Positions 1-64,000 of a stretch of 64,000 nucleotides of DNA are shown one piece after another (position 1 is the first letter of the stretch; each line of letters opens with the position of its first letter). The notes beneath the pieces were generated by a model that had not been told where the DNA came from, made no database searches, and saw nothing but the letters and a program-made list of their open reading frames with translations. The translations under genes and the position numbers were made by a program. Source of the DNA: Rhodobacteraceae bacterium F11138 (GTDB lineage: Bacteria > Pseudomonadota > Alphaproteobacteria > Rhodobacterales > Rhodobacteraceae); assembly GCA_016521575.1 (NCBI GenBank), contig JAEKDP010000001.1:849894-913893 (forward strand), read 5' to 3'.

Positions 1-83
1 TCAGCTGGTATGACAATGAATGGGGCTTTTCCAACCGGATGCTGGATACAGCGGCGGCGATGCACGCCACTTTGGCCGAATGA
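1..83 (+). CDS. gap: glyceraldehyde-3-phosphate dehydrogenase, C-terminal end (partial)
   Basis: Only the last 26 codons (frame starting at base 3, stop TGA at 81-83) are inside the window. They read SWYDNEWGFSNRML followed by a short helical tail, which is the near-invariant C-terminal signature of type I GAPDH, the glycolytic enzyme that oxidises glyceraldehyde 3-phosphate with NAD. The rest of the gene lies to the left. A second GAPDH homologue is present at 15257-16252 with the related ending GWYDNEWGFSARML, so the genome has at least two paralogues. Identification is firm although the piece is small. Confidence 0.85.
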   Translation, partial: SWYDNEWGFSNRMLDTAAAMHATLAE

Positions 84-140
84 GTCCATCATGGATCACC
101 GCGTGATTCGTGTGGTCCGCAGATGTGCGGGCCAGAAACC

Positions 141-160
141 TGCACCGGCGCGCCGGTGCA
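141..160. terminator. perfect 20-base palindrome after gap
   Basis: TGCACCGGCG is followed directly by its reverse complement, giving a perfect palindrome 58 bases after the gap stop codon. No T-run follows. It could act as a transcript-end hairpin or as a protein-binding palindrome; the position after gap favours the first reading. Confidence 0.4.
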
Positions 161-360
161 TTGTGCCGCTCTGGGCACCAAACATCCGTCCGCCTCGCCC
201 ATTGTTTCCGGCAAAGATGGGGAAAGCGTGGTTTCGGGGGCATTTAGGTCAGAAACAATCTGTTTTTAATGAAAATTCACAATTTCATGCCCGCGGTGCT
301 AAACATGAACCACGGCCAAGTTGGGGGCATCAAGTTGGTTGTTTATGACGAGTACGGCCA

Positions 361-400
361 GGTGAAAGAGGGCAGGGGACGGCCCTCTTTCACCGCTTTT
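361..400 (+). terminator. intrinsic terminator, 13-bp stem
   Basis: GGTGAAAGAGGGC (361-373) pairs perfectly with GCCCTCTTTCACC (382-394) around an 8-base loop, and GCTTTT follows. This is the shape of a Rho-independent terminator on the plus strand. It could end the gap transcript or a longer transcript reaching this point, and it insulates xylB, which starts at 507. Confidence 0.7.
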
Positions 401-506
401 CCCCCTGTTTCCGCGCTGCCCGGATATCTGCTAAACCGACTGCATCTGTTGAACCGAAACTGGAATTCGGTCGGCAAACGCTTGGCTTTTGAGATGGGTA
501 TGCCGC

Positions 507-1958
507 ATGTTCATCGGTCTTGATCTGGGCACATCCGGGGTGCGCGCCCTGTTGGTTGACGGCAATGGTGTCCCGGTGCATAGCACCGAAGCCGCGCTGA
601 CCGTTTCACATCCCCATCCGGGCTGGAGCGAACAGGACCCGGCAAGCTGGATCGCAGCGGCCCGCACCGCCCTGGGCGAACTGGTCCGCATCCGGCCACA
701 AGCCATGGCCCGGCTGCGCGGCATTGGCCTGTCCGGCCAGATGCATGGTGCCACGCTTCTGGATGAAACCGGTGCGGTGTTGCGGCCCTGCATGTTGTGG
801 AACGACACACGCAGCCGCGAACAGGCGGCAGATCTGGACGCGCAACCAGCGATGCGCGCGGTCTCAGGCAATATCGTGTTTCCGGGCTTTACCGCGCCCA
901 AGCTGGTCTGGGTCGCGCAAAACGAGCCCGAGATATTTGAACGCATCGCCACGGTTCTGTTGCCCAAGGATTATCTGTCCTTCTGGCTGAGTGGGCAATT
1001 GGCGTCCGACATGAGCGACGCGGCGGGCACCGCATGGATGGACGTCGGCGCGCGCGCCTGGTCGCCCGCCCTGTTGCGGAAATCCGGTATGCGAGCGGAT
1101 CAGATGCCTGATCTGTTCGAAGGCTGTGATGTGATCGGAACGCTGCGGGCGGACCTTGCCCGGGAGCTGGGCCTGCCGGATGATGTGCGGATCGTGGCTG
1201 GCGGCGGCGACAATGCGGCGGCGGCCTGCGGTGTGGGGGCCCTGACAGAAGGCGACGGATTCGTGTCCCTGGGCACGTCAGGCGTTCTGCTGGCGGCCCG
1301 CAGCGGGTTCGCGCCGAAACCCGAAAGTGCGGTGCATACATTCTGTCATGCCATCCCCGACACCTGGTATCAGATGGGGGTGATCATGGCGGCGGCGGAC
1401 AGCCTGAACTGGTTGGCAGGCATTACCGGATCCACGCCATCTGACCTGACCCGGGAACTGGGGCCTGATCTGCACCCGCCGTCTCGGTTGCGGTTCCTGC
1501 CGTACCTGTCAGGCGAACGCACGCCGCACAACGACAGTGACATCCGGGGGGGATTTGTCGGTCTGGACATTGCCACCACCCGCGCGGATATGACCCGCGC
1601 GGTTCTGGAAGGTGTCAGCTTCGCCCTGCGGGACAACCTGCTGGCGCTGCAATCCACCGGAACCCGCCTGACTCGTCTGTTGGCCATCGGAGGCGGCGCG
1701 CAATCGCGGTATTGGGTCGAATTGCTGGCCACGGTGCTGGGCATGCCGATCGATTTGCCGGAACAGGGTGATTTCGGGGCGGCCCTGGGTGCCGCGCGGC
1801 TGGCGATCTGTGGCGTGACAGGTGCCGCTGCGGCCGATGTGATGACCAAGCCTCCGATTGCCAGAACCATTGCGCCGCAGGCCGATCTGTGCGCCGCCTA
1901 TGCGCAGGCACATGCGGCCTATGCGGCGTCATACCGTGTCTTGAAAGCCATGCCATGA
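507..1958 (+). CDS. xylB: xylulokinase
   Basis: FGGY-family sugar kinase of 483 residues, the usual xylulokinase length. It would phosphorylate D-xylulose with ATP in the cytoplasm and feed the pentose phosphate pathway. The N-terminal actin-like domain opens with GLDLGTSGVRALL, the phosphate-binding loop of the family. The C-terminal domain shows LSGERTPHNDSDIRGGF and the adenosine-binding GGGAQSRYW segment. The ATG at 507 is preferred over the in-frame TTG at 489 because the family normally begins only a few residues before the GLDLGTSG motif. No xylose isomerase or transporter is adjacent, so the true sugar could be another ketopentose. Assignment to FGGY is firm; xylulose is the best guess. 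Confidence 0.88.
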   Translation: MFIGLDLGTSGVRALLVDGNGVPVHSTEAALTVSHPHPGWSEQDPASWIAAARTALGELVRIRPQAMARLRGIGLSGQMHGATLLDETGAVLRPCMLWNDTRSREQAADLDAQPAMRAVSGNIVFPGFTAPKLVWVAQNEPEIFERIATVLLPKDYLSFWLSGQLASDMSDAAGTAWMDVGARAWSPALLRKSGMRADQMPDLFEGCDVIGTLRADLARELGLPDDVRIVAGGGDNAAAACGVGALTEGDGFVSLGTSGVLLAARSGFAPKPESAVHTFCHAIPDTWYQMGVIMAAADSLNWLAGITGSTPSDLTRELGPDLHPPSRLRFLPYLSGERTPHNDSDIRGGFVGLDIATTRADMTRAVLEGVSFALRDNLLALQSTGTRLTRLLAIGGGAQSRYWVELLATVLGMPIDLPEQGDFGAALGAARLAICGVTGAAAADVMTKPPIARTIAPQADLCAAYAQAHAAYAASYRVLKAMP

Positions 1959-1995
1959 CCGGATTATTGCGCCGCTGATCGCCAGTCCGGTCATG
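1954..1995. terminator. convergent-end hairpin, xylB/tamB
   Basis: CATGACCGGA (1954-1963) is perfectly complementary to TCCGGTCATG (1986-1995), a 10-bp stem with a 22-base loop. The left arm contains the xylB stop codon and the repeat lies between the convergent ends of xylB and tamB. No T-run follows on either strand, so a symmetrical, bidirectional end-of-transcript structure is inferred. Confidence 0.5.
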
Positions 1996-2021
1996 CACCG
2001 CACCGGTTACGCACGGCCGAT

Positions 2022-5000
2022 TCAGTAGTCCCGTTCAAAGAAGATGCCGACGCCGGTTTCGCCGGTGCTGTCGACCGACCCTTTCACGGTAAAGTTGTCG
2101 GACACGTCCAGGTTCAGGTTGAGTTCCGTGTCCCCCTGGGTGTTGACGCTGACATCGGAATACACCCCATCTGCAAGATAGGTTCCGACACCGACCTGGG
2201 CGTTGCCATCGGCGTCGGTGGTCAGGTCCAGATCGTCCACGCCCAAGCCTTCGCGCAGAGAGTTTCCACCGCCGCCCGCGCCGCTCAACTGTGCGGCCGA
2301 AGCGGCCAACTGGGCGATCTTCAGCGGCGAAAGTTCGGAATATTGGTTGCCAAAGACCAGCATCGCCAATGCCTCGCCGCTGGGGCGTTCGGGATCGGAC
2401 GTGATGGTGATCTTCGGTGCGTCGATCGGGCCTTCGATTTCCAGAGAGGCGGTGCCGTCATTGGTGCTCGATGTTGCTCCGAACTCCATATAGGGCTTGA
2501 GATTGCCCTGCAGCGAGACCAGCCCCTTGGACAGTTCCAACCGGCGACCGGCAATGTCAAAGCGCCCCCGGATCAGATCGATCTGCCCGGCCGGTTGTAC
2601 ATTGGCAATGGTGCCCCGGACCTGAATGGCTCCGCCCAGTTCGGCGTTCAATCCCCGGCCGTTGACAAAGATCTTGTTGGGTGCGGAAATCCCGACATTC
2701 AGGCTCAGGTCCGGTCCGGTCCCGGCAGTCGCGGTTTGCACCAGCCCGGCACGGTCGCGCGTCTGATACATCTGTGCGGTTTCACCGACGTGTTGCATCG
2801 GCGGAATTGGTGCTGCACCCAGAGATCCGGAAACCGCCGCCACGTTGATGCGGGTTTCACCGACCAGGATATTGCCAGACAGCGCCCCGTTGCCAGTCGC
2901 CGTGCCGCTGTAATTCAGGCGGCCATCCAGCAGAGTCTTGTAGATCGAGCCGTCGGTTACGACCAGCTGCTGAATTTCTGTCAGGATCGAGGCGTCGAAC
3001 GGCGGGGCCAGGGAAACCGGCCCTGTGATGCGCACCTGCCCCCCCGCGCCAAGACCACCGGTCACGGCAACATTCGCCCGTCCGTTCGCCAGGGCAATCT
3101 TCGCGTTCAGATTCTGAACCGTCTGCCCCGCGGACGGGATTGCGATGGTGGTATTGTTGGTGCTGATCGTGCCACTGACGGCATCCAGCGCCGGTTGCCC
3201 CTTGAGGGCCAGATCGAAATTCGCCGTGCCTTTGACGGAATTGGGATTGATGAACTGGTTCGCGATACCCAGTTGCACCTGCCCTTTTGCGGCGACATCG
3301 GCGGCCATCGTGGTCTGGTTCACAGTGCCACCGATCGCGGTTGAAATGCCACCGGGGCCGGTTGCATTGGCGTCGATCTGCCAGGTGTCACCCTGTCGGG
3401 TCGTCGTACCTTTCGCACGGATCGTGCCGGGGAATTCGGGCACGAACCTTTGCAACCGGGCCAGCGCGGCATCGAAGTCCAGTTTGATCGACCCGTCGGG
3501 CTGCATCGTGCCGCCCAGATCGGCATAGGAATCCGTGGGGCCGTCGATCCGCAGGCTGCCGTTCACGACGTCGCCTTGCTGTTTGATCGATCCCTTGGCG
3601 GTCAACGGACCGGGTGCCTGCGGCACGACGCGGGCCAGATTGTCCAACCGCGCGTCGAAATCGAGATTGGCGTCGTCCTTGCGCAGGACCCCTGCGGCCT
3701 GTGCGGTCAGGGCCGCGCCGTTCAGGTCGAACTTGCGGATTTCCAACCCGCCGCTGTCGCGTGCGGCCGACACATCCAGCGTGGTTTTACCGGGTATGAT
3801 GGCGTCCAGCTGATCGATGCCGCTGCGCAGATCGTTGGCCTGCACGGTCAATGCAAGATCAAAGCTTTCGCCGCTTGCGGCCCCTTTGCCTGTCAGGCTG
3901 GCCTGCAGTGATCCGCCCACGGGCCGCCCCGCCAGACCGGAGAACCGCGCCAGGTTCCGGGCCTGCAGCGCCGCCCGGCCATCGAAACGGATGTCGCCAT
4001 CGGCCAGACCGGAAATCTCGGCATCCATATTGGCGGAATAGTCGTTCCCCGACAGCACGGTGTCCCGCAGTGTGAGGGTGGATTGTTCCACCAGCTCAAA
4101 GCGGCTGTTCAGACGCACCTGGGTGCCTGTCGCGCGGGCAAGCGCCGGGTCGGCTGGCCGGATGCCGCGCAGGGCGGCGGCGATGGTCCCGGTCAGATGC
4201 ATGTTGTCCTGCTGGTCCAGCGTGCCGGAAGCGTCGACTTCGGCGCGGGCCAGGTCGATCTGGTCGCTGGTCAGGTCTTTCAGCCCCAACCGCATGGTCC
4301 AGGCGTTTTGTCCTTCGGTTCCCAGCCGGGCCGAAACCGCCGCCGATTCAATCGACATCGGTGGTCCGGGCACGGGCAGCACGACCGTATCGCCGGTCGG
4401 CTGGGCAATGCGACCTTCAAGGATTGCGCGCTCGATCAGCCCATCGCCCGCCATCCGCAAAGATCCGTTCAGGAACATGGAGCGCGCGGCAAGATCAAAG
4501 GTCTCGATGGTCAGCCCGCCGTCGGGATCCGACTGACCGTCGACCGCCAGCTGCACATCGCGGCCAAAGAATTCGCGATAGGCGGCCGCCAGCAGAGGGC
4601 TGATGTCGCCCGCAAGGTCAGCGTCAAACCCGATCGCGGGTGCGCCAGAGGCCGGATCTGTCGAAGCGGCGGTGCTGGTCAATCGCACCTGTCCGGCCAG
4701 TCGTTGCACATCGTCCGATGCCAGACTGACGTCAGCGGTGAAATCCTCGGCCGGTCCCTGGCCCTGCGCGGTCAGCCGCAGCGAAGGCCGGTCGGGAATT
4801 CCAAGCAAGGTGGACACCGGGCCGCCCGCCGGTTCGGACAACCGCAGATCCAGCGCGATATCGGCTGCCGGATCCAGCGCCCCCGCGATATCCGCCACCA
4901 GACCGCCGGGGCCGCGGGCATCGGTTTCGATCTTCCAGGCGGGCCCGGTGCGTTCGGCGGTTCCCTTGGCTGTCAGGGAACCGGGAAATTGCGGCAGGAA

Positions 5001-7010
5001 CTGTTCCGTGCGATTGAAGGTAAGATCATATGTCAGAGCGATGTCACCATCCGAGGCCAGATTGCCCTGAACATCCGCAAAGGATCGGTCGGGGCCATCG
5101 ATGCGCACGGTTCCGGACAGGTCGGTCAGCGTCTGTGAAACGTCGCCCTGCACGCTCAGCGGGCCGTTCATCTGGGGCACCACGCGGTTGATATCGTCCA
5201 GACGGGCGTTGAATTCCAGATCGGTGCCGCCGCTGCGGACCGCCCCGGTGGCTTCGGCGGTCACGGCGGTGCCGTTCAGACGCAAGGCCCGGATGTCCAG
5301 ACCGTTTTCGCTGCGGGCGGCCAGCAGGGCCAGCGATGTCCGCCCTTCCACCAGCGCGTCCACTTGCGCAATGCCCGTGGTCAGGTCCAGAGTTTCCGCG
5401 TTCAGGTCGAAATCGAACGTCCCACCCAGCGGAGACCCGATTCCGGATATGGTTGCAGTCACCTCGCCGCCCAGATCCCGACCGGCCAGAGCCGAGAATC
5501 GCGCCAGGTCATCGGCGCTTACGTCGGCGCGCCCCTCGACGCGGAACCCGCTGTCCAGACCGTCGATTTCCGCATCTATCTTTGCAGCGTAATCCGCGCC
5601 GGTTGCAACAAAGTCGCTGAGCTGAAAGGCTGATTCATCCACCGCCTTGAACATGCCGTTCAAGGTCAGTTGCGAACCAATGGCCTGATTCAGGGCATCG
5701 TCTGCAAAGGCCAACCCGCTCAGGGTCGCGTCCAGTTCACCGTTCAGTTGCTGCGTGTCGCCCTGATGCAGGGTCCCGTCCGCCGTGATGTCAAATCGCG
5801 CCAGCGTCATGTCGGGGCGGTCCACCCCGTCAACGCTCAGCTTGAAGTCCCAGGTGTCGTCGACTTCTGCCTGCAACCGCGCGGAAATCTTCGCGGCCCG
5901 GATGGCCGTCCGCAGCCCGGACATCGGCAGGATCACCTCGCCGCCTTCGGGCGGGGCGATCTGCCCGCTCAGCAACAGGGTTTCGATCTGGCCGGTCCCG
6001 GCCTTTTCAAAGCTGCCGTTCAGCGTCAGGGCGTTTGACGCCAGCGCCAGTGTGCTGATTGCCAGACGACCATCGGGATCGGACCGTCCATCCAGTTCAA
6101 GCTGCAGATCCGTGCCAAAGAACGTCCGGTAATCCTGTGACAGCAGCGGCGTGATATCACCGGCCAGATTGGCCTGAAAGCCGATGCTGTCCTTGTCGCC
6201 GGGGTCCGCATTCGGCGGTGCGGTGCTGTGCAGACGGACTTGGCCGGTCATGCGCTCGGTCTGATCCGACGACAACCCGATGTCGGCGGTGAAATCGGTG
6301 ACCGGGCCTTCGCCCTTGGCGGTCAACAGGATCGACGGCTGATCGGGCACGTTCAGCAGCTGGGTCACCATGCCACCCTCGGCTTCGGTGAAGGTCAGGT
6401 CCAGCGAGATCTGGCTGGTTTCGTTCTGAAACCCGGCGATCAGGTCCAATTCGTCGCTGGGGCGATCCAGCCGGTTCACCGCCAGCTGGGTGTCCAGCGT
6501 TCCGTCGGCCAGGCTCAGCGCGCCTTTCAGGGTCAGCTCCGCCCCGCCGGCAAACAGCGCGTCCCCAAGGGTCAGCTTGTCGATGCGCAATTCGCCGATA
6601 TTCACCGCCACGGGCAGTTCCGGAACCTGAAACGGCGCGGCCTCGGGGGAGGGCAGGTCTTCTGCCGTCTCGGTGGGTTTGGGCTGACGCAGGATCTCGA
6701 TCTCAGCGGCGCTCAGCGTGTTGACGGAAAACCGTCCGCGCACCAGCGCCAGGCGGTTCCAGTCCAGCACCGCGTCAGACAGGGTCAGCCAGACACCGTC
6801 GTCATCCGATACGGTCACTTTCTGGATGGTTGCACGCGAACTCAGCGCCCCTTGCAGCCCGGTGACCTTGATATAGCGGTTGTCGCCGGACAGGTTGTCT
6901 TGCAGCAGATTGACCAGAAAGCCGCCGGACTCTTCTTCGGTTTCCTGTGCCGCCACCGGTGCCGAGAACCAGGTCAGCGCGATCAGGGAATATGTCAGAA
7001 AGCGTTTCAA
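2022..7010 (-). CDS. tamB: translocation and assembly module protein TamB
   Basis: Protein of 1662 residues beginning with the signal or anchor MKRFLTYSLIALTWFSAPVA and ending with a TamB C-terminal (DUF490) domain whose last residues are GVGIFFERDY. TamB spans the periplasm as a long beta-rich groove and works with TamA in outer-membrane protein insertion and, in recent models, phospholipid transport. It starts inside the last codons of tamA (4-base overlap), so both are co-translated. The middle consists of two related units of about 510 residues (roughly residues 200-710 and 717-1227), for example GDITPLL near residue 284 versus GDISPLL near 801. That duplication explains the length relative to shorter TamB proteins. 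Family call is firm. Confidence 0.92.
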   Translation of the reverse strand: MKRFLTYSLIALTWFSAPVAAQETEEESGGFLVNLLQDNLSGDNRYIKVTGLQGALSSRATIQKVTVSDDDGVWLTLSDAVLDWNRLALVRGRFSVNTLSAAEIEILRQPKPTETAEDLPSPEAAPFQVPELPVAVNIGELRIDKLTLGDALFAGGAELTLKGALSLADGTLDTQLAVNRLDRPSDELDLIAGFQNETSQISLDLTFTEAEGGMVTQLLNVPDQPSILLTAKGEGPVTDFTADIGLSSDQTERMTGQVRLHSTAPPNADPGDKDSIGFQANLAGDITPLLSQDYRTFFGTDLQLELDGRSDPDGRLAISTLALASNALTLNGSFEKAGTGQIETLLLSGQIAPPEGGEVILPMSGLRTAIRAAKISARLQAEVDDTWDFKLSVDGVDRPDMTLARFDITADGTLHQGDTQQLNGELDATLSGLAFADDALNQAIGSQLTLNGMFKAVDESAFQLSDFVATGADYAAKIDAEIDGLDSGFRVEGRADVSADDLARFSALAGRDLGGEVTATISGIGSPLGGTFDFDLNAETLDLTTGIAQVDALVEGRTSLALLAARSENGLDIRALRLNGTAVTAEATGAVRSGGTDLEFNARLDDINRVVPQMNGPLSVQGDVSQTLTDLSGTVRIDGPDRSFADVQGNLASDGDIALTYDLTFNRTEQFLPQFPGSLTAKGTAERTGPAWKIETDARGPGGLVADIAGALDPAADIALDLRLSEPAGGPVSTLLGIPDRPSLRLTAQGQGPAEDFTADVSLASDDVQRLAGQVRLTSTAASTDPASGAPAIGFDADLAGDISPLLAAAYREFFGRDVQLAVDGQSDPDGGLTIETFDLAARSMFLNGSLRMAGDGLIERAILEGRIAQPTGDTVVLPVPGPPMSIESAAVSARLGTEGQNAWTMRLGLKDLTSDQIDLARAEVDASGTLDQQDNMHLTGTIAAALRGIRPADPALARATGTQVRLNSRFELVEQSTLTLRDTVLSGNDYSANMDAEISGLADGDIRFDGRAALQARNLARFSGLAGRPVGGSLQASLTGKGAASGESFDLALTVQANDLRSGIDQLDAIIPGKTTLDVSAARDSGGLEIRKFDLNGAALTAQAAGVLRKDDANLDFDARLDNLARVVPQAPGPLTAKGSIKQQGDVVNGSLRIDGPTDSYADLGGTMQPDGSIKLDFDAALARLQRFVPEFPGTIRAKGTTTRQGDTWQIDANATGPGGISTAIGGTVNQTTMAADVAAKGQVQLGIANQFINPNSVKGTANFDLALKGQPALDAVSGTISTNNTTIAIPSAGQTVQNLNAKIALANGRANVAVTGGLGAGGQVRITGPVSLAPPFDASILTEIQQLVVTDGSIYKTLLDGRLNYSGTATGNGALSGNILVGETRINVAAVSGSLGAAPIPPMQHVGETAQMYQTRDRAGLVQTATAGTGPDLSLNVGISAPNKIFVNGRGLNAELGGAIQVRGTIANVQPAGQIDLIRGRFDIAGRRLELSKGLVSLQGNLKPYMEFGATSSTNDGTASLEIEGPIDAPKITITSDPERPSGEALAMLVFGNQYSELSPLKIAQLAASAAQLSGAGGGGNSLREGLGVDDLDLTTDADGNAQVGVGTYLADGVYSDVSVNTQGDTELNLNLDVSDNFTVKGSVDSTGETGVGIFFERDY

Positions 7011-8824
7011 AATGCCTGTCCAATCCCGATATAGAATTGCAGTCCGTCCCCGGTCGTGCCTTCAACCGGCATGGCCAGGTCCAGCCGCAACGGCCCCAAT
7101 GCGCCCAGATCATAGCGCACGCCCAGCCCCGCGCCCGAGTGATACTCGGAGGAATCGCTGACCCATTGCTTGCTGTCCACGGCACCGATGTCAAAGAAAC
7201 CGACCAGAGAAATCTTTTCGGTCACACGCCCCCGGATTTCGGTTTGCAGGCCCAGAAACGATCTGCCACCGGCAATGCCGCCATTCACGGGAACACCCAA
7301 CGATTGATAGGGTTGCCCCCGCACCGTATCCGTCCCGCCCGAGAAGAACAGATATTCAGGCGAAATTTCAGACAGGCTGGGCCCAACCACCGAGCCGATC
7401 TGCGCCCGCGCGGCCAGCACGATCGCCGAGGTGGGCGTCAGGCTCAGATAACCGCGCGCATCCGCATACAGCGCCAAGCCCGATTTGGTGCCCGAGAAGC
7501 CGATATAGGGCGTGAACAATGTGTCCAGATAATAGCCCCGTGTGGTGTTGATGCTGTTATCGCGCCTGTCCCATTGCGTCCGCAGACGGATCGGGATCAT
7601 GCGGAAATCACGGTCTTCGCCAAAGGCATCGTCGGAACGATGGAAGGCGCCGGACAGGGACAATTCGCTGAACAGATGATCGGAAAAGACGCGGCGCACA
7701 CCGACGCCAAGGGCGAAACGGGTCAGGTCATAGTGGGTGTTGTTCTCGCGATCCAATACCGCAAGATAAAACAGGTTGTTGTCACCACCCAGTGCGGCGG
7801 GCTGATCCAGGCGCATCGAAATCCCTCCGTCGATCTCCTCTTCGCCGCCGATGTTGCGGATTGCGGCTTCGAACTGGAACCGTTCGGCGGCACCGAACAG
7901 GTTGCGGTGAATCCATTTGGCGGTGATGTCCACACCGGTCGTCGACGCGATTTCGGCACCGAAAGAAATCCGGCGCAGCGGTTGATCCACCACCGTGGCG
8001 GTGAAATCCAGCGTGCCGTCGGGGTTCGGGGTTTCCGCCTCTTGCAGGCTGACCGAAGAAAACGCTCCGGTGCGGCGCAACCGGCTGCCGACCTTTTGCA
8101 ACTCGGCCGGGTCATAGGTGCTGCCCGATGGAAAGGCCGCGATCTTCTGCATCGCTTCGGGGCGCACGCCGGAATCCTGTGAGACATGCAGCTGACCGAA
8201 CTGAAGTTTCGGACCCGGCAGCATCTGGATATCGGCATCCAGAACGGACTGGTCGTGGTTCGCGACGATACGCTGGGCACCGACCTCTGCCTTGGCGTGA
8301 CCGGCGTTGTTCCAGGCGATGACCCCGGCGGATGTCGTATCGCGCAGCACACCCGTGGTCGCAGGCGCGCCGCTGCGGAACCCGTCGGGCAGAACTGTTT
8401 GCGGTGCCAGTGGCGCAATGCGCGCCGTGCCGAACACGAACGGCTGCCCGGTCTCGACGGAAATCGCGATGCTGTCGACGCGGCTTGGCGGCGACAGGGG
8501 CGGGATTGTCGCGGCCTCTTGTCCGTTCACCCGGATGTGGACCACCGGGCTGAAATAGCCCTCGTCATAGAGAACCTGAACCAGGGTGCGGTAATCCGCC
8601 ATGGCCGCCGCCAGGATTTCCTGCACCGAGTCCAGGCCGCTGTCTTGCGCCGCCAGCGCCGACGACGCGGTGCGCAGACGGTCCTGCAAATCCTCGGATG
8701 CTCCGGGCGCGCTCAGCGATGTCGTCAGCGCATAGGCAAATCCGGGAATCGCCGCAAATAGGCCGGTCAGCAGCCCCCTCAACAGGGCGCGGGACAGCGC
8801 GATGAAGCGGCGGGTTTCCATCAT
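7007..8824 (-). CDS. tamA: outer-membrane assembly protein TamA (Omp85 family)
   Basis: Protein of 605 residues: an N-terminal signal peptide (about residues 1-32, ending near GFAYA), POTRA-type periplasmic domains, and from about residue 260 a bacterial surface antigen (D15/BamA) beta-barrel. The barrel ends in a terminal Phe (IGIGQAF), the outer-membrane insertion signal. The segment FGAEIASTTGVDITAKW and the glycine-rich loop VPVNGGIAGGRSFLG fit the barrel. TamA forms the outer-membrane partner of TamB, encoded immediately downstream with a 4-base overlap. The doublet MM start at 8824/8821 cannot be separated from sequence. Confidence in TamA is high because of the tamB partner. Confidence 0.92.
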   Translation of the reverse strand: MMETRRFIALSRALLRGLLTGLFAAIPGFAYALTTSLSAPGASEDLQDRLRTASSALAAQDSGLDSVQEILAAAMADYRTLVQVLYDEGYFSPVVHIRVNGQEAATIPPLSPPSRVDSIAISVETGQPFVFGTARIAPLAPQTVLPDGFRSGAPATTGVLRDTTSAGVIAWNNAGHAKAEVGAQRIVANHDQSVLDADIQMLPGPKLQFGQLHVSQDSGVRPEAMQKIAAFPSGSTYDPAELQKVGSRLRRTGAFSSVSLQEAETPNPDGTLDFTATVVDQPLRRISFGAEIASTTGVDITAKWIHRNLFGAAERFQFEAAIRNIGGEEEIDGGISMRLDQPAALGGDNNLFYLAVLDRENNTHYDLTRFALGVGVRRVFSDHLFSELSLSGAFHRSDDAFGEDRDFRMIPIRLRTQWDRRDNSINTTRGYYLDTLFTPYIGFSGTKSGLALYADARGYLSLTPTSAIVLAARAQIGSVVGPSLSEISPEYLFFSGGTDTVRGQPYQSLGVPVNGGIAGGRSFLGLQTEIRGRVTEKISLVGFFDIGAVDSKQWVSDSSEYHSGAGLGVRYDLGALGPLRLDLAMPVEGTTGDGLQFYIGIGQAF

Positions 8825-8923
8825 TGCAAGGCTCCAGGTTGCCGGTGTCTGTGATCCGGATCGCCAAGCCTGGCGCCGGGGCTTCAGAGATACCTAACAT
8901 GTCCAGCCGGTGAGGAAACTGTT

Positions 8924-8954
8924 AAACGCGCCCTTCGGAGCGCAAGGCGCGTTT
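8924..8954 (-). terminator. terminator downstream of puuD
   Basis: AAACGCGCC (8924-8932) pairs perfectly with GGCGCGTTT (8946-8954), a 9-bp stem with a 13-base loop. It lies 57 bases beyond the puuD stop on the minus strand and before the tamA start. Read on the minus strand the hairpin ends in GCGTTTAACAGTTT, a modest T-rich tail. Confidence 0.55.
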
Positions 8955-9010
8955 CTCGGCCCGGTTGGTTCCGGGATTTGTGCAATGCGAAGCGTGCGGG
9001 CGGTGCCTGT

Positions 9011-10240
9011 CTACATTTCGGCGGCACGGAACCAGCGCACGATGGCGGCGCGGTCTTCGGGTTCCATGTATGTGACATTGGCCGGGGGCATGGCGTGGCT
9101 GATCCCGGCCTGCAGATAGATCGCCCGGGCATTGCGGGCCACGTCTGCTTCGGTTTCCAGCAGCACGCCCTTGGGAGCCCACAACATGCCTTCCCAACCG
9201 GGCTCGCGTGAATGGCACATCGAACACCGGCCCATCACGATTTCATGTGCTTCTTCAAACCCATCCGCCGCTGCCAGGCGGGTTTCATAGGCGGTCAGGG
9301 GTTCGGCCTCGGCCTCTTCGATCGTGCCATGCATCGGTGCGGTCGACAGCCAGATGATGAGGATGAACAGAACCGCCGTCGCCAGCCAGGTCCATGTCGG
9401 GTTTCCGCTTCCGGCATGAAGCGAGTTGAAATAATGCCGGATCGTGACCCCCATCAGGAAGACCAGGGCCGCGATCAGCCAGTTCCATTCGGTGGCAAAG
9501 GCCAGCGGATAGTGATTCGACAGCATCAGGAAGATGACCGGCAGCGTCAGATAGTTGTTATGCGTGCTGCGCAGCTTGGCGATTTTGCCGTATTTCGGGT
9601 CCGGTGTGCGCCCGGCCTGCAGGTCCGCAACCACGACGCGCTGGTTCGGCATGATGATGAAGAACACGTTGGCGGTCATGATCGTGGCGGTGAACGCGCC
9701 CAGATGCAGCATCATCGCACGCCCGGTGAAGATCTGGTTATACCCCCAGCCCATGACCACCAGCATCAGGAACAGCAACACCATCAGCAGGGTCGGCTGC
9801 TCGGCCAGCTTCGATTTGCACAGAAAGTCGTATATCAGCCAGCCGACGGTCAGGGATGCCGCAGAGATCAGAATGCCCTGCCATACGGCCAGATCGGCCT
9901 TGGACGCGTCGATCAGGTACAGCTCTGCCCCGGCCCAATAGACCAGCATCAGCAAAGCCGCTCCGCTCAGCCAGGTGGAATAGCTTTCCCATTTGAACCA
10001 GACCAGATGGTCGGGCATTTCCGACGGTGCCACCAGATATTTGCGGATGTGATAGAAGCCGCCGCCATGCACCTGCCATTCCTCGCCATGTGCGCCGGGG
10101 GGCAGGTCGGGCGCTTTGCGCAATCCCAGATCAAGCGCGATGAAATAGAAGGACGATCCGATCCATGCCATCGCTGTGATGACATGCAGCCAGCGCACGG
10201 CAAATGCGGCCCAGTCCCAGAAAGCAACGAAATCATACAT
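9011..10240 (-). CDS. puuD: membrane-bound urate hydroxylase PuuD with C-terminal cytochrome c
   Basis: Protein of 409 residues. The first 300 form a polytopic DUF989 membrane domain (opening MYDFVAFWDWAAFAVRWLHV, about eight hydrophobic segments). The tail carries a cytochrome c module with haem motif CSMCH at residues 339-343 and a probable axial Met in HAMPP. PuuD oxidises urate to 5-hydroxyisourate and passes electrons to the respiratory chain. The ATG at 10240 is chosen because a good AGGAG lies just upstream; an upstream in-frame start at 10312 has no such site. It is divergent from a LysR regulator and close to HIU hydrolase and the PuuE-UraD fusion, which continue the pathway. Confidence 0.93.
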   Translation of the reverse strand: MYDFVAFWDWAAFAVRWLHVITAMAWIGSSFYFIALDLGLRKAPDLPPGAHGEEWQVHGGGFYHIRKYLVAPSEMPDHLVWFKWESYSTWLSGAALLMLVYWAGAELYLIDASKADLAVWQGILISAASLTVGWLIYDFLCKSKLAEQPTLLMVLLFLMLVVMGWGYNQIFTGRAMMLHLGAFTATIMTANVFFIIMPNQRVVVADLQAGRTPDPKYGKIAKLRSTHNNYLTLPVIFLMLSNHYPLAFATEWNWLIAALVFLMGVTIRHYFNSLHAGSGNPTWTWLATAVLFILIIWLSTAPMHGTIEEAEAEPLTAYETRLAAADGFEEAHEIVMGRCSMCHSREPGWEGMLWAPKGVLLETEADVARNARAIYLQAGISHAMPPANVTYMEPEDRAAIVRWFRAAEM

Positions 10241-10291
10241 GGCGGGTCTCCTGTTGTGGCATGTGCAGACTAGGCAAAGACGTGGTTCTTC

Positions 10292-10310
10292 GGTATTCCG
10301 ATATATTACC
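10292..10310. promoter_or_regulatory. candidate LysR operator between puuD and lysR
   Basis: GGTA and TACC form a dyad with 11 bases between them, centred in the 95-base divergent spacer between puuD (start 10240) and the LysR gene (start 10336). The dyad contains TTCCGATAT (10296-10304), which recurs at 11784-11792 in the uraH/puuE spacer. A T-N11-A dyad between a LysR gene and its divergent target is the classical operator arrangement; the assignment is inferred. Confidence 0.45.
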
Positions 10311-10335
10311 AAGCTGTATCAAAAAATCTGGAACA

Positions 10336-11256
10336 ATGTCCTATTTCGATAACCTCCGGACCTTTGTGCGTGTCTATGAATTGGGCAGCATGTCCGCCGC
10401 CGGGCGCGATTTGCGCATTTCTCCGGCGGTGACATCGGCGCGTATTTCCCAGCTGGAGGATCACCTGAATGTGCGCCTGTTCCAGCGCACGACGCGCAAT
10501 CTGACCCCGACCGAACAGGGCCGCGCGTTCTATGGCGGGGCCTGTACGGTGCTGGACGCGGTGGAACAGGCCGAAGCCAAGGTCGTCGATCTGACCGAAA
10601 ACCCGCGGGGGTCGCTGTATGTTGCCGCCCCGCTGGGGGTGGGGCGGCGGCTGGTGGCGCCGCAGGTGCCGGAGTTTCTGCAGCAATACCCCCAGATTGA
10701 TGTGCGTCTGCGTCTGACCGACCGGACTGTCGATCTGACCACCGAGGGGCTGGATCTGGCGTTTTTTCTGGGCCAGCCCGCCGACAGCAACCTGCGGATT
10801 CGCAAGATTGCCGAATGTCAGCGGGTGCTGGTCGCCGCGCCGTCCTATGTGGCGGCGCGCGGTTGTCCTGAAGCAGCGCAGGAACTGGTCGACGGCACCC
10901 ACGAATGTCTGAAACTGCGCTTTCCGGGCGCGACGGAATTCCAATGGATGCTGGAAACCCCGACGGGTCCGCAGAAATTCGCCGTGTCGGGGCGGTATGA
11001 ATGCGATGACGGGGACGTTCTGACCGACTGGGCGCTGTCGGGGCAGGGGATCGCGATGAAACCGGTGTTTGAAGTGGCCGATCACATGCGGGCGGGACAT
11101 CTGGTGCCGGTGGCGAAATCCAGCCCTCCGGTTCCCGTCCAGATGGCCTGCCTGTACACCCATCGGCGGCACCAGGATCCCAAGACACGGCTGTTCATGG
11201 ACTTCACGGCCGAACGCATGGGGGCCGCGATCAAGGCGGCCGAAGCGCAGGTCTAA
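10336..11256 (+). CDS. LysR-type transcriptional regulator, probably of urate degradation
   Basis: Protein of 306 residues with the LysR layout: a winged helix-turn-helix in the first 65 residues (FVRVYELGSMSAAGRDLRIS, then SARISQLEDHLNVRLFQRTT) and a C-terminal periplasmic-binding-like effector domain. It is transcribed away from puuD across a 95-base spacer that carries a LysR-like dyad, and is flanked by puuD, uraH and puuE. Control of the ureide genes, with urate or a derivative as ligand, is therefore the likely role, but this is inference from position. The ATG at 10336 matches the normal family N-terminus. Confidence 0.85.
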   Translation: MSYFDNLRTFVRVYELGSMSAAGRDLRISPAVTSARISQLEDHLNVRLFQRTTRNLTPTEQGRAFYGGACTVLDAVEQAEAKVVDLTENPRGSLYVAAPLGVGRRLVAPQVPEFLQQYPQIDVRLRLTDRTVDLTTEGLDLAFFLGQPADSNLRIRKIAECQRVLVAAPSYVAARGCPEAAQELVDGTHECLKLRFPGATEFQWMLETPTGPQKFAVSGRYECDDGDVLTDWALSGQGIAMKPVFEVADHMRAGHLVPVAKSSPPVPVQMACLYTHRRHQDPKTRLFMDFTAERMGAAIKAAEAQV

Positions 11257-11355
11257 GGCAATCCGCGTTGAACCGGTATCACGCACCATGGCCTGAAATC
11301 GGCGATTTCAGCGCGCCGGGTCATACACGACGGATCAGGCCGAAGGCAGAACGGC

Positions 11356-11709
11356 TCAGCTGCCGCGATAGGTCGAATAGCTGAACGGCGAAACCAGCAG
11401 AGGCACATGATAATGTGCCTGTTCCGACATGCCGAACCGGATCGGGATCACATCCAGGAATCTGGGCTGTTCAGGGGGTGTGCCGTTCGCATCCAGATAG
11501 GCACCGACATGAAACAGCAGTTCGTATTCGCCGGTCTCGAATTCATCGGCGGGCAGGATCTGTTCATCCGTGCGCCCGTCGTCATTGGTCTGCAGGCTGC
11601 GCAGCAGGGTGCGCCCGGCGCGGTCGATTCGGAACAATTCGATCTTCATGCCCTCGGCGGGGCAACCGCGCGCGGTGTCCAGAACGTGGGTGGTCAGATA
11701 TCCGGTCAT
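11356..11709 (-). CDS. uraH: 5-hydroxyisourate hydrolase
   Basis: Transthyretin-like protein of 117 residues, typical for the family. It opens with GYLTTHVLDTARGCPA, which includes the active-site His, and ends with the signature YRGS tetrapeptide that distinguishes HIU hydrolases from transthyretins. It converts 5-hydroxyisourate, the PuuD product, to OHCU. The ATG at 11709 follows a clear AGGAG. It is divergent from the PuuE-UraD gene, whose UraD part takes the next step. Confidence is high. Confidence 0.95.
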   Translation of the reverse strand: MTGYLTTHVLDTARGCPAEGMKIELFRIDRAGRTLLRSLQTNDDGRTDEQILPADEFETGEYELLFHVGAYLDANGTPPEQPRFLDVIPIRFGMSEQAHYHVPLLVSPFSYSTYRGS

Positions 11710-11783
11710 TGTCGGTTCTCCTGTTGCTGCCTTGGTGTGCAGCACCCGACCCTGGCATGCAAATCCCGCGTCGCAGATAGTGT

Positions 11784-11832
11784 TTCCGATATTTTTTGAA
11801 AAAAACTTCCATTATTCCGAATTACAAGGAAT
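11784..11832. promoter_or_regulatory. candidate operator/promoter in uraH-puuE spacer
   Basis: The 141-base divergent spacer is conspicuously AT-rich here. It holds TTCCGATAT (11784-11792), identical to the nine bases in the puuD/lysR spacer, then a T6-G-A7 stretch, and then the dyad ATTCC-N9-GGAAT (11814-11832). Control of both divergent genes by the neighbouring LysR protein is inferred from the shared motif. Confidence 0.4.
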
Positions 11833-11850
11833 CAAACCGGAGGGGGCAAG

Positions 11851-13263
11851 ATGACTCGATATCCACGCGACATGATCGGCTATGGGGCCGAAACGCCAGA
11901 TCCCAAGTGGCCCGGCGATGCCAGGATCGCCGTTCAGATCGTCATGAACTATGAAGAAGGCGGCGAAAACTGTGTCCTGCACGGCGATGCCGCATCCGAA
12001 GCCTTCCTGTCCGAGATCGTCGGCGCCGCGCAATGGCCGGGGCAGCGGCATTGGAACATGGAGTCGATTTATGAATACGGGGCCCGCGCCGGGTTCTGGC
12101 GGCTGCACCGGTTGATGAAGGATCTGCCGATCACCGTCTACGGTGTCGCCACCGCGCTGGCCCGTTCGCCCGATCAGGTCGCGGCGATGCAGGCGGCGGG
12201 CTGGGAAATCGCCAGCCACGGGCTGAAATGGGTCGAATACAAGGATGCCAGCGAAGCGGATGAGCGCGCCGATATGCACGAGGCGATTCGTGTGCACACC
12301 GAGGTCGTGGGCGAACGCCCGCGCGGATGGTACACCGGGCGCTGTTCTGACAACACCGTGCGGCTGGCCGCGGAAGAGGGCGGGTTCGACTATGTCGCCG
12401 ACGTCTATGCCGACGATCTGCCCTATTGGGCGCGCTTTGGCGACCGGGACCAGTTGCTGGTGCCCTATACGCTTGATTGCAACGACATGCGCTTTGCCAC
12501 GCCGCAGGGTTTCAACTCGGGCGATCAGTTCTATGCCTATCTCAAGGACAGCTTTGACGCGCTTTATGCCGAAGGCGAAGCGGGCGCGCCCAAGATGCTG
12601 TCGATCGGGCTGCATTGCCGTCTGATCGGGCGTCCGGGACGGATCATGGCGTTGAAACGGTTCCTGGACTATGCGCGCGGCTTCGAGAACGTCTGGTTTG
12701 CCACGCGCCAGCAGATCGCGCAGCATTGGGCCAAGGTCCATCCGCCGGTCGACCGTCCGCTCCCCTCGCAAATGGACCAGGCCGAATTCGTGGCCAGTTA
12801 TGGCAGCATTTTCGAACATTCCGCATGGGTTGCCGAACGCGCCTTTGATCTGGAACTGGGGCCTTCCCATGATACGGCGGGCGGATTGCACAATGCGTTG
12901 GCCCGCATGTTCCGTTCGGCCAGCGAAGAAGAACGCCTGGGCGTGCTGACCGCGCACCCCGATCTGGCCGGCAAACTGGCGGCGGCGGGAAAACTGACCG
13001 CCGAAAGCACCGCGGAACAGGCCGGCGCCGGGCTGGACATGCTGACAGACGAAGAGCGCGAAACCTTCCAACGCCTCAACGCGGAATACGTCGAAAAACA
13101 CGGGTTTCCCTTCATCATCGCGGTGCGCGACAACACCAAAGCCACGATCCGCGAGGCATTCGAGCGGCGCATCGGCAACGACCGGGACACTGAATTCGCC
13201 GAGGCATGCCGTCAGGTCGAACGCATTGCCCAGTTGCGTCTGTGCGATGTGTTGCCGTCATGA
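11851..13263 (+). CDS. bifunctional allantoinase PuuE / OHCU decarboxylase UraD fusion
   Basis: A 470-residue fusion. Residues 1-305 match PuuE, the cofactor-independent allantoinase of the polysaccharide-deacetylase fold (NYEEGGENCVLHGD, WEIASHGLKW, GWYTGRCSDNTVRLA). Residues about 310-470 match UraD, the OHCU decarboxylase (ARMFRSASEEERLGVL, the catalytic AHPDLAGKLA, AEQAGAGLDML, FPFIIAVRDNTK). Together they decarboxylate OHCU to S-allantoin and open it to allantoate. The order is reverse to the metabolic order. A strong GGAGGGGG site precedes the ATG. The stop overlaps the start of allA (ATGA), showing coupled translation. Fusion is seen directly in one uninterrupted frame. Confidence 0.93.
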   Translation: MTRYPRDMIGYGAETPDPKWPGDARIAVQIVMNYEEGGENCVLHGDAASEAFLSEIVGAAQWPGQRHWNMESIYEYGARAGFWRLHRLMKDLPITVYGVATALARSPDQVAAMQAAGWEIASHGLKWVEYKDASEADERADMHEAIRVHTEVVGERPRGWYTGRCSDNTVRLAAEEGGFDYVADVYADDLPYWARFGDRDQLLVPYTLDCNDMRFATPQGFNSGDQFYAYLKDSFDALYAEGEAGAPKMLSIGLHCRLIGRPGRIMALKRFLDYARGFENVWFATRQQIAQHWAKVHPPVDRPLPSQMDQAEFVASYGSIFEHSAWVAERAFDLELGPSHDTAGGLHNALARMFRSASEEERLGVLTAHPDLAGKLAAAGKLTAESTAEQAGAGLDMLTDEERETFQRLNAEYVEKHGFPFIIAVRDNTKATIREAFERRIGNDRDTEFAEACRQVERIAQLRLCDVLPS

Positions 13264-13751
13264 GCCGCCAGATCGTCATCCAACCGATGACCGCAGCGGC
13301 GTTCGCGCCCTATGGCGACGTGATCGATTGTGCCGGACAGCCTGACAAGGTCATCAACCAGGGCAAATGCGGGCGGTATCACGACCGCGCCCGGCTGGAT
13401 TTCGCAGACGGGCGCGCTGGTATCAGCCTGTTCGACGCAGAACCGCGCGAGCTGCCTTTGACGCTGGACCTGGTGGAACGCCATCCCGACGGCAGCCAGG
13501 CATTCATCCCGATGAGCCTGACCGGTTTCCTTGTCGTCGTCGCCCCCGATGAGAATGGCAAACCCGGCGCGCCGCTTGCCTTCGAGACCGCACCGGGACA
13601 GGCGATCAACTTTCACCGGGGCACCTGGCACGGGGTGCTGACCCCGCTTCAGGCGCCCGGCCTGTTTGCCGTCGTCGACCGAATCGGTGAGGGCGCAAAC
13701 CTGCAGGAATACTGGTTCGACACCCCCTATACCGTCGTTTCCAGACAATAG
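13260..13751 (+). CDS. allA: ureidoglycolate lyase
   Basis: Protein of 163 residues of the AllA cupin-like family, opening with QIVIQPMTAAAFAPYGDVID and containing the conserved FHRGTWHGVLTPL and FAVVDRIGEGANLQEYW segments. It splits ureidoglycolate to glyoxylate and urea, the last step of ureide degradation. The ATG at 13260 overlaps the stop of the PuuE-UraD gene by four bases. Length and motifs agree with family norms. The purine permease follows 52 bases downstream, so the three genes probably form one transcript. Confidence 0.93.
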   Translation: MSRQIVIQPMTAAAFAPYGDVIDCAGQPDKVINQGKCGRYHDRARLDFADGRAGISLFDAEPRELPLTLDLVERHPDGSQAFIPMSLTGFLVVVAPDENGKPGAPLAFETAPGQAINFHRGTWHGVLTPLQAPGLFAVVDRIGEGANLQEYWFDTPYTVVSRQ

Positions 13752-13803
13752 AAGCCGCCGACAGAAGCGGTATGACCCCCATGACCAACCGGAGAGAATA
13801 ACC

Positions 13804-15240
13804 ATGGCTGACACTTCCATCGGAACGCCGGAACAGCTGCGCGATCCCAACTATACTCCTGCTTTGTACAAGGCGGTTCCCCTTGGGATCCAACATGTTC
13901 TGGCGATGTTCGTATCCAACGTGACCCCGGCCATTATCGTTGCCGGGGCAGCCGGGTTCGGGTTTGGGTCAAATTCACCCGATTTTCCCGAACTTCTGTA
14001 TCTGATCCAGATGTCGATGTTGTTCGCGGGGATTGCGACCCTGTTGCAGACCATCACCCTGGGTCCCGTGGGGGCGGCTCTGCCGATTGTTCAGGGAACC
14101 TCGTTTGCGTTTCTGCCCATCATGATCCCGCTGGTCGCGGGCAAGGGCGTGGATGCCCTGGCGGCGCTGTTTGGCGGCGTCATCATCGGCGGTCTGTTTC
14201 ACGCGTTCCTGGGTACGTTCATCGGCAAGATCCGGTTCGCGCTGCCGCCTCTGGTGACCGGGCTGGTGGTTACGATGATCGGCCTGGCGCTGGTTCAGGT
14301 CGGCATCCAATACGCGGCGGGCGGGGTTCCGGCCATCGGGACGCCCGAGTACGGATCGCTGCTGAACTGGTCCGCGGCACTGGTGGTGATCGTTGTCACC
14401 CTGGGTCTGAAGTTCTTTACCAAGGGCATGATTTCGATTTCGGCGGTGCTGATCGGTCTGCTGGTCGGGTATGTATATGCGATTTTTGTCGGGATCCTCA
14501 GCGTCGATGCGATTGCCGGTTCCTGGGAACGCTCTGCCGCATTCGCCTTGCCGCAGCCTTTCAGATACGGGTTCGAGTTTTCGTCTGCCGCGATAATCGG
14601 CTTTTGCCTGATGGCCTTCATTTCCGCGATTGAAACCGTTGGCGATGTGTCGGGAATCACCAAGGGCGGCGCAGGACGTGAGGCGACCGACCGTGAAATT
14701 CAGGGCGCGACCTATGCAGACGGCGTCGGCACCGCCGTCGCCGGATGCTTTGGCGCCTTTCCGAACACGTCGTTCAGTCAGAATGTCGGCCTGATCGCCA
14801 TGACCGGTGTCATGAGCCGCCACGTCGTGACCTGCGGTGCGATCTTCCTGATTGTCTGCGGGCTGGTGCCCAAGGTCGGCGGCGTGATCCGCACGGTTCC
14901 CATCGAGGTTCTGGGGGGTGGCGTGATCGTGATGTTCGGCATGGTGGTCGCGGCGGGGATTTCGATGCTGTCGGATGTGAACTGGAATCGCCGGAACATG
15001 GTGATCTTTGCCATCTCGCTGTCGATCGGCCTGGGGTTGCAACTGGAGCCGGGCGCCTTGCAGCACATGCCGGAAACAGCGCGTATCCTGCTGACGTCGG
15101 GATTGTTGCCGGCCGCATTGATCGCCATCGTGCTGAACCTGATTCTGCCCGAGGAACTGGCGGATGAAGCGACCGAGGAAGTCTCTGGCGGCATGACCGG
15201 GCACGGCCATGGTTCGCTGATTCGTGACGATCACGTCTGA
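13804..15240 (+). CDS. NCS2-family purine (xanthine/urate) permease
   Basis: Polytopic protein of 478 residues in the nucleobase:cation symporter-2 family, with about 12-14 hydrophobic segments. Diagnostic pieces are IVQGTSFAFLPI, the TM8 motif FISAIETVGDVSGITKGG, and the NCS2 signature SQNVGLIAMTGV. Position at the end of the puuE-uraD/allA operon suggests uptake of xanthine or urate rather than uracil, though substrate cannot be fixed from sequence. The ATG at 13804 has a GGAGAG site at good distance. The C-terminus is short and hydrophilic (GHGHGSLIRDDHV). Confidence 0.9.
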   Translation: MADTSIGTPEQLRDPNYTPALYKAVPLGIQHVLAMFVSNVTPAIIVAGAAGFGFGSNSPDFPELLYLIQMSMLFAGIATLLQTITLGPVGAALPIVQGTSFAFLPIMIPLVAGKGVDALAALFGGVIIGGLFHAFLGTFIGKIRFALPPLVTGLVVTMIGLALVQVGIQYAAGGVPAIGTPEYGSLLNWSAALVVIVVTLGLKFFTKGMISISAVLIGLLVGYVYAIFVGILSVDAIAGSWERSAAFALPQPFRYGFEFSSAAIIGFCLMAFISAIETVGDVSGITKGGAGREATDREIQGATYADGVGTAVAGCFGAFPNTSFSQNVGLIAMTGVMSRHVVTCGAIFLIVCGLVPKVGGVIRTVPIEVLGGGVIVMFGMVVAAGISMLSDVNWNRRNMVIFAISLSIGLGLQLEPGALQHMPETARILLTSGLLPAALIAIVLNLILPEELADEATEEVSGGMTGHGHGSLIRDDHV

Positions 15241-15248
15241 ACACTGAC

Positions 15249-15270
15249 GCGAGGCGCTATAGCGCCTCGC
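15249..15270. terminator. perfect 22-base palindrome at convergent gene ends
   Basis: GCGAGGCGCTA is immediately followed by its reverse complement. The palindrome starts 9 bases after the permease stop and includes the stop codon (15257-15259) of the converging GAPDH-like gene. With no T-run on either side it is read as a bidirectional hairpin at the ends of the two transcripts. Confidence 0.5.
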
Positions 15271-16252
15271 GATCCGCCATCCGTGCCGCGACATCCAGCA
15301 TGCGGGCCGAGAACCCCCATTCATTGTCATACCATCCGAAGACGCGCAGCTGACGGCGGCCCGTCATCCGGATTTCAGGGCCCGCAACGATCAGCGATTC
15401 CGGGCGCGCGCGCAAATCGGCCGAGACCAGCGGGCGGTCGGTCCAGCCCAGAACGGGATTGGCGGCAACCCGGGCCTTCAAGGCGGCGGTGAACGTGGCC
15501 TCGTCCTGATCGTCGCGCATTTGGGCCACAAGATCGACGGCCGATACGCTTGCGGTGGGCACCCGCAATGCGGCCCCGCTGATGCGCCCGGCAAGGTCGG
15601 GCAGGATCTGTTCGATCAGGGTCATGGCGCTGGTGGTCGTAGGCACCATCGACAGTGCCCCGGCGCGGCTGCGGGCCATGTCGCCACGCGGCGCGTCGAC
15701 CATGGGCTGGCTGTTCGTGTAGCAGTGTATCGTGGTCATATGCGCGGTTTCAATGGCGGCAACCGCGTTCAGTTCGCGCAACAGAGGGGCCATCGCATTG
15801 GTCGTACAGGATGCGTTCGACACAATTCGGGCCGCGCCCAGAACATGGATATTCGCGCCCAGCACCACGGTTACTTCCGCAGCCGGAGACGGCCCTGAAA
15901 TAAGCACCGATCGCGCCCCTGCACCCAGCCCGCGTTCAGCCACGTCTGATGTTCGCGCAATTCCGGTGCATTCCAGCAAGACATCGACACCAGACAGATC
16001 CAGCGCGGTCAGGTCGGTTTCGTGAAACAGGGCGATGTTGCGCCCGCAAACCGACAGGTTTCCGCCTGAAACGGTGACGTCATGCGGCAAGGGGCCAAAG
16101 GTGCTGTCGTATTGAAACAGATAGGCCAGCGTCTCGGCCGGGGCGATGTCATTGATCAGTGCAATCTGCACATCGTCATGCTGAGCCAGGGCCAGGATCT
16201 GACGCAAGATCGTGCGGCCGATCCGGCCGAATCCGTTGATGGCAATACGCAT
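15257..16252 (-). CDS. type I glyceraldehyde-3-phosphate dehydrogenase homologue
   Basis: Protein of 331 residues. The NAD-binding start MRIAINGFGRIGRTILRQIL, the catalytic Cys in NASCTTNAMAP, the HCYTNSQ and DAPRGDMARSRAGAL segments and the ending WYDNEWGFSARML are all GAPDH marks. It departs from glycolytic enzymes at several conserved places (CTTNA rather than CTTNC; YTNSQ rather than YTNDQ), so the substrate may be a related phosphorylated aldehyde such as erythrose 4-phosphate, or it may be a divergent isozyme. A more standard GAPDH ends at base 83. It lies within the ureide cluster, downstream of the ureidoglycine aminohydrolase on the same strand. The start at 16252 gives the normal N-terminus. 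Confidence 0.85.
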   Translation of the reverse strand: MRIAINGFGRIGRTILRQILALAQHDDVQIALINDIAPAETLAYLFQYDSTFGPLPHDVTVSGGNLSVCGRNIALFHETDLTALDLSGVDVLLECTGIARTSDVAERGLGAGARSVLISGPSPAAEVTVVLGANIHVLGAARIVSNASCTTNAMAPLLRELNAVAAIETAHMTTIHCYTNSQPMVDAPRGDMARSRAGALSMVPTTTSAMTLIEQILPDLAGRISGAALRVPTASVSAVDLVAQMRDDQDEATFTAALKARVAANPVLGWTDRPLVSADLRARPESLIVAGPEIRMTGRRQLRVFGWYDNEWGFSARMLDVAARMADREAL

Positions 16253-16354
16253 GGGCGAGATATGGCAGCCTTGCATGACAAGCTCAATAGGTCGACAGCC
16301 CGCCCGGAAAAGGCCGCCACCCTGCGGGTTCGGCGCTGGTCCGTTGTGGGCGTG

Positions 16355-16687
16355 TCAGCCGTTACATCGCATCTTGGCGTGGAATTCCGCCCCGACGGTT
16401 TGCCAAAGCGTGCCCGGGATCACCTTGCACCCGGTGGCCAGCTCCAGCGCGCGCACCGCCTGAGGGGTGCGGCGCGCGACGGGCTTGCCGAACGGGTTCA
16501 GGTTGTTGTTGTCCCGAAAGGCCACATAGCTGTCCGGCTGCTTTGGGTTTTCGCTGACAGTCCAGGTCCGGCCCAACACCTGTACCAGCCTGGTGTCGGC
16601 CTCGCCCGCGCACAGAGGTGCGGACAAGGCAATCGCAAGCAAGGGCGCGCCCAGGAAGGTCGAGAAGGATTGCATCGGTGTCGTCAT
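16355..16687 (-). CDS. small secreted protein, unrecognised
   Basis: Protein of 110 residues with a signal peptide (LLAIALSAPLCAG, cleavage near residue 28). The mature part has two Cys (ATGCKVIPG and KMRCNG) that could form one disulphide in the periplasm. No family is recognised; RTPQAVRALELATGCKV resembles short roseobacter periplasmic proteins but this is an impression. It lies 79 bases after the ureidoglycine aminohydrolase gene on the same strand and 102 bases before the GAPDH-like gene, so the three may be co-transcribed. The ATG at 16687 is chosen to leave a normal signal peptide; an upstream in-frame start at 16717 is possible. Confidence 0.6.
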   Translation of the reverse strand: MTTPMQSFSTFLGAPLLAIALSAPLCAGEADTRLVQVLGRTWTVSENPKQPDSYVAFRDNNNLNPFGKPVARRTPQAVRALELATGCKVIPGTLWQTVGAEFHAKMRCNG

Positions 16688-16766
16688 CGGGTCTCGCTCT
16701 GCGGGTGGGTTGCACACGCACCAAGCTTAACCGATCCGCAGATCGCCGCAAGCGCCTGTGGACGGG

Positions 16767-17600
16767 TCAGCGTCTGGACAGGCGCAGCGGCATGTGCCGG
16801 TTCACGTCCTTGTACAACAGATAGCGGAACGGCCCCGGACCTCCGGCATAGCAGGCCTGCGGGCAAAATGCGCGCAACCACATGTAATCGCCGGCTTCGA
16901 CTTCGACCCAGTCCTGGTTCAGCCGATAGACGGCCTTGCCCTCAAGCACATACAGCCCGTGTTCCATCACATGGGTTTCGGGAAACGGGATGACGCCGCC
17001 CGGCTGGAAGGTGACGATGGTCACATGCATGTCGTGGCGCAGGTCATCCGGGTCCATAAAGCGGCTGGTCGCCCACCGGCCTTCGGTTCCGGGCATTGGT
17101 GTCGGCGTGACACTGGCATCACTGGAAATGAAGGCTTCGGGCGCGTCCAGCCCGGGCGCGGGTTCATAAGCCTTGCGAATCCAGTGGAACCGCGCCTCGG
17201 ACCCGGCATGGTTGTGCAAGCTCCAGTCGCAGCCGGGAGGCAGGAAAGCGAACCCACCCGCGCCAAGCACATGCTGGTTGCCGCCAAAGCTCAGCGTGAT
17301 GCTGCCCTGGACGACGAACAGCACGGCTTCGGCGTCGGGGTCGGTTTCCGGGCGGTCGCTGCCTCCTCCGGCGGCAACCTCCATGATATAGTGCGAAAAG
17401 GTCTCGGCAAATCCGCTCAGCGGGCGGGCGATGACCCAAAGCCGGGTGTCGCGCCAGTGCGGCAGCAGGCTGGTGGTGATGTCGCGCATCGTGCCTTTGG
17501 GGATGACCGCATAGGCCTCGGTGAACATGGCGCGGTCGGTCAGCAGCTGGTCCTGCGGCGGGTGGCCCCCTGTGGGCGCGAAATAGGTTTGCTTGGACAT
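16767..17600 (-). CDS. allE: (S)-ureidoglycine aminohydrolase (bicupin)
   Basis: Protein of 277 residues with two cupin halves, matching AllE/UGHY: YFAPTGGHPPQ at the start, FVVQGSITLSFGG and GFAFLPPGCDWSLHNH in the first cupin, and GGVIPFPETHVMEHGLYVLEGKA with metal-ligand His, Glu and later Gln/His in the second. It releases ammonia from ureidoglycine, giving the ureidoglycolate that AllA cleaves. The ATG at 17600 has a GGGGAAA site. It is separated from the rest of the ureide genes by the GAPDH-like and secreted-protein genes. A hairpin-like dyad lies upstream at 17683-17700. High confidence. Confidence 0.92.
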   Translation of the reverse strand: MSKQTYFAPTGGHPPQDQLLTDRAMFTEAYAVIPKGTMRDITTSLLPHWRDTRLWVIARPLSGFAETFSHYIMEVAAGGGSDRPETDPDAEAVLFVVQGSITLSFGGNQHVLGAGGFAFLPPGCDWSLHNHAGSEARFHWIRKAYEPAPGLDAPEAFISSDASVTPTPMPGTEGRWATSRFMDPDDLRHDMHVTIVTFQPGGVIPFPETHVMEHGLYVLEGKAVYRLNQDWVEVEAGDYMWLRAFCPQACYAGGPGPFRYLLYKDVNRHMPLRLSRR

Positions 17601-17682
17601 ATTTGTTTCCCCATTGTCGGCGTTCTCCGCACTATGCGGGCAAAGACCGGCCCGGACCAAGGCACGGCAGACAAGTAGCATT

Positions 17683-17700
17683 CTTCGTGGTTTTTTGAAG
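17683..17700. promoter_or_regulatory. CTTC-N10-GAAG dyad upstream of allE
   Basis: CTTC (17683-17686) and GAAG (17697-17700) flank a T-rich decamer about 85 bases before allE. The TTTTTTGAA part also occurs in the uraH-puuE spacer (around 11792), which hints at shared control. The match is short and could be chance. Confidence 0.25.
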
Positions 17701-17815
17701 ATGCCCGGCTTGTTCCAATTTTCTGCGTCATGTGCCCGCTGGGGTTTGGACAACAGGCGACGGGCGTTGTAGCCATGGAACCAGTCGTCAACCGACCGAG
17801 CCAGATGAGGATATG

Positions 17816-18175
17816 ATGAAATATGTACTGACCCTTTTGCTTGCGCTGGGTGTCACCGCCAGTCTGCCCCCGGCATTGAAGGCACAGCAGCCGCTGAGCA
17901 GAATCCTGGCGCAATCGGGTCTCAGCCCCCAGGATTTCGATCTGATGGCAGCAGCGGAAACCGCATTGTTGGGCCAGAACGGACCCGGCAAGGGTCAGGA
18001 AACATCCTGGTCGAACCCTGAAAACGGATCGCGCGGCACCATTCAGGCCGTCGCGGTACAGGGCAATTGTGCCGAACTCTTGCACCTGATCCACCCCAAG
18101 GGACAGGCAAAGGCGGTCGAACTGCGCAAGAAACTGTGCAAATCGTCCGATGGGCGCTGGTTGCTGACGCTTTAG
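17816..18175 (+). CDS. small secreted protein resembling RT0821-type surface proteins
   Basis: Protein of 119 residues with signal peptide MKYVLTLLLALGVTASLPPA. The mature part (SWSNPENGSRGTIQAV, a central Cys in GNCAEL, and CKSSDGRWLL at the end) resembles the C-terminal region of alphaproteobacterial RT0821/Lpp0805-like surface proteins, where W-NP-G and a final C-DG-W occur. The resemblance is by eye only. The second of two adjacent ATGs (17813 and 17816) is preferred because GAGG lies five bases before it. It converges on the EI24 gene with nine bases between stops. Confidence 0.6.
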   Translation: MKYVLTLLLALGVTASLPPALKAQQPLSRILAQSGLSPQDFDLMAAAETALLGQNGPGKGQETSWSNPENGSRGTIQAVAVQGNCAELLHLIHPKGQAKAVELRKKLCKSSDGRWLLTL

Positions 18176-18184
18176 GCCGCGGTA

Positions 18185-18877
18185 TCAGCCGCGATCCTGC
18201 ACCGCATGGAAGATGTGGGTAAAGGTCGCGGCCCCCAGGATCGGGATCAGCAGGTTGATCAGCGGCACCGACAACGGGATCGCCATCAGGGTCCCGGCCA
18301 GCCAGATCGTTCCCATGTTGCGCGCGCGCAGCCGCTTGGCCCCATCACGCCCGATCCGGCGCATTGCGGCCAGAGTGAAATATTCCCGGCCCAGCAGAAA
18401 TCCGTTCAAGGCCCAGAAGATGAACGGCGCCATCGGCGTGAAGATGATGTAGAGAACCAGCGCCAGCAGGTTTGCCCCGATCAACACGCCCAGGAAACTG
18501 ATCGTATCGCGCAGCGCATCGGCAAGGGGAATGTCCGGGACGCGGGGCAGGTTCGGGTAATGCTTGTCCTCGACCGCCTGCGCCACCTGATCCAGAAACA
18601 TCGAGGTGATGGCCGAGGCCACGGGAACCATCAGGAAAACCGACAACAGCATCATGACCCCGACCGAAGTCCAGCTGAGCAAATCGTTCAGCCAGGTTAC
18701 CTGCCCCAGAAGCGGCAGGCTGGCATCATCACCCACCATCCAGCTGACCAGCATGACGAAACCGGCACTGGCGGCAATCAGCAAAGCAATCGTCAGGGCC
18801 AGACCCAGAAACAGGACACGCCGGAAACGCGGATCACCGATCTGTCCTAAAGCCATTGAAAACGCGGAAAAAATCAT
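18185..18877 (-). CDS. EI24 domain membrane protein (CysZ-like)
   Basis: Membrane protein of 230 residues with four to five long hydrophobic segments, of the EI24/CysZ family (PF07264 by recognition). Typical pieces are SAITSMFLDQVAQAVEDKHYP, FLGVLIGANLLALVLYI, FWALNGFLLGREYFTLAAMRR and the amphipathic RRIGRDGAKRLRARN. CysZ takes up sulfate in enterobacteria; whether alphaproteobacterial EI24 proteins do the same is not known to me. The start overlaps the end of the upstream nitroreductase gene by four bases (ATGA), so they form an operon. Confidence 0.85.
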   Translation of the reverse strand: MIFSAFSMALGQIGDPRFRRVLFLGLALTIALLIAASAGFVMLVSWMVGDDASLPLLGQVTWLNDLLSWTSVGVMMLLSVFLMVPVASAITSMFLDQVAQAVEDKHYPNLPRVPDIPLADALRDTISFLGVLIGANLLALVLYIIFTPMAPFIFWALNGFLLGREYFTLAAMRRIGRDGAKRLRARNMGTIWLAGTLMAIPLSVPLINLLIPILGAATFTHIFHAVQDRG

Positions 18878-19452
18878 GCGTCAGCCCATTCGACGATGGC
18901 ATCCATGTCGGGGCGGGGGCGCTCGGGCGGGGGGGTGCTTTCGGTGCCGATATGGATGAAGCCTGCGATGCGTTCATGCGCCTGCAGGCCCAGACCTTCT
19001 GCCCCGAAGGCGGCGTCGTGGCTGGGCCAGCCGCTCAGCCAGTTGGCCCCCCAGCCGCTGGCCAGCGCGGCATTCAGCAACGCCAGACAAACCGCCCCGG
19101 CCGAGTAGGTCTGTTCGACTGCCGGGATCTTTTCGGATGGTTTTGGCGATTCGATCACCGCCACGGCCAGGTTGCCCTGATCAAACTGGTTGCGCCCCTT
19201 GGTGATGTCTTCGGGGGATTTGCCCAACGCCTTGCCCCGCGCTTCGGCCAGATCCGCCAGCCGGGCCATCGCGGCGTCCTGAATCACGACAAAGCGCCAT
19301 GGTTCGAGTTTGCCGTGATCCGGGGTGCGGGCCGCAGCAGTCAGGAGCGGCATCAGCTGTTCCTTTTGCGGCACCGGCAAGGTCAGTGTTTTCGCCGGGC
19401 GCGACCGGCGCGACAGCAGGAATTCAAACGCGGATGGGTTGGGATCGGGCAT
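18874..19452 (-). CDS. nitroreductase family protein (YdjA-like)
   Basis: Protein of 192 residues of the FMN-dependent nitroreductase fold. FLLSRRSRPAKTLTLP binds the FMN phosphate, AARTPDHGKLEPWRFVVIQ is the family core, and AVEQTYSAGAVCLALLNAA with GWGANWLSGW completes the site. These features point to the compact YdjA/putative NAD(P)H nitroreductase group. The physiological substrate is unknown. It is the first gene of a two-gene operon with EI24. The start at 19452 is the only sensible ATG before the FEFLLSRRS motif. Confidence 0.9.
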   Translation of the reverse strand: MPDPNPSAFEFLLSRRSRPAKTLTLPVPQKEQLMPLLTAAARTPDHGKLEPWRFVVIQDAAMARLADLAEARGKALGKSPEDITKGRNQFDQGNLAVAVIESPKPSEKIPAVEQTYSAGAVCLALLNAALASGWGANWLSGWPSHDAAFGAEGLGLQAHERIAGFIHIGTESTPPPERPRPDMDAIVEWADA

Positions 19453-19595
19453 GTATTCGGCCTTGTTGTGACGATGGGCAACATGTCGGCGGTTCGGCGC
19501 GGGTTTTCAACCCGCAAATGCCGCCGTTCGGGCGTGCGGCGTGAACATGGCTCCCAGGCCTGTGGCGTGGCCACGTTGGCAGGACCGCATATTGC

Positions 19596-19841
19596 CTATT
19601 CCGCGTCCGGATCATCTCGCAACTGATACACGCCTTCGGGCAGATCCAGCGCCGCTGCCAGATCGCGGACCTGTTCCGGGGACAGGGTGATTTTCTGCAC
19701 CCTGTCGGTGCGCGGGTCCAACTGTTCCAGCGTCACACATTCGGCAAAGCTGTTGATGACCACGTCCTCTTGCAGGGGCGCGGCCCCCTCATCCACCAGT
19801 GTAATCACGGTGGCATCGAATTCATGCTCTATTGAAAACAT
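19596..19841 (-). CDS. small conserved acidic protein, unrecognised
   Basis: Protein of 81 residues, MFSIEHEFDATVITLVDEG onward, acidic, with no signal peptide or membrane segment. The C-terminal half (ITLSPEQVRDLAAALDLPEG) looks like a small helical module. No family is recognised. The frame has a plausible start at 19841 and good codon use. It is divergent from the M48 lipoprotein gene across a 126-base spacer. A long same-frame extension upstream is the antisense of that lipoprotein gene and was excluded. Confidence 0.6.
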   Translation of the reverse strand: MFSIEHEFDATVITLVDEGAAPLQEDVVINSFAECVTLEQLDPRTDRVQKITLSPEQVRDLAAALDLPEGVYQLRDDPDAE

Positions 19842-19967
19842 GATCGCACCCTGACGCGGCTTCCTTGTCTTGGCAATAGCCATTGACATCAAACCGCACT
19901 GGCAGGCGCGCGTGTCCGTGATAGTGTCACGGCAGATGGAAACGGGATTGGATCCGGAAGGAACGGC

Positions 19968-20684
19968 ATGTGGCGATGGACAGTCTTGCTGCCTGTGTTG
20001 GGGCTGGTGGTATCGGCATGCGATGTGGCCGGGACCGGCAGTCCGATACCGGCTTCGGCCCCGGCTCCGCAGGAATGGCAGATGTCGCCGGAACTGGCGG
20101 CGCGCACCTTTACTCAGGTGGTGCAGCGGGTTGAACCGGTGGCTGAACGGGAATGTCGGCGTCAGGCCCGGGGCGTCAATTGCGATTTCCTGATCGCGGT
20201 CGATCCGAACCCGCGCGCGCAGCCCAACGCATTCCAGAGCGAGGATGCCAGGGGCCGCCCGGTTCTGACCTTTACCGCGTCGCTGATCGGCAGCGTGCGC
20301 AATGCCGACGAACTGGCCTTTGTCATGGGGCACGAGGCTGCGCATCACATCGCCAACCACCTGGAACGCCAACGGCTGAATGCGGCCACGGCGGCCGAGA
20401 TTTTCGGCGGGCTGGCCACATTGACGGGGGGTGGGACCGACGATGTGGCCGATGCCCAGAAACTGGGGGCGGCGGTGGGCGCGCGGACCTATTCCAAGGA
20501 GTTCGAGCTTGAGGCCGACCGCTGGGGCACGGTGATCACCTATCGTGCGGGGTATGACCCCCGGGTTGGTGCCGCGTTCTTTGCCCGCATTCCCGATCCC
20601 GGCGATCGGTTCCTGGGCAGCCACCCGCCCAATGCGGCGCGGGTCGAGATCGTCGAACGGACCCTGCGGGAGCTGGGGGAATAG
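19968..20684 (+). CDS. M48-family metallopeptidase lipoprotein
   Basis: Protein of 238 residues with a lipoprotein signal (VLGLVVSAC, lipobox Cys at residue 18). The zinc motif HEAAHH follows ELAFVMG and fits HExxH of M48 peptidases. The third ligand region is EFELEADRWG. GDRFLGSHPPNAARVE near the end matches the usual M48 C-terminal His-P-P. It probably acts at the outer membrane or in the periplasm in protein quality control, like BepA/LoiP, but is shorter and lacks TPR repeats. It sits two bases upstream of the IMPACT-family gene, probably in one transcript. Confidence 0.88.
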   Translation: MWRWTVLLPVLGLVVSACDVAGTGSPIPASAPAPQEWQMSPELAARTFTQVVQRVEPVAERECRRQARGVNCDFLIAVDPNPRAQPNAFQSEDARGRPVLTFTASLIGSVRNADELAFVMGHEAAHHIANHLERQRLNAATAAEIFGGLATLTGGGTDDVADAQKLGAAVGARTYSKEFELEADRWGTVITYRAGYDPRVGAAFFARIPDPGDRFLGSHPPNAARVEIVERTLRELGE

Positions 20685-20686
20685 GA

Positions 20687-21046
20687 ATGCAGGTCTTTGA
20701 CGCCATCCTGACCGACAGAGGCAGCAAATACGCAGTCTCCGGCGGCCCGGTGAAATCCCGTGCCGAGGCCGTCGCATTCGTCAAGACGCTGTGCAAGGAG
20801 CGCAAGTTTGCCAAGGCGACCCACAACAGCTGGGGCGTGGTTCTGAACGAGGGGCCGGTCAAGAACGATGACGGTGAAGCCGGCGCAGGCATGGTGATCC
20901 TGCGCATGTTGGAACGCGAAGACCTGCGCGATCATATCGTGGTGGTCACGCGGTGGTACGGCGGCAAGAAACTGGGCGGAGACCGGTTTCGCCGGGTGCA
21001 GGATGCCGTGCGCTATTATCTGGACCATCGCGCGTCCGGCGTGTGA
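20687..21046 (+). CDS. IMPACT/UPF0029 family protein (YigZ N-terminal domain type)
   Basis: Protein of 119 residues, matching the N-terminal domain of YigZ/IMPACT proteins: DRGSKYAVSGGPVKSRAEA, ATHNSWGVVLNEG, DDGEAGAGMVILRML and the hallmark VVTRWYGGKKLGGDRF. It lacks the C-terminal YigZ domain. IMPACT binds translation regulators in eukaryotes; bacterial function is unsettled. A GGA site lies before the ATG, and the gene follows the M48 lipoprotein by two bases. It converges with the DMT exporter gene. Confidence 0.88.
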   Translation: MQVFDAILTDRGSKYAVSGGPVKSRAEAVAFVKTLCKERKFAKATHNSWGVVLNEGPVKNDDGEAGAGMVILRMLEREDLRDHIVVVTRWYGGKKLGGDRFRRVQDAVRYYLDHRASGV

Positions 21047-21062
21047 CGCGGATCGCCCGTCA
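21044..21062. terminator. convergent-end hairpin whose arms are the two stop codons
   Basis: TGACG (21044-21048) pairs with CGTCA (21058-21062). The left arm holds the stop of the IMPACT-family gene and the right arm the stop of the opposing DMT gene. It is short but fits the arrangement seen at other convergent ends in this window. Confidence 0.35.
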
Positions 21063-21959
21063 ATCTGGAATGGCTTTCGCCACCTGTTTCCCGCGCCACA
21101 GGATGAACAGGCCGGACAGAACGATAAGCCCCGATCCCAGCACCATCGGCAGGTTCAGCTGTTCATTGAACAACAGGACACCCAGCGAGATGCCGAACAG
21201 CAACCGGCTGTAGCGAAACGGGGTCACCGCCGAGACTTCTCCGGTGCGCATGGCTTTCATCAGGCAGGCATAGGCCGCAACGCCGGTCAGGATCGCGCCG
21301 ATCAGAAAGAGGATGGCCGTGGCATCCGGCACGGCAAAGGGTGCCCGGTCCCAGAACGACAACAGCGCCCCGGCAAAGGCCATGGACAGAAACCCGTACA
21401 GCCCCAGGATCGAGGTGCCGAGCGCGGCCGGGGCGGCGCGGCTGGCCAGATCGCGTCCGGCAAATCCCAACATTCCCAGCACCGCCAGAATAGACAGGAT
21501 CGAAAAGCTGTCGGTGCCGGGGCGGATGATGATCAGGACACCGATCAACCCCACGCAGATCGCCACCCAGCGCCGCCATCCGACCCGTTCGCCAAAGACC
21601 ACGGCGGCCCCGGCCACCACCACCAGCGGTGTGGCCTGCAGAATGACAGTCGCCGCCGACAACGGCGTCAGCCAGAGCGCGAGGGTATAGAATAGGCGCC
21701 CGGTCACCTCAAATAGGAACCGCACACGCATCGGCGAAGACAACACATCGGGCGTATACAGGCGCGCGCCGCTCAGCCGGGCGATCAGGGCAAAAATCGC
21801 CGCGCCTCCAAGACCGAACAGGATCAGGATTTGACTCACGGCCAGGGATTGGGCCGCGGATTTGACCAATGTGTCCTCGATGGCGAATGCGGCCATTGCA
21901 AGGATCATCCACAAACTGCCGATCAGATTGGCCCGGTGGCCCGATTCAATATGCTGCAT
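21060..21959 (-). CDS. DMT-superfamily transporter (EamA)
   Basis: Protein of 299 residues with ten hydrophobic segments in two EamA repeats. GSLWMILAMAAFAIEDTLVK starts the first and the second repeat ends in PMVLGSGLIVLSGLFILWRG. The family exports amino acids, metabolites or drugs; the substrate cannot be predicted. Features such as RFLFEVTGRLFYTLALWLTP place it in the common roseobacter S-adenosylmethionine uptake/RhaT-like EamA group only loosely. Start at 21959 gives a short cytoplasmic N-terminus. The gene ends against the IMPACT-family gene and begins 41 bases from the rimO end. Confidence 0.85.
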   Translation of the reverse strand: MQHIESGHRANLIGSLWMILAMAAFAIEDTLVKSAAQSLAVSQILILFGLGGAAIFALIARLSGARLYTPDVLSSPMRVRFLFEVTGRLFYTLALWLTPLSAATVILQATPLVVVAGAAVVFGERVGWRRWVAICVGLIGVLIIIRPGTDSFSILSILAVLGMLGFAGRDLASRAAPAALGTSILGLYGFLSMAFAGALLSFWDRAPFAVPDATAILFLIGAILTGVAAYACLMKAMRTGEVSAVTPFRYSRLLFGISLGVLLFNEQLNLPMVLGSGLIVLSGLFILWRGKQVAKAIPD

Positions 21960-22000
21960 CGGCGACAGTCCGACATTGATCGCTCAGATGACCCGCCGCG

Positions 22001-23368
22001 TCAGGCACGTTTGCCCCAAAGGTCATATTCACCGGCTTCGTCCACGGTCACGCGGACGATGTCGCCGGGTGTCAGCGACTGGAAATCTTCGTCGATGAAC
22101 AGGTTGCCGTCGATTTCGGGCGCATCGGCCATGGTGCGGCAGGTGGCCGCCTGCGCATCCACCTCGTCGACAATGACCTGCATCGACTGGCCCGGTTTTG
22201 TGGCCAGCTTGGCCTCGGATATGGTCTGGGCCTTTGCCATGAAACGATTCCAGCGGTCCTGTTTGACCTCGTCCGGCACATGGTCGGGCAGGGCGTTGCT
22301 GCGTGCGCCATCGACGTTTTCGTATTGAAAACACCCCACCCGGTCCAGTTGCGCCTCGTCCATCCAGTCCAGCAGGGTCTGGAACTCGGCCTCGGTCTCG
22401 CCGGGATAGCCAACGATGAAGGTGCTGCGCAGGGTGATGTCGGGGCATGCGGCGCGCCAGGCGGCGATTTCATCCAGCGTGCGCGCCGCCGCGGCCGGAC
22501 GGGCCATGCGTTTCAGAACCTCGGGATGGGCATGCTGGAACGGGATGTCCAGATAGGGCAGCACGCCGTTGGACGGATCCGCCATAAGCGGCACCAGCTC
22601 ACGCACGAACGGGTAGGGATAGACATAGTGCAACCGCACCCAGGCCCCGAGGCTGCCCAGATCCCGCGCCAGCGGGATGATCGGATGCTTGTGGTCACGA
22701 TCACGGCTGTCGGTGCCATAAGCGCTGGTATCCTGGCTGATGACCAGCAATTCGCGCACGCCGTTCTCGACCAGCTTTTCGGCCTCGCGCAGTACGGCGC
22801 GCGCCGGACGGCTGGTCAGTTTGCCGCGCATGTCAGGGATGATGCAGAATTTGCACTTGTGGTTACAGCCCTCAGAAATCTTGAGATAGCTGTAATGGCG
22901 CGGGGTCAGCGACACGCCGGTGGCGGGCAGCAGATCGATGAACGGGTCGGGATCGGGCGGCACGCTGGCATGGACCGCATCCAGCACCTGTTCGTATTGC
23001 TGCGGCCCGGTCACGGCCAGAATGCGGGGGTGGTGTTCGCGGATATAATCGGGTTCGGCCCCCAGACAGCCGGTGACGATGACCTTGCCGTTTTCGGTTA
23101 GCGCCTCGCCGATGGCATCCAGACTTTCGGCCTTGGCGCTGTCCAGAAATCCGCAGGTGTTGACGATTACCGCATCGGCCCCGGCATAGTCCGGCGAGAT
23201 GCCATACCCTTCGGCGCGCAGCCGCGTCAGGATGCGCTCGCTGTCCACCAGCGCCTTTGGGCAACCCAGTGACACCATTCCGATGGTCGGCTGTCCCGCG
23301 CGCGGGCTGTCGGACAGGCGGGCGCGGGGGGCGAGGTCGGGGCGCAGGTCGGGCGGGTTTGTGCTCAT
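22001..23368 (-). CDS. rimO: ribosomal protein S12 methylthiotransferase RimO
   Basis: Protein of 455 residues with the three domains of methylthiotransferases: an N-terminal UPF0004 domain ([41 protein letters not shown] supplying three cluster Cys), a radical-SAM domain with [15 protein letters not shown] (CxxxCxxC motif), and a C-terminal TRAM domain ([12 protein letters not shown] onward). [11 protein letters not shown] is typical of RimO rather than MiaB. It adds a methylthio group to Asp88 of S12. Length is normal. Flanked by unrelated genes, it is probably monocistronic. Confidence 0.95.
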
Positions 23369-23469
23369 CCCCGGGCATATAGACCCGCGCGGCGGTCCTG
23401 CCTAGCCCCGCTGTTGGCAGTTCCAGCGGGCGGCGCTAGGGTCGGCGCGAGATTGGTGAGGGATATGTG

Positions 23470-25437
23470 ATGCGGTGGTTGTTTCGAATTCTGGTCGTGG
23501 TGTTTGTTGCGCTGGCGCTTGCGGTGGTCGGGCTCTTGATGCTGCCCGGCGATCGGATCGCGCAAATCGCATCGGATCAGGTGCAGGCGCGCACCGGGCG
23601 CAGCCTGGACATAGGCGGGGATGTGTCCGTGACGCTGTGGCCGGTACTGGGTGTGAGCACCGGCCCGGTGCGGTTGCAAAATGCCGATTGGGCCGGGGAT
23701 CGGCCGATGCTGACCGCGCAGGGGCTGTCGATTGCGGTGGGAACCTCTGAATTGCTGCGCGGTGAGATCCGCGTGATCGGAATCACCGCAGACCAACCTG
23801 TCTTGCATCTGCAAAGCCGCGCGGATGGGCGCGGCAACTGGGAATTCGGCACCGACACACCGATGTCCGGTGTGAGCGAGCAGGTGGCCCAGAGCGCCGA
23901 GGCGGCTGCAACCCCGGTCACGCTGGAGCTTCTGGAGCTGCGCAATGCCACGGTCAGCTATGCAGAAGAAGACGGCGGCCAGATGCTGCAACTGACCAAT
24001 GCGGATCTGGTCCTGCGCTGGCCGGATCGGGACGGACCGGCCGAATTGGACGCCACGCTGCGCCCCGCGGGGGCCGATGTGCGCGTGGCGGCACATCTGG
24101 CTGCACCGGGGGATTTTCTGGCCGGCGACGTTGCGCCGGTCACGGTCCGGATCAGCACAGAGGGGGGCGAGGCGGCATTCGAAGGGCGCGCGGAAATCAG
24201 TGGCGGTGCAACGGGGCGGCTGGCCCTGGATAGCAGCAACAGCGCGGCGATGCTGGCCGCTCTGGGGGTTTCGGGACCGCGTGTCGCCGCAAATCTTGCA
24301 ACCGATTTGACCTATACACCCGAGGGCGGCCTGTCTTTGCGCGATCTGGATATGGAGCTGAACGGCAATCGGCTGACCGGTGCGATGGATGTCGCGTTGG
24401 GTGACATCCCGATGCTGACCGCCCAACTGAAAGCGGATGTTCTGGACCTGCGCGAGATGGCTGCACCTTCGGACAGCAGAGGAGGAGGCGGGAACGGCGG
24501 GGCCGCAACGCGCGCGCCGGATGCACCAGCCGATGGCTGGTCGCGCCAGCCGATCGATGCCAGCGCGCTTGGCGCGTTGAACGCGGATGTCGGCCTGATC
24601 GCGCAAGAGATCCGTCTGCCTGATCTCACGCTTGGGGCTCCACGGCTGCGATTGCGTCTGGACCGATCGCGCGCGGTTCTGGAACTGGCGCAGGTTACGG
24701 TGTTCGACGGCACGGTCACCGGGCAACTGGTTGCGAACAATCGCAGCGGGCTGTCGGTTGGCGGCAAACTGTCCGCGACCGGAGTCGCGCTGAAACAGGC
24801 GCTTTCTGCTGCGGCCGGAATTGACAACCTGAACGGATCGGGATCCGGCATGCTGGAATTTCTGGGTGTCGGGCAAACCGAGGATGCCATCATGCGCTCC
24901 CTGTCGGGACGCGGGAACATTACGGTCGGCAAGGGCTTTTATACCGGGTTCGATCTTGAGGAACTGATCCGCTCGGGCCGTGGCAATGGCGGCTCGACCG
25001 TGTTTGACAGCCTGACAGCCAGTTTTGTGATCGACGCGGGCGATCTGGTGAACCGCGATCTGGCGCTGGCGGTCAAGAACCAGCAGGTCCGGGGCGAGGG
25101 TCGGATCGGGCTGGGCGCGCGGGATCTGGATTATGCGTTGTTTCCCCGGATCACGCACAATGGCCGGGAACTGCGGGTGCCCGCCCGTGTGTCGGGCCCG
25201 TGGTCCTCGCCGCGCGTCAGTTTGGACATAAAGGCGGCGTTGAAGCAGGAATATGGCGACGAGATCGACCGAAAAACCGAAGAATTGAAACAAAAGGCCA
25301 AGGAACAGCTGAACCAGAAAATCGCCGAGGAACTTGACGTTCAGCCCGGGCAGGAACAATCGACCGAGGACATTCTGAAGCAGAAACTGGAAGACGAGGC
25401 CAGGAAAGGCCTGCTGAAACTGCTGGGAGGCGACTGA
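23470..25437 (+). CDS. AsmA family protein
   Basis: Protein of 655 residues with an N-terminal membrane anchor (LFRILVVVFVALALAVVGLL) followed by the AsmA start GDRIAQIASDQVQARTGRSL and long periplasmic beta-rich repeats. The C-terminal AsmA_2-like region includes GSGSGMLEFLGVG and RGNITVGKGFYTG. It ends in a charged helix with many Lys, Gln and Glu. AsmA-like proteins bridge inner and outer membranes and are linked to phospholipid transport, like TamB at 2022-7010. The ATG at 23470 is preferred to the GTG at 23467 because GAGGG lies seven bases upstream. Confidence 0.88.
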   Translation: MRWLFRILVVVFVALALAVVGLLMLPGDRIAQIASDQVQARTGRSLDIGGDVSVTLWPVLGVSTGPVRLQNADWAGDRPMLTAQGLSIAVGTSELLRGEIRVIGITADQPVLHLQSRADGRGNWEFGTDTPMSGVSEQVAQSAEAAATPVTLELLELRNATVSYAEEDGGQMLQLTNADLVLRWPDRDGPAELDATLRPAGADVRVAAHLAAPGDFLAGDVAPVTVRISTEGGEAAFEGRAEISGGATGRLALDSSNSAAMLAALGVSGPRVAANLATDLTYTPEGGLSLRDLDMELNGNRLTGAMDVALGDIPMLTAQLKADVLDLREMAAPSDSRGGGGNGGAATRAPDAPADGWSRQPIDASALGALNADVGLIAQEIRLPDLTLGAPRLRLRLDRSRAVLELAQVTVFDGTVTGQLVANNRSGLSVGGKLSATGVALKQALSAAAGIDNLNGSGSGMLEFLGVGQTEDAIMRSLSGRGNITVGKGFYTGFDLEELIRSGRGNGGSTVFDSLTASFVIDAGDLVNRDLALAVKNQQVRGEGRIGLGARDLDYALFPRITHNGRELRVPARVSGPWSSPRVSLDIKAALKQEYGDEIDRKTEELKQKAKEQLNQKIAEELDVQPGQEQSTEDILKQKLEDEARKGLLKLLGGD

Positions 25438-25445
25438 GCGGAATA

Positions 25446-25468
25446 CGGCGGACGGATGCCCGCCGCCG
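25446..25468. terminator. convergent-end hairpin, asmA/phosphohexomutase
   Basis: CGGCGG (25446-25451) pairs with CCGCCG (25463-25468) in the 35 bases between the two converging stop codons. No T-run is present. It is a weak bidirectional terminator candidate. Confidence 0.3.
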
Positions 25469-25472
25469 CAAA

Positions 25473-26969
25473 TCAGATCGTCTGATCGTACTCGCCCACG
25501 CCGGGTTCGGTCCGGATCACCGCGTCGATATCGGCAAAGATCGCCCGCATTTCGGCCTCGCTTTGCGCGCTTTCGCAAACAACGACCAGATTGGGCGTGT
25601 TTGACGAGGCACGCACCAGCCCCCAGGACCCGTTGTCCAGAATGACGCGGGCCCCGTTGACGGTGACCACCTCCTTGATGCTGCGTCCGGCAACGGTTTC
25701 GCCTGCTTGATGCTTGGCGACCAGCTTTTCCACAAGCCGTTCAAGAATGTCGTATTTCTCGGTATCGGCGGCATAGGGCGACATGGTGGGCGTGGCCCAG
25801 GTCTTGGGCAGGGCCTTGCGCAGGTCTGACATGGATTTGTCGGGGTTTCGATCCATCAGCTTGCAGATCTCCACCGCCACGCGCAGGCCGCAATCGTAGC
25901 CCCGCCCGATCGGTTCCGCCAGAAAGTAGTGGCCGGATTTCTCGAACCCCGCCAGCGCGCCGATTTCCTTGACCCGGCGTTTCATGTGGGAATGGCCGGT
26001 TTTCCAGTAGTCGGCCTTGATTTCATGCTTTTGAAGTTCCGGGTCCGAGGCAAACAATCCGGTGGATTTCACGTCGGCAACAAAGGTCGCACCGGGGTGC
26101 AACCTGGCCAGATCGCGGGCCATGATGACGCCGACCTTGTCGGCAAAGATCTCTTCGCCCTCGTCGTCCACCACGCCGCAGCGGTCGCCATCGCCATCGA
26201 AACCCAGCGCGAAATCCGCACCCGAGGCACGCACGCTGTCGGCCATGTCATGCAGCATTTCCATCGCTTCGGGGTTCGGGTTGTAGTGCGGGAACGTGTA
26301 GTCCAGCGTGTTGTGGCTGGGCACGACCTCGACCCCGATGCGTTCGAACAGTTCGGGCGCAAAGGCCGATGCGGTGCCGTTGCCGGTGGCGCAAACCACC
26401 TTGAGCGGGCGGGACATGCGAAAATCGCCCACCAGGTCATCAAGATATGCCTCGCGCACACCGCTGACAAATTGATACCCCCCGCCCGGGCGCGGTTCGC
26501 CCAGACCATTCAGCACGATGTCGCGCAGTTCCGCCATCTCGTCCGGGCCGTGGGTCAGCGGGCGTTCAAAACCCATCTTCACGCCGGTCCAGCCATTGGG
26601 ATTATGAGAGGCGGTGACCATGGCGACGGCGGGCACATCCAGGTGGAACTGGCTGAAATAGGCCATGGGCGACACGGCGGGGCCGATATCGTGGACCTTG
26701 ATGCCGGCCTGCATAAGCCCCAGCATCAGCGCGTTCTTGATCGACAGGGAATAGTCGCGATAATCGTTGCCCACCGCGATTTCGGGGCGGATGCCACGGC
26801 GATGCATCTGCGTGCCCAGCCCCAGCCCCAAGGCGGTCATGCCCGGCAGATTGATTTCATCCGGATATTTCCAGCGCGCGTCATATTCACGAAATCCCGT
26901 CGGGGCGATCATCGCATCGCGCAGGAATTCCCATGTGTTCGGCGTCACCACCGCAGCAGGTTTGGTCAT
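25473..26969 (-). CDS. phosphomannomutase/phosphoglucomutase
   Basis: Protein of 498 residues of the alpha-D-phosphohexomutase family. The phosphoserine loop TASHNPNGWTG places the catalytic Ser at 121, the metal loop is DGDGDR at 258-263, the sugar loop is GFEKSGHYFLAEP, and the C-terminal phosphate-binding RASSNTPNLV segment is present. It interconverts hexose 1- and 6-phosphates, supplying GDP-mannose or UDP-glucose precursors. As the last gene of the kpsT-kpsE-kdsA operon it most likely feeds capsule or LPS sugar synthesis. Whether mannose or glucose is preferred cannot be decided. Length is slightly above PMM/PGM norms. Confidence 0.9.
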   Translation of the reverse strand: MTKPAAVVTPNTWEFLRDAMIAPTGFREYDARWKYPDEINLPGMTALGLGLGTQMHRRGIRPEIAVGNDYRDYSLSIKNALMLGLMQAGIKVHDIGPAVSPMAYFSQFHLDVPAVAMVTASHNPNGWTGVKMGFERPLTHGPDEMAELRDIVLNGLGEPRPGGGYQFVSGVREAYLDDLVGDFRMSRPLKVVCATGNGTASAFAPELFERIGVEVVPSHNTLDYTFPHYNPNPEAMEMLHDMADSVRASGADFALGFDGDGDRCGVVDDEGEEIFADKVGVIMARDLARLHPGATFVADVKSTGLFASDPELQKHEIKADYWKTGHSHMKRRVKEIGALAGFEKSGHYFLAEPIGRGYDCGLRVAVEICKLMDRNPDKSMSDLRKALPKTWATPTMSPYAADTEKYDILERLVEKLVAKHQAGETVAGRSIKEVVTVNGARVILDNGSWGLVRASSNTPNLVVVCESAQSEAEMRAIFADIDAVIRTEPGVGEYDQTI

Positions 26970-26988
26970 TTGAATTCTCGATTTTCGG

Positions 26989-27822
26989 TCAGATTTGAAT
27001 GGGATGCGCCTTGGCGATGCGATCCAGCTGCATCAGCGTGTCGATCAATGCCGGCATCTGATCCAGATGGATCATGTTGGGCCCGTCGCTGGGGGCGTTG
27101 TCGGGGTCTTCGTGGGTTTCGATGAAGATCGCGGCAACCCCGATGGCTGCGGCTGCCCGGGCCATCACCGGGGCGAATTCGCGCTGCCCGCCCGAACTGC
27201 CGCCCTGGCCGCCCGGCTGCTGTACGGAATGGGTGGCGTCCATGACCACCGGATACCCGGTCCTGGCCATGATCGGCAGACTGCGCATATCCGCAACCAG
27301 GGTGTTATAGCCAAACGAGGCCCCGCGCTCGGTCAGCAGGATGCGGTCGTTGCCGGTGCTTTCGATCTTGGCCACCACGTTGGTCATGTCCCAGGGGGCA
27401 AGGAACTGGCCCTTCTTGACGTTGATCGCCGCCCTGGTCGCGCCGGCGGCCAGCAGCATGTCGGTCTGGCGGCACAGAAACGCGGGAATTTGCAGGATAT
27501 CGGCGACTTCGGCAACCCGGGCGCATTGATCCGCCGTGTGCACATCGGTCAGCACCGGCACGCCCAGCTGGGATTTGACTTGCGCCAGCACCTTCAGCCC
27601 GTCTTCGATGCCAATGCCGCGCTTGCCGGTCAGGCTCGTGCGGTTGGCCTTGTCAAAGCTGGCCTTGAACACGAATTGCGCACCTGCGGCGGCGCAGGCG
27701 GATTTCACCGCCTTGGCAATCATCAGCGCGTGCTCGGTGCTTTCCAGCTGGCAGGGGCCGGCGATGAGGGTCAGGGGGCGATCGTTTCCGATCGTCAGAT
27801 CGGCGACTGGGACATGGGTCAT
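26989..27822 (-). CDS. kdsA: 3-deoxy-8-phosphooctulonate synthase
   Basis: Protein of 277 residues. [62 protein letters not shown] and [16 protein letters not shown] are the KdsA signatures. It condenses phosphoenolpyruvate with arabinose 5-phosphate to make Kdo 8-phosphate for LPS and for Kdo-linked capsules. It starts two bases after the end of kpsE, so it belongs to the capsule operon, which suggests that extra Kdo is used as the capsule lipid linker (inference). The C-terminal part retains the [11 protein letters not shown] loop variant [14 protein letters not shown]. High confidence. Confidence 0.95.
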
Positions 27823-27824
27823 GG

Positions 27825-29570
27825 TTAGGACGTTACCTGTTCGCGCAAGATCGATGCGGTGAGTGAGATCATCAGATAGATGCCGGAAAAGATCAGAAAT
27901 GCAAGGACGGTATCCTCGAATTTGCGCGGATAGCTGGGGGCGTCGCTGGGCACTGGGTTTACCGAAACGGTCAGATAACGCACCTGGCGGTTCGCCTCCA
28001 TGCGGGTTTGTTCGACCTGTTGCAGGGCCGATTGCAGCATCATGTCGCGGGTGGCCAGATCGGCCTGGGCCATCTGGATGCGCACCGACAACTGGGCCAG
28101 AGAGTTCTCACCGTTGGAGGCATCGACCATCCGCGTGTTGAGTTGGTCGAGCAGATCCTGCAAGCGCCCTATATCGCTGCGCGCGCCGTCCACCTTGGCC
28201 TGGTTGGGGCGGGCATTGTCCAGCAAGGCCGCCAGTTGCAACTGTTTCTCCTGCATCTGGATTTCGATGTTGTTGATCTGGCTGCGCAACCCGGCAATCA
28301 CCCCTTCGGGATCCAGGATGGCGCCCTGCTGTTGCAGCCGGACCAGTTCTTCCTGTGCCTTTCGGCGTTCGATCTGGGCGTTCTCGAACCCCTGCATCGC
28401 GTCCTGCATCTGATCGCCGCGCTTTTGATGCGACAGGTTGTTGACGCGATCTTCGGCATAGGAAATCAGGTTGGTGGAAAAGTCGGAACTGACCTGCGGA
28501 TCCGCGGCGACCACTTCCATGCGGATCACGCCCTCGGTCGGATCATAGCCGATCGTCACATGTTTCTTGTAGGTCTTGTAGGCTTCGTCATTGGTCGCAT
28601 CCGCAGGCAGGCGTTGAATCGGGTCGATCCAGTCCTGGCTGAAATGTTCGCGAAATCCCAGATCGCGGTCCAGTCGCAGCATCGCGTCCTTGGATTCAAG
28701 ATAGGATTGCACGGCGATGGAATCCTGGCTGGTGGCGAATTGGGTGCCGGTCAGCAACCCGCCCAGACCACCGCCGCCGACATTGTCTGCCTGCAGGATC
28801 AGGAACTCGGACTTTGCGGAATACATCGGCGACGCATAGGCATAGAAATAGGTGCCGACCACGGCGGTGGGCAGCAGAACAAACACCGCCAGCCGAATCA
28901 GCAGCGCCGCCAGCTTGCGCCGACGCCGGCGCGCGATGTCGCGTTGAATTTCGCTGATCTGCCGGTTTCGCTGTTCCGCCGGGCTCAACTCGGTCGAAGG
29001 CAGGCTCTGTTTGTCGCCCGGCACGGTTTGTGGCAGCTGGATCTGGGGTTTGCCGCTGTCTTTGTCGGCATCCGGAAGGCTGGAAAACGCATCCGGCGCG
29101 CCGCCTTCATGTGGTTCGGCGGCGTTCTGGGGCACAACCAGTTCCAGCATCTGCGCCCGTTTGAACGGGTCGATGCCGCGCTGGCGCAACAAGCGCACCG
29201 CGTCGAAATCCGATGTGGCGGGCAGATTGTGTTTCTGGGCCACGCGGCGGGCCATGCGCAATTGCCGCCCGGTCAGGCCTTCCTTGCGGATGGCGTCGAT
29301 CTCGGCTTCGGCAGTGGTTGGCGGCGCATCCGGTTCCTTGGCTTTTTCGGTGCGTTCCTGCGGGGTGTCACCACCGGCAGGCTGTTCGTTTTCGTTCGGT
29401 TTGGGACGCACACTGACATGCGGAGCAGACGCGGGTTTGCGTTGATCCGGCCGGGGGTTTGGCGGCGGCGGCGTATCATCCGACAGTTCGGCATCCAGAT
29501 CCGGCAGGTCCGCCGCAGCGTCCGGGTCGCGTCGGATCCGGAATTTTCTAGCCTTGGGTTTCATAGTCAT
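27825..29570 (-). CDS. kpsE: capsule polysaccharide export protein KpsE-like with long N-terminal extension
   Basis: Protein of 581 residues. The part from residue 220 on is a KpsE/Wzz-type inner-membrane protein: TM1 about 220-245 ([17 protein letters not shown]), a periplasmic domain with long coiled coils (residues about 390-520), and a C-terminal TM ([20 protein letters not shown]). It would bridge the KpsMT exporter to the outer-membrane KpsD. Unusually, residues 1-219 form a cytoplasmic extension rich in Pro, Asp and Lys with a compact helical piece ([20 protein letters not shown], then [13 protein letters not shown]). The start (29570, or 29564) lies inside the end of kpsT, so translation is coupled. 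Confidence 0.88.
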
Positions 29571-30207
29571 ACAGCTGTTTTGCCTCTTCCAAGGTGTCGA
29601 ATATATGAAGCCGGCCATCCATCAGGACCGCCGCCGAGGACACGAATTTTTCCAGGGTCGCGGGCTGATGTGACACCATGATGATGGTTGTGGTGTTCAA
29701 ACGTTCCTGCAGGATCGCACCGGCCTTGCGATTGAATTCGACGTCGGTGGTTCCGGGCATGCCTTCGTCGATCAGATAGATGTCGAAATCCAGGGCCAGC
29801 ATCAAGGCAAATGAGAACCGCGCTTTCATGCCCGCCGAATAGGTCCCCAACGGCTGATCGAAATATTCCCCCAGATTGCAAAGCCAGCGGCAATAGGCTT
29901 CGACATAATCCGGGTCCAGCCCATAGAGCTTGGCAATGAAGCGGGCATTCTCCATCGCCGAGATGTTGCTGACGACCCCGCCCATGAACCCCAGAGGAAA
30001 AGACACCTTGCAACCGCGCCGGATGGTGCCCTCATCCGGTTTTTCCAGCCCCGCCATCATGTTGATCAGTGTCGTCTTGCCGGTGCCGTTGGGGGCCAGA
30101 ATGCCGAAGGACCGGCCCAGATCGACCCGAAACGAGGCCTGGTCCAGGATCACCTTGCGCTGTGTTCCCGTCCAGAAGGATTTGCTTACATTTACGAATT
30201 CAAGCAT
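29548..30207 (-). CDS. kpsT: capsule polysaccharide ABC transporter ATPase KpsT
   Basis: Protein of 219 residues. Walker A is APNGTGKTT, the ABC signature is TYSAGMKARFSFA, Walker B is DIYLIDEGMPGTTD and the switch His is in IMVSHQPATLEKF. FGILAPNG and GMPGTTD are typical of KpsT/ABC-2 polysaccharide exporters. It hydrolyses ATP to drive capsule export with the permease KpsM. No kpsM is adjacent, neither upstream of kpsT nor after kpsE. It is first in the operon kpsT-kpsE-kdsA-phosphohexomutase. Family assignment is firm. Confidence 0.92.
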   Translation of the reverse strand: MLEFVNVSKSFWTGTQRKVILDQASFRVDLGRSFGILAPNGTGKTTLINMMAGLEKPDEGTIRRGCKVSFPLGFMGGVVSNISAMENARFIAKLYGLDPDYVEAYCRWLCNLGEYFDQPLGTYSAGMKARFSFALMLALDFDIYLIDEGMPGTTDVEFNRKAGAILQERLNTTTIIMVSHQPATLEKFVSSAAVLMDGRLHIFDTLEEAKQLYDYETQG

Positions 30208-30498
30208 CAGATGTATGTGGGCGGCTTTGCATTTGCGGCGGTTGCGGTGCGGGGTTCGTTGATCTTCCGTAACAAAGGATTGTTAACGGGACGTCATCCC
30301 GCGCTGGCTGCATTATGTCCAATTGTGAAACAAATAGCCAAGGGCTTGCATGAGAACCATGTGGATTCAGTCGCTTTTCTGTGGTGAACAGGGGGAAATC
30401 CGCGCCCGGCGGTGAATTTACGTTTCCAGATTCGACAAGAAAGCGGGCTGTCCCGACAGGACAAGGGGTGCGCGCCAGCATTGGAAAGGGACGTTGCG
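30208..30498. other. divergent spacer upstream of kpsT
   Basis: No gene is supported in these 291 bases. An imperfect dyad CCGTAACA...TGTT-A-ACGG (30267-30289) lies about 60 bases upstream of the kpsT start and may be part of its promoter or an operator. The right half precedes the UDG-family gene, with GGAAAGGG as its ribosome site. Confidence 0.35.
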
Positions 30499-31083
30499 AT
30501 GTCCGGATTGCAGCAACAGATCAACGCGTGCCGCCTGTGCGCGGAACGGTTTGCGGCAACCGCGACGCAGCACGCGCCCCGACCGGTGGTCTGGTTTCGC
30601 CCCGGCGCGCGGCTGTTGATTGCCGGGCAGGCTCCGGGCGCGCGCGTTCATGCATCGGGGCGTCCGTTTACCGACCCTTCCGGGGACCGGCTGCGCGACT
30701 GGTTGGGGATAGACGCAGCGACATTTTACGATCGGGACCGCATCGCGGTGGTGCCCATGGCCTTTTGTTTCCCCGGATATGACGCCAGGAAATCCGATTT
30801 GCCGCCTCCGCCGATCTGCGCGGCGACCTGGCACCACAAGGTGATGGCGGATCTGGGCGATGTGGCGATGACCGTGCTGGTCGGGGCCCATGCGCAGCGC
30901 TGGCACATGGGCACGCGCAAGCCGGTGACACAGGTGGTTGCGTCCTGGCGGGACCATGCGCCGCGTGTGTTTCCCTTGCCTCATCCGTCCTGGCGCAATA
31001 CCGGGTGGATGAAGAAGCACCCCTGGTTTGAAGCCGAACTTCTGCCGGATTTGCGTGCACGGGTTCAGGAGGTCCTGAAATGA
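30499..31083 (+). CDS. uracil-DNA glycosylase family protein
   Basis: Protein of 194 residues of the UDG superfamily. Motif A is GQAPG (residues 43-47) and the second active-site motif is PLPHPSWRN. Four Cys at about 11, 14, 90 and 107 have the CxxC...C-x16-C spacing of the iron-sulfur cluster in family 4/5-type enzymes. It would excise uracil or a related base, although the catalytic residue after GQAPG (Ala-Arg) differs from classical enzymes, so activity is uncertain. The ATG at 30499 gives a normal N-terminus ahead of CRLC. Its stop overlaps the start of the SseB-family gene (ATGA). Confidence 0.8.
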   Translation: MSGLQQQINACRLCAERFAATATQHAPRPVVWFRPGARLLIAGQAPGARVHASGRPFTDPSGDRLRDWLGIDAATFYDRDRIAVVPMAFCFPGYDARKSDLPPPPICAATWHHKVMADLGDVAMTVLVGAHAQRWHMGTRKPVTQVVASWRDHAPRVFPLPHPSWRNTGWMKKHPWFEAELLPDLRARVQEVLK

Positions 31084-31874
31084 ACGAATTGACGCCTTTG
31101 GATGCGTTTCACGCCGCAATGCAGGCCAGCCCTGAGAATGACAACGCGCGTCTGCGGTTCTACGAACGGATGGGCGACAGCGAACTTTATCTGATGCTCA
31201 CAGAAGAAGCCCGAGGGCAAAATCTGTCCCCCGAAGTGTTCGAAGTCGCCGACGGGCGTTTTGTCCTGGCTTTTGACGGGGCCGAACGGCTGGCGCAGTT
31301 CGCCGGCTGTCCTGCCCCTTATGCGGCATTGTCGGGGCGGGCGCTGGTGCAGATGCTTGCGGGCACGGACATCGGGATCGGCCTGAACCTTGAGGTCGCG
31401 CCGTCCAGCATCCTGATCCCGTGCGAAGCGATTTCATGGCTGGCTGAAACCTTGGACAATGTGCCCAAACAGGTGATGTCGGGAATTCGGGAGGTCGCCG
31501 CCCCGGCGGCTTTGCCTGACGCGCTGCTGTCGGCCTTGGGGGACAAGCTGGCATTGGTCGCCGGGCTGGCCCGGAACGCCTATCTGTGCCAGGTCACCCA
31601 TGCCGATGGCACGCGGGGGCATCTGCTGGGTTTTGTCGATGCGCCAGAACCGGGGCAGCGCGCCCTGGCCCAGGCCGTGGCAGAGGCGCTGACCTTTTCG
31701 GGAATCGAAGCGGGTGCGCTGGATGTCGGCTTTTTTGCCGCAGAGGATGCCATCCTGCCTGCTTTGACGCAAAACGGGCTGCGGTTCGATTTACCGCAAC
31801 CCCGCAAGCCGGCAGCGACGCCCGTTCGCGCCGCGCCGGGCAGCGACCCGGATCGCCCTCCGATTCTGCGGTGA
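31080..31874 (+). CDS. SseB family protein
   Basis: Protein of 264 residues. The N-terminal 125 residues resemble the SseB N-terminal domain (LDAFHAAMQASPENDNARLR, YLMLTEEA, VADGRFVLAFDGAERLAQF, MLAGTDIGIGLNLEVAPSSI). The C-terminal half resembles the SseB C-terminal domain. No signal peptide or TM is seen. SseB was named as a sulfurtransferase-activity modulator; the domain also occurs in secretion chaperones, and its role here is unknown. Translation is coupled to the UDG-family gene by a four-base overlap. Confidence 0.8.
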   Translation: MNELTPLDAFHAAMQASPENDNARLRFYERMGDSELYLMLTEEARGQNLSPEVFEVADGRFVLAFDGAERLAQFAGCPAPYAALSGRALVQMLAGTDIGIGLNLEVAPSSILIPCEAISWLAETLDNVPKQVMSGIREVAAPAALPDALLSALGDKLALVAGLARNAYLCQVTHADGTRGHLLGFVDAPEPGQRALAQAVAEALTFSGIEAGALDVGFFAAEDAILPALTQNGLRFDLPQPRKPAATPVRAAPGSDPDRPPILR

Positions 31875-32020
31875 CCTGAAATATTTGCCCGGTCTCGGAT
31901 CGCGGTTGATCCTGTTGCGTCACAGCCGCGCGAGGGTGTCTGGCAACGGGTCTCGTTGGCGGTACTGTATGAAGGCGCGCCTGGCCTCGGGTCGGCGCTG
32001 GACCCGCAGAAGGATTGCCC

Positions 32021-32539
32021 ATGAAAAGATTTGCCCTTGCCTTTGCCGCTGTGATGAGCCTGCCCCTGTCCGCCATTGCCGGACCACAATATATCGACCA
32101 GACTGGTTTCGCCGTGTCCGGATACGACGTGGTGGCGTACCGCAGCCTGGCGCAAAGCCCGGTTGGGGAAACACAACCCGCCGCCATCCCCGGGCGCGCG
32201 GACATCACGGCGGACTATAACGGTGCAACATTTGCATTTGCCAGCGAAGCCAATCGCGACACGTTCCTGTCCGATCCCGCCAGATACGCGCCGCAATATG
32301 ACGGCCATTGTGCCTATGGGGTCAGCAAAGGGGGCAAGGTTCCCGGAAACCCGAACCTGTGGCGGATCAAGGACGACAAGCTTTATCTGAACATCACGAA
32401 AAACGTTGTCGGTTTCTGGGAAGAGGACATCCCGGGCAATATCGATCTGGCGCAAAGCAACTGGCCCGAGATCGAAGCGCAGGAAGCCTCGGAAAATCCG
32501 ATCCCGAACTTTGAATCACCGGCACCCGAAGGACACTGA
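32021..32539 (+). CDS. YHS domain secreted protein
   Basis: Protein of 172 residues with signal peptide MKRFALAFAAVMSLPLSAIA. The mature part is a YHS-like domain: SGYDVVAYRSL, FAFASEANRDTFLSDPARYA and YDGHCAYGVSKGGKVPGNP, followed by YLNITKNVVGFWEEDIPGNI. YHS domains are thought to bind metals, but here the classical Y-H-S is replaced by a CAYG core. AGAAGG precedes the ATG at 32021. A paralogue with the same plan lies at 55313-55798. Function unknown; periplasmic location is inferred from the signal. Confidence 0.82.
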   Translation: MKRFALAFAAVMSLPLSAIAGPQYIDQTGFAVSGYDVVAYRSLAQSPVGETQPAAIPGRADITADYNGATFAFASEANRDTFLSDPARYAPQYDGHCAYGVSKGGKVPGNPNLWRIKDDKLYLNITKNVVGFWEEDIPGNIDLAQSNWPEIEAQEASENPIPNFESPAPEGH

Positions 32540-32673
32540 GTCATCCGCCCCGGGCGGCTCAAAAGTTGTCCCGGGGTTTTGCAACATCCTGCAAGACGTT
32601 TGATGCGCTTTGAAATCTGCGCGCCAACGGGCCTTATCCAAAGCAATGCCCGTTCGCGCAGTCGTTTCACGGT

Positions 32674-33258
32674 CTAGCGTTTGCGGTCCCGGCGTGAACT
32701 CATGGGTTGAAACGCGACGCCGACATGGGCCTCGCAATACGGTTTGCCCGCCTGGACCGGCAGCCCGCAAAACCAGAAATCTTCGGTCGCGGGGTCGCCG
32801 ACAGGCCATTTGCAGGTCCGTTCTGTCAGCTCCATCAAGCTGATTTTCTTAGCTTTTTTCTCAACTTCGTTGACCTTGGCCAAGGCTTCCGGGCTGATTT
32901 CATTGGCCGAGGGTTGGGGCGGCAGGGGCTGACCGGCGGGAATGATCTGTTTGCGCACAGGTACGGCGGGCCGGGTTTCGCCCTGGGGTGGCACGGGGCG
33001 GGCGGCTTCGGTCTTGGGGGCCGGGCGCGGCTTGGGTTCCGGTTTGGGGGCCGCGGCGGCGGCGGCGGCCGGGGCCGGCTTGGGCTCTGGCTTGGCCGCG
33101 GGGGCACCCGCGCTGCGGTTGGAAAGACCCAGCCGGTGCACCTTGCCGATGACAGCGTTGCGGGTTACACCGCCGAGCTCCTTGGCGATCTGGCTGGCCG
33201 ACTGGCCTTCGCCCCACATTTTCTTGAGCGTCTCGACGCGCTCGTCAGTCCAGGACAT
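32674..33258 (-). CDS. gcrA: GcrA cell cycle regulator
   Basis: Protein of 194 residues. The N-terminal DNA-binding domain MSWTDERVETLKKMWGEGQS followed by ASQIAKELGGVTRNAVIGKV is diagnostic of GcrA. A long Ala/Pro/Lys-rich linker (about residues 50-115) joins it to the C-terminal sigma-70-contacting region ending in CKWPVGDPATEDFWFCGLPV. GcrA works with CcrM-methylated GANTC sites to activate cell-cycle genes in alphaproteobacteria. A well-formed promoter and, unusually, a terminator-like hairpin lie in its leader (33326-33353 and 33276-33302). Confidence 0.95.
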   Translation of the reverse strand: MSWTDERVETLKKMWGEGQSASQIAKELGGVTRNAVIGKVHRLGLSNRSAGAPAAKPEPKPAPAAAAAAAPKPEPKPRPAPKTEAARPVPPQGETRPAVPVRKQIIPAGQPLPPQPSANEISPEALAKVNEVEKKAKKISLMELTERTCKWPVGDPATEDFWFCGLPVQAGKPYCEAHVGVAFQPMSSRRDRKR

Positions 33259-33275
33259 GGGCTACCTTTCCAGCT

Positions 33276-33302
33276 AAAAAGCGGCCCCCGAATGCGGCCG
33301 CT
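33276..33302 (-). terminator. terminator-like hairpin in the gcrA leader
   Basis: On the minus strand AGCGGCC, a nine-base loop, GGCCGCT and TTTTT follow each other (33302 down to 33276). The T-run ends 17 bases before the gcrA ATG, just ahead of its GGAAAGG ribosome site. No upstream minus-strand gene ends nearby (the next is about 1 kb away), so the hairpin is inside the gcrA transcript leader and may attenuate it. Confidence 0.6.
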
Positions 33303-33325
33303 TCCGAAAATTTTTCTGAGCCCCT

Positions 33326-33353
33326 ATTTTAATCACTGCGGGCCGAGTTACAA
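33326..33353 (-). promoter_or_regulatory. gcrA promoter
   Basis: On the minus strand TTGTAA (33353-33348), 16 bases, and TAAAAT (33331-33326) form a good sigma-70 promoter. Transcription would start near 33319, about 60 bases before the gcrA ATG, and run through the leader hairpin. Confidence 0.55.
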
Positions 33354-33410
33354 GGCACATTGGCGGGCACATGCCGTCGGGATACTGCAATCCGAACAGG
33401 AGACCATCCG

Positions 33411-34223
33411 ATGCAAGAACAGGTAACGCCTGACCAGCCGGGGATGCGCCGGTTCGGCCGGATGAACTGGCTGGGCCTGTACACGCTGGCAATGCGCGAG
33501 ATCAAGCGGTTCACCACGGTCTGGACCCAGACTGTGCTGGCCCCACTGGTCACCGCCGCGCTGTTCCTGATGATCTTCAACATTGCCATTGGTCCGCGTC
33601 GCGGCGATGTGATGGGGGCACCGTTCCTGCATTTCATCGCGCCGGGGATCCTGATGATGACGGTGATTCAGAACGCTTTTGCCAACACGTCGTCTTCGAT
33701 CGTGATTTCCAAGGTGCAGGGCAATATCGTGGATTCGCTGATGCCACCGTTGTCCGCCGCCGAACTGGTGCTGGGCTATCTGGCCGGAGGAGTCGCGCGC
33801 GGCACCGTCGTGGCGTTGACCATCGGGTTGGGGTTGGCGCTGGGGCTGGGGATCGTGCCGGAATATCCGCTGCTGGCGGTTCTGTTCGTGGTGCTGGGTG
33901 CGACGTTGATGGGCGCTTTGGGCATCGTTGCGGGCATATATGCCGAGAAATTCGACCAGATGGCGGCGATCACCAATTTCATCGTGACCCCGCTGGCGTT
34001 TCTTTCGGGAACGTTCTATTCGGTCCAGTCGCTGCCACCGGGGCTGATGCAGGCAACCCATTTGAACCCGATTTTCTATCTGATCGACGGGGTGCGTTTT
34101 GCCATGATTGGCGTGTCCGACAGCGCACCGGCCCTGGGGTTGGCCGTGGTCTGTGGCAGCGCTTTGGTGGTTTCATTGCTGGGCTGGTGGATGTTGAAGT
34201 CGGGATACCGGCTCAAGCAATGA
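33411..34223 (+). CDS. ABC-2 type transporter permease (YadH-like)
   Basis: Protein of 270 residues with six hydrophobic segments in the ABC-2 plan: cytosolic start WLGLYTLAMREIKRF, FLHFIAPGILMMTVIQNAFA, the ABC-2 signature region FLSGTFYSVQSLPPGLMQ and HLNPIFYLIDGVRFAMIG. These features are typical of YadH/NodJ-like permeases for lipids, polysaccharides or drugs. It would need an ATPase partner, and none is adjacent; KpsT at 29548-30207 is on the other strand 3 kb away. AGGAG lies ten bases before the ATG at 33411. The gene is divergent from gcrA. Confidence 0.87.
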   Translation: MQEQVTPDQPGMRRFGRMNWLGLYTLAMREIKRFTTVWTQTVLAPLVTAALFLMIFNIAIGPRRGDVMGAPFLHFIAPGILMMTVIQNAFANTSSSIVISKVQGNIVDSLMPPLSAAELVLGYLAGGVARGTVVALTIGLGLALGLGIVPEYPLLAVLFVVLGATLMGALGIVAGIYAEKFDQMAAITNFIVTPLAFLSGTFYSVQSLPPGLMQATHLNPIFYLIDGVRFAMIGVSDSAPALGLAVVCGSALVVSLLGWWMLKSGYRLKQ

Positions 34224-34231
34224 TGGGCTGA

Positions 34232-34282
34232 AACCTGCGCCACGGGGCGACCGCCACGGGGCGACGCCGGCAAGGGCAGGTT
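34232..34282. repeat. 14-bp tandem repeat inside a convergent-end hairpin
   Basis: CGCCACGGGGCGAC occurs twice in direct, gapless succession (34238-34251 and 34252-34265). The pair is enclosed by AACCTGC (34232-34238) and GCAGGTT (34276-34282), a perfect 7-bp inverted repeat reaching the stop codon of the converging DMT gene. The outer repeat may act as a bidirectional terminator; the inner tandem copy looks like a recent duplication. Confidence 0.5.
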
Positions 34283-35199
34283 CACTCCGGTTTGTCGTGC
34301 CGCAAGGGTGCCGTTGCGCGGCGGCGAAGATGCGCTTCACGCAGGGCCAACAGCAGCGCGCCGGCGATGATGATCGCCGCTCCCATCAGGGTGATCGCAT
34401 CCGGCACTACCCCGAAACCCAGAAAATCGTACAGGGCCGCCATGATAAGAGTGCCATAGCTGAACGGCGCCACATAGCTGGCATCGGCGCGGGCCATGCC
34501 GTTGATGAACAGGGTTTGCGCACAGGCCATCAGTATTCCCAGCGCCGCCAGCGCCGCCCACTGGGCCGGTGTCGGCATTTGCCAGACTGCCAGAACCGCG
34601 ACCGACGCGATCGCAAGCCCCATGGCGTTGTTGATCAGCAAGATCTGCAAGGCCGGTTCACGGCCTGACAGCTTCTTGATGAAAATAAGCTCCAGCCCCA
34701 TCGCCATCGCCGCCACCAACGCCAGCAGGGCGGCGGGCTGAAAGCTGGCCGGGGTCGGGCGCAACAGGATCAGCGCCCCGACAAGCGCGGTCGCCGCCGC
34801 GCTCCAGCGTATCGGTCCGACCCGTTCGCCCAGCAGGGGAACCGCCAGCAGCATCGCGAAGACTGGATTCAGAAACGTGATAGCGGTGGCATCGGCAAGA
34901 GGAATGAACGCGACCGAGGCAAACATCAGCGTCACCCCCATCCAGCCGAACAGCGTGCGCCCGGCGTGCAGTCGCCAATGCGGCGCGTGGATCCGGGTGC
35001 GCGCCGCAGCGGCAATACCGGTCAGCGCCAGAAAGGCGAACAGGAACCGCCCGTGACTGATCTGCAGCGGACTGAGAGGCGGACCCAGCGTATCGGTGCC
35101 CAGGGCCTTGGCCAACAGAGTCGTTGCCGCGATAAACGCAGTCGCCAGCAGGATCAGGCAGGCCGCCAGGGTGGGGTTTTGGGCTTTTGCAACGAACAT
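34282..35199 (-). CDS. DMT-superfamily transporter (EamA)
   Basis: Protein of 305 residues with ten hydrophobic segments forming two EamA repeats. The first starts at LAACLILLATAFIAATTLLAK, and the second carries LELIFIKKLSGREPALQILL and ends in LMGAAIIIAGALLLALREAH. Substrate unknown. The ATG at 35199 is chosen because it precedes the first TM by a few residues; no clear ribosome site is seen, so the start is uncertain. It is the second EamA protein in the window (see 21060-21959) and is divergent from argD. Confidence 0.83.
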   Translation of the reverse strand: MFVAKAQNPTLAACLILLATAFIAATTLLAKALGTDTLGPPLSPLQISHGRFLFAFLALTGIAAAARTRIHAPHWRLHAGRTLFGWMGVTLMFASVAFIPLADATAITFLNPVFAMLLAVPLLGERVGPIRWSAAATALVGALILLRPTPASFQPAALLALVAAMAMGLELIFIKKLSGREPALQILLINNAMGLAIASVAVLAVWQMPTPAQWAALAALGILMACAQTLFINGMARADASYVAPFSYGTLIMAALYDFLGFGVVPDAITLMGAAIIIAGALLLALREAHLRRRATAPLRHDKPE

Positions 35200-35400
35200 G
35201 GCGTTGCATTGGCGCGATTGTGCCGGGCAGACAAGCCCGAATGCGGTGCGACAGACGACGGTATCGGCGTTCGGATCCGTTTTCGGTCGTGCCGTGTCTG
35301 GCTGTCTTGGCGGGGGTGTGCGTGCCGCGTCCTCCGCGTTTTTCCAGGCCGGGCCCACAAAACGCTTTCCTTGGCGGCAGTCCTGTCCTATGACCACGCC

Positions 35401-35454
35401 ATGAACCTCGCCAAGCATATCCTTTTTGCCCGACGCCGACGCCAAACCGCGTAA
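35401..35454 (+). CDS. candidate arginine leader peptide for argD-argF
   Basis: A 17-codon frame reads MNLAKHILFARRRRQTA and stops at TAA (35452-35454), 112 bases before argD. Codons 11-14 are CGA CGC CGA CGC, four Arg in a row, the arrangement expected of a peptide whose translation senses charged tRNA-Arg. TATGAC at 35389-35394 would place a transcription start near the ATG, so it could be leaderless, as known alphaproteobacterial leader peptides can be; the -35 element is weak and no ribosome site is seen. The frame is also open upstream, so chance occurrence is possible. Confidence 0.4.
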   Translation: MNLAKHILFARRRRQTA

Positions 35455-35497
35455 CGGCCAGCTTGTTCATTGCGCCCATCATGGGCCGCTCTTCTTC
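35455..35497 (+). promoter_or_regulatory. alternative hairpins between leader peptide and argD
   Basis: GCCCAT (35474-35479) can pair with ATGGGC (35481-35486) next to CGCTCTTCTTC, a poor terminator-like element. Alternatively CGGCC (35455-35459) can pair with GGCCG (35484-35488). The two pairings share bases 35484-35486 and so exclude each other, as in attenuators. The stem is short and the T-run interrupted, so this is only suggestive. Confidence 0.3.
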
Positions 35498-35566
35498 AAA
35501 AACCGTTGACCCGATGACCCGATGTGAGGCACTCACAGGGTTTCTTGCCTGATAAGGATGTTCCGA

Positions 35567-36742
35567 ATGATCCCGTCCGTTCTGCCGACCTACAACCGTG
35601 CGCCGCTGACATTTGTCAAAGGCGAAGGCACCTGGCTGATCGAGGCGGACGGGCGACGTTTTCTGGATCTGGGCGCGGGAATCGCGGTCAACGCGCTGGG
35701 GCATGCACACCCGGCGCTGGTCGCGGCGCTGAGCGAACAGGCGCAGGCGCTGTGGCATGTTTCGAACCTGTATCAGATCCCGCAACAGCAGGCGTTGGCC
35801 GACCGGCTGGTTGAATCGACCTTTGCCGATACGGTGTTCTTTACCAACTCCGGCACGGAATCCTGTGAATTGGCGGTCAAGATGGCGCGCAAGTATTGGC
35901 ATGACAAAGGCCATCCCGAGCGCACCGACATCATCGCATTCGAAGGCGCGTTTCATGGCCGCTCTTCGGCCGGAATCGCGGCCGCGGGATCGGCAAAGAT
36001 GACCACGGGGTTCGGCCCGCTGCTGCCCGGTTTCGTGCATCTGCCGTGGGGCGATCTGGCAGCGGTCCGGGCTGCAATCACCGATACGGTCGGGGCCATC
36101 CTGATCGAACCGGTTCAGGGCGAAGGCGGTATCCGTGCCTTGCCCGATGCCGATCTTGCGGCCTTGCGCAGCCTTTGCGACGAACATGGCATCCTGCTGA
36201 TCCTGGACGAGGTCCAATGCGGCATGGGCCGCACCGGCAAGCTGTTTGCCCATGAATGGGCCGGGATCACCCCGGATATCATGATGGTGGCCAAGGGCAT
36301 CGGGGGGGGCTTTCCGCTGGGTGCGGTGCTGGCGACCGAAACTGCGGCTGCGGGCATGGTCGCTGGTACACATGGGTCGACCTATGGCGGCAATCCGCTG
36401 GCTTGCGCGGTGGGCTGTGCGGTCATGGACATCGTAGCAAACCCAGGATTTCTGGATGAGATCAATCGCAGGTCGGGCCAATTGCGTCAGGGGCTCGAAG
36501 GGCTGGTGGGGGCGCATCCCGACGTGTTCGAGGCGGTGCGCGGTTCGGGCCTGATGCTGGGGCTGAAATGCAGGGCGGCGAACACGGACGTGCTGCAGGC
36601 GGCCTATGACGCCAACCTGATCGTCGTGCCGGCCGCGGATAACGTGGTGCGCCTGCTGCCGCCGCTGACCATTACGGAAGACGACGTAACCGAGGCGCTG
36701 CGCCGCCTGGACAGCGTGGCCGCGGCCATCGAAGCGGCCTGA
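35567..36742 (+). CDS. argD: acetylornithine aminotransferase
   Basis: Protein of 391 residues, a class III PLP aminotransferase. [19 protein letters not shown] binds PLP phosphate, [13 protein letters not shown] carries the PLP-binding Asp, and the Schiff-base Lys is in [14 protein letters not shown] (about residue 243). It transaminates N-acetylornithine in arginine synthesis and may also serve in lysine synthesis. The ATG at 35567 is preferred over 35558 because AAGG lies nine bases before it. argF follows 72 bases downstream, so the two form an operon, possibly preceded by an Arg leader peptide. Confidence 0.93.
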
Positions 36743-36814
36743 TTTTCGGGCCGGAAATATCCCCGGGGTCCGGGCCACACCGCCGGGCAACCGCAACAGC
36801 AAAGCGATACGATC

Positions 36815-37741
36815 ATGAACCATTTTCTTGACATTCACAAAACCGATCCGGCCGATTTGCGGGCGATGATCGACCAGGCGGGCCAGATGAAACAGGCGCG
36901 CCAGGGGCGACCCAAGGGGACGGCGGATGACGATCAACCGCTGAAGGGGCGGATGGTTGCGCTGATCTTCGAGAAACCCTCGACCCGCACGCGCGTGTCC
37001 TTTGATGTCGGCGTGCGCCAGATGGGCGGAGAAACCATGCTGCTGTCAGGTGGCGACATGCAGCTGGGACATGGGGAAACCATCGCCGACACCGCGCGGG
37101 TGCTGTCGCGTTACGTGGATCTGATCATGATCCGGACCTTTGACGAAACCGTGCTGACCGAGATGGCCGAATATGCCGACGTGCCGGTGATCAACGGGCT
37201 GACCGATCGCACCCACCCTTGCCAGATCATGGCCGATGTCATGACCTATGAAGAGCATCGCGGCTCGATCGCGGGCAGGAAAGTGGTCTGGGCCGGTGAC
37301 GGCAACAACGTTTGCGCCTCGTTTCTGCACGCGGCGGGGCAATTCGGGTTCGATCTGACCTTTACCGGCCCGCCGCAACTGGATCCCGAGGCTGAATTCG
37401 TCGATTTCGCGCGCAACATGGGCAGCACCATCACCATCGAACGGGATGCGGCCAGGGCGGTTCAGGACGCTGACCTGATCGTGGCCGATACCTGGGTGTC
37501 GATGCATGATGCGCAATCGGCCCGCGAGCGGCGTCACAACATGCTGCGGCCCTATCAGGTCAACGCGGCGCTGATGGCACAGGCGAAACCGGATGCGCTG
37601 TTCATGCACTGTCTGCCTGCACATCGCGAAGAAGAGGTCACCTCGGAGGTGATGGACGGACCCAATTCGGTGATCTGGGACGAGGCTGAAAACCGCCTGC
37701 ACGCGCAAAAGGCGGTCATGCGCTGGTGTCTGGGGGTCTGA
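36815..37741 (+). CDS. argF: ornithine carbamoyltransferase
   Basis: Protein of 308 residues. The carbamoyl-phosphate motif STRTR lies at residues 56-60 in [26 protein letters not shown] follows the NGLTDRTH segment, and the ornithine-site [13 protein letters not shown] is near residue 270. It converts ornithine and carbamoyl phosphate to citrulline. It is the second gene of the argD-argF pair. Length and motifs agree with anabolic OTCases. High confidence. Confidence 0.95.
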
Positions 37742-37809
37742 TCCGGAATCTTTGGGCCCGTGGCGTCCGTGTAACCAAGTTCATAGTAACGGCACCCGTC
37801 CCGCACTAG

Positions 37810-37839
37810 TGTTCATCCTGACAGAGCCGAGGGTGAACA
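37810..37839 (+). promoter_or_regulatory. inverted repeat in the leader of the helical protein gene
   Basis: TGTTCATCC (37810-37818) pairs with GGGTGAACA (37831-37839), nine pairs including one G-T, around a 12-base loop. It ends 16 bases before the ATG at 37856, just ahead of the GGAAAGGACGGG ribosome site. It may be an operator or an RNA structure controlling translation. Confidence 0.4.
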
Positions 37840-37855
37840 GCGGAAAGGACGGGAA

Positions 37856-39343
37856 ATGCCAGATTTGAAAGATGCGGACGACGTCGGTATTCGCGGCAAG
37901 GTCGAGCTGACGACCAATTGGTGGAAACAGGCCTGGCCGATGGACAAGAAACCGTCGGCCGACGCCCGAATGACCGCGGCTTTGAAGGACTACAAGAAGG
38001 CCAAGATCGGCAAATCCGCCGGCGATCTGATCGACGCGCTGGACGAGATCGACAAAGCACTGGACGCCCTGGCCGGGGATGCCGGAAAGATCCCCAAAAA
38101 GAACCCGCGCAAGAAGAAAGCCATCAAGGACGATCTGAAGAAGGCCAAGGCCATGGTGAAACAGGATCTGGCCGCGGTTCAGAAATACGGCAGCAAGGAA
38201 CGTGTCATCTACAAAAAGGACTTTGGCGCGGCGATGCACCAGTCCGTCAAGGACATCAAGCTGGGTGTCAGCTCGGCTCCGGTTGAGCTGAAGTTGCTGG
38301 AGGTGCTGGCGCTGGAGATCGAGTCCAAGGGCGGATTGGCCATGTTGAACAACATGCTGAACAGCGAATTCGACAGCGCGGTCAAGACCTGTGACAAGGA
38401 CCTGCGCGCCATCGTCAAACGCGCCGGTGGTCTGATGGACGCGGATTCGATGACCAATGTGATCGATTCAGTGACCCAACATTCCCAGGATCTGCAGGAA
38501 GAAATGCGCGAAATTCCGATTCTGGTGATGCGCAAGATGCGCATCCATGCCTCGGTGGCCAAGGCCTACAAGAAAGAGAAGGCGGTCAAGATCACCAAGG
38601 GCACGGTTGGCGTCGGGCTGGGCGTGGCCGGGGCGGCGCTGCCGGGGACCCTGCCGTTTGCGCTGGTCGCGCTGGCGCGTTCGATCGCGTCCCTGGCCAA
38701 GGAAATCGCCACCGTGTGGATGGATCTGGACACCAAGATCAAACTGTTCGTCAAGCAGCTGTCGGCGCTGGCGGTGGTCTACAAGAAACATCGCGGGGCG
38801 CGCGAAATCGCGCTGAGCTCGTTGAACTCGGTGTTGGGCGTGGATGTGGCGCCGACCTTGAACAAGGCCAAGGCGGATCTGAAGGAAATCGAGAAATGCG
38901 TGGCGGTGTTCTATCATCGTGTCACCAAGTTGACCAAGAAGGTCTATGAGGCGCTGGACAAATCGAACGAGTTGACCAAGCGGTTTGAAAGTTCGGCGTC
39001 CGACGTCAAGGCGTTCATGGCCAGCAAGAAAAATCGCAAGATCAAGACGGCCATGTCGGATCTGGATTCGATTCTGGACAAGACCCATATCCTGATGCGC
39101 CAGGCCGTCGATGCCGAAAAACAGGTGCCGAAACTGCGCAAGGGACTGAAGGATCTGGGTGAAAATTCCGGCAAGGTGGACAAGGCCAATGTCATCCTGG
39201 GCCAGGTCATAAATATGGCCGTTGCAGTTGGCGGGCTGGGCGATGCCGCCGCGGTGGGTCAGGCCATCGAAAGCGTTGCCGTGGCCAGCGTCGGTTTATG
39301 GATGGACTCGGCCGAAGCGGGTAAGGAACTGGGCAGCCTCTAG
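37856..39343 (+). CDS. unrecognised Lys-rich helical protein with central hydrophobic hairpin
   Basis: Protein of 495 residues with no signal peptide and no family I recognise. It is nearly all helical and Lys/Asp/Glu/Ala-rich. Residues 1-240 and 285-445 look like long amphipathic or coiled-coil helices (for example KKAIKDDLKKAKAMVKQDLA). Residues 246-283 are a hydrophobic stretch with a Gly/Pro turn (TVGVGLGVAGAALPGTLPFA), and residues 447-483 are a second hydrophobic region. This plan recalls alpha-helical membrane-inserting proteins such as ClyA-like toxins or apolipoprotein-L-like proteins, by general architecture only. It is monocistronic after argF and ends overlapping the stop of the phosphate transporter gene. 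Two Cys (residues 179 and 348) are present. The coding frame is strongly supported; function is open. Confidence 0.8.
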   Translation: MPDLKDADDVGIRGKVELTTNWWKQAWPMDKKPSADARMTAALKDYKKAKIGKSAGDLIDALDEIDKALDALAGDAGKIPKKNPRKKKAIKDDLKKAKAMVKQDLAAVQKYGSKERVIYKKDFGAAMHQSVKDIKLGVSSAPVELKLLEVLALEIESKGGLAMLNNMLNSEFDSAVKTCDKDLRAIVKRAGGLMDADSMTNVIDSVTQHSQDLQEEMREIPILVMRKMRIHASVAKAYKKEKAVKITKGTVGVGLGVAGAALPGTLPFALVALARSIASLAKEIATVWMDLDTKIKLFVKQLSALAVVYKKHRGAREIALSSLNSVLGVDVAPTLNKAKADLKEIEKCVAVFYHRVTKLTKKVYEALDKSNELTKRFESSASDVKAFMASKKNRKIKTAMSDLDSILDKTHILMRQAVDAEKQVPKLRKGLKDLGENSGKVDKANVILGQVINMAVAVGGLGDAAAVGQAIESVAVASVGLWMDSAEAGKELGSL

Positions 39344-40818
39344 CCCAGCACCAGTTTCAGCAACAGGAAGACAGTGGCCGACAACACCGCCGCCGCGGGA
39401 ACGGTAATGACCCAAGCGGCAATGATCGTCATGAAATGCGATCTGCGGACCAGCTTGCGGCGGCGGCGTTCTTCCTTGGCGATCCGGGTCACCGAGGGAT
39501 TTGCCGAAAGCTGGCGCAAGCGCCGCTCCATATACCATTCCCGGTAGAACCCGACACCGAAAATTCCGCCCACCGCGATGTGGGTCGAACTGACCGGCAG
39601 GCCCAGCCAACTGGCCAGGATGACGGTCAGGGCTGCCGACAGCGCCACGCAATAGGCCCGCATCGGGTTCAGCTTGGTGATCTGGCTGCCGACCATTCGG
39701 ATCAGGCGCGGGCCGAACAGGAACAGACCGAAAGAAATACCAAACGCGCCGATCAGCATGACCCATATCGGGATCGTGACCTGCAGCGCGAATGTATCCG
39801 TTTCGGTGACATGCACGATTGCCGCCAATGGCCCCACCGCGTTGGCCACATCGTTGGCGCCATGTGCAAAACTGAGCAGCGCGGCAGAGATCACCAGCGG
39901 CGGCCCGAACAGGGTCTTCAGCGACTTGTTCCGATTTTCCATGCCCTCGGACCAGCGGCGGATCAACGGGCGCGCCAAAATCCAGGTCACCCCGCCAACC
40001 GCCAGGCCGGCCAGCACCGCCGGGCCCAGGTCGACCGACATGATGCGCTTCAGTCCTTTCAGCGTCAGATAGGTGGCGAAAGCCCCGGACATCAGGCCAA
40101 TCAGTATGGGTACCCATGTCCGGGCAGCGGCGATCTTGTCGTCCTGATACATGATCCTGGACTTGATCAGGGCCAGGAACAAGGCCGCGATCACCCCCCC
40201 CAGAACCGGCGAGACCACCCAGCTTGCGGCGATCAGGCCCATCATGTGCCAATCCACGGCACCGAACCCGGCGGCGGCGATGCCCGCACCCATGACGCCG
40301 CCCACGACCGCATGTGTGGTCGAGACCGGCGCGCCGATCCAGGTGGCCAGGTTGATCCACAGCGCGGCCGAGATCAGCGCCGCCATCATGGCCCAGACAA
40401 ACAGATGCGCGTTCGGCATGGCCTGAGGCGCGATGATCCCGCGGGAGATCGTCGAAACCACGTCGCCGCCCGCCAGAAGCGCACCGGCACTTTCGAAAAC
40501 CGCAGCGATCAGGATCGCCGCGCCCATGGTCAATACCTTGGCCCCGACGGCGGGGCCCATGTTGTTGGCAACATCGTTCGCCCCGATGTTGATTGCCAGA
40601 TAGGCCCCGAAGGCGGCGGCGAAAACCACCATCAGCGTGCCGGGGGTCTGGCCGACGATCACAGCCCCGATCAGGGCCGCGAGACCGATGAAGATCAGCG
40701 CAATCCCGGCCGCGACCAACGGGCGCGAGACATAGGCCGTGGCATATTCCACATGGCTGATCCGGTTCAGGTCCGTATCCAGCGTTTTCCACTGTTTGCC
40801 GGCAGGTCGCTTCGCCAT
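39340..40818 (-). CDS. pit: inorganic phosphate transporter, PiT family
   Basis: Membrane protein of 492 residues with the duplicated PiT signature: GANDVANNMGPAVGAKVL in the first half and AHGANDVANAVGPLAAIVHV in the second. WINLATWIGAPVSTTHAVVG and LPVSSTHIAVGGIFGVGFYR are the paired PD001131-type loops. It takes up phosphate with a proton or sodium ion. The N-terminal cytosolic part is about 40 residues longer than minimal. The Nudix gene lies 77 bases upstream on the same strand and may share its transcript. The stop codons of this gene and the helical protein gene overlap by four bases. Confidence 0.94.
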   Translation of the reverse strand: MAKRPAGKQWKTLDTDLNRISHVEYATAYVSRPLVAAGIALIFIGLAALIGAVIVGQTPGTLMVVFAAAFGAYLAINIGANDVANNMGPAVGAKVLTMGAAILIAAVFESAGALLAGGDVVSTISRGIIAPQAMPNAHLFVWAMMAALISAALWINLATWIGAPVSTTHAVVGGVMGAGIAAAGFGAVDWHMMGLIAASWVVSPVLGGVIAALFLALIKSRIMYQDDKIAAARTWVPILIGLMSGAFATYLTLKGLKRIMSVDLGPAVLAGLAVGGVTWILARPLIRRWSEGMENRNKSLKTLFGPPLVISAALLSFAHGANDVANAVGPLAAIVHVTETDTFALQVTIPIWVMLIGAFGISFGLFLFGPRLIRMVGSQITKLNPMRAYCVALSAALTVILASWLGLPVSSTHIAVGGIFGVGFYREWYMERRLRQLSANPSVTRIAKEERRRRKLVRRSHFMTIIAAWVITVPAAAVLSATVFLLLKLVLG

Positions 40819-40895
40819 GGGTCCGCCCGATCAATGTGCGCCAGTGTCCTCAAGGCGCGGCTGCAGAATGGGTGGCTTCGGGGTCTATTGCCCCG

Positions 40896-41354
40896 TCACA
40901 GACTGCGCAGGATGTCCTTGAGCCCCGGTTCGTCCACCATGTTCGCGGCTTCCTGCGGGCTGACCCACTTGCGCCGACGTTGACCGGCTTCGGGGAAATC
41001 GGCCTGCATGTCAATCACGCGGGCAAGATAGACTTGGGTTTCGACCGTGGCTTCGGCTCCGTTGTCCAGCCCCTTGACGTAATCATACTGTCCGGTGGCG
41101 CGGGTTTCGACCTCGGCTTTGCTGACGCCCGCCTCTTCCCAGGCTTCCTGCAACGCGGCTTGCGGGCCGTCCATTCCGTCAATCGGCCAGCCCTTGGGAA
41201 CGATCCATCGTCCGGTGTCGCGGCTGGTGATCAGCAACACGTCCTTGCCCGCGTCACCAAGGCGATAACACAGCGCGGCCACCTGCACACGCTTGGGGCG
41301 TTGCAGGATCGGGCGCACAAGTTCTGTCCATGCTCTGGTCAATGCGTTCGTCAT
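40896..41354 (-). CDS. Nudix hydrolase with degenerate Nudix box (DIPP-like)
   Basis: Protein of 152 residues. The Nudix region reads GWPIDGMDGPQAALQEAWEE then AGV. Against the consensus G-x5-E-x7-R-E-x2-E-E-x-G, the first Glu is Met and the Arg is Gln, while the metal-binding EE pair and following Glu are kept. RWIVPKGWP and YDYVKG segments resemble diadenosine/diphosphoinositol polyphosphate-type (DIPP) Nudix proteins found in many roseobacters. Substrate unknown; a nucleotide or polyphosphate is plausible given the phosphate transporter downstream (inference). Confidence 0.85.
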   Translation of the reverse strand: MTNALTRAWTELVRPILQRPKRVQVAALCYRLGDAGKDVLLITSRDTGRWIVPKGWPIDGMDGPQAALQEAWEEAGVSKAEVETRATGQYDYVKGLDNGAEATVETQVYLARVIDMQADFPEAGQRRRKWVSPQEAANMVDEPGLKDILRSL

Positions 41355-41519
41355 CGTTCTACCTATGCCTGCACATTCGTTATCTTTTTGTTAACGCCCA
41401 GTTTAGACGGATCTTCATCAAAAGCCAAATTGCACGAATCGGTCCGGGCCGCGGGTGCTCTTGCGCCGCCCCGGCCCGCAGCCCATGCTGGAGCGCATGG
41501 AATTGACAGGACAGGTGGC

Positions 41520-42920
41520 ATGGGAATTGCAAAGATAGGTGTCTTTGGGCTGGGTACAATGGGGCAGGCTCTGGCGCTGAACCTGGCTGAACAGGGGCAC
41601 GACGTGGCCGTGACCAGCCGCGAGACGGCGGAAATCGAGGCCCTGCTTGACCGGGCCGGGCCTTTGGCCGACAGGTTTCAGCCGTCGCGCAGCCTGGCCG
41701 ATTTTGTCGCCAGCCTTCCGCAGCCCCGGTCGGTGCTGTTCATGATCCCGTCCGGGGCGCCGCTGGATGACATGATTGCGCGGACCCGGCCCCTGCTGGC
41801 CCCGGGCGACACGATTATCGATGGCGGCAACGCGGATTTCAACGATACCCGCAGGCGTCAGGCGGACTTGCAACAGGACGGGCTGCATTTTGTCGGCATG
41901 GGCGTTTCGGGCGGTGAAGAGGGCGCGCGCCACGGCCCGTCCATGATGGTCGGAGGCAGCGACCACAGCTGGGCGCAGCTGCGGCCGATGCTCGAGTCCA
42001 TCGCGGCGCGGTTTCTGGGCGACCCATGTGTTGCGCATGTCGGGCACGACGGGGCGGGGCATTTTGTGAAAACCGTGCACAATGGCATTGAATATGCCGA
42101 CATGCAGATGATCGCTGAGATCTACGGCATGATGCGCGACGGGGCCGGGTTGGTCCCGGCACAGATTGCCGATCTGTTTCAGGGTTGGCGGGACGGGCCG
42201 CTGCAGTCTTTTCTGATCGACACGACGATCCGCGCGCTGCGCACGGTCGATGCCGAAACCGGACGGCCTCTGGTGGATCTGATCGCGGATCGGGCCGGTC
42301 AGAAAGGCACGGGCCGCTGGACGGTGATCGAAGCCCTCAAACTGGGCCAGTCGGCCAGCACCATCGAGGCGGCGGTGGCGGCGCGCGCCTGGTCCGCGGA
42401 AAAGGATATGCGCGAAGCGGCCCAGTTGGCGTTTCCCCAGACTGCTTCGGCGGCGATTCCGGACCCGCAGGTTCTGGCGGATGCCCTGTTGGCGGGGCGG
42501 ATCCTGTCCCATGCCCAGGGTTTTCGCATCATGCAGGTTGCATCCGAAGCCTTTGGCTGGCAGCTGGATCTGGCCCGCATTGCCGAAATTTGGCGGGCCG
42601 GATGTATCATCCGTTCGGCCTTGCTGGACGATCTGGCACCGGCGCTGCGCGATGATCCGCCCTATGGTCACCTGATCCTGTCGCCTCACCTGCACGCGCG
42701 TCTGACGACCAGCCTGCCCGCGCTGCGTCAGGTGGTGGCCGCCGCGACTGTTGGCGGGTTGCCGGTGCCTTCCCTGGCGGCGGCACTGGGCTGGTATGAC
42801 AGCATGCGGCGCGGGCGCGGAACGGCTGACCTGATTCAGGCACAGCGAGACATCTTCGGCGCGCATGGGTTTCAGCGGTTGGACCGCCCGGGCGTGCATC
42901 ACGGAGACTGGGCCGTATAA
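41520..42920 (+). CDS. gnd: 6-phosphogluconate dehydrogenase, decarboxylating
   Basis: Protein of 466 residues, normal for the long 6PGDH type. The start MGIAKIGVFGLGTMGQALAL is the NADP-binding Rossmann motif, IIDGGNADFNDTRRR and FVGMGVSGGEEGARHGPSMM are the substrate site, and GHFVKTVHNGIEYADMQMI contains the catalytic Lys. GTGRWTVIEALKLGQ follows later. The C-terminal tail (FGAHGFQRLDRPGVHHGDWA) is the usual one. It yields ribulose 5-phosphate, NADPH and CO2. The ATG at 41520 has AGG close before. Upstream in-frame sequence is antisense to the Nudix gene and was excluded. Confidence 0.95.
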   Translation: MGIAKIGVFGLGTMGQALALNLAEQGHDVAVTSRETAEIEALLDRAGPLADRFQPSRSLADFVASLPQPRSVLFMIPSGAPLDDMIARTRPLLAPGDTIIDGGNADFNDTRRRQADLQQDGLHFVGMGVSGGEEGARHGPSMMVGGSDHSWAQLRPMLESIAARFLGDPCVAHVGHDGAGHFVKTVHNGIEYADMQMIAEIYGMMRDGAGLVPAQIADLFQGWRDGPLQSFLIDTTIRALRTVDAETGRPLVDLIADRAGQKGTGRWTVIEALKLGQSASTIEAAVAARAWSAEKDMREAAQLAFPQTASAAIPDPQVLADALLAGRILSHAQGFRIMQVASEAFGWQLDLARIAEIWRAGCIIRSALLDDLAPALRDDPPYGHLILSPHLHARLTTSLPALRQVVAAATVGGLPVPSLAAALGWYDSMRRGRGTADLIQAQRDIFGAHGFQRLDRPGVHHGDWAV

Positions 42921-43011
42921 CCGCTTGTCTCAGAACCGGCAAAGGGATGACCGGCGCTGGACAATGCATTGGTGATGTACGGACCCAACAGGAACCGCAC
43001 CCGGTGGCGTC

Positions 43012-45477
43012 TTATCTTCGGGCCTTGGCGCGCAGGGTGGGATCTGCCTGTGTGGGGTCTTCGGGCCAGGGATGTTTGGGGTATTGTGCGCGCACGTCCT
43101 TGCGCACGTCGGCATAGGAACCGGCCCAGAAGCCCGGCAAATCGCGGGTGATCTGGATCGGCCGCCGGGCCGGGGACAGCAAGGTGATCTTCAGCGGTAC
43201 GCCTGCGCTGGTCGGATGGCGGGTGACACCGAACATCTCTTGCAGCCGCACGGCGATTTCCGGGGCCTCGCCGCCATAGTCGATCGGAACCCGGCGTCCC
43301 AGCGGCGTGGTGAAATGCGACGGTGCCAGCCGGTCCAGAAGCTGTGTCTGCTCCCAACTCAATGCCGCGCGCAAGGCGGGCAGAAGGTCAAATTTCTTCC
43401 AGTCCCCGGCTGTTCGCACCCCCGACAGCATCGGCAAAAGCCAGTTTTCCAGGCTGTCCAGCAGCCCCGGGTTCGAAAAGTTTGGCAGGTCCGCACCGGT
43501 GGCGCGCACCAGTTCAACCCGCGCTGCCAGCCGTGCCGCGGCCCCTTCCAGCCGGAGCCCCAGATCGCGAACCCCGTCCAGCATGGCCCGCGCCACGGCC
43601 TCGTCGGACGCGTTCTTCCAGATCTGGTCCTGCAGGATCAACGCGCCGAACCGTTCCTGGCGACGCGCCAGCACCCGCCGTTCGCGTCGGGACCATTCGC
43701 AGCGGTCCTGCCATTCGATCCGGTCGGCGAACAGCGAGCGGATTTCGTCGGCCGCGATCTGCGCCGCCAGGCGGATCCGGGCTTCGCGCGGGTTGCCGTC
43801 GGTGTCGAGGGCGACGATGAATGGCGCGTTTGCCAATGGATCGGCATCCCGCATGACGGCACCCTTGCCCCCCGACAACACATAGCGCGGCGTGTCGCCG
43901 GGGCGCCTTTGTCCGATGCGGTCGGGATAGGCCAGCGCGGCCATTGCCGCCGGGCTCATGCCGGTGGCGTCCTTGCGTTTGACCGCGCGGCCCAGCCGTT
44001 TGGCTTCGTCTTTGATGCGTGACAGGGTGGCGGCGTTTACCTCGAAGGGATGCGCCCGTGCGAACCCGCGCGGATCGCGCAGGGCGCGCAGGCGCAAGAC
44101 CAGATCGCAGGGGGCGTTGCGCAACGGGTCCCGTTCAGCGACCAGAGCCGCCAGAGACGCGGCTTCGGGACCGGCCACGGCCAGCATATGGGCCAATCGG
44201 GGATGCAGCGGCAGGGTGGCCAGAAACCTGCCGTGTTCGGTGATCCGGCCCTGAGCGTTCAATGCACCCAGCAGGGTCAGCAATCTGCGTGCCCCGGCCA
44301 TGGCACCCTGGGGCGGTGGTGTCAGAAACGCCAGATCGGTTTCGGTTGCGCCCCAAAGCGCCAGCTCCAGCGCCAGTCCCGTCAGATCGGCCGCCTCGAT
44401 TTCCGCCGGGGGAAACGCGAACAGCGATCCTTCTTCGCCGCGGGTCCACAGGCGATAACAGACACCTTCGGCCACCCGTCCGGCCCGGCCCTGTCGCTGG
44501 ATTGCTTCGGCGCGGGTGACCCGTTCCGTGACCAGCCGCGACATGCCCGAACCGGGATCGAAACGGGCGCGCCGGGCCTGCCCCATGTCCACCACCACGG
44601 ATATGTCCGGCAGGGTCAGCGACGTTTCCGCAATCGACGTCGCCAGCACCACCTTGCGTTTGCCGTCTGTCGGCGCGATGGCGGCTTGCTGTGCGGCAAA
44701 AGGCATGGCGCCGAACAGCGCGCGGACGGTGCAGGTTTGAGGCAACTGCCGCTGCAAGGCGGCTTCAGCGCGGCGAATTTCGCTTTCGCCGGGCAGAAAC
44801 ACCAACAACCCGCCCCCCATGGCGCGGGTCTCACGCTCGGCGCGCAGGACCAGATCCACCAAGGCGTCCAGCAGCCCCGGCCTGGGTCCCAATGGCCGGT
44901 CCAACCAGCGGGTTTCGACCGGGAAGCTGCGCCCTTCGGACGTCACCATCGGGGCGTCGATCAATTGCGCCACCGGTTCGGCATCCAATGTTGCCGACAT
45001 CACCAGCAGGCCCAGATCCTCACGCAGAGCGCCGGCGACTTCCAGACACAGGGCCAGCCCCAGATCCGCGTTCAGCGACCGTTCGTGGAATTCGTCAAAC
45101 ACCACCATGCCGACGCCGGGCAGGTCCGGGGCGGATTGCAGCATCCGGGTCAGGATGCCTTCGGTCACCACATCGATCCGTGTCGCGGGGCAGGTTTTGG
45201 CAGCACCGCGCATCCGGTATCCCACGGTTTGTCCAACCGGTTCGCCCAGGGTTTCGGCCATGCGCTCGGCGGCGGCACGGGCCGCCAGACGGCGGGGTTC
45301 CAGCATCACCAGTCGCTGGCCTTGCGGGATCAGCCCGGCGGCCAGCAATGCCAGCGGTACGCGCGTTGTCTTGCCCGCGCCCGGTGGCGCTTGCAGCACG
45401 GCGCGGCCCTGTGCGCGCAGCGCGGCAATCAGCCCGGGCAGGGCGTCGTCGATCGGCAGGGGCATGGCAGAGCTCAT
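43012..45477 (-). CDS. hrpB: ATP-dependent RNA helicase HrpB
   Basis: Protein of 821 residues, the usual HrpB length. Walker A is APPGAGKTTRVPLALL, motif II is VFDEFHERSLNADLGLAL (a DEFH-type DEAH box), MSATLD is motif III, and ATSIAETSLTLP with QRQGRAGRVAEGVCYRLW are motifs V and VI. The HA2 and HrpB-specific C-terminal domains follow, including HPWPEDP near the end. It is a DExH helicase with unclear physiological RNA targets. The start at 45477 is taken; MPLPIDD at 45465 is an alternative. Divergent from meaB. Confidence 0.94.
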   Translation of the reverse strand: MSSAMPLPIDDALPGLIAALRAQGRAVLQAPPGAGKTTRVPLALLAAGLIPQGQRLVMLEPRRLAARAAAERMAETLGEPVGQTVGYRMRGAAKTCPATRIDVVTEGILTRMLQSAPDLPGVGMVVFDEFHERSLNADLGLALCLEVAGALREDLGLLVMSATLDAEPVAQLIDAPMVTSEGRSFPVETRWLDRPLGPRPGLLDALVDLVLRAERETRAMGGGLLVFLPGESEIRRAEAALQRQLPQTCTVRALFGAMPFAAQQAAIAPTDGKRKVVLATSIAETSLTLPDISVVVDMGQARRARFDPGSGMSRLVTERVTRAEAIQRQGRAGRVAEGVCYRLWTRGEEGSLFAFPPAEIEAADLTGLALELALWGATETDLAFLTPPPQGAMAGARRLLTLLGALNAQGRITEHGRFLATLPLHPRLAHMLAVAGPEAASLAALVAERDPLRNAPCDLVLRLRALRDPRGFARAHPFEVNAATLSRIKDEAKRLGRAVKRKDATGMSPAAMAALAYPDRIGQRRPGDTPRYVLSGGKGAVMRDADPLANAPFIVALDTDGNPREARIRLAAQIAADEIRSLFADRIEWQDRCEWSRRERRVLARRQERFGALILQDQIWKNASDEAVARAMLDGVRDLGLRLEGAAARLAARVELVRATGADLPNFSNPGLLDSLENWLLPMLSGVRTAGDWKKFDLLPALRAALSWEQTQLLDRLAPSHFTTPLGRRVPIDYGGEAPEIAVRLQEMFGVTRHPTSAGVPLKITLLSPARRPIQITRDLPGFWAGSYADVRKDVRAQYPKHPWPEDPTQADPTLRAKARR

Positions 45478-45583
45478 CCCGTCTTATCGCCAAAGGCTGC
45501 GGCGGCGTCCAGACGCAGGCACGCGGTCTGGACAAACCGGATACGGACGCGGCATGTATCGGCCAGCAAAGCGAGGGATGGGC

Positions 45584-46561
45584 ATGGATACGACGGAACT
45601 GGGTGACAGGGTGCTGGCGGGCGAGCGACGGGCGCTGGCCCGTGCGATCACGCTGGTGGAAAGCCAACATCCGGACCATCGTCAGCAGGCCACGGACTTG
45701 CTGGACCATGTGGCGCGCAAGGAACGTCAGGCCCTGCGCATCGGGCTGTCCGGAACGCCGGGCGTGGGCAAGTCCACATTCATCGAAAGCTTCGGCATGA
45801 TGCTGACCGGGCAGGGGCTGCGGGTGGCGGTGTTGGCGGTGGACCCCAGCTCGACCCGTTCGGGGGGCTCGATCCTGGGGGACAAGACGCGGATGGACCG
45901 CCTGTCGCGCGATCCCAACGCCTTTATCCGACCCTCGCCCAGCCAGACCCATCTCGGCGGCGTCGCGCGGCGCAGCCGCGAAGCGGTCGCCCTGTGCGAA
46001 GCCGCGGGGTTCGACGTGGTCCTGATCGAAACCGTCGGAGTCGGGCAATCCGAAACCGTGGTGGCGGAAATGAGCGATCTGTTCCTGCTGCTGCTGGCCC
46101 CGGCGGGCGGTGACGAGTTGCAGGGCGTGAAACGCGGGATCATGGAAATCGCAGATCTGATCCTGATCAACAAGGCGGATGGCGATCTCAAGCCGGCCGC
46201 GACCAGAACCTGTTCCGACTATGCCGGTGCGTTGCGCCTGTTGCGAAAACGGCCCCAGGATCCAAAACGATTCCCCAAGGCGATGATGGTTTCGGCGATC
46301 GAGGAAAACGGGTTGGACAAGGCCTGGCAAGAGATGCAGACGCTGATACGATGGCGCAAGGACAACGGTTTCTGGCAAATGCGCCGCGCCGCGCAGGCCG
46401 AATACTGGTTTCAGCAGGATGTGCGGCAGGGTGTGCTGGCGCAGTTGGAACAGGGCGAAGCGCGGCGGCAGATGGCCCGGTTGGGCGAGTTGGTCGCGAA
46501 CGGGGCCGTGACGCCTTCGGCGGCGGCGCGCGAGATGCTTGAACACCACCTGCAAAGATGA
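45584..46561 (+). CDS. meaB: methylmalonyl-CoA mutase-associated GTPase MeaB
   Basis: Protein of 325 residues of the G3E/ArgK group. The P-loop GTPGVGKST is at residues 57-65, AVDPSSTRSGGSILGDKTRM is the family hallmark, ETVGVGQSE is switch-like, and NKADG gives guanine recognition. MeaB protects and reactivates adenosylcobalamin-dependent methylmalonyl-CoA mutase; the mutase gene is not in the window. The ATG at 45584 lies six bases after GAGGG and is preferred to 45578. The downstream hydrolase-like gene overlaps its stop by four bases. Confidence 0.93.
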   Translation: MDTTELGDRVLAGERRALARAITLVESQHPDHRQQATDLLDHVARKERQALRIGLSGTPGVGKSTFIESFGMMLTGQGLRVAVLAVDPSSTRSGGSILGDKTRMDRLSRDPNAFIRPSPSQTHLGGVARRSREAVALCEAAGFDVVLIETVGVGQSETVVAEMSDLFLLLLAPAGGDELQGVKRGIMEIADLILINKADGDLKPAATRTCSDYAGALRLLRKRPQDPKRFPKAMMVSAIEENGLDKAWQEMQTLIRWRKDNGFWQMRRAAQAEYWFQQDVRQGVLAQLEQGEARRQMARLGELVANGAVTPSAAAREMLEHHLQR

Positions 46562-47364
46562 CGCTGACGCCGCATCGGGTTTTTGATGGCCATTTGCTGC
46601 GGGCGACGCTGTTCAACCCGGATGGCGCGCGGCTGTTTGTCAGCTTTCGGCAACGCGTGGCGGATGCCGGTGACTTTACCGAACCGACCCCGGTGGCGGC
46701 GTTCGCGGATCATGGCCATGCCCATCTGCATCTGCAGTCGCGATGGAACGACTGGTACATCAACGCTGAAACAGAGGCGCTGGAGACAACCTTGCGCGCG
46801 CTGTCGTCCCGGTATCGGGCCGTTCGGGCGATGGGGTTTTCCATGGGCGGCTATGCGGCTTTGCGTTTTGCGGCGGCGCTGCGGCTGGGCCAGGTGGTTC
46901 TGGTTTCGCCGCAGGTCTCGATCCACCCGGCGGCGGTGCCCTGGGATGGGCGGTATGCCGACTGCGCCGGGGTCTTTGATCCCGATCTGGGCTGCCTGGC
47001 GCGCCGGGCCGGGCCGGAACTGGCGGGCGTGCTGGCATATGACCCGTTCCGCTGGCGCGACCGGCGCAATGCGCGCGAGATTTCAGCCCTGTTCCCGGGG
47101 CTGGAATTGTGCGCGCTGGCCGGGGGCGGGCATCCGGCGACACAGATCATCCGGCTGGGCGGCTCTTTCGGACGAATACAGATCCGCCTGCGGCAGGATC
47201 GGCTGGATCGGCGTTGGGTGGTTCAGGAGCATCGCAAGCTGCGCAGCGATTCGGCGGTATATTGGTCGCGGCTGTCGAAATATGCCAATACGCGCCGACG
47301 ACCGGCGCTTGCGGACACGGCCGGGCGGGTCGCGGATCTGTTGAAAGCGTCGGACAGGGGATAA
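46558..47364 (+). CDS. alpha/beta-hydrolase-like protein
   Basis: Protein of 268 residues. The nucleophile elbow GFSMGGYAALRFA and the preceding strand YRAVRAM fit the alpha/beta-hydrolase core, with a possible acid and His in AYDPFRWRD and GGGHPATQII. The N-terminal region has FNPDGARLFVSF and HAHLHLQSRWNDWY. Similar proteins in roseobacters occur next to surface-polysaccharide genes, but here the gene is coupled to meaB by an ATGA overlap. No signal peptide. Substrate unknown; catalysis is inferred from the elbow only. Confidence 0.7.
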   Translation: MTLTPHRVFDGHLLRATLFNPDGARLFVSFRQRVADAGDFTEPTPVAAFADHGHAHLHLQSRWNDWYINAETEALETTLRALSSRYRAVRAMGFSMGGYAALRFAAALRLGQVVLVSPQVSIHPAAVPWDGRYADCAGVFDPDLGCLARRAGPELAGVLAYDPFRWRDRRNAREISALFPGLELCALAGGGHPATQIIRLGGSFGRIQIRLRQDRLDRRWVVQEHRKLRSDSAVYWSRLSKYANTRRRPALADTAGRVADLLKASDRG

Positions 47365-47390
47365 ACATCTGCGAAGGGCTGCGCCGTGAC

Positions 47391-47418
47391 TTGACGCGCC
47401 CGGTCTTTGCGCCTATCA
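47391..47418 (+). promoter_or_regulatory. rpmB promoter
   Basis: TTGACG (47391-47396, preceded by C as in the alphaproteobacterial CTTGAC element), 16 bases, and CTATCA (47413-47418). Transcription would start near 47424, about 85 bases before rpmB, and run through the hairpin at 47436-47461. Confidence 0.5.
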
Positions 47419-47435
47419 GCAGCCGACGAGATTTC

Positions 47436-47461
47436 AGGCGCGGCCCTTGCGGCGCCTTTTT
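47436..47461 (+). terminator. intrinsic terminator between the hydrolase gene and rpmB
   Basis: AGGCGC (47436-47441) pairs with GCGCCT (47452-47457) around a 10-base loop, and the T-run TTTTT (47457-47461) follows. It may end the meaB-hydrolase transcript. If the promoter at 47391-47418 is real, it also lies inside the rpmB leader and could attenuate L28 synthesis or release a tiny RNA. Confidence 0.6.
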
Positions 47462-47509
47462 GTATTGTGATGGGATTGACCCGCACCCAGATGAAACGAG
47501 GTAAGTGAC

Positions 47510-47797
47510 ATGTCGCGCCGCTGCGAATTGACCGGAAAAGGCCCGATGACTGGCAACAATGTCAGCCATGCGAAAAACAGAACCCGCCGCCGGTTTCTGC
47601 CCAACCTGAACGACGTGACCCTTCAGTCCGAGACACTGGGCCGTGGCGTCAAGCTGCGGATCTCGGCGTCTGCGCTGCGCAGCGTCGATCATCGCGGCGG
47701 GCTGGACGCGTTCCTGGCCAAGGCCAAGGACGACGAGCTGTCGGCCAACGCGCTGAAGGTCAAGAAAGAGATCGCCAAGGCTGCCGCCTCGGCCTGA
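47510..47797 (+). CDS. rpmB: 50S ribosomal protein L28
   Basis: Protein of 95 residues, the alphaproteobacterial length. [20 protein letters not shown] and [19 protein letters not shown] are the L28 signatures, and the basic C-terminal helix is normal. The single Cys5 is the only remnant of the zinc motif found in some L28 proteins. GAGGTAAG is the ribosome site. Monocistronic. Essential large-subunit protein near the E site. Confidence 0.97.
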
Positions 47798-47927
47798 TCC
47801 TTTTCGGCCAGATCTCTTTCGATCAGGTCCCTTTCGGCTTGTCCCGAAGACATCCCCAGCCTCGCGGTCAACGCGGGGCTGTTTGCGCTTGCAGGGGGGC
47901 GGTGGGCCGGAATATACCGGCGCCGAG

Positions 47928-48278
47928 ATGCGCCTGATGATCCAGAAATACACCGGTTTCGGCCTGATCCTGCTGCTGTTGCTGACCAGCGAAAGCATGG
48001 CCGTGGCGCGGGGTGCGCCCGGACCCGGAGGACAGATCGAGCTGTGCACCGGCACCGGTCCGGTCATGGTTTATGTGGATGAGAACGGCGCGCCGATCGG
48101 TGCACCGCATGTGTGTCCTGATTATGCTCTGACCCTGTTGGCCTGTATTGCCACGCCCGATTCCGCCCCGCTGCCGGTTGTGTCCGCGCCGCGTTCGGAC
48201 CGGGTGATGCCGGATCGCCCCTGTCGCTCTTTCCTGTGGCTTGAACGTCTTGCGCGCGGCCCGCCGCTGTCTGTCTGA
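47928..48278 (+). CDS. small anchored protein upstream of PCu(A)C, DUF2946-like
   Basis: Protein of 116 residues with an N-terminal hydrophobic segment (GFGLILLLLLTSESMAVARG). The middle IELCTGTGPVMVYVDENGAP then HVCPDYALTLL has the C-tGxg-v-vDe-G-p...CP pattern of DUF2946 proteins, small proteins that often accompany copper genes. It lies 44 bases upstream of the copper chaperone gene, probably in the same transcript. The start could be the ATG at 47928 or 47937. The family link is by eye. It may take part in periplasmic copper handling (inference). Confidence 0.6.
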   Translation: MRLMIQKYTGFGLILLLLLTSESMAVARGAPGPGGQIELCTGTGPVMVYVDENGAPIGAPHVCPDYALTLLACIATPDSAPLPVVSAPRSDRVMPDRPCRSFLWLERLARGPPLSV

Positions 48279-48322
48279 TCCTTTCCTTCCAATATCAGAC
48301 ATTCTTATACAGGAGCGACGCA

Positions 48323-48799
48323 ATGTCCCTCAAATCCACCCTTCTGGCGGCAGTTGCCGCACTCGGCCTGACCGGCGCGGCCAGCGCCGCCGATATCATG
48401 GTCATGGACCCCTATGCGCGCAGCGCGACGGCCACGTCTGTCACCGGCGCGGCCTTCATGACCCTGATGAACCATGGCGATCAGGACGACACCCTGATTG
48501 CCGCCCAATCGGATGTCGCCGAACGGGTCGAGTTGCATACGCATATCGAAAACGAACAGGGCGTCATGCAGATGCGCGAGATCGAAGGCGGAATTCCGGT
48601 TCAGGCGGGCGGCGAGCACGCGCTGAAACGCGGAGGCGACCACGTCATGTTCATGGGTCTCAAGGCCCCGCTGAAGGACGGAGATATCATCCCGCTGGTT
48701 CTGACCTTTGAAAAAGCAGGCGATATCGAGGTCGACGTTCCGGTGGATCTGAGCCGCAAGGCAGACCACGGCGGCATGTCCGACCACAGCAAAATGTAG
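48323..48799 (+). CDS. periplasmic copper chaperone PCu(A)C
   Basis: Protein of 158 residues with a signal peptide (SLKSTLLAAVAALGLTGAAS). The copper site H-x-M...H-x-M pattern is seen in ELHTHIENEQGVMQMREIEG and GGDHVMFMGLKAPL, and the C-terminus is His/Met-rich (DHGGMSDHSKM), suggesting extra metal ligands. PCu(A)C delivers Cu(I) to the CuA or CuB site of cytochrome oxidase. AGGAG precedes the ATG. The upstream DUF2946-like gene may be its partner. High confidence. Confidence 0.93.
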   Translation: MSLKSTLLAAVAALGLTGAASAADIMVMDPYARSATATSVTGAAFMTLMNHGDQDDTLIAAQSDVAERVELHTHIENEQGVMQMREIEGGIPVQAGGEHALKRGGDHVMFMGLKAPLKDGDIIPLVLTFEKAGDIEVDVPVDLSRKADHGGMSDHSKM

Positions 48800-48818
48800 C
48801 ATGCCGAACGTCAGGACA

Positions 48819-48850
48819 GGCCGGGCACCGGGGCGTATCGGTTTCCGGCC
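48819..48850. terminator. candidate hairpin between PCu(A)C and LysR gene ends
   Basis: GGCCGG (48819-48824) pairs with CCGGCC (48845-48850) around a 20-base loop that can fold further. It sits between convergent stop codons. No T-run; weak support. Confidence 0.25.
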
Positions 48851-48917
48851 CGCCCTGGCGGTTTGAGCATCGTACGTTCAGGCAAGGTCAGGTGATTCGG
48901 AGGTGATGCGAAAGGCG

Positions 48918-49883
48918 TCAGCCTTGAATCACCTGCAACTGTCCGGCCAGCCAGGGCAATTGCCGTATCGCGGGCTCAATCATCTGGCGCTGTATCAATT
49001 GGCGCATGGTCTCGGCCACGTCGCGGGGCACCCGGTCGTCCCAATCCGCCCCCGCAAACAGGGATATCCGGCGCGAGAACTGGCCAAAAGGCAACGCAAA
49101 CGCGTCGATTTCGTCATGAAACCGCACCGCCCGCATGTATCCCAGCGGCGTTGTCACTGCCCAGCCGATCCCGCGCGCCACCATTGCCATCAGCGCCAGG
49201 TGGCTGCCGATCTCGAAGCGTTCGTCAAATGTCAATCTTTGCTGGGCGAGATGTGCTTCGATCTGCTGGCCGATCAATTGTTCGCGCGTATAGCGGAGCA
49301 GCGGCAGATCCGGCAGGTCCTGTCGAAGGTCCTCGGCGCTGGCGATGGCTGCCCGGGGGGCCACCACCATGAAGGGGTCACGCACCAGGGGGTATTCCTT
49401 CACGCCGGCGTGCGTTTCGCCGGTGGCGGCCGCGACGGCGACGTGCAGTTGCCCCGCCTGCATCGCGGCGCTGATGTCGTGGCTGGGGGCCGTGATCAGT
49501 TTGAACCGGCAGCCTGCCAGGCTCTCGGCCAGGATTGTCACCAGCCGAGGGGTCAGATCGTTGTCGAAATCGTCGATCAGCCCGATCGACAGCGTGCCCA
49601 GGTGGCTCAGGTCCATGACCGTCAGATCGCTTTGCGCCATGCGCAGCTCCGCCAGCACGGTCCGGGTCCGCGTCAGAAATCCCTGGCCCGCCGGGGTCAG
49701 CCGCATCGGGCGGCGGGTCCGATCAATCAGATCGGCACCCAGCGCGGTTTCCAGATTGCTCAGCTGCTGGCTGACAGCAGGCTGACTGAGCCCCGTCAAC
49801 GCAGCGGTTTGCGCCACGGATCCGGTTCGGGCCAGGGCCTCGAACACCTCCAGTCCACGCAGGGTGATGCCCTTGATCAGCAT
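48918..49883 (-). CDS. LysR-type transcriptional regulator
   Basis: Protein of 321 residues. The helix-turn-helix region is FEALARTGSVAQTAALTGLS then QPAVSQQLSNLETALGADLI; the rest is a LysR effector domain (LSIGLIDDFDNDLTPRLV, GIGWAVTTPLGYMRAV). The ATG at 49883 gives MLIKGITLRGLEVFEALART, a normal LysR beginning; an upstream in-frame start at 49976 would add a non-homologous 31 residues. The target cannot be told: it ends against the copper chaperone gene and its upstream neighbour is a small secreted protein on the same strand. Confidence 0.88.
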   Translation of the reverse strand: MLIKGITLRGLEVFEALARTGSVAQTAALTGLSQPAVSQQLSNLETALGADLIDRTRRPMRLTPAGQGFLTRTRTVLAELRMAQSDLTVMDLSHLGTLSIGLIDDFDNDLTPRLVTILAESLAGCRFKLITAPSHDISAAMQAGQLHVAVAAATGETHAGVKEYPLVRDPFMVVAPRAAIASAEDLRQDLPDLPLLRYTREQLIGQQIEAHLAQQRLTFDERFEIGSHLALMAMVARGIGWAVTTPLGYMRAVRFHDEIDAFALPFGQFSRRISLFAGADWDDRVPRDVAETMRQLIQRQMIEPAIRQLPWLAGQLQVIQG

Positions 49884-49944
49884 TGCCCGCCACATCCCAG
49901 ATCGCCACGCGCGGGGCGCCAGCGAAGGATCGCGAGGGCCATGC

Positions 49945-50256
49945 TCAGCCGCAGGCCAGCCGGGCGCGTTCGCCAAATGCCTTGTAGCGCAGCCAGAATA
50001 CCTCGTCGCTGCGCCGGTCGGATTGTCGGATTTCCTGCGCCATATGCGGATCCTGGAAGAACTTGGCCGCCTTGCGGCGGTCGGTCCGGCTGAGACTGTC
50101 TTTGGCCACCGACTGAATGCACCGACACATCTGCGGCGTGGCTGCCGTGCGCCCGGAGGTGCGGCAGGCCCGGTCGATTACTCCGGCGTCAACCTGCACC
50201 GGGATTGATACGGACACCATGCCCGCACATGCGATTGCCAAAAGAAAACGTGTCAT
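49945..50256 (-). CDS. small secreted Cys-containing protein, unrecognised
   Basis: Protein of 103 residues with a signal peptide (MTRFLLAIACAGMVSVSIPV). The mature part has Cys in DRACRTSG, PQMCRCIQ and near the end (LACG), enough for two disulphides, and many Arg/Lys (SRTDRRKAAKFFQDP). The type is common in roseobacter genomes but I do not know its function. It lies 61 bases upstream of the LysR gene on the same strand. Confidence 0.7.
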   Translation of the reverse strand: MTRFLLAIACAGMVSVSIPVQVDAGVIDRACRTSGRTAATPQMCRCIQSVAKDSLSRTDRRKAAKFFQDPHMAQEIRQSDRRSDEVFWLRYKAFGERARLACG

Positions 50257-50390
50257 GCTGCTGCCTCATTCCATCATGTGGGGTCTTGCCGCCCCTGAGT
50301 CCGATGCGCGCAGTATGGCGCAAACCGGCTAATGGATCAATTGCGGCGTGACGGACACGACCCCAGAGCAACAACCCTTTGTCTGTCGGA

Positions 50391-51743
50391 TCAAACATCG
50401 CGCGTGGGAGGCAACGGTGGCTTCGCAAGTTCCTGCATCGGTTCGGCGGCATTTACGTCATTCAACCAACCGCGCAGATTTTCCAAAGTAAGGTCAGATG
50501 GCGACACGCCGAAGAAATGACAGGTGCCGAATGCAACGGCCCCAATGAACCAAGGGCCTCCTATGGTCTTGCCAAGGCTTTCGATAGCAGCGGTCTTGAA
50601 GCGCCCGTTCAGTGTCTTGCCGCGCGCCTCTTTCAAATGGGCTTCCAACTGTGCCACTTTTTGATTCAATGCCTCGATTTCTTCCGCGAGTCTGCGCTCC
50701 TTGGCCTCGGTCGTCGCGCTGTTTGTGACGATCTCCGCGATCTGTCGGAATACCGGGGGCAAGTCCTGCAAATGAATCAGTTCATCCGGCAGACAGTTCG
50801 CTGGCGCTTTGTCGAGAAACTCCCGTATCGCGCGATCCAGCGTTTCTGCCGTGCCCTGGGCGGCAATCGCGGTCATTTTCGGATTGGCAAGAAGCTGGGT
50901 GACATGCTCCGCCAGCCGTTGCCGTTCAAGTTCAGGAACCGAATCAGGTCTTTCAAAACTTGCCCTTTGTTCGAACTCTCGCCGAATTTCCTCAATCCGT
51001 TCCGCAACGGTCTCCGGCCCGGCGTCCCATTGCTCTTCGGTGACCTCCTTGGCAATCCGCAGGCTCAAGTCCCACGGCAGCGGGTTGCCTCTCAGAATGG
51101 CCTCGTACCACTCCAGCCAGAACGCCCATTTCTCCGGTGCGGTTTGCATGGAGCGCTTCATACTTTCCCAACCGCTCAGAAATTTCTCTGCCATTGGTTT
51201 GGATGGCCAAAGCGGTCGCCATTCTCTGGGGGTGCCTGTATCGATCACTGCGGCGGGAAAGACTGGACTCGTTATGTGGTATAGGTCACCGGTGGTACGC
51301 ATGATGGTATCTGCGTGTTCTAACGAATTGGTAACGGTGGAGGCGGCTTTGGCAGTGATCTGAGCCGCAGAATGCTGGTCGGAATGGATATGGTCGTCAA
51401 CGAATAGGGGATCGCTGGGGTTAGGGTTATGGAACGTCCGACCGGCCTCGGCGGCGGCAACGGCGGATCTTATCACAGAGCCTCCGGCAGCTCGTGCGGC
51501 AGCACTGGCTGCTTGCTCGAGGTTGTCGAACTCGGAAGCTGAACATGTGGCTGCAACCGATGCGGTCAGCAACGCACGTAGGCTCATCAGGATGAGGTGG
51601 TCGGTGGCTGAATTCGAATCGGTGAACAAGACCGGTGCCACGCGCAAGGCCCACCGTGCGGCAAACCAGATCCGCACCTGATGGGGCTGGGTCTCCAGCC
51701 AGGCCCGCGCACTTGCCCCATCCCTTATCGCCGCCTGCACCAT
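50391..51743 (-). CDS. unrecognised accessory protein with coiled coil and C-terminal membrane segment
   Basis: Protein of 450 residues, visibly less GC-rich than its neighbours. Residues about 10-110 are an Ala-rich helical module ([20 protein letters not shown], then [20 protein letters not shown]). Residues 206-255 have an aromatic block ([20 protein letters not shown], then [18 protein letters not shown]). Residues 345-375 are a coiled coil, and residues 395-412 a short hydrophobic segment ([17 protein letters not shown]) that may anchor the C-terminus. The same module order occurs, from memory, in scattered accessory proteins of alphaproteobacteria with unknown function. The start at 51743 is chosen; an upstream start at 51791 would overlap lepA. 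It is divergent from lepA. A defence or signalling role is possible but unsupported. Confidence 0.75.
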
Positions 51744-51748
51744 CCCGC

Positions 51749-51777
51749 TTGACCAACCCACAAAAGCCTTACATATC
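51749..51777 (+). promoter_or_regulatory. lepA promoter
   Basis: TTGACC (51749-51754, preceded by C), 17 bases, and CATATC (51772-51777). A start about seven bases after the -10 would fall at 51784-51785, the A of the lepA ATG, so the mRNA would be leaderless. No ribosome site is seen before the ATG, which agrees. Confidence 0.5.
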
Positions 51778-51784
51778 CTGCACC

Positions 51785-53584
51785 ATGACACCGCTCACAC
51801 ATATCCGCAATTTCTCTATCGTCGCCCATATCGACCACGGGAAATCCACCCTTGCCGATCGTCTGATTCAAGAGACCGGCACCGTTGCCGGCCGTGACAT
51901 GAAGGAACAGCTGCTCGATGCCATGGACATCGAACGCGAACGCGGCATCACCATCAAGGCCAACACCGTGCGCATCGATTATCTGGCGGATGATGGCGAG
52001 CAATATGTGCTGAACCTGATCGACACACCGGGGCATGTGGATTTTGCCTATGAGGTCAGCCGCTCCATGCGCGCGGTCGAAGGTTCGTTGCTGGTGGTGG
52101 ACAGCACCCAGGGGGTCGAGGCGCAGACCCTGGCCAATGTCTATCAGGCCATTGAAGCCGACCATGAAATCGTGCCGGTGCTGAACAAGATAGACCTGCC
52201 CGCCACCGACTGCGACCGGGTGGCCGAACAGATCGAGGATGTCATCGGCATCGACGCGTCAGAGGCGATTCGGGTCAGCGCAAAAACCGGCGTCGGCATC
52301 CACGAGACGCTGGAAGCCATCGTCACCCATCTGCCGGCCCCCACAGGCAATCGTGACGCGCCGCTCAAGGCGATGCTGGTGGACAGTTGGTATGATTCCT
52401 ACCTGGGTGTGATCGTTCTGGTGCGCATCATGGACGGTGTGCTGAAAAAAGGCGACCGGGTGCGGATGATGCAGAACGACAGTGTGCATCTGGTCGACCG
52501 CATCGGCGTGTTCCGCCCGGCCATGCAGGTGATCGACGAACTGGGCCCGGGCGAGATCGGATTTCTCACCGCCAGTATCAAACAGGTTCGCGATACCCGT
52601 GTCGGCGATACGATCACGCATGAAAAACACGGCTGCGACACGGCTTTGCCCGGCTTCAAACCGTCGCAGCCGGTGGTGTTCTGTGGCCTGTTCCCGGTGG
52701 ATTCCGCCGAATTCGAAGATCTGCGCGACGCGATTCAGAAGCTGGCGTTGAACGATGCCTCGTTCTCTTACGAAATGGAGACATCGGCGGCCCTGGGCTT
52801 TGGCTTTCGTTGCGGTTTTCTGGGCTTGTTGCACCTTGAGGTCATCCGGGACCGGATCGAGCGCGAATATGATATCGAGCTGATCACCACTGCTCCCAGC
52901 GTGGTTTATCATGTCTATATGCGCGACGGCGAGATGATCGAGCTGCACAACCCCGCCGACATGCCCGACCTGACCCATGTGGATCATCTGGAAGAACCGC
53001 GTATCAAGGCCACGATCCTGGTGCCGGATGAATACCTGGGCGACGTGCTGAAACTGTGCCAGGATCGCCGCGGCATTCAGATGGATCTCACCTATGCCGG
53101 CGCCCGCGCGATGGTGGTCTATGACCTGCCGCTGAACGAGGTCGTGTTCGATTTCTATGACCGGCTGAAATCGGTCACCAAAGGGTACGCGTCGTTCGAC
53201 TATCATCTGACCGACTACCGGCAGGACAATCTGGTCAAGATGTCGATTCTTGTGAATGACGAACCCGTGGATGCGCTGTCGATGATGGTCCATCGCGACC
53301 GCGCCGAAGCAAGAGGGCGCGCCATGGTCGAGAAGCTCAAGGATCTGATCCCGCGCCATATGTTCAAGATTCCGATTCAGGCCGCAATCGGTGGCAAGGT
53401 CATTGCCCGCGAAACCCTGTCTGCCATGCGCAAGGATGTGACTGCCAAATGTTATGGCGGGGATGCGACGCGCAAGAAGAAGCTGTTGGAAAAACAGAAG
53501 AAGGGCAAGAAGAAGATGCGCCAGTTCGGGAAAGTCGACATCCCGCAGGAAGCATTTATTTCCGCCCTCAAAATGGATGGCTGA
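51785..53584 (+). CDS. lepA: elongation factor 4 (LepA)
   Basis: Protein of 599 residues, the standard LepA length. The start [20 protein letters not shown] contains G1, [20 protein letters not shown] is G3, and VLNKIDLPA is G4. The C-terminal domain unique to LepA includes [20 protein letters not shown] and [20 protein letters not shown]. It is a translational GTPase that acts on stalled or back-translocated ribosomes. The ATG at 51785 is fixed by homology. There is no Shine-Dalgarno before it, and a promoter ends just upstream, so it is probably read from a leaderless mRNA. Confidence 0.97.
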
Positions 53585-53826
53585 ATCAATCCGCTTTCAG
53601 CGTGTTCGCGCTGAGTCACCAAGCCAAATGCCGCCAATCCGCATACTGTCGCGACGACATCCGGTTCGGCGAAGGCAATGTGCATCCGTTCCACGGGTCC
53701 GAACGGCACAGCCCGGAAGGTTCCGCGCGCAAAGGGACGGCACTGTAACAGAACGGCCCTGTGTCAGGTCTGAACAATGTCAGCCAATGGTGTTGTGTCG
53801 CTGGGTTCTGACCCGCCGGAGCGGGA
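53585..53826. other. spacer between lepA and tRNA-Tyr
   Basis: No gene is supported. Just after lepA, TCAGCG (53597-53602) pairs with CGCTGA (53609-53614) around a 6-base loop without a T-run. Near the tRNA end CCCGC (53812-53816) pairs with GCGGG (53821-53825) and may help end the tRNA transcript on the minus strand. Confidence 0.35.
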
Positions 53827-53910
53827 TGGTGGGCGACCCTGGAATCGAACCAGGCGTGCGTCTCCGCGAGGGAGTTACAGTCCCCTGCCACACCTTGCGG
53901 CCTGTCGCCC
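53827..53910 (-). tRNA. tRNA-Tyr (GTA)
   Basis: The minus strand folds as a class II tRNA of 84 bases. The acceptor stem pairs GGGCGAC with GTCGCCC. The anticodon stem pairs GGGGA with TCCCT (one G-U) around CTGTAAC, anticodon GTA. A long variable arm (CTCGCGGAGACGCACG region) precedes the T arm CCTGG-TTCGATT-CCAGG. The discriminator A is followed by an encoded CCA (53829-53827). Its promoter is at 53944-53972. Confidence 0.95.
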
Positions 53911-53943
53911 ACTGTCATGCGCATTGCGCCTGACGTGAAGGCG

Positions 53944-53972
53944 TGATTACAAGCGCACCAAAGGGGCGTCAA
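53944..53972 (-). promoter_or_regulatory. tRNA-Tyr promoter
   Basis: On the minus strand TTGACG (53972-53967), 17 bases, and TAATCA (53949-53944). Transcription would start near 53937, about 27 bases before the mature tRNA 5' end. Confidence 0.6.
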
Positions 53973-54031
53973 CAGGAAAATCCGCTGCTTTGACGTTGGA
54001 AATCGGATTGCCGGGTACAAAGGACAGCACC

Positions 54032-54805
54032 ATGAAAAAACCCAAGTGGGTGGTGGAAAAGGAACAGGCCCGCAAGGCGCAGGGCGACGAAACCGTCTGG
54101 CTGTTCGGGCTGCATGCCGTGCGCGATGCACTGGTCAATCCCCGGCGCGAAAAATTGCGTCTGATCGTAACGTTGAATGCCCAGACCAGACTGGCCGAAG
54201 CCATAGCCGAAGCAGGGGTCACGCCCGAGCTTGCGGATGCGCGCAAGTTCACCGCCCCGATCGATCCGGGTTCTGTCCATCAGGGTGCTGCTCTGCAGGT
54301 CAAACCCCTGTCCTGGGGTAGCCTCAGCGAAGTCTGCATTGGCGCGGATGCACCTCGGGTGCTGTTGCTGGACCGGGTGACCGACCCGCATAACGTGGGT
54401 GCCATCCTGCGCAGTGCAGAGGTGCTGGGGGCCAGCGCAGTCATCGGGACGCGTCATCATTCCGCGCCTGAAACCGGGGCGTTGGCCAAAACCGCCAGCG
54501 GCGCGTTGGAGCGCCAACCCTATCTGCGCGTGCGCAATTTGGCCGATACTATCACTGAATTGCAGAACATGGGATATCTCGTGCTGGGGCTGGACGGAGA
54601 GGCCACCGCCACCATCGAGGAAGCGGTGAGCGGCCGCACGGACGGTGCGGTGGCGCTGGTTTTGGGGGCCGAGGGGCCTGGCTTGCGCCAGAAGACCCGG
54701 GAAACCGTGGATCAGCTGGTGCGCATTGATGCGGCGGGTGCCTTTGGGTCGCTGAATGTCTCGAATGCTGCGGCCGTCGGGTTGTATGCGTCGCGCCGGG
54801 GCTAG
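54032..54805 (+). CDS. rlmB: TrmH/RlmB-type rRNA 2'-O-methyltransferase
   Basis: Protein of 257 residues. The N-terminal substrate-binding domain starts VWLFGLHAVRDALVNPRREK, and the SPOUT domain carries motif 1 DRVTDPHNVGAILRSAEVLG, motif 2 VALVLGAEGPGLRQ and motif 3 LNVSNAAAVGLYAS. This fits 23S rRNA Gm2251 methyltransferase RlmB, though other TrmH-family targets cannot be ruled out. The ATG at 54032 has AAGGA before it. It is divergent from the tRNA-Tyr gene. Confidence 0.9.
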   Translation: MKKPKWVVEKEQARKAQGDETVWLFGLHAVRDALVNPRREKLRLIVTLNAQTRLAEAIAEAGVTPELADARKFTAPIDPGSVHQGAALQVKPLSWGSLSEVCIGADAPRVLLLDRVTDPHNVGAILRSAEVLGASAVIGTRHHSAPETGALAKTASGALERQPYLRVRNLADTITELQNMGYLVLGLDGEATATIEEAVSGRTDGAVALVLGAEGPGLRQKTRETVDQLVRIDAAGAFGSLNVSNAAAVGLYASRRG

Positions 54806-54913
54806 GGTTTAAGGGGCGACCATGTCGGCCGATATGGCCCAAGCATTGGTTGATGTTGTAAACGCGGCCAGTGGACCGATATTGAAAAGGCGCAATTGCA
54901 AAGGCCCAGGCAG

Positions 54914-55219
54914 ATGCCCCAGACCACCAAGATTGCTACTTGTTGTTATTGCGGCACGCGCGCTGCGCTGGTGTTGCGTGGGCAGATCCGCCATGAACTG
55001 GCCTGCTCGGCATGTGGCGCACCGCTGCATGAGTTGAAGATGCTGCGCCAAGACCCTGCCGGTGCTGCGCATGCGGTCCCCGGCAGGTCGAAATCGCGCA
55101 AGCAGGCCCGTATTTCCCGCCGACCGGTGAAGAAATCAAAGCCCAGGAAAAAGCGCAGGGGCCTGATGTACAAGATGCTGGAGGAAGCCTGGGATGTGGT
55201 CGAGGATCTGCTGGACTGA
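54914..55219 (+). CDS. small zinc-ribbon protein
   Basis: Protein of 101 residues. CCYCG and ACSACG near the N-terminus form a CxxC...CxxC zinc ribbon. A basic linker (KSRKQARISRRPVKKSKPRK) follows, and the C-terminus is an acidic helix (MLEEAWDVVEDLLD). The plan suggests a nucleic-acid-associated protein. Conserved hypothetical type in Rhodobacterales by impression; function unknown. AGG and a short spacer precede the ATG at 54914. Confidence 0.75.
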   Translation: MPQTTKIATCCYCGTRAALVLRGQIRHELACSACGAPLHELKMLRQDPAGAAHAVPGRSKSRKQARISRRPVKKSKPRKKRRGLMYKMLEEAWDVVEDLLD

Positions 55220-55312
55220 TCCCGTAAAACCAGGCTCACGGATGGTTCAAGGGTGCTTCACATCTGCGTTTCCCGGGTTTTCTTGGCGGGCATCTGTTGT
55301 CATTGTCAGGAA

Positions 55313-55798
55313 ATGACAAGACACAAGCCATTCAGTATCATACCCGTTCTGCGCCTGTGCCTGTGCATGTTCGGTCTGGCATATGCCGCATTCGCCGCGC
55401 TTGCCGTTCGGGCGGACCAGCCGATCTTTTATGCCCCGGACGGGGCCGCCATCGATGGGTATGATGTCGTGACCTATTTTACCGCAGGCGAACCGGCATC
55501 GGGGGATCCTGAAAACGCGGTAATGTGGAAGGGCGCTCTCTGGTTGTTCGTGTCCGACGAAAACCGCGAAAAATTCGAAGCCAACCCGCGCGCCTATGCC
55601 CCGCAGTTTGGCGGATATTGTGCCTACGGTGTGTCGCTGGGTCTGGTGGTCGATACCGACCCTCAGGTCTGGGCGATCCGGAACGGCAAACTGTATCTGA
55701 TACACAGTCGCGAGACCCTGGCCAGCTGGGCGCGGGATGTTGCCGGCAATATCCAGCGGGCGGATGCCAACTGGCCCCAGGTTCTGGCCGCGAAATAG
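55313..55798 (+). CDS. YHS domain secreted protein (second paralogue)
   Basis: Protein of 161 residues with an N-terminal hydrophobic segment (RLCLCMFGLAYAAFAALAV). The YHS-like domain reads IDGYDVVTYFTAGEPASGDP, FVSDENREKFEANPRAYAPQ and YCAYGVSLGLVV, and then LYLIHSRETLASWARDVAGN and NWPQVL. It matches the protein at 32021-32539 in layout and in these blocks, so the two are paralogues. Probably periplasmic or membrane-tethered. Function unknown. A start at 55313 is preferred, with AGGA close upstream. Confidence 0.8.
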   Translation: MTRHKPFSIIPVLRLCLCMFGLAYAAFAALAVRADQPIFYAPDGAAIDGYDVVTYFTAGEPASGDPENAVMWKGALWLFVSDENREKFEANPRAYAPQFGGYCAYGVSLGLVVDTDPQVWAIRNGKLYLIHSRETLASWARDVAGNIQRADANWPQVLAAK

Positions 55799-55922
55799 CG
55801 ATCTGGCGGATTCTCACGGATCCGCGATCACCTCTTCAATGGTCCGCTTTCGTTCCTATATCCATGGTGTCCGCGGATCGGAACTTCCGTGGATCATTTT
55901 ACTGTCCCTCGTTCCGATACCT

Positions 55923-55957
55923 GCGCTCAGGATCTTTTCGGTCCTGGGCGCTTTTTT
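55923..55957 (+). terminator. intrinsic terminator after the YHS gene
   Basis: GCGCTCAGGA (55923-55932) pairs with TCCTGGGCGC (55942-55951), ten pairs with one G-T, and six T follow. It lies 125 bases after the YHS gene stop and 61 bases before the CoA-binding protein gene. This is the best-formed terminator in the window. Confidence 0.8.
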
Positions 55958-56018
55958 GAGACGGTCGAACCTGTTAGAGAAATTCGCGTTGAACCTGAAC
56001 CACATGGCGTTGGCGGAA

Positions 56019-56489
56019 ATGACGGATTATTCGGACGGCCTGCTGCGACGGGTGCTCAAGCGGACAAAGGTGATCGCCGTGGTCGGCGTGTCGATGAACC
56101 CGGTACGTCCCAGTTATTATGTGGCACGGTATCTGGCGTTGAAAGGGTATCGGGTGCTTCCCGTCAATCCCGGCCATGCCGGGGCCACATTATTCGGTGA
56201 AACCGTATGCGCCAGCCTGTCGGATATCGAAACTCCGGTCGATATGGTGGATATCTTCCGCCGCTCCGAGGCGGTGCCACCCATCGTGGACGAGGCGCTT
56301 GAGGCCTTTCCCGACTTGCAGACGATCTGGATGCAGATCGGGGTGACGCATGCCGGGGCCGCCGCCAAGGCCGAGGCGCGTGGGGTGACGGTCATTCAGA
56401 ACCGCTGTCCCAAGATCGAGTACCAGCGCTTGTTCGGCGAATTGCGGATGGGCGGCTTTGCCACCGGGATCATTTCGTCCAAGTTGTGA
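56019..56489 (+). CDS. CoA-binding domain protein
   Basis: Protein of 156 residues of the small CoA_binding (Rossmann) family: VLKRTKVIAVVGVSMNPVRP, SYYVARYLALKGYRVLPVNP and ETVCASLSDIETPVDMVDIF, then IWMQIGVTHAGAAAKAEARG and VIQNRCPKIEY. These proteins resemble the N-terminal part of acyl-CoA synthetases and succinyl-CoA synthetase alpha but lack catalysis; their role is unknown. The ATG at 56019 gives the usual start MTDYSDGLL; 56004 is an alternative. A strong terminator precedes the gene. Confidence 0.85.
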   Translation: MTDYSDGLLRRVLKRTKVIAVVGVSMNPVRPSYYVARYLALKGYRVLPVNPGHAGATLFGETVCASLSDIETPVDMVDIFRRSEAVPPIVDEALEAFPDLQTIWMQIGVTHAGAAAKAEARGVTVIQNRCPKIEYQRLFGELRMGGFATGIISSKL

Positions 56490-56514
56490 GGGCACAGATC
56501 ACGACCCGGCCGGG

Positions 56515-56832
56515 TCAATCCGGATCGCGGGCGGCTTTCTCGGCGATCCCGCTGGTGCCTTGGCGGCGCGCCAGTTCGTTCAGTACATCCGACAGCGGTA
56601 TGTCGCGCGCCGCGAGCATCACCAGCAGGTGATAGATCACGTCAGCCGCTTCGCAGGTCAGGGCGGCACGGTCGCCCTTGACGGCTTCGATGATCGCCTC
56701 GATCGCCTCTTCACCGAATTTCTCGGCACATTTTTCGGGGCCTTTGGCAAACAGCTTTGCGGTCCAGCTGCTGTCGGGATCGGCCCCCTTGCGGGCGGCA
56801 ATGGTGGTGGCAAGATCGTCCAGTACGTTCAT
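56515..56832 (-). CDS. hisE: phosphoribosyl-ATP pyrophosphatase
   Basis: Protein of 105 residues. [20 protein letters not shown] and [20 protein letters not shown] then [18 protein letters not shown] are the MazG-like metal-binding helices of HisE. It removes pyrophosphate from phosphoribosyl-ATP in histidine synthesis. Its start overlaps the end of hisF by four bases, so translation is coupled. Monofunctional; no HisI domain is attached. Confidence 0.95.
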
Positions 56833-57590
56833 GTCAGCCTCATCGGGATACCGGCGGCGGCCATGTGTTGCTTGGCCTCACCGATGGTGTAGTCGCCAAA
56901 ATGAAAGATTGACGCGGCCAGCACGGCGCTGGCGCCGCCTTGGGTCACGCCCTGAACCAGATGATCCAGCGTGCCGACGCCGCCGCTGGCGATCACGGGC
57001 ACGTTCACGGCGTCGGATATGGCGCGGGTCAGGGGCAGGTTGAACCCGGCGCGGGTGCCGTCTCGGTCCATGCTGGTCAACAGGATCTCGCCCGCGCCTT
57101 TGGCGGTCACGGTGCGGGCGAATTCGACCGCGTCGATGCCTGTGGGTTTGCGTCCGCCATGGGTGAAGATTTCCCATTTTCCGGGGCTGACGGTCTTGGC
57201 GTCGATGGCGACCACGATGCACTGGCTGCCGAACTGGTCGGCGGCTTCGGCCACCACGTCGGGACGGGCCACCGCGGCCGAGTTGAACGACACCTTGTCG
57301 GCCCCCGCCAGCAGCAGGTCGCGCACGTCTTCGCGACTGCGTACACCGCCGCCGACGGTCAGGGGGATGTAACATTGCTCGGCCGTCCGTTGCACCACGT
57401 CGAACATGGTGCCGCGATTTTCATGGGTCGCGTGGATATCCAGAAAACAAAGCTCGTCCGCCCCGGCGGCGTCATAGGCGCGGGCCGATTCCACCGGATC
57501 GCCCGCATCGACAAGATCGACGAAATTGACGCCCTTGACCACGCGGCCATCGGCGACGTCCAGGCAGGGTATGATGCGGGTCTTCAGCAT
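56829..57590 (-). CDS. hisF: imidazole glycerol phosphate synthase subunit HisF
   Basis: Protein of 253 residues, a TIM barrel. [20 protein letters not shown] begins it with the catalytic Asp11 region. [20 protein letters not shown] and [20 protein letters not shown] are phosphate-binding loops, and [14 protein letters not shown] holds Asp130. It makes imidazole glycerol phosphate and AICAR using ammonia from HisH, whose gene is not adjacent. AAGGAG precedes the ATG at 57590. It is followed by hisE with a four-base overlap. Confidence 0.96.
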
Positions 57591-57709
57591 GTCCGCTCCT
57601 TTTGGGCGTTTCCTAAAGGCAAAACCGCGCCGATACCAGAGATGTGACTGGACCATCGCGCCACGCTGTGGCGAGATTGGCGCGCAAAGTTTATCGGAAA
57701 GGGACAAAT

Positions 57710-58162
57710 ATGCGTGGACATATCATTCTGGCAGCCGCGGTTGCCGTGGCCGGGGCGGGACCGGCCGTGGCGGACGATCTGGTGCGGGTCAGGACCGACA
57801 AGTCGGTGACTGCGGCCATGGATGACTTGCAGGAGGCGGTCGAAGGGGCCGGGGCCACGGTGTTCGCGCGGGTCGATCACGCGGCAGGGGCCAGGACCGT
57901 GGACATGGATCTGGGCGATGCACAGCTGCTGATCTTCGGCAATCCCAAGCTGGGTACGCCGGTGATGCAGGCCGACCCCTTGGCAGGCTTGTTCCTGCCG
58001 CTCAAGGTGTTGGCATATGCCGATGGCGACGGGCAGGTCTGGCTGGCCTATGAAGATCCCGAAGAGATGCTGGACGACCTGAAGGTCGATGACGATATGC
58101 CCGCCATTGGCATGATGCAGGGCGCGCTGGACAAGCTGACCGCAAAGGCTGCGGCCAAGTAA
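57710..58162 (+). CDS. secreted DUF302 domain protein
   Basis: Protein of 150 residues with a signal peptide ([18 protein letters not shown]). The rest is a DUF302 domain: [50 protein letters not shown] and [11 protein letters not shown]. The domain is thought to bind small ligands; biological role unknown. It is transcribed opposite to hisF and hisA and lies between them, interrupting what is usually a contiguous his cluster. The stops of this gene and hisA are one base apart. Confidence 0.88.
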
Positions 58163-58171
58163 CCTAGCCGC
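58151..58171. terminator. convergent-end hairpin, DUF302 gene/hisA
   Basis: GCGGC (58151-58155) pairs with GCCGC (58167-58171); the loop contains both opposing stop codons. Short, no T-run. Confidence 0.3.
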
Positions 58172-58886
58172 GCAGAGTTTGCAGCGCCTGTTTCAGATCG
58201 AGCGCGCCATCATAGAGCGCGCGGCCAGAGATCGCTCCGTTCAGTGACGCGCCACAGTCGCGCAGGGCGATCAGATCGTCCAGGGAACTGACGCCGCCCG
58301 AGGCGATGACCGGGATCGAGACCGCGCGGGCCAGCGCGGCGGTGGCGTCGATGTTCGGCCCCTGCATCGCGCCATCCCGGTTGATATCGGTGTAGATGAT
58401 CGCGGCGACGCCCGCGTCTTCAAAGGATCGGGCCAGATCGGTGACCTGGACATCGGTTTCCTCGGCCCAGCCCTTGGTTGCGACCCTGCCGCCCCGGGCG
58501 TCGATGCCAACAGCGATCTTGCCGGGGAACGCGCGCGCGGCCTGGCGCACCAGATCGGGGTTTTCCACCGCGACGGTGCCCAGAATCACGCGGGCCAGCC
58601 CCTTGGCGATCCAGTTTTCGATGGTTTCCATGTCACGGATACCGCCGCCCAGTTGCGCGGGCACATCGCAGGCGGCCAGGATGGCCTCGACCGGGGCGGC
58701 ATTGACCGGCGTGCCAGCAAAGGCACCGTTCAGATCGACCAGATGCAGCCATTCGCAGCCGGCGTCGACAAAGGCGCGGGCCTGCGCCGCCGGGTCGTCG
58801 TTGAACACGGTGGCCTTGTCCATCTCGCCGCGCAGCAGGCGCACGGCTTGTCCGTCTTTCAGATCAATGGCGGGATAGAGGATCAT
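58164..58886 (-). CDS. hisA: phosphoribosylformimino-AICAR phosphate isomerase HisA
   Basis: Protein of 240 residues. [20 protein letters not shown] contains the catalytic Asp8, [20 protein letters not shown] is the first phosphate loop, [14 protein letters not shown] the second catalytic Asp, and [20 protein letters not shown] the last phosphate loop. It isomerises ProFAR in histidine synthesis. AAGG precedes the ATG at 58886. It lies upstream of hisF but is separated from it by the opposite-strand DUF302 gene. Confidence 0.96.
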
Positions 58887-59022
58887 AGGCGGGCCTTTCG
58901 CAACAGTTTGGCCGCGATATGGCACGGGGCAGGGCGGGATTGCAACGCGCCGCAAGGTCAGGCTTGCCACGGCGCGCGCGGGCGGGTCAGATTGGACCAA
59001 CCACAGGCGGAGGAGACGGATC

Positions 59023-59409
59023 GTGAAGACAATCGTGGTGGGCGCAGCATTGGTAATGGGGCTGGCCGGAATGGCGCTGGCGGACCCGGTCGAGGGCATC
59101 TGGCAGACCGAAGTGGATGACGGGGCCTATGCCCATGTGGATATGGCCCCGTGCGGCGCGGCATTCTGCGGCAAGATCGCACGGACCTTCAACAGCGAGG
59201 GCGAATATGCGTCGCCCAATATCGGCAAGACGCTGATCATCGACATGGTGCCGCAGGGCGATGGCACCTACAAGGGCAAGGCGTGGCGTCCGTCCAACGA
59301 CAAGACCTATATCGGCAAGATGACCCTGAAGGGCGACACGCTGTACCCGGCGGGCTGTGTTCTGGGCGGTCTGCTGTGCTTCGATCAGACCTGGACGCGC
59401 GTCAAATAG
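59023..59409 (+). CDS. secreted DUF2147 domain protein
   Basis: Protein of 128 residues with a signal peptide ([19 protein letters not shown]). The domain is DUF2147: [57 protein letters not shown] and [17 protein letters not shown]. Four Cys in pairs suggest disulphides. The start is GTG at 59023, supported by GGAGGAG nine bases upstream. Lipocalin-like fold is predicted for the family; role unknown. Divergent from hisA. Confidence 0.9.
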
Positions 59410-59425
59410 CGGCGGCCCCGGCGGT

Positions 59426-60439
59426 TCAGCCCCCGCAGATGCTTTGCAGCAGCACCCAGTCGCGGTCGCTGAGAACCGGGTCGGGCGATTGCCGCGCCAT
59501 CGGGTCGGCTTCGATCAGGGGAAGGACGGTTTCGCCGGTAATGTCGCGCGCATAGGCATAGGGTGTTGACGGAATTTCCGCGCTGGCAAAGGCCTGCAAC
59601 AAGGGCGCCGCGGCAAGCGGTTCAGAGGGCTTGACCAACACCGTTTCGGCATAGCTGTCCAGCGTGTCGCGCGTCAATCTGCCGGTGGTCAGCAGTTGAA
59701 AGGTGGCAATCGGACCGCTGGACTGCAAAAGAGCCGCCAGCGGGTCGGTGTCCTGCGCGCGGGTGCGTTCGGCCAGGATGTACCCCGCGACGATGGCGGG
59801 GTCCTCGAAATCCTCGATCAGCGCCTTGTTCAACAGGACAATGCCGCCGGGCAGGTGGCGGGCATCGGTCAGGCCTGCGCGCAGGACCACCAGTTTGCGC
59901 ACCTGTGTCCGACGGGCAAGCCGGGCCAGAACCGGCGTTGTCTCGGGGGTCAAACAGGCCCGTCCCGCGACCCTTTCGATGCGTCCCAGCAATGCGGTCC
60001 CGATCGCCTCACGCTTGATCTGGGGCACGACCTGGACCGTGTGCCGCGTCAGCGCGCCCGGTAGCCAAAGCAGCAGCAGCGCCACCAGAACGGTTATGAC
60101 CGCCAAGGTGCTGGCCATACGCAATCGCCCGGGATGGGGCCGCGCGCGTTCAATGGCCTGACGCAGTTTTTCGATCGCCGCCACCATGTCGGTTTCGTTC
60201 CGGGCGATTTCCAACGTTTCGCCCGGATCGCCGTCTGGACCATAGATGGCGGGCAGCTCGCCGGGGTTGAGACGGTCCAGCGCCGCCAGAGACCAATGGG
60301 TCAGGGGGCGGTCGCGCATGTCGGAAATTGTCAGCGTGGCCTCACCGATCGACAGGATCACTTCGCGGCGTTGCTCTTCGGGGCCGGGGCGCCACAGGCC
60401 CGCAGCCTCGAGTCGCTCATATTCCTTCAATGCTGTCAT
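59426..60439 (-). CDS. single-pass membrane protein with degenerate M48-like domain
   Basis: Protein of 337 residues. The N-terminal cytosolic part (residues 1-110) has PH-like features (REVILSIGEATLTISDMRDR). One TM lies at about residues 118-138 (LAVITVLVALLLLWLPGAL). The periplasmic part carries RKLVVLRAGLTDARHLPGGI, IVLLNKALIEDFEDPAIVAG and YILAERTRAQ. This reads like the M48 peptidase core G-x-V-x-L-x3-L-x(8)-E-x2-A-x-V-L-A-H-E-x2-H, but the HExxH zinc site is replaced by AERTR. It may be a protease-derived binding protein. No known name. Start at 60439 by best N-terminus. Confidence 0.75.
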   Translation of the reverse strand: MTALKEYERLEAAGLWRPGPEEQRREVILSIGEATLTISDMRDRPLTHWSLAALDRLNPGELPAIYGPDGDPGETLEIARNETDMVAAIEKLRQAIERARPHPGRLRMASTLAVITVLVALLLLWLPGALTRHTVQVVPQIKREAIGTALLGRIERVAGRACLTPETTPVLARLARRTQVRKLVVLRAGLTDARHLPGGIVLLNKALIEDFEDPAIVAGYILAERTRAQDTDPLAALLQSSGPIATFQLLTTGRLTRDTLDSYAETVLVKPSEPLAAAPLLQAFASAEIPSTPYAYARDITGETVLPLIEADPMARQSPDPVLSDRDWVLLQSICGG

Positions 60440-60530
60440 CTGTCGGGGATACTGCGCCTCTGTTTGGAGCAGGGTGTAACATGCGGGCCGAAGGCGCGGC
60501 AAATGGCTTTGTGGCGGGTTTGGCCGGTTC

Positions 60531-62156
60531 TCATGAGGTTGCTGCGATCTGGCGCAGTTCGAATTTCTGGATCTTGCCGGTCGATGTCTTTGGCAATTCT
60601 TGAAACACCACGCGTTTGGGGGTCTTGAACCCGGCCAGCGTTTCGCGCGCAAAAGCGATCATCTCAGCCTCGGTCGTGGTCGCGTTCGGTTTCAGTTCGA
60701 CAAAGGCACAGGGCACTTCGCCCCATTTTTCGTCCGGCTTTGCAACCACGGCGGCCAGCAGCACATCGGGATGTCCCATCAATACGCCTTCTATTTCCAC
60801 CGAGCTGATGTTCTCGCCACCTGAAATGATGATGTCCTTGGCCCGGTCGGCGATCTGGATATAGCCATCGGGATGTTGCACTGCGATGTCTCCGGTGCGG
60901 AAATACCCGCCCTGGAATGCGTCGGCCGTGGCCTGGGGGTTCTTGTAGTAGCCTTTCATCACCCCATTGCCGCGCATCACGATCTCGCCCTGCGCCGTGC
61001 CATCCATCGGGATCTGGTGCATCTGGTCGTCTACCACGGTGATGTGTTCCATGAACGGCATCGCCACGCCCTGGCGGGCCTTGACCGCGGCGCGTTCACC
61101 GCCTTCGAGATGGTCCAGGTGCGGCCCCCAGGTGCATTCGGTGGCCGGGCCATAGACTTCGGTCAGGCCATAGACCTGGGTGACGTGAAACCCCATGGGC
61201 TCGATTTTCGCCAATGTGGCCGGGGCGGGGGGCGCGCCGGCGGTGAACACCTCAACCGTATGGTCAAAATCGCGACGCTCGCTGTCGGGCGCGTTCACCA
61301 GCATGTTCAACACGATGGGCGCGCCACCGAAATGGGTCGCGCCTTCATCCGCGATGGCGGCAAAGATCGCGGGCGCGGTGATGTCGCGACAACAGATGAT
61401 GGTTCCTGCGACCATGGGCATCATCCATGTGTGGCACCAGCCGTTGCAATGAAACAGCGGCACGATCGTCAAATAGCGCGGGCGCAGCACCATGCCCCAG
61501 CTGATGACCTGCCCCATCGCGTTCAGATAGGCGCCGCGATGATGATAGACCACGCCCTTGGGCCGCCCGGTGGTGCCGCTGGTATAGTTCAGCGCGATGC
61601 TTTCCCATTCGTCCGCAGGCAGGATCCAGTCGAAATCATCGGCCGCATCCGCGAGCACCTGTTCATAGGTGGCATGGCGTCCACTGGCGGGATAGCCCGC
61701 CGGTGCGTCGGGGACTTCGACGATCAGCGGCGCAGGCCCGTCCAGCCGTGCGATCGCGGTTTCGGCCAGTTCCAGAAACTGGCTGTCCACCAGCACCACC
61801 CTGGCACCGCCATGATCCAGAATATAGGACACCGTGCCCACGTCGAGCCGTGTGTTGATTGCATTCAGCACCGCACCGCAGGCGGGAACACCGAAATGGG
61901 CCTCGGCATGGGCCGGGATGTTGGGCAGGATCGTCGCCACCACATCGCCCGGCTTCACGCCCATCGCGGCCAGGGCCGAAGCCAGCCGTGTGCAGCGGTC
62001 ATGATATTCGGCATAGCTTTTGCGGTGGGTGCCATAGATCACCGCCATCTCATCGGCAAACACATGCGCGGCCCGGCGCAGCCCGGACAGCGGCGTCAGC
62101 GGGACGTGGTTTGCTGCGTTTTTCTTCAACCCGGTTTCATCCGCCATCCAGCCCAT
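60531..62156 (-). CDS. AMP-dependent acyl-CoA synthetase
   Basis: Protein of 541 residues of the ANL superfamily. The P-loop is LNYTSGTTGRPKGVVYHHRG, VYGLTEVYGPATECTW is the A5 region, TGDIAVQHPDGYIQIADRAK is the hinge and ISGGENISSVEIEGVLM follows. The C-terminal catalytic Lys lies in LPKTSTGKIQKFELR. It activates a carboxylic acid to its CoA thioester. The sequence looks like medium- or short-chain fatty acyl and methylmercaptopropionyl-CoA ligases common in roseobacters; the exact acid is unknown. The next gene upstream is a FadJ-like enzyme beyond a sulfotransferase. Confidence 0.9.
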   Translation of the reverse strand: MGWMADETGLKKNAANHVPLTPLSGLRRAAHVFADEMAVIYGTHRKSYAEYHDRCTRLASALAAMGVKPGDVVATILPNIPAHAEAHFGVPACGAVLNAINTRLDVGTVSYILDHGGARVVLVDSQFLELAETAIARLDGPAPLIVEVPDAPAGYPASGRHATYEQVLADAADDFDWILPADEWESIALNYTSGTTGRPKGVVYHHRGAYLNAMGQVISWGMVLRPRYLTIVPLFHCNGWCHTWMMPMVAGTIICCRDITAPAIFAAIADEGATHFGGAPIVLNMLVNAPDSERRDFDHTVEVFTAGAPPAPATLAKIEPMGFHVTQVYGLTEVYGPATECTWGPHLDHLEGGERAAVKARQGVAMPFMEHITVVDDQMHQIPMDGTAQGEIVMRGNGVMKGYYKNPQATADAFQGGYFRTGDIAVQHPDGYIQIADRAKDIIISGGENISSVEIEGVLMGHPDVLLAAVVAKPDEKWGEVPCAFVELKPNATTTEAEMIAFARETLAGFKTPKRVVFQELPKTSTGKIQKFELRQIAATS

Positions 62157-62279
62157 GCCGTCCTCCCTTTAGATTTGTCCTGACGGATATTGCGCCGAGG
62201 CCGCGGCAAAGAAAAGCCCGCACCAAGAACCCCGTACCAAGAACATTGCGGCTGCGTTGAAATCCGCTAGCCTGCGCGC

Positions 62280-62936
62280 ATGATCCTGAGTCCCGGCCGA
62301 CGCTACGTTTTCATCCATATCCCCAAGACCGGCGGCACCGCGTTGGCGATGGCGCTGGAAGCGCGGGCGATGCGCGATGACATTCTGCTGGGCGATACGC
62401 CCAAGGCCTTGAAAAGGCGTCGAAGGGTGAAAGACATGACCGCCCATGGGCGGTTGTGGAAACATTCGACGCTGGCCGATATCGACGGGCTGTTGGCGAC
62501 GGGCGTTCTTGAGGGGCTGTTTGCCTTCACTCTGGTGCGCAATCCGTGGGACCGGGCGGTCAGCTATTACCATTGGCTGCGCGATCAGAACTTCGATCAT
62601 CCGGCGGTCACGCGCGCGCAGGGTTGCGACTTTGCGTCCTTTGTGACCGATCCGCACACCGTCGCCAGCTTTGCGCGCAATCCGGCGGCCAGCTACATGC
62701 GTCGCGCTGACGGGGTTGAGCAATGCGCGGCCTATATACGCGTTGAGCAGTTCGCCCGGGATGCTGCCCCGTTGATCGACCACCTGGGGTTCGATCTGAC
62801 CCTGCCGCGCGTCAATGTTTCGGATCGCGTGCGCGATTATCGTGGCTATTACACCGACCGTACCGCGCAGGCCGTGGCCGAGGCATGCGCCGAGGATATC
62901 GCGCGTTTCGGTTATGAGTTCGACGCAGCGTCGTGA
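62280..62936 (+). CDS. sulfotransferase family protein
   Basis: Protein of 218 residues. The PAPS 5'-phosphosulfate loop is YVFIHIPKTGGTALAMAL and the 3'-phosphate motif is FAFTLVRNPWDRAVSYYHWL. These define the family 2-type sulfotransferases of bacteria, which sulfate carbohydrates or lipids. It ends in a normal acceptor-side region (IDHLGFDLTLPRVNVSDRVR). No Shine-Dalgarno is seen and TAGCCT (62268-62273) could be a -10, so the mRNA may be leaderless. It stands alone between an acyl-CoA ligase and a FadJ-like gene. The acceptor is unknown; a capsule or LPS sugar is possible. Confidence 0.88.
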   Translation: MILSPGRRYVFIHIPKTGGTALAMALEARAMRDDILLGDTPKALKRRRRVKDMTAHGRLWKHSTLADIDGLLATGVLEGLFAFTLVRNPWDRAVSYYHWLRDQNFDHPAVTRAQGCDFASFVTDPHTVASFARNPAASYMRRADGVEQCAAYIRVEQFARDAAPLIDHLGFDLTLPRVNVSDRVRDYRGYYTDRTAQAVAEACAEDIARFGYEFDAAS

Positions 62937-62970
62937 AAAGGGCGCGCATCCTGTGACGCGCGCCCTGTTT
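62936..62970. terminator. bidirectional terminator, sulfotransferase/fadJ-like
   Basis: GGGCGCGC (62940-62947) pairs with GCGCGCCC (62958-62965) around a 10-base loop. On the minus strand TTTT follows; on the plus strand TGTTT. It sits between the converging stops and should end both transcripts. Confidence 0.65.
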
Positions 62971-62974
62971 CGTG

Positions 62975-64000
62975 TCAGGCGGCTGCCGCTTCGGGCGCGA
63001 ACCGGCCATAGAAGGTCTGGTTCTTCTCGGCCATCTCGCGCAGCAGGGGGGGGCATTTGAAGCGTTCGCCATAGGCTGCTTCCAGTTGGTCGCAGCGTTC
63101 GGCGGCATAGGGCGCGCCGATGATATCCAGCCAGGACAGTGGGCCGCCGGACCAGGGCGCAAAGCCCCAGGCCAGGATCGCTCCCACGTCGGCCTCACGA
63201 ATGTCTTCGACCACGCCTTCTTCCAGCGCGCGCACCGCTTCCAGCACCTGTGCGAACATCAGGCGTTCCTGCACTTCGATCAGATCGGGTTGCTCTGCGG
63301 CCAGCGGGTATTTCTCGTGGATCCCCTGCCAGTAGCCGATGCGCTTGCCGTTTTCGTCATAGTCGAAATAGCCCGCCTTGGCCTTGCGCCCCAGACGGCC
63401 CTGTTCTTCCATCCAGAACACCAGGTCATCCGCTTCGGAGGCCGGGTATTCGTCGCCCATGGCGTCCCTGGTGGCGCGGGTGATCTTGGCGGCCAGGTCG
63501 ATGCTGGTCTCATCGCCAAGCTGCACGGGGCCAACCGGGAAGCCCAGTTGCTGTGCGGCGTGGTCGATCAGCACCGGCGCAACACCTTCGGTGATCATCC
63601 GCGTGGCTTCGTTGCCATAGGGGATGATGCAGCGGTTGCAGTAGAAGAACCGCGCATCGTTGACCACGATGGGTGTCTTGCGGATCTGGCGGACGTAATC
63701 CAGCGCCTTGGCCACCGCACGGGGGCCGGTTTCGCGGCCCTTGATGATTTCGACCAGCAGCATCTTTTCGACGGGCGAAAAGAAGTGGATGCCGATGAAC
63801 TGCTCGGGGCGTTTGGATGCCTTGGCCAGCCCGGTGATCGGCAGGGTCGAGGTGTTGGAGGCAAAGATGCAATCCTCGGGGATGATCGCCTCGACCTTCT
63901 GGGTCATCTCGGCCTTGACCTTGGGGTCTTCGAACACCGCCTCGATGATCAGGTCACAGCCTTTCAGTTGTTCCAGATCCGGGGTGGCATTGATCCGGCC
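62975..64000 (-). CDS. FadJ-like 3-hydroxyacyl-CoA dehydrogenase/enoyl-CoA hydratase, C-terminal part (partial)
   Basis: The frame is open to the right edge; 341 residues are visible and the N-terminal hydratase part is outside. The visible part has the dehydrogenase core (CDLIIEAVFEDPKVKAEMTQ, SNTSTLPITGLAKASKRPEQ, GIHFFSPVEKMLLVEIIKG) with the catalytic His in HFFSP. The C-terminal dimerisation domain includes FFYCNRCIIPYGNEATRMI and AILAWGFAPWSGGPLSWLDI. This matches the multifunctional beta-oxidation enzyme FadJ/FadB. The acyl-CoA ligase at 60531-62156 may supply its substrate. A bidirectional hairpin follows the stop. Confidence 0.9.
   Translation of the reverse strand, partial: GRINATPDLEQLKGCDLIIEAVFEDPKVKAEMTQKVEAIIPEDCIFASNTSTLPITGLAKASKRPEQFIGIHFFSPVEKMLLVEIIKGRETGPRAVAKALDYVRQIRKTPIVVNDARFFYCNRCIIPYGNEATRMITEGVAPVLIDHAAQQLGFPVGPVQLGDETSIDLAAKITRATRDAMGDEYPASEADDLVFWMEEQGRLGRKAKAGYFDYDENGKRIGYWQGIHEKYPLAAEQPDLIEVQERLMFAQVLEAVRALEEGVVEDIREADVGAILAWGFAPWSGGPLSWLDIIGAPYAAERCDQLEAAYGERFKCPPLLREMAEKNQTFYGRFAPEAAAA

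Follow-up and report, generated by a model that had tools for sequence, protein, structure and literature searches.

The described system that comes nearest in form to the one considered here is the trpL leader of S. meliloti, in which tandem cognate codons precede a biosynthesis operon and the RNA starts with the ATG of the leader itself (sections of PMC7298713). Other leaders share single features with it. A genome scan yielded uORFC-8-2, a Cys-codon leader positioned before cysS in Rhodobacterales (sections of PMC8632094), and in the Salmonella orf34-speF system consecutive Arg codons in the upstream frame respond to arginine, with the involvement of Rho (parts of PMC6386406). The initial annotation of our locus suggested that ribosome-mediated attenuation of arginine genes would be a new mechanism; control through an Arg-codon leader already has a precedent in Salmonella speF (parts of PMC6386406).

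The leader that we describe lies upstream of argD and argF. Like trpL, it places a row of cognate codons ahead of a biosynthesis operon, and its RNA is inferred to start in the same way; unlike trpL, as that leader is presented in sections of PMC7298713, it encodes arginine, has few U-runs and no conserved antiterminator that could be found, pairs its start codon with bases that follow its stop codon, and is followed by a promoter-like element before the operon. With uORFC-8-2 it has in common the order of bacteria and the placement of tandem codons inside the first stem, but uORFC-8-2 carries Cys codons, precedes a tRNA-synthetase gene and has a 3' U-run (sections of PMC8632094). The orf34-speF system differs in having two Arg codons, in preceding a polyamine gene and in belonging to other bacteria (parts of PMC6386406). 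The listings of a literature search contained no report of an argD leader, and term searches of PMC4809877 and PMC5107571 gave no match.

The locus was studied in a window of 64,000 nucleotides (the whole stretch of DNA that was analysed); its features are listed in Table 1. The frame of 17 codons and its run of four tandem Arg codons are present where the initial annotation had placed them, and the gap to argD is indeed 112 bases (35455-35566), after which the argD ATG begins at 35567; a second in-frame argD ATG is found at 35558. All 80 named loci of the family encode, 3' of argD, a STRTR motif, which we take to be the motif of OTC. The sequence CATATC (His-Ile) at 35416-35421, a short way 5' of the Arg run, recurs in the leaders of the alignment called A1 below, and an HI dipeptide is present in 52 of 196 leaders. 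Elsewhere in the window, a 495-aa frame 3' of argF (37856-39340, + strand) has no NCBIfam match, and a GcrA-like cell-cycle regulator (32674-33258, - strand) matches NF050816 with a score under the curated cut-off.

Table 1. Features of the argD upstream region and neighbouring genes (positions in the window)
Feature	Position	Strand	Evidence
-35-like CTTTCC of possible promoter P1	35365..35370	+	T 0.80 at -35, n=129
-10-like TATGAC of P1, 6 bases 5' of leader ATG	35389..35394	+	sequence; -12/-11 frequencies
Leader peptide gene, 17 codons, encoding MNLAKHILFARRRRQTA*, probably leaderless	35401..35454	+	frame conservation; SD-like sites at background
Strand A of helix A:X, AUGAAC, including start codon	35401..35406	+	fold of 35401-35500, swap tests, pair counts
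Arg run CGA CGC CGA CGC	35431..35442	+	codon counts in 118 four-codon runs
Hairpin H1	35435..35458	+	fold; 4-pair core counts; mean fold z
Strand X of helix A:X, GUUCAU	35465..35470	+	fold, swap tests, pair counts
Hairpin H2, 3' of X	35472..35489	+	fold; covariation in relatives; terminator-like in simple scan
C/U/A-rich, G-poor stretch 3' of H2, candidate Rho-loading or processing site	35490..35505	+	family profile
TTGACC-N17-GCACTC, candidate argD promoter P2	35506..35534	+	TTGA[CT] in 200/206; consensus scan silent
Hairpin H3, TGTGAG-GCA-CTCACA, around P2 -10	35523..35537	+	fold, simple scan; arms covary
argD, acetylornithine transaminase	35567..36742	+	NCBIfam; alternative ATG 35558
argF, ornithine carbamoyltransferase	36815..37741	+	NCBIfam

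Insight into this leader comes from comparison of argD upstream regions across the family, 133 from family genomes and 80 from named loci that include Sedimentitalea, Ruegeria, Phaeobacter, Roseovarius and Sulfitobacter, names from which the family is taken to be Rhodobacteraceae. Seven of these 213 regions were removed because their last 250 bases were identical to those of others, leaving 206 distinct regions. Of 199 family genomes searched for argD, 191 gave a match; the better-scoring of the matches listed were taken, one genome per genus, to give a sample of 129 genera (G109 was left out). Of the 206 distinct regions, 155 contain an ATG-initiated frame of 5-30 codons that includes three or more Arg codons in tandem, as do 23 of 1030 dinucleotide shuffles. 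When each genus is represented by a single genome, runs of at least three are found in 95 of 129 genera and runs of at least two in 121. The short Arg-codon frame is thus conserved, and the concern that the run might be a product of chance in a GC-rich genome is set aside by the shuffles. The 12-base Arg motif by itself occurs at 11 sites in its own genome versus 7 for a reversed control and at 6 versus 7 in another genome (G002). Because the motif itself is not rare, it is its conservation that constitutes the evidence, and this conservation across genera, together with the covariation described below, reduces the probability of a chance origin to a negligible level.

In 26 of the 129 genera the leader has just two tandem Arg codons; these leaders are weaker evidence, since exactly two are reached in 141 of the 1030 shuffles. 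Two-Arg leaders appear as a second type, with ends such as IRRA or IRRDI, in L016, L017, L025, L029, L039 and others. No leader could be assigned in eight of the 129 genera; L055, one of the unassigned, has just 217 bases upstream. In the longer runs the order of codons is nearly fixed: among 118 four-codon runs, CGA, CGC, CGA and CGC occupy positions 1 to 4 in 117, 107, 109 and 110 cases, respectively. In leaders whose run is at least three codons long, CGA accounts for 319 of 750 Arg codons; the argD genes of the named loci use it for 94 of 1234. A single tRNA-Arg is expected to read both CGA and CGC. The near-fixed order would point either to one tRNA-Arg serving as the sensor or to a need of these bases for pairing.

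The leader frame reads as leaderless. An SD-like 4-mer precedes 16 of 196 leaders, which is the background level (79 of 980 windows), while it precedes 204 of 206 argD starts. In addition, when 129 sequences are aligned on the leader ATG, there is an enrichment of T or A at -12 (0.53 and 0.39) and of A at -11 (0.53), along with the enrichment of T at -35. These features suggest that P1 probably starts transcription at or near the leader ATG. The proposal that TATGAC would make the peptide leaderless agrees with the background level of SD-like sites and with the base frequencies, but a consensus sigma-70 scan of 35201-35600 called no promoter and so detected neither P1 nor P2. (It should be noted that many promoters of Alphaproteobacteria are described in parts of PMC8407463 as being without T at -7.)

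What is new in this leader is base pairing between its first 12 bases and a segment 3' of its own stop codon, with compensatory changes in relatives. This emerged from swap tests, in which pairing energies within one genome are compared with those obtained when segments are exchanged between genomes. Among 1059 segment pairs in 150 sequences, the top signal is that between the first bases of the leader and the stretch behind the stop (z -7.6). Using 196 leaders, the leader start and the whole stretch from the stop to TTGAC give z -17.4; leader bases 13-24, used as a control against the same stretch, give z 0.0. Covarying stems, which the initial annotation had proposed as a mark of such a leader, are thus present: with one sequence for each of 121 genera, A:X gives z -11.4, with 0 of 2000 permutations as low (neighbouring control bases, z -0.1), and the arms of H2 and H3 covary too. 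The A:X signal is also seen in 85 leaders that do not start with ATGATC (z -7.8) and in the 26 two-Arg genera (z -2.8, 6 of 2000 permutations as low). In two-Arg leaders (n=37), strand X is located 3' of H2 in 18, overlapping H2 in 12 and 5' of H2 in 7.

Hairpin H1 involves the Arg codons directly. In the window, GCCGACGC of the Arg codons (35435-35442) pairs with GCGU at 35449-35452 and CGGC at 35455-35458, and the AA of the stop codon is bulged, so that in the 100-base fold Arg codons 2-4 are paired with the stop region. Across 155 sequences the H1 region has a mean fold z of -0.90 (36-base window opening 24 bases 5' of the end of the stop codon). Pairing was also counted in a length class of 44 leaders, which have 17 codons and TTGAC 50-57 bases behind the stop. 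In all 44 (alignment A3), A:X and the H1 core are 85.4% paired, compared with 21-38% when the alignment is slid, and 9 of 12 pairs have changed on both sides, compared with 4.0 in shuffles (0 of 500 reach this number). The 4-pair core of H1 is 90.3% paired in these 44 sequences and 95.4% in a chosen 27. Alignment A1 (35 sequences), from which the badly aligned L086, L104, L154, L174, L177, L198, L203, L205 and L208 were dropped, is 72.6% paired; its number of pairs changed on both sides is reached in 7 of 500 shuffles and its number of further types in 218 of 500. Alignment A2 (27 sequences), from which L005 and L058 (misaligned) and L146, L161, L163, L164, L170 and L180 (near-duplicates by eye) were dropped as well, is 90.0% paired when H2 is added, with 10 of 17 pairs changed on both sides. 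The paired columns of A1 and A2 were chosen by viewing the alignments, and in A2 the choice of rows and columns favours the structure; the swap tests are free of such choice.

RNAalifold returned 5 pairs on A1, missing A:X, and a result without A:X on the 44 sequences as well. The fold of the 166 bases at 35401-35566 lacks A:X and scores no better than its shuffles (z 0.00); the fold of 35401-35500 contains A:X and has z -1.12, with 23 of 200 shuffles as good. Rfam gave no match at gathering score in the window and none at E<=1 in 35301-35620.

The pairings 3' of the leader were to have formed a switch of two mutually exclusive structures. A hairpin does fold where one had been drawn at 35474-35479/35481-35486, but that version would have a 1-base loop; in the fold, the arms of H2 are 35472-35478 paired with 35482-35485 and 35487-35489, with a loop of 3. 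The other pairing, 35455-35459 with 35484-35488, is complementary in the window (CGGCC/GGCCG) and would exclude both H1 and H2, but it is not kept in relatives. A conserved antiterminator between the 8 bases behind the stop and the 3' arm of H2 was accordingly rejected: in 155 sequences the swap test gives z +1.3, and at least 5 pairs are possible in 22 of 155 versus 16% of swapped combinations. Pairing of GCGUAA with the 5' arm of H2, spotted by eye in A1, was likewise set aside as a conserved feature. Among the 1059 segment pairs no competing pairing covaries, a test that a competitor of constant sequence would escape.

A simple terminator scan of 35201-35600 finds 3 sites where 0.6 are expected, and both H2 and H3 are terminator-like; their T tails in the window are T-rich but interrupted. 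Consequently, weak intrinsic termination may occur in this window. In the family, TTTT is found within 10 bases 3' of H2 in about 5% of 173 leaders and within 10 bases 3' of H3 in about 3%; within 14 bases 3' of H2, it is found in 5 of 136 leaders with three or more Arg codons and in 9 of 37 with two. The stretch that follows H2 is rich in C and U and poor in G in the family (2-8% at T-16 to T-8 and T-6 to T-2, 11% at T-7), and the mean fold z for windows starting at T-24 to T-12 is +0.38 to +0.55. Such a C-rich stretch would be a fitting place for Rho to load or for the RNA to be processed.

This rarity of U-runs behind H2 and H3 would also fit a leader that works post-transcriptionally, such that the position of the ribosome alters RNA decay or argD translation rather than termination, as in orf34-speF. 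A base-paired RNA 5' end would suit control of decay, and Salmonella orf34 works partly in this manner (parts of PMC6386406). Yet no pairing between the leader and the argD ribosome-binding region is among the 28 strongest of the 1059 segment pairs, and H2 and H3 in the window do look like terminators to the simple scan; we consider a purely post-transcriptional leader unlikely.

Within the genomes sampled, convincing copies of the leader occur before argD alone and in this family alone. A covariance model of the element, which fits the 17-codon type best and overlooks many leaders, matches 28 of 120 family genomes, with one match each. By coordinates 24 of the 28 lie before argD, and on reading two more do, giving 26; the remaining two look by eye like chance matches in coding sequence. 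The model matches 2 of 124 genomes of the class, both within Rhodobacteraceae. Among 40 regions upstream of argD in other families, 4 contain three or more tandem Arg codons, and by eye these are unlike the leader. The upstream regions of argG, argC, argH and argJ (32 regions from 8 genomes, with argC located through matches below the cut-off) contain 3 three-Arg frames, which do not recur and are also unlike the leader by eye. In line with what had been anticipated, a search for classical ArgR gave no match in the family: PF01316 scored in 0 of 61 family genomes, including that of the window, while 9 of 14 control genomes were positive.

The region between the leader and argD contains an element of its own. 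Of 206 regions, 200 carry TTGA[CT], for the most part 55-65 bases 5' of argD, with GCAC at the distance of a -10 element; a weight-matrix scan of the window for further P2-like elements reaches a maximum of 9.9, versus 17.9 at argD. In the 4 of 40 other-family regions that were inspected as sequence, TTGACA precedes argD, and the -10 appears more canonical by eye. A transcription start downstream of 35454 had been named as evidence against an attenuator, and the conserved TTGAC at 35506-35510 looks like just such a second, leader-independent argD promoter; P2, as judged from its sequence, may thus place part of argD expression beyond the control of the leader. If P2 alone drove argD, then the P1 transcript could serve chiefly as an independent small RNA, or as the source of a peptide, with a target elsewhere, like rnTrpL/peTrpL of S. 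meliloti, whose RNA starts at the trpL ATG and acts in trans (sections of PMC7298713). The near-universal P2-like element, which by eye persists in L095 and L099 where the leader does not, is compatible with this idea. However, 26 of the 28 model matches lie directly before argD, and all six regions without TTGA[CT] have an assigned leader, which in one of them (L117) ends 79 bases before argD; these six regions would therefore depend on P1. A role mainly in trans thus seems improbable.

The arms of H3 (35523-35537) covary between genera and could belong to an operator or to an RNA element. If H3 were the operator of a repressor acting at P2, the leader would be secondary, and the palindrome does cover the -10. 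Its arm sequences, however, vary among genera yet stay complementary, which is RNA-like, and no regulator was identified; we give regulation at P2 very little credence.

Taken together, sequence comparison establishes the leader, its codons, its helices, its position and its distribution, and the element is real, conserved in most of the sampled genera and probably an arginine attenuator. More specifically, it seems reasonably likely that argDF is controlled in cis by an arginine leader-peptide attenuator. In favour of this are the conservation of the Arg run with its near-fixed codons and CGA enrichment, the background level of SD sites, the covariation of A:X, the location of the model matches before argD with an OTC motif 3' of it, and the ArgR search with no match in the family. 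It is weakened by the lack of a conserved antiterminator, the scarcity of U-runs, a possible bypass through P2, the eight genera with no assigned leader and the 26 two-Arg genera, the silence of the promoter scan and the shuffle-like 166-base fold. Thus, of the original attenuator idea, the conserved, probably leaderless frame, the conserved RNA structure and a family in which no ArgR was found remain, but the antiterminator does not.

We propose the following mechanism, in which the start of transcription, ribosome stalling, the sense of regulation and the step at which it takes effect are inferred. The P1 RNA would begin at the AUG of the leaderless 17-codon frame, so the ribosome would have to decode CGA CGC CGA CGC. 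With ample charged tRNA, the ribosome would finish quickly and the RNA would close, forming A:X, H1 and H2; in this closed state, P1 transcripts would be shortened or degraded before argD, and candidates for the output are Rho, RNA decay and, for certain species, weak intrinsic termination. Under a shortage of charged tRNA-Arg, the ribosome would stall on the Arg codons, H1 would not form and refolding would be changed. More of the P1 transcript would then continue into argD, on top of a basal contribution from P2. Because strands A and X would both, in principle, stay free while the ribosome is stalled, this accounts for the switch only in part.

The start-codon clamp is an unusual feature of this leader. 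It is conceivable, and we suggest it tentatively, that the 5' end with the start codon is itself the switch strand, clamping behind the stop, and that an output through Rho or decay replaces the U-run terminator; initiation, stalling at the Arg codons and folding would then compete. The terminator-like appearance of H2 and H3 in the window makes this version less likely. Were it true, the job that ArgR does elsewhere would be done for argDF across the whole family by such a clamp. With no ArgR found in the family, a conserved arginine leader would in any case answer how arginine is sensed for argDF, and it would provide a testable example of a switch on a leaderless mRNA that operates without a clear classical terminator.
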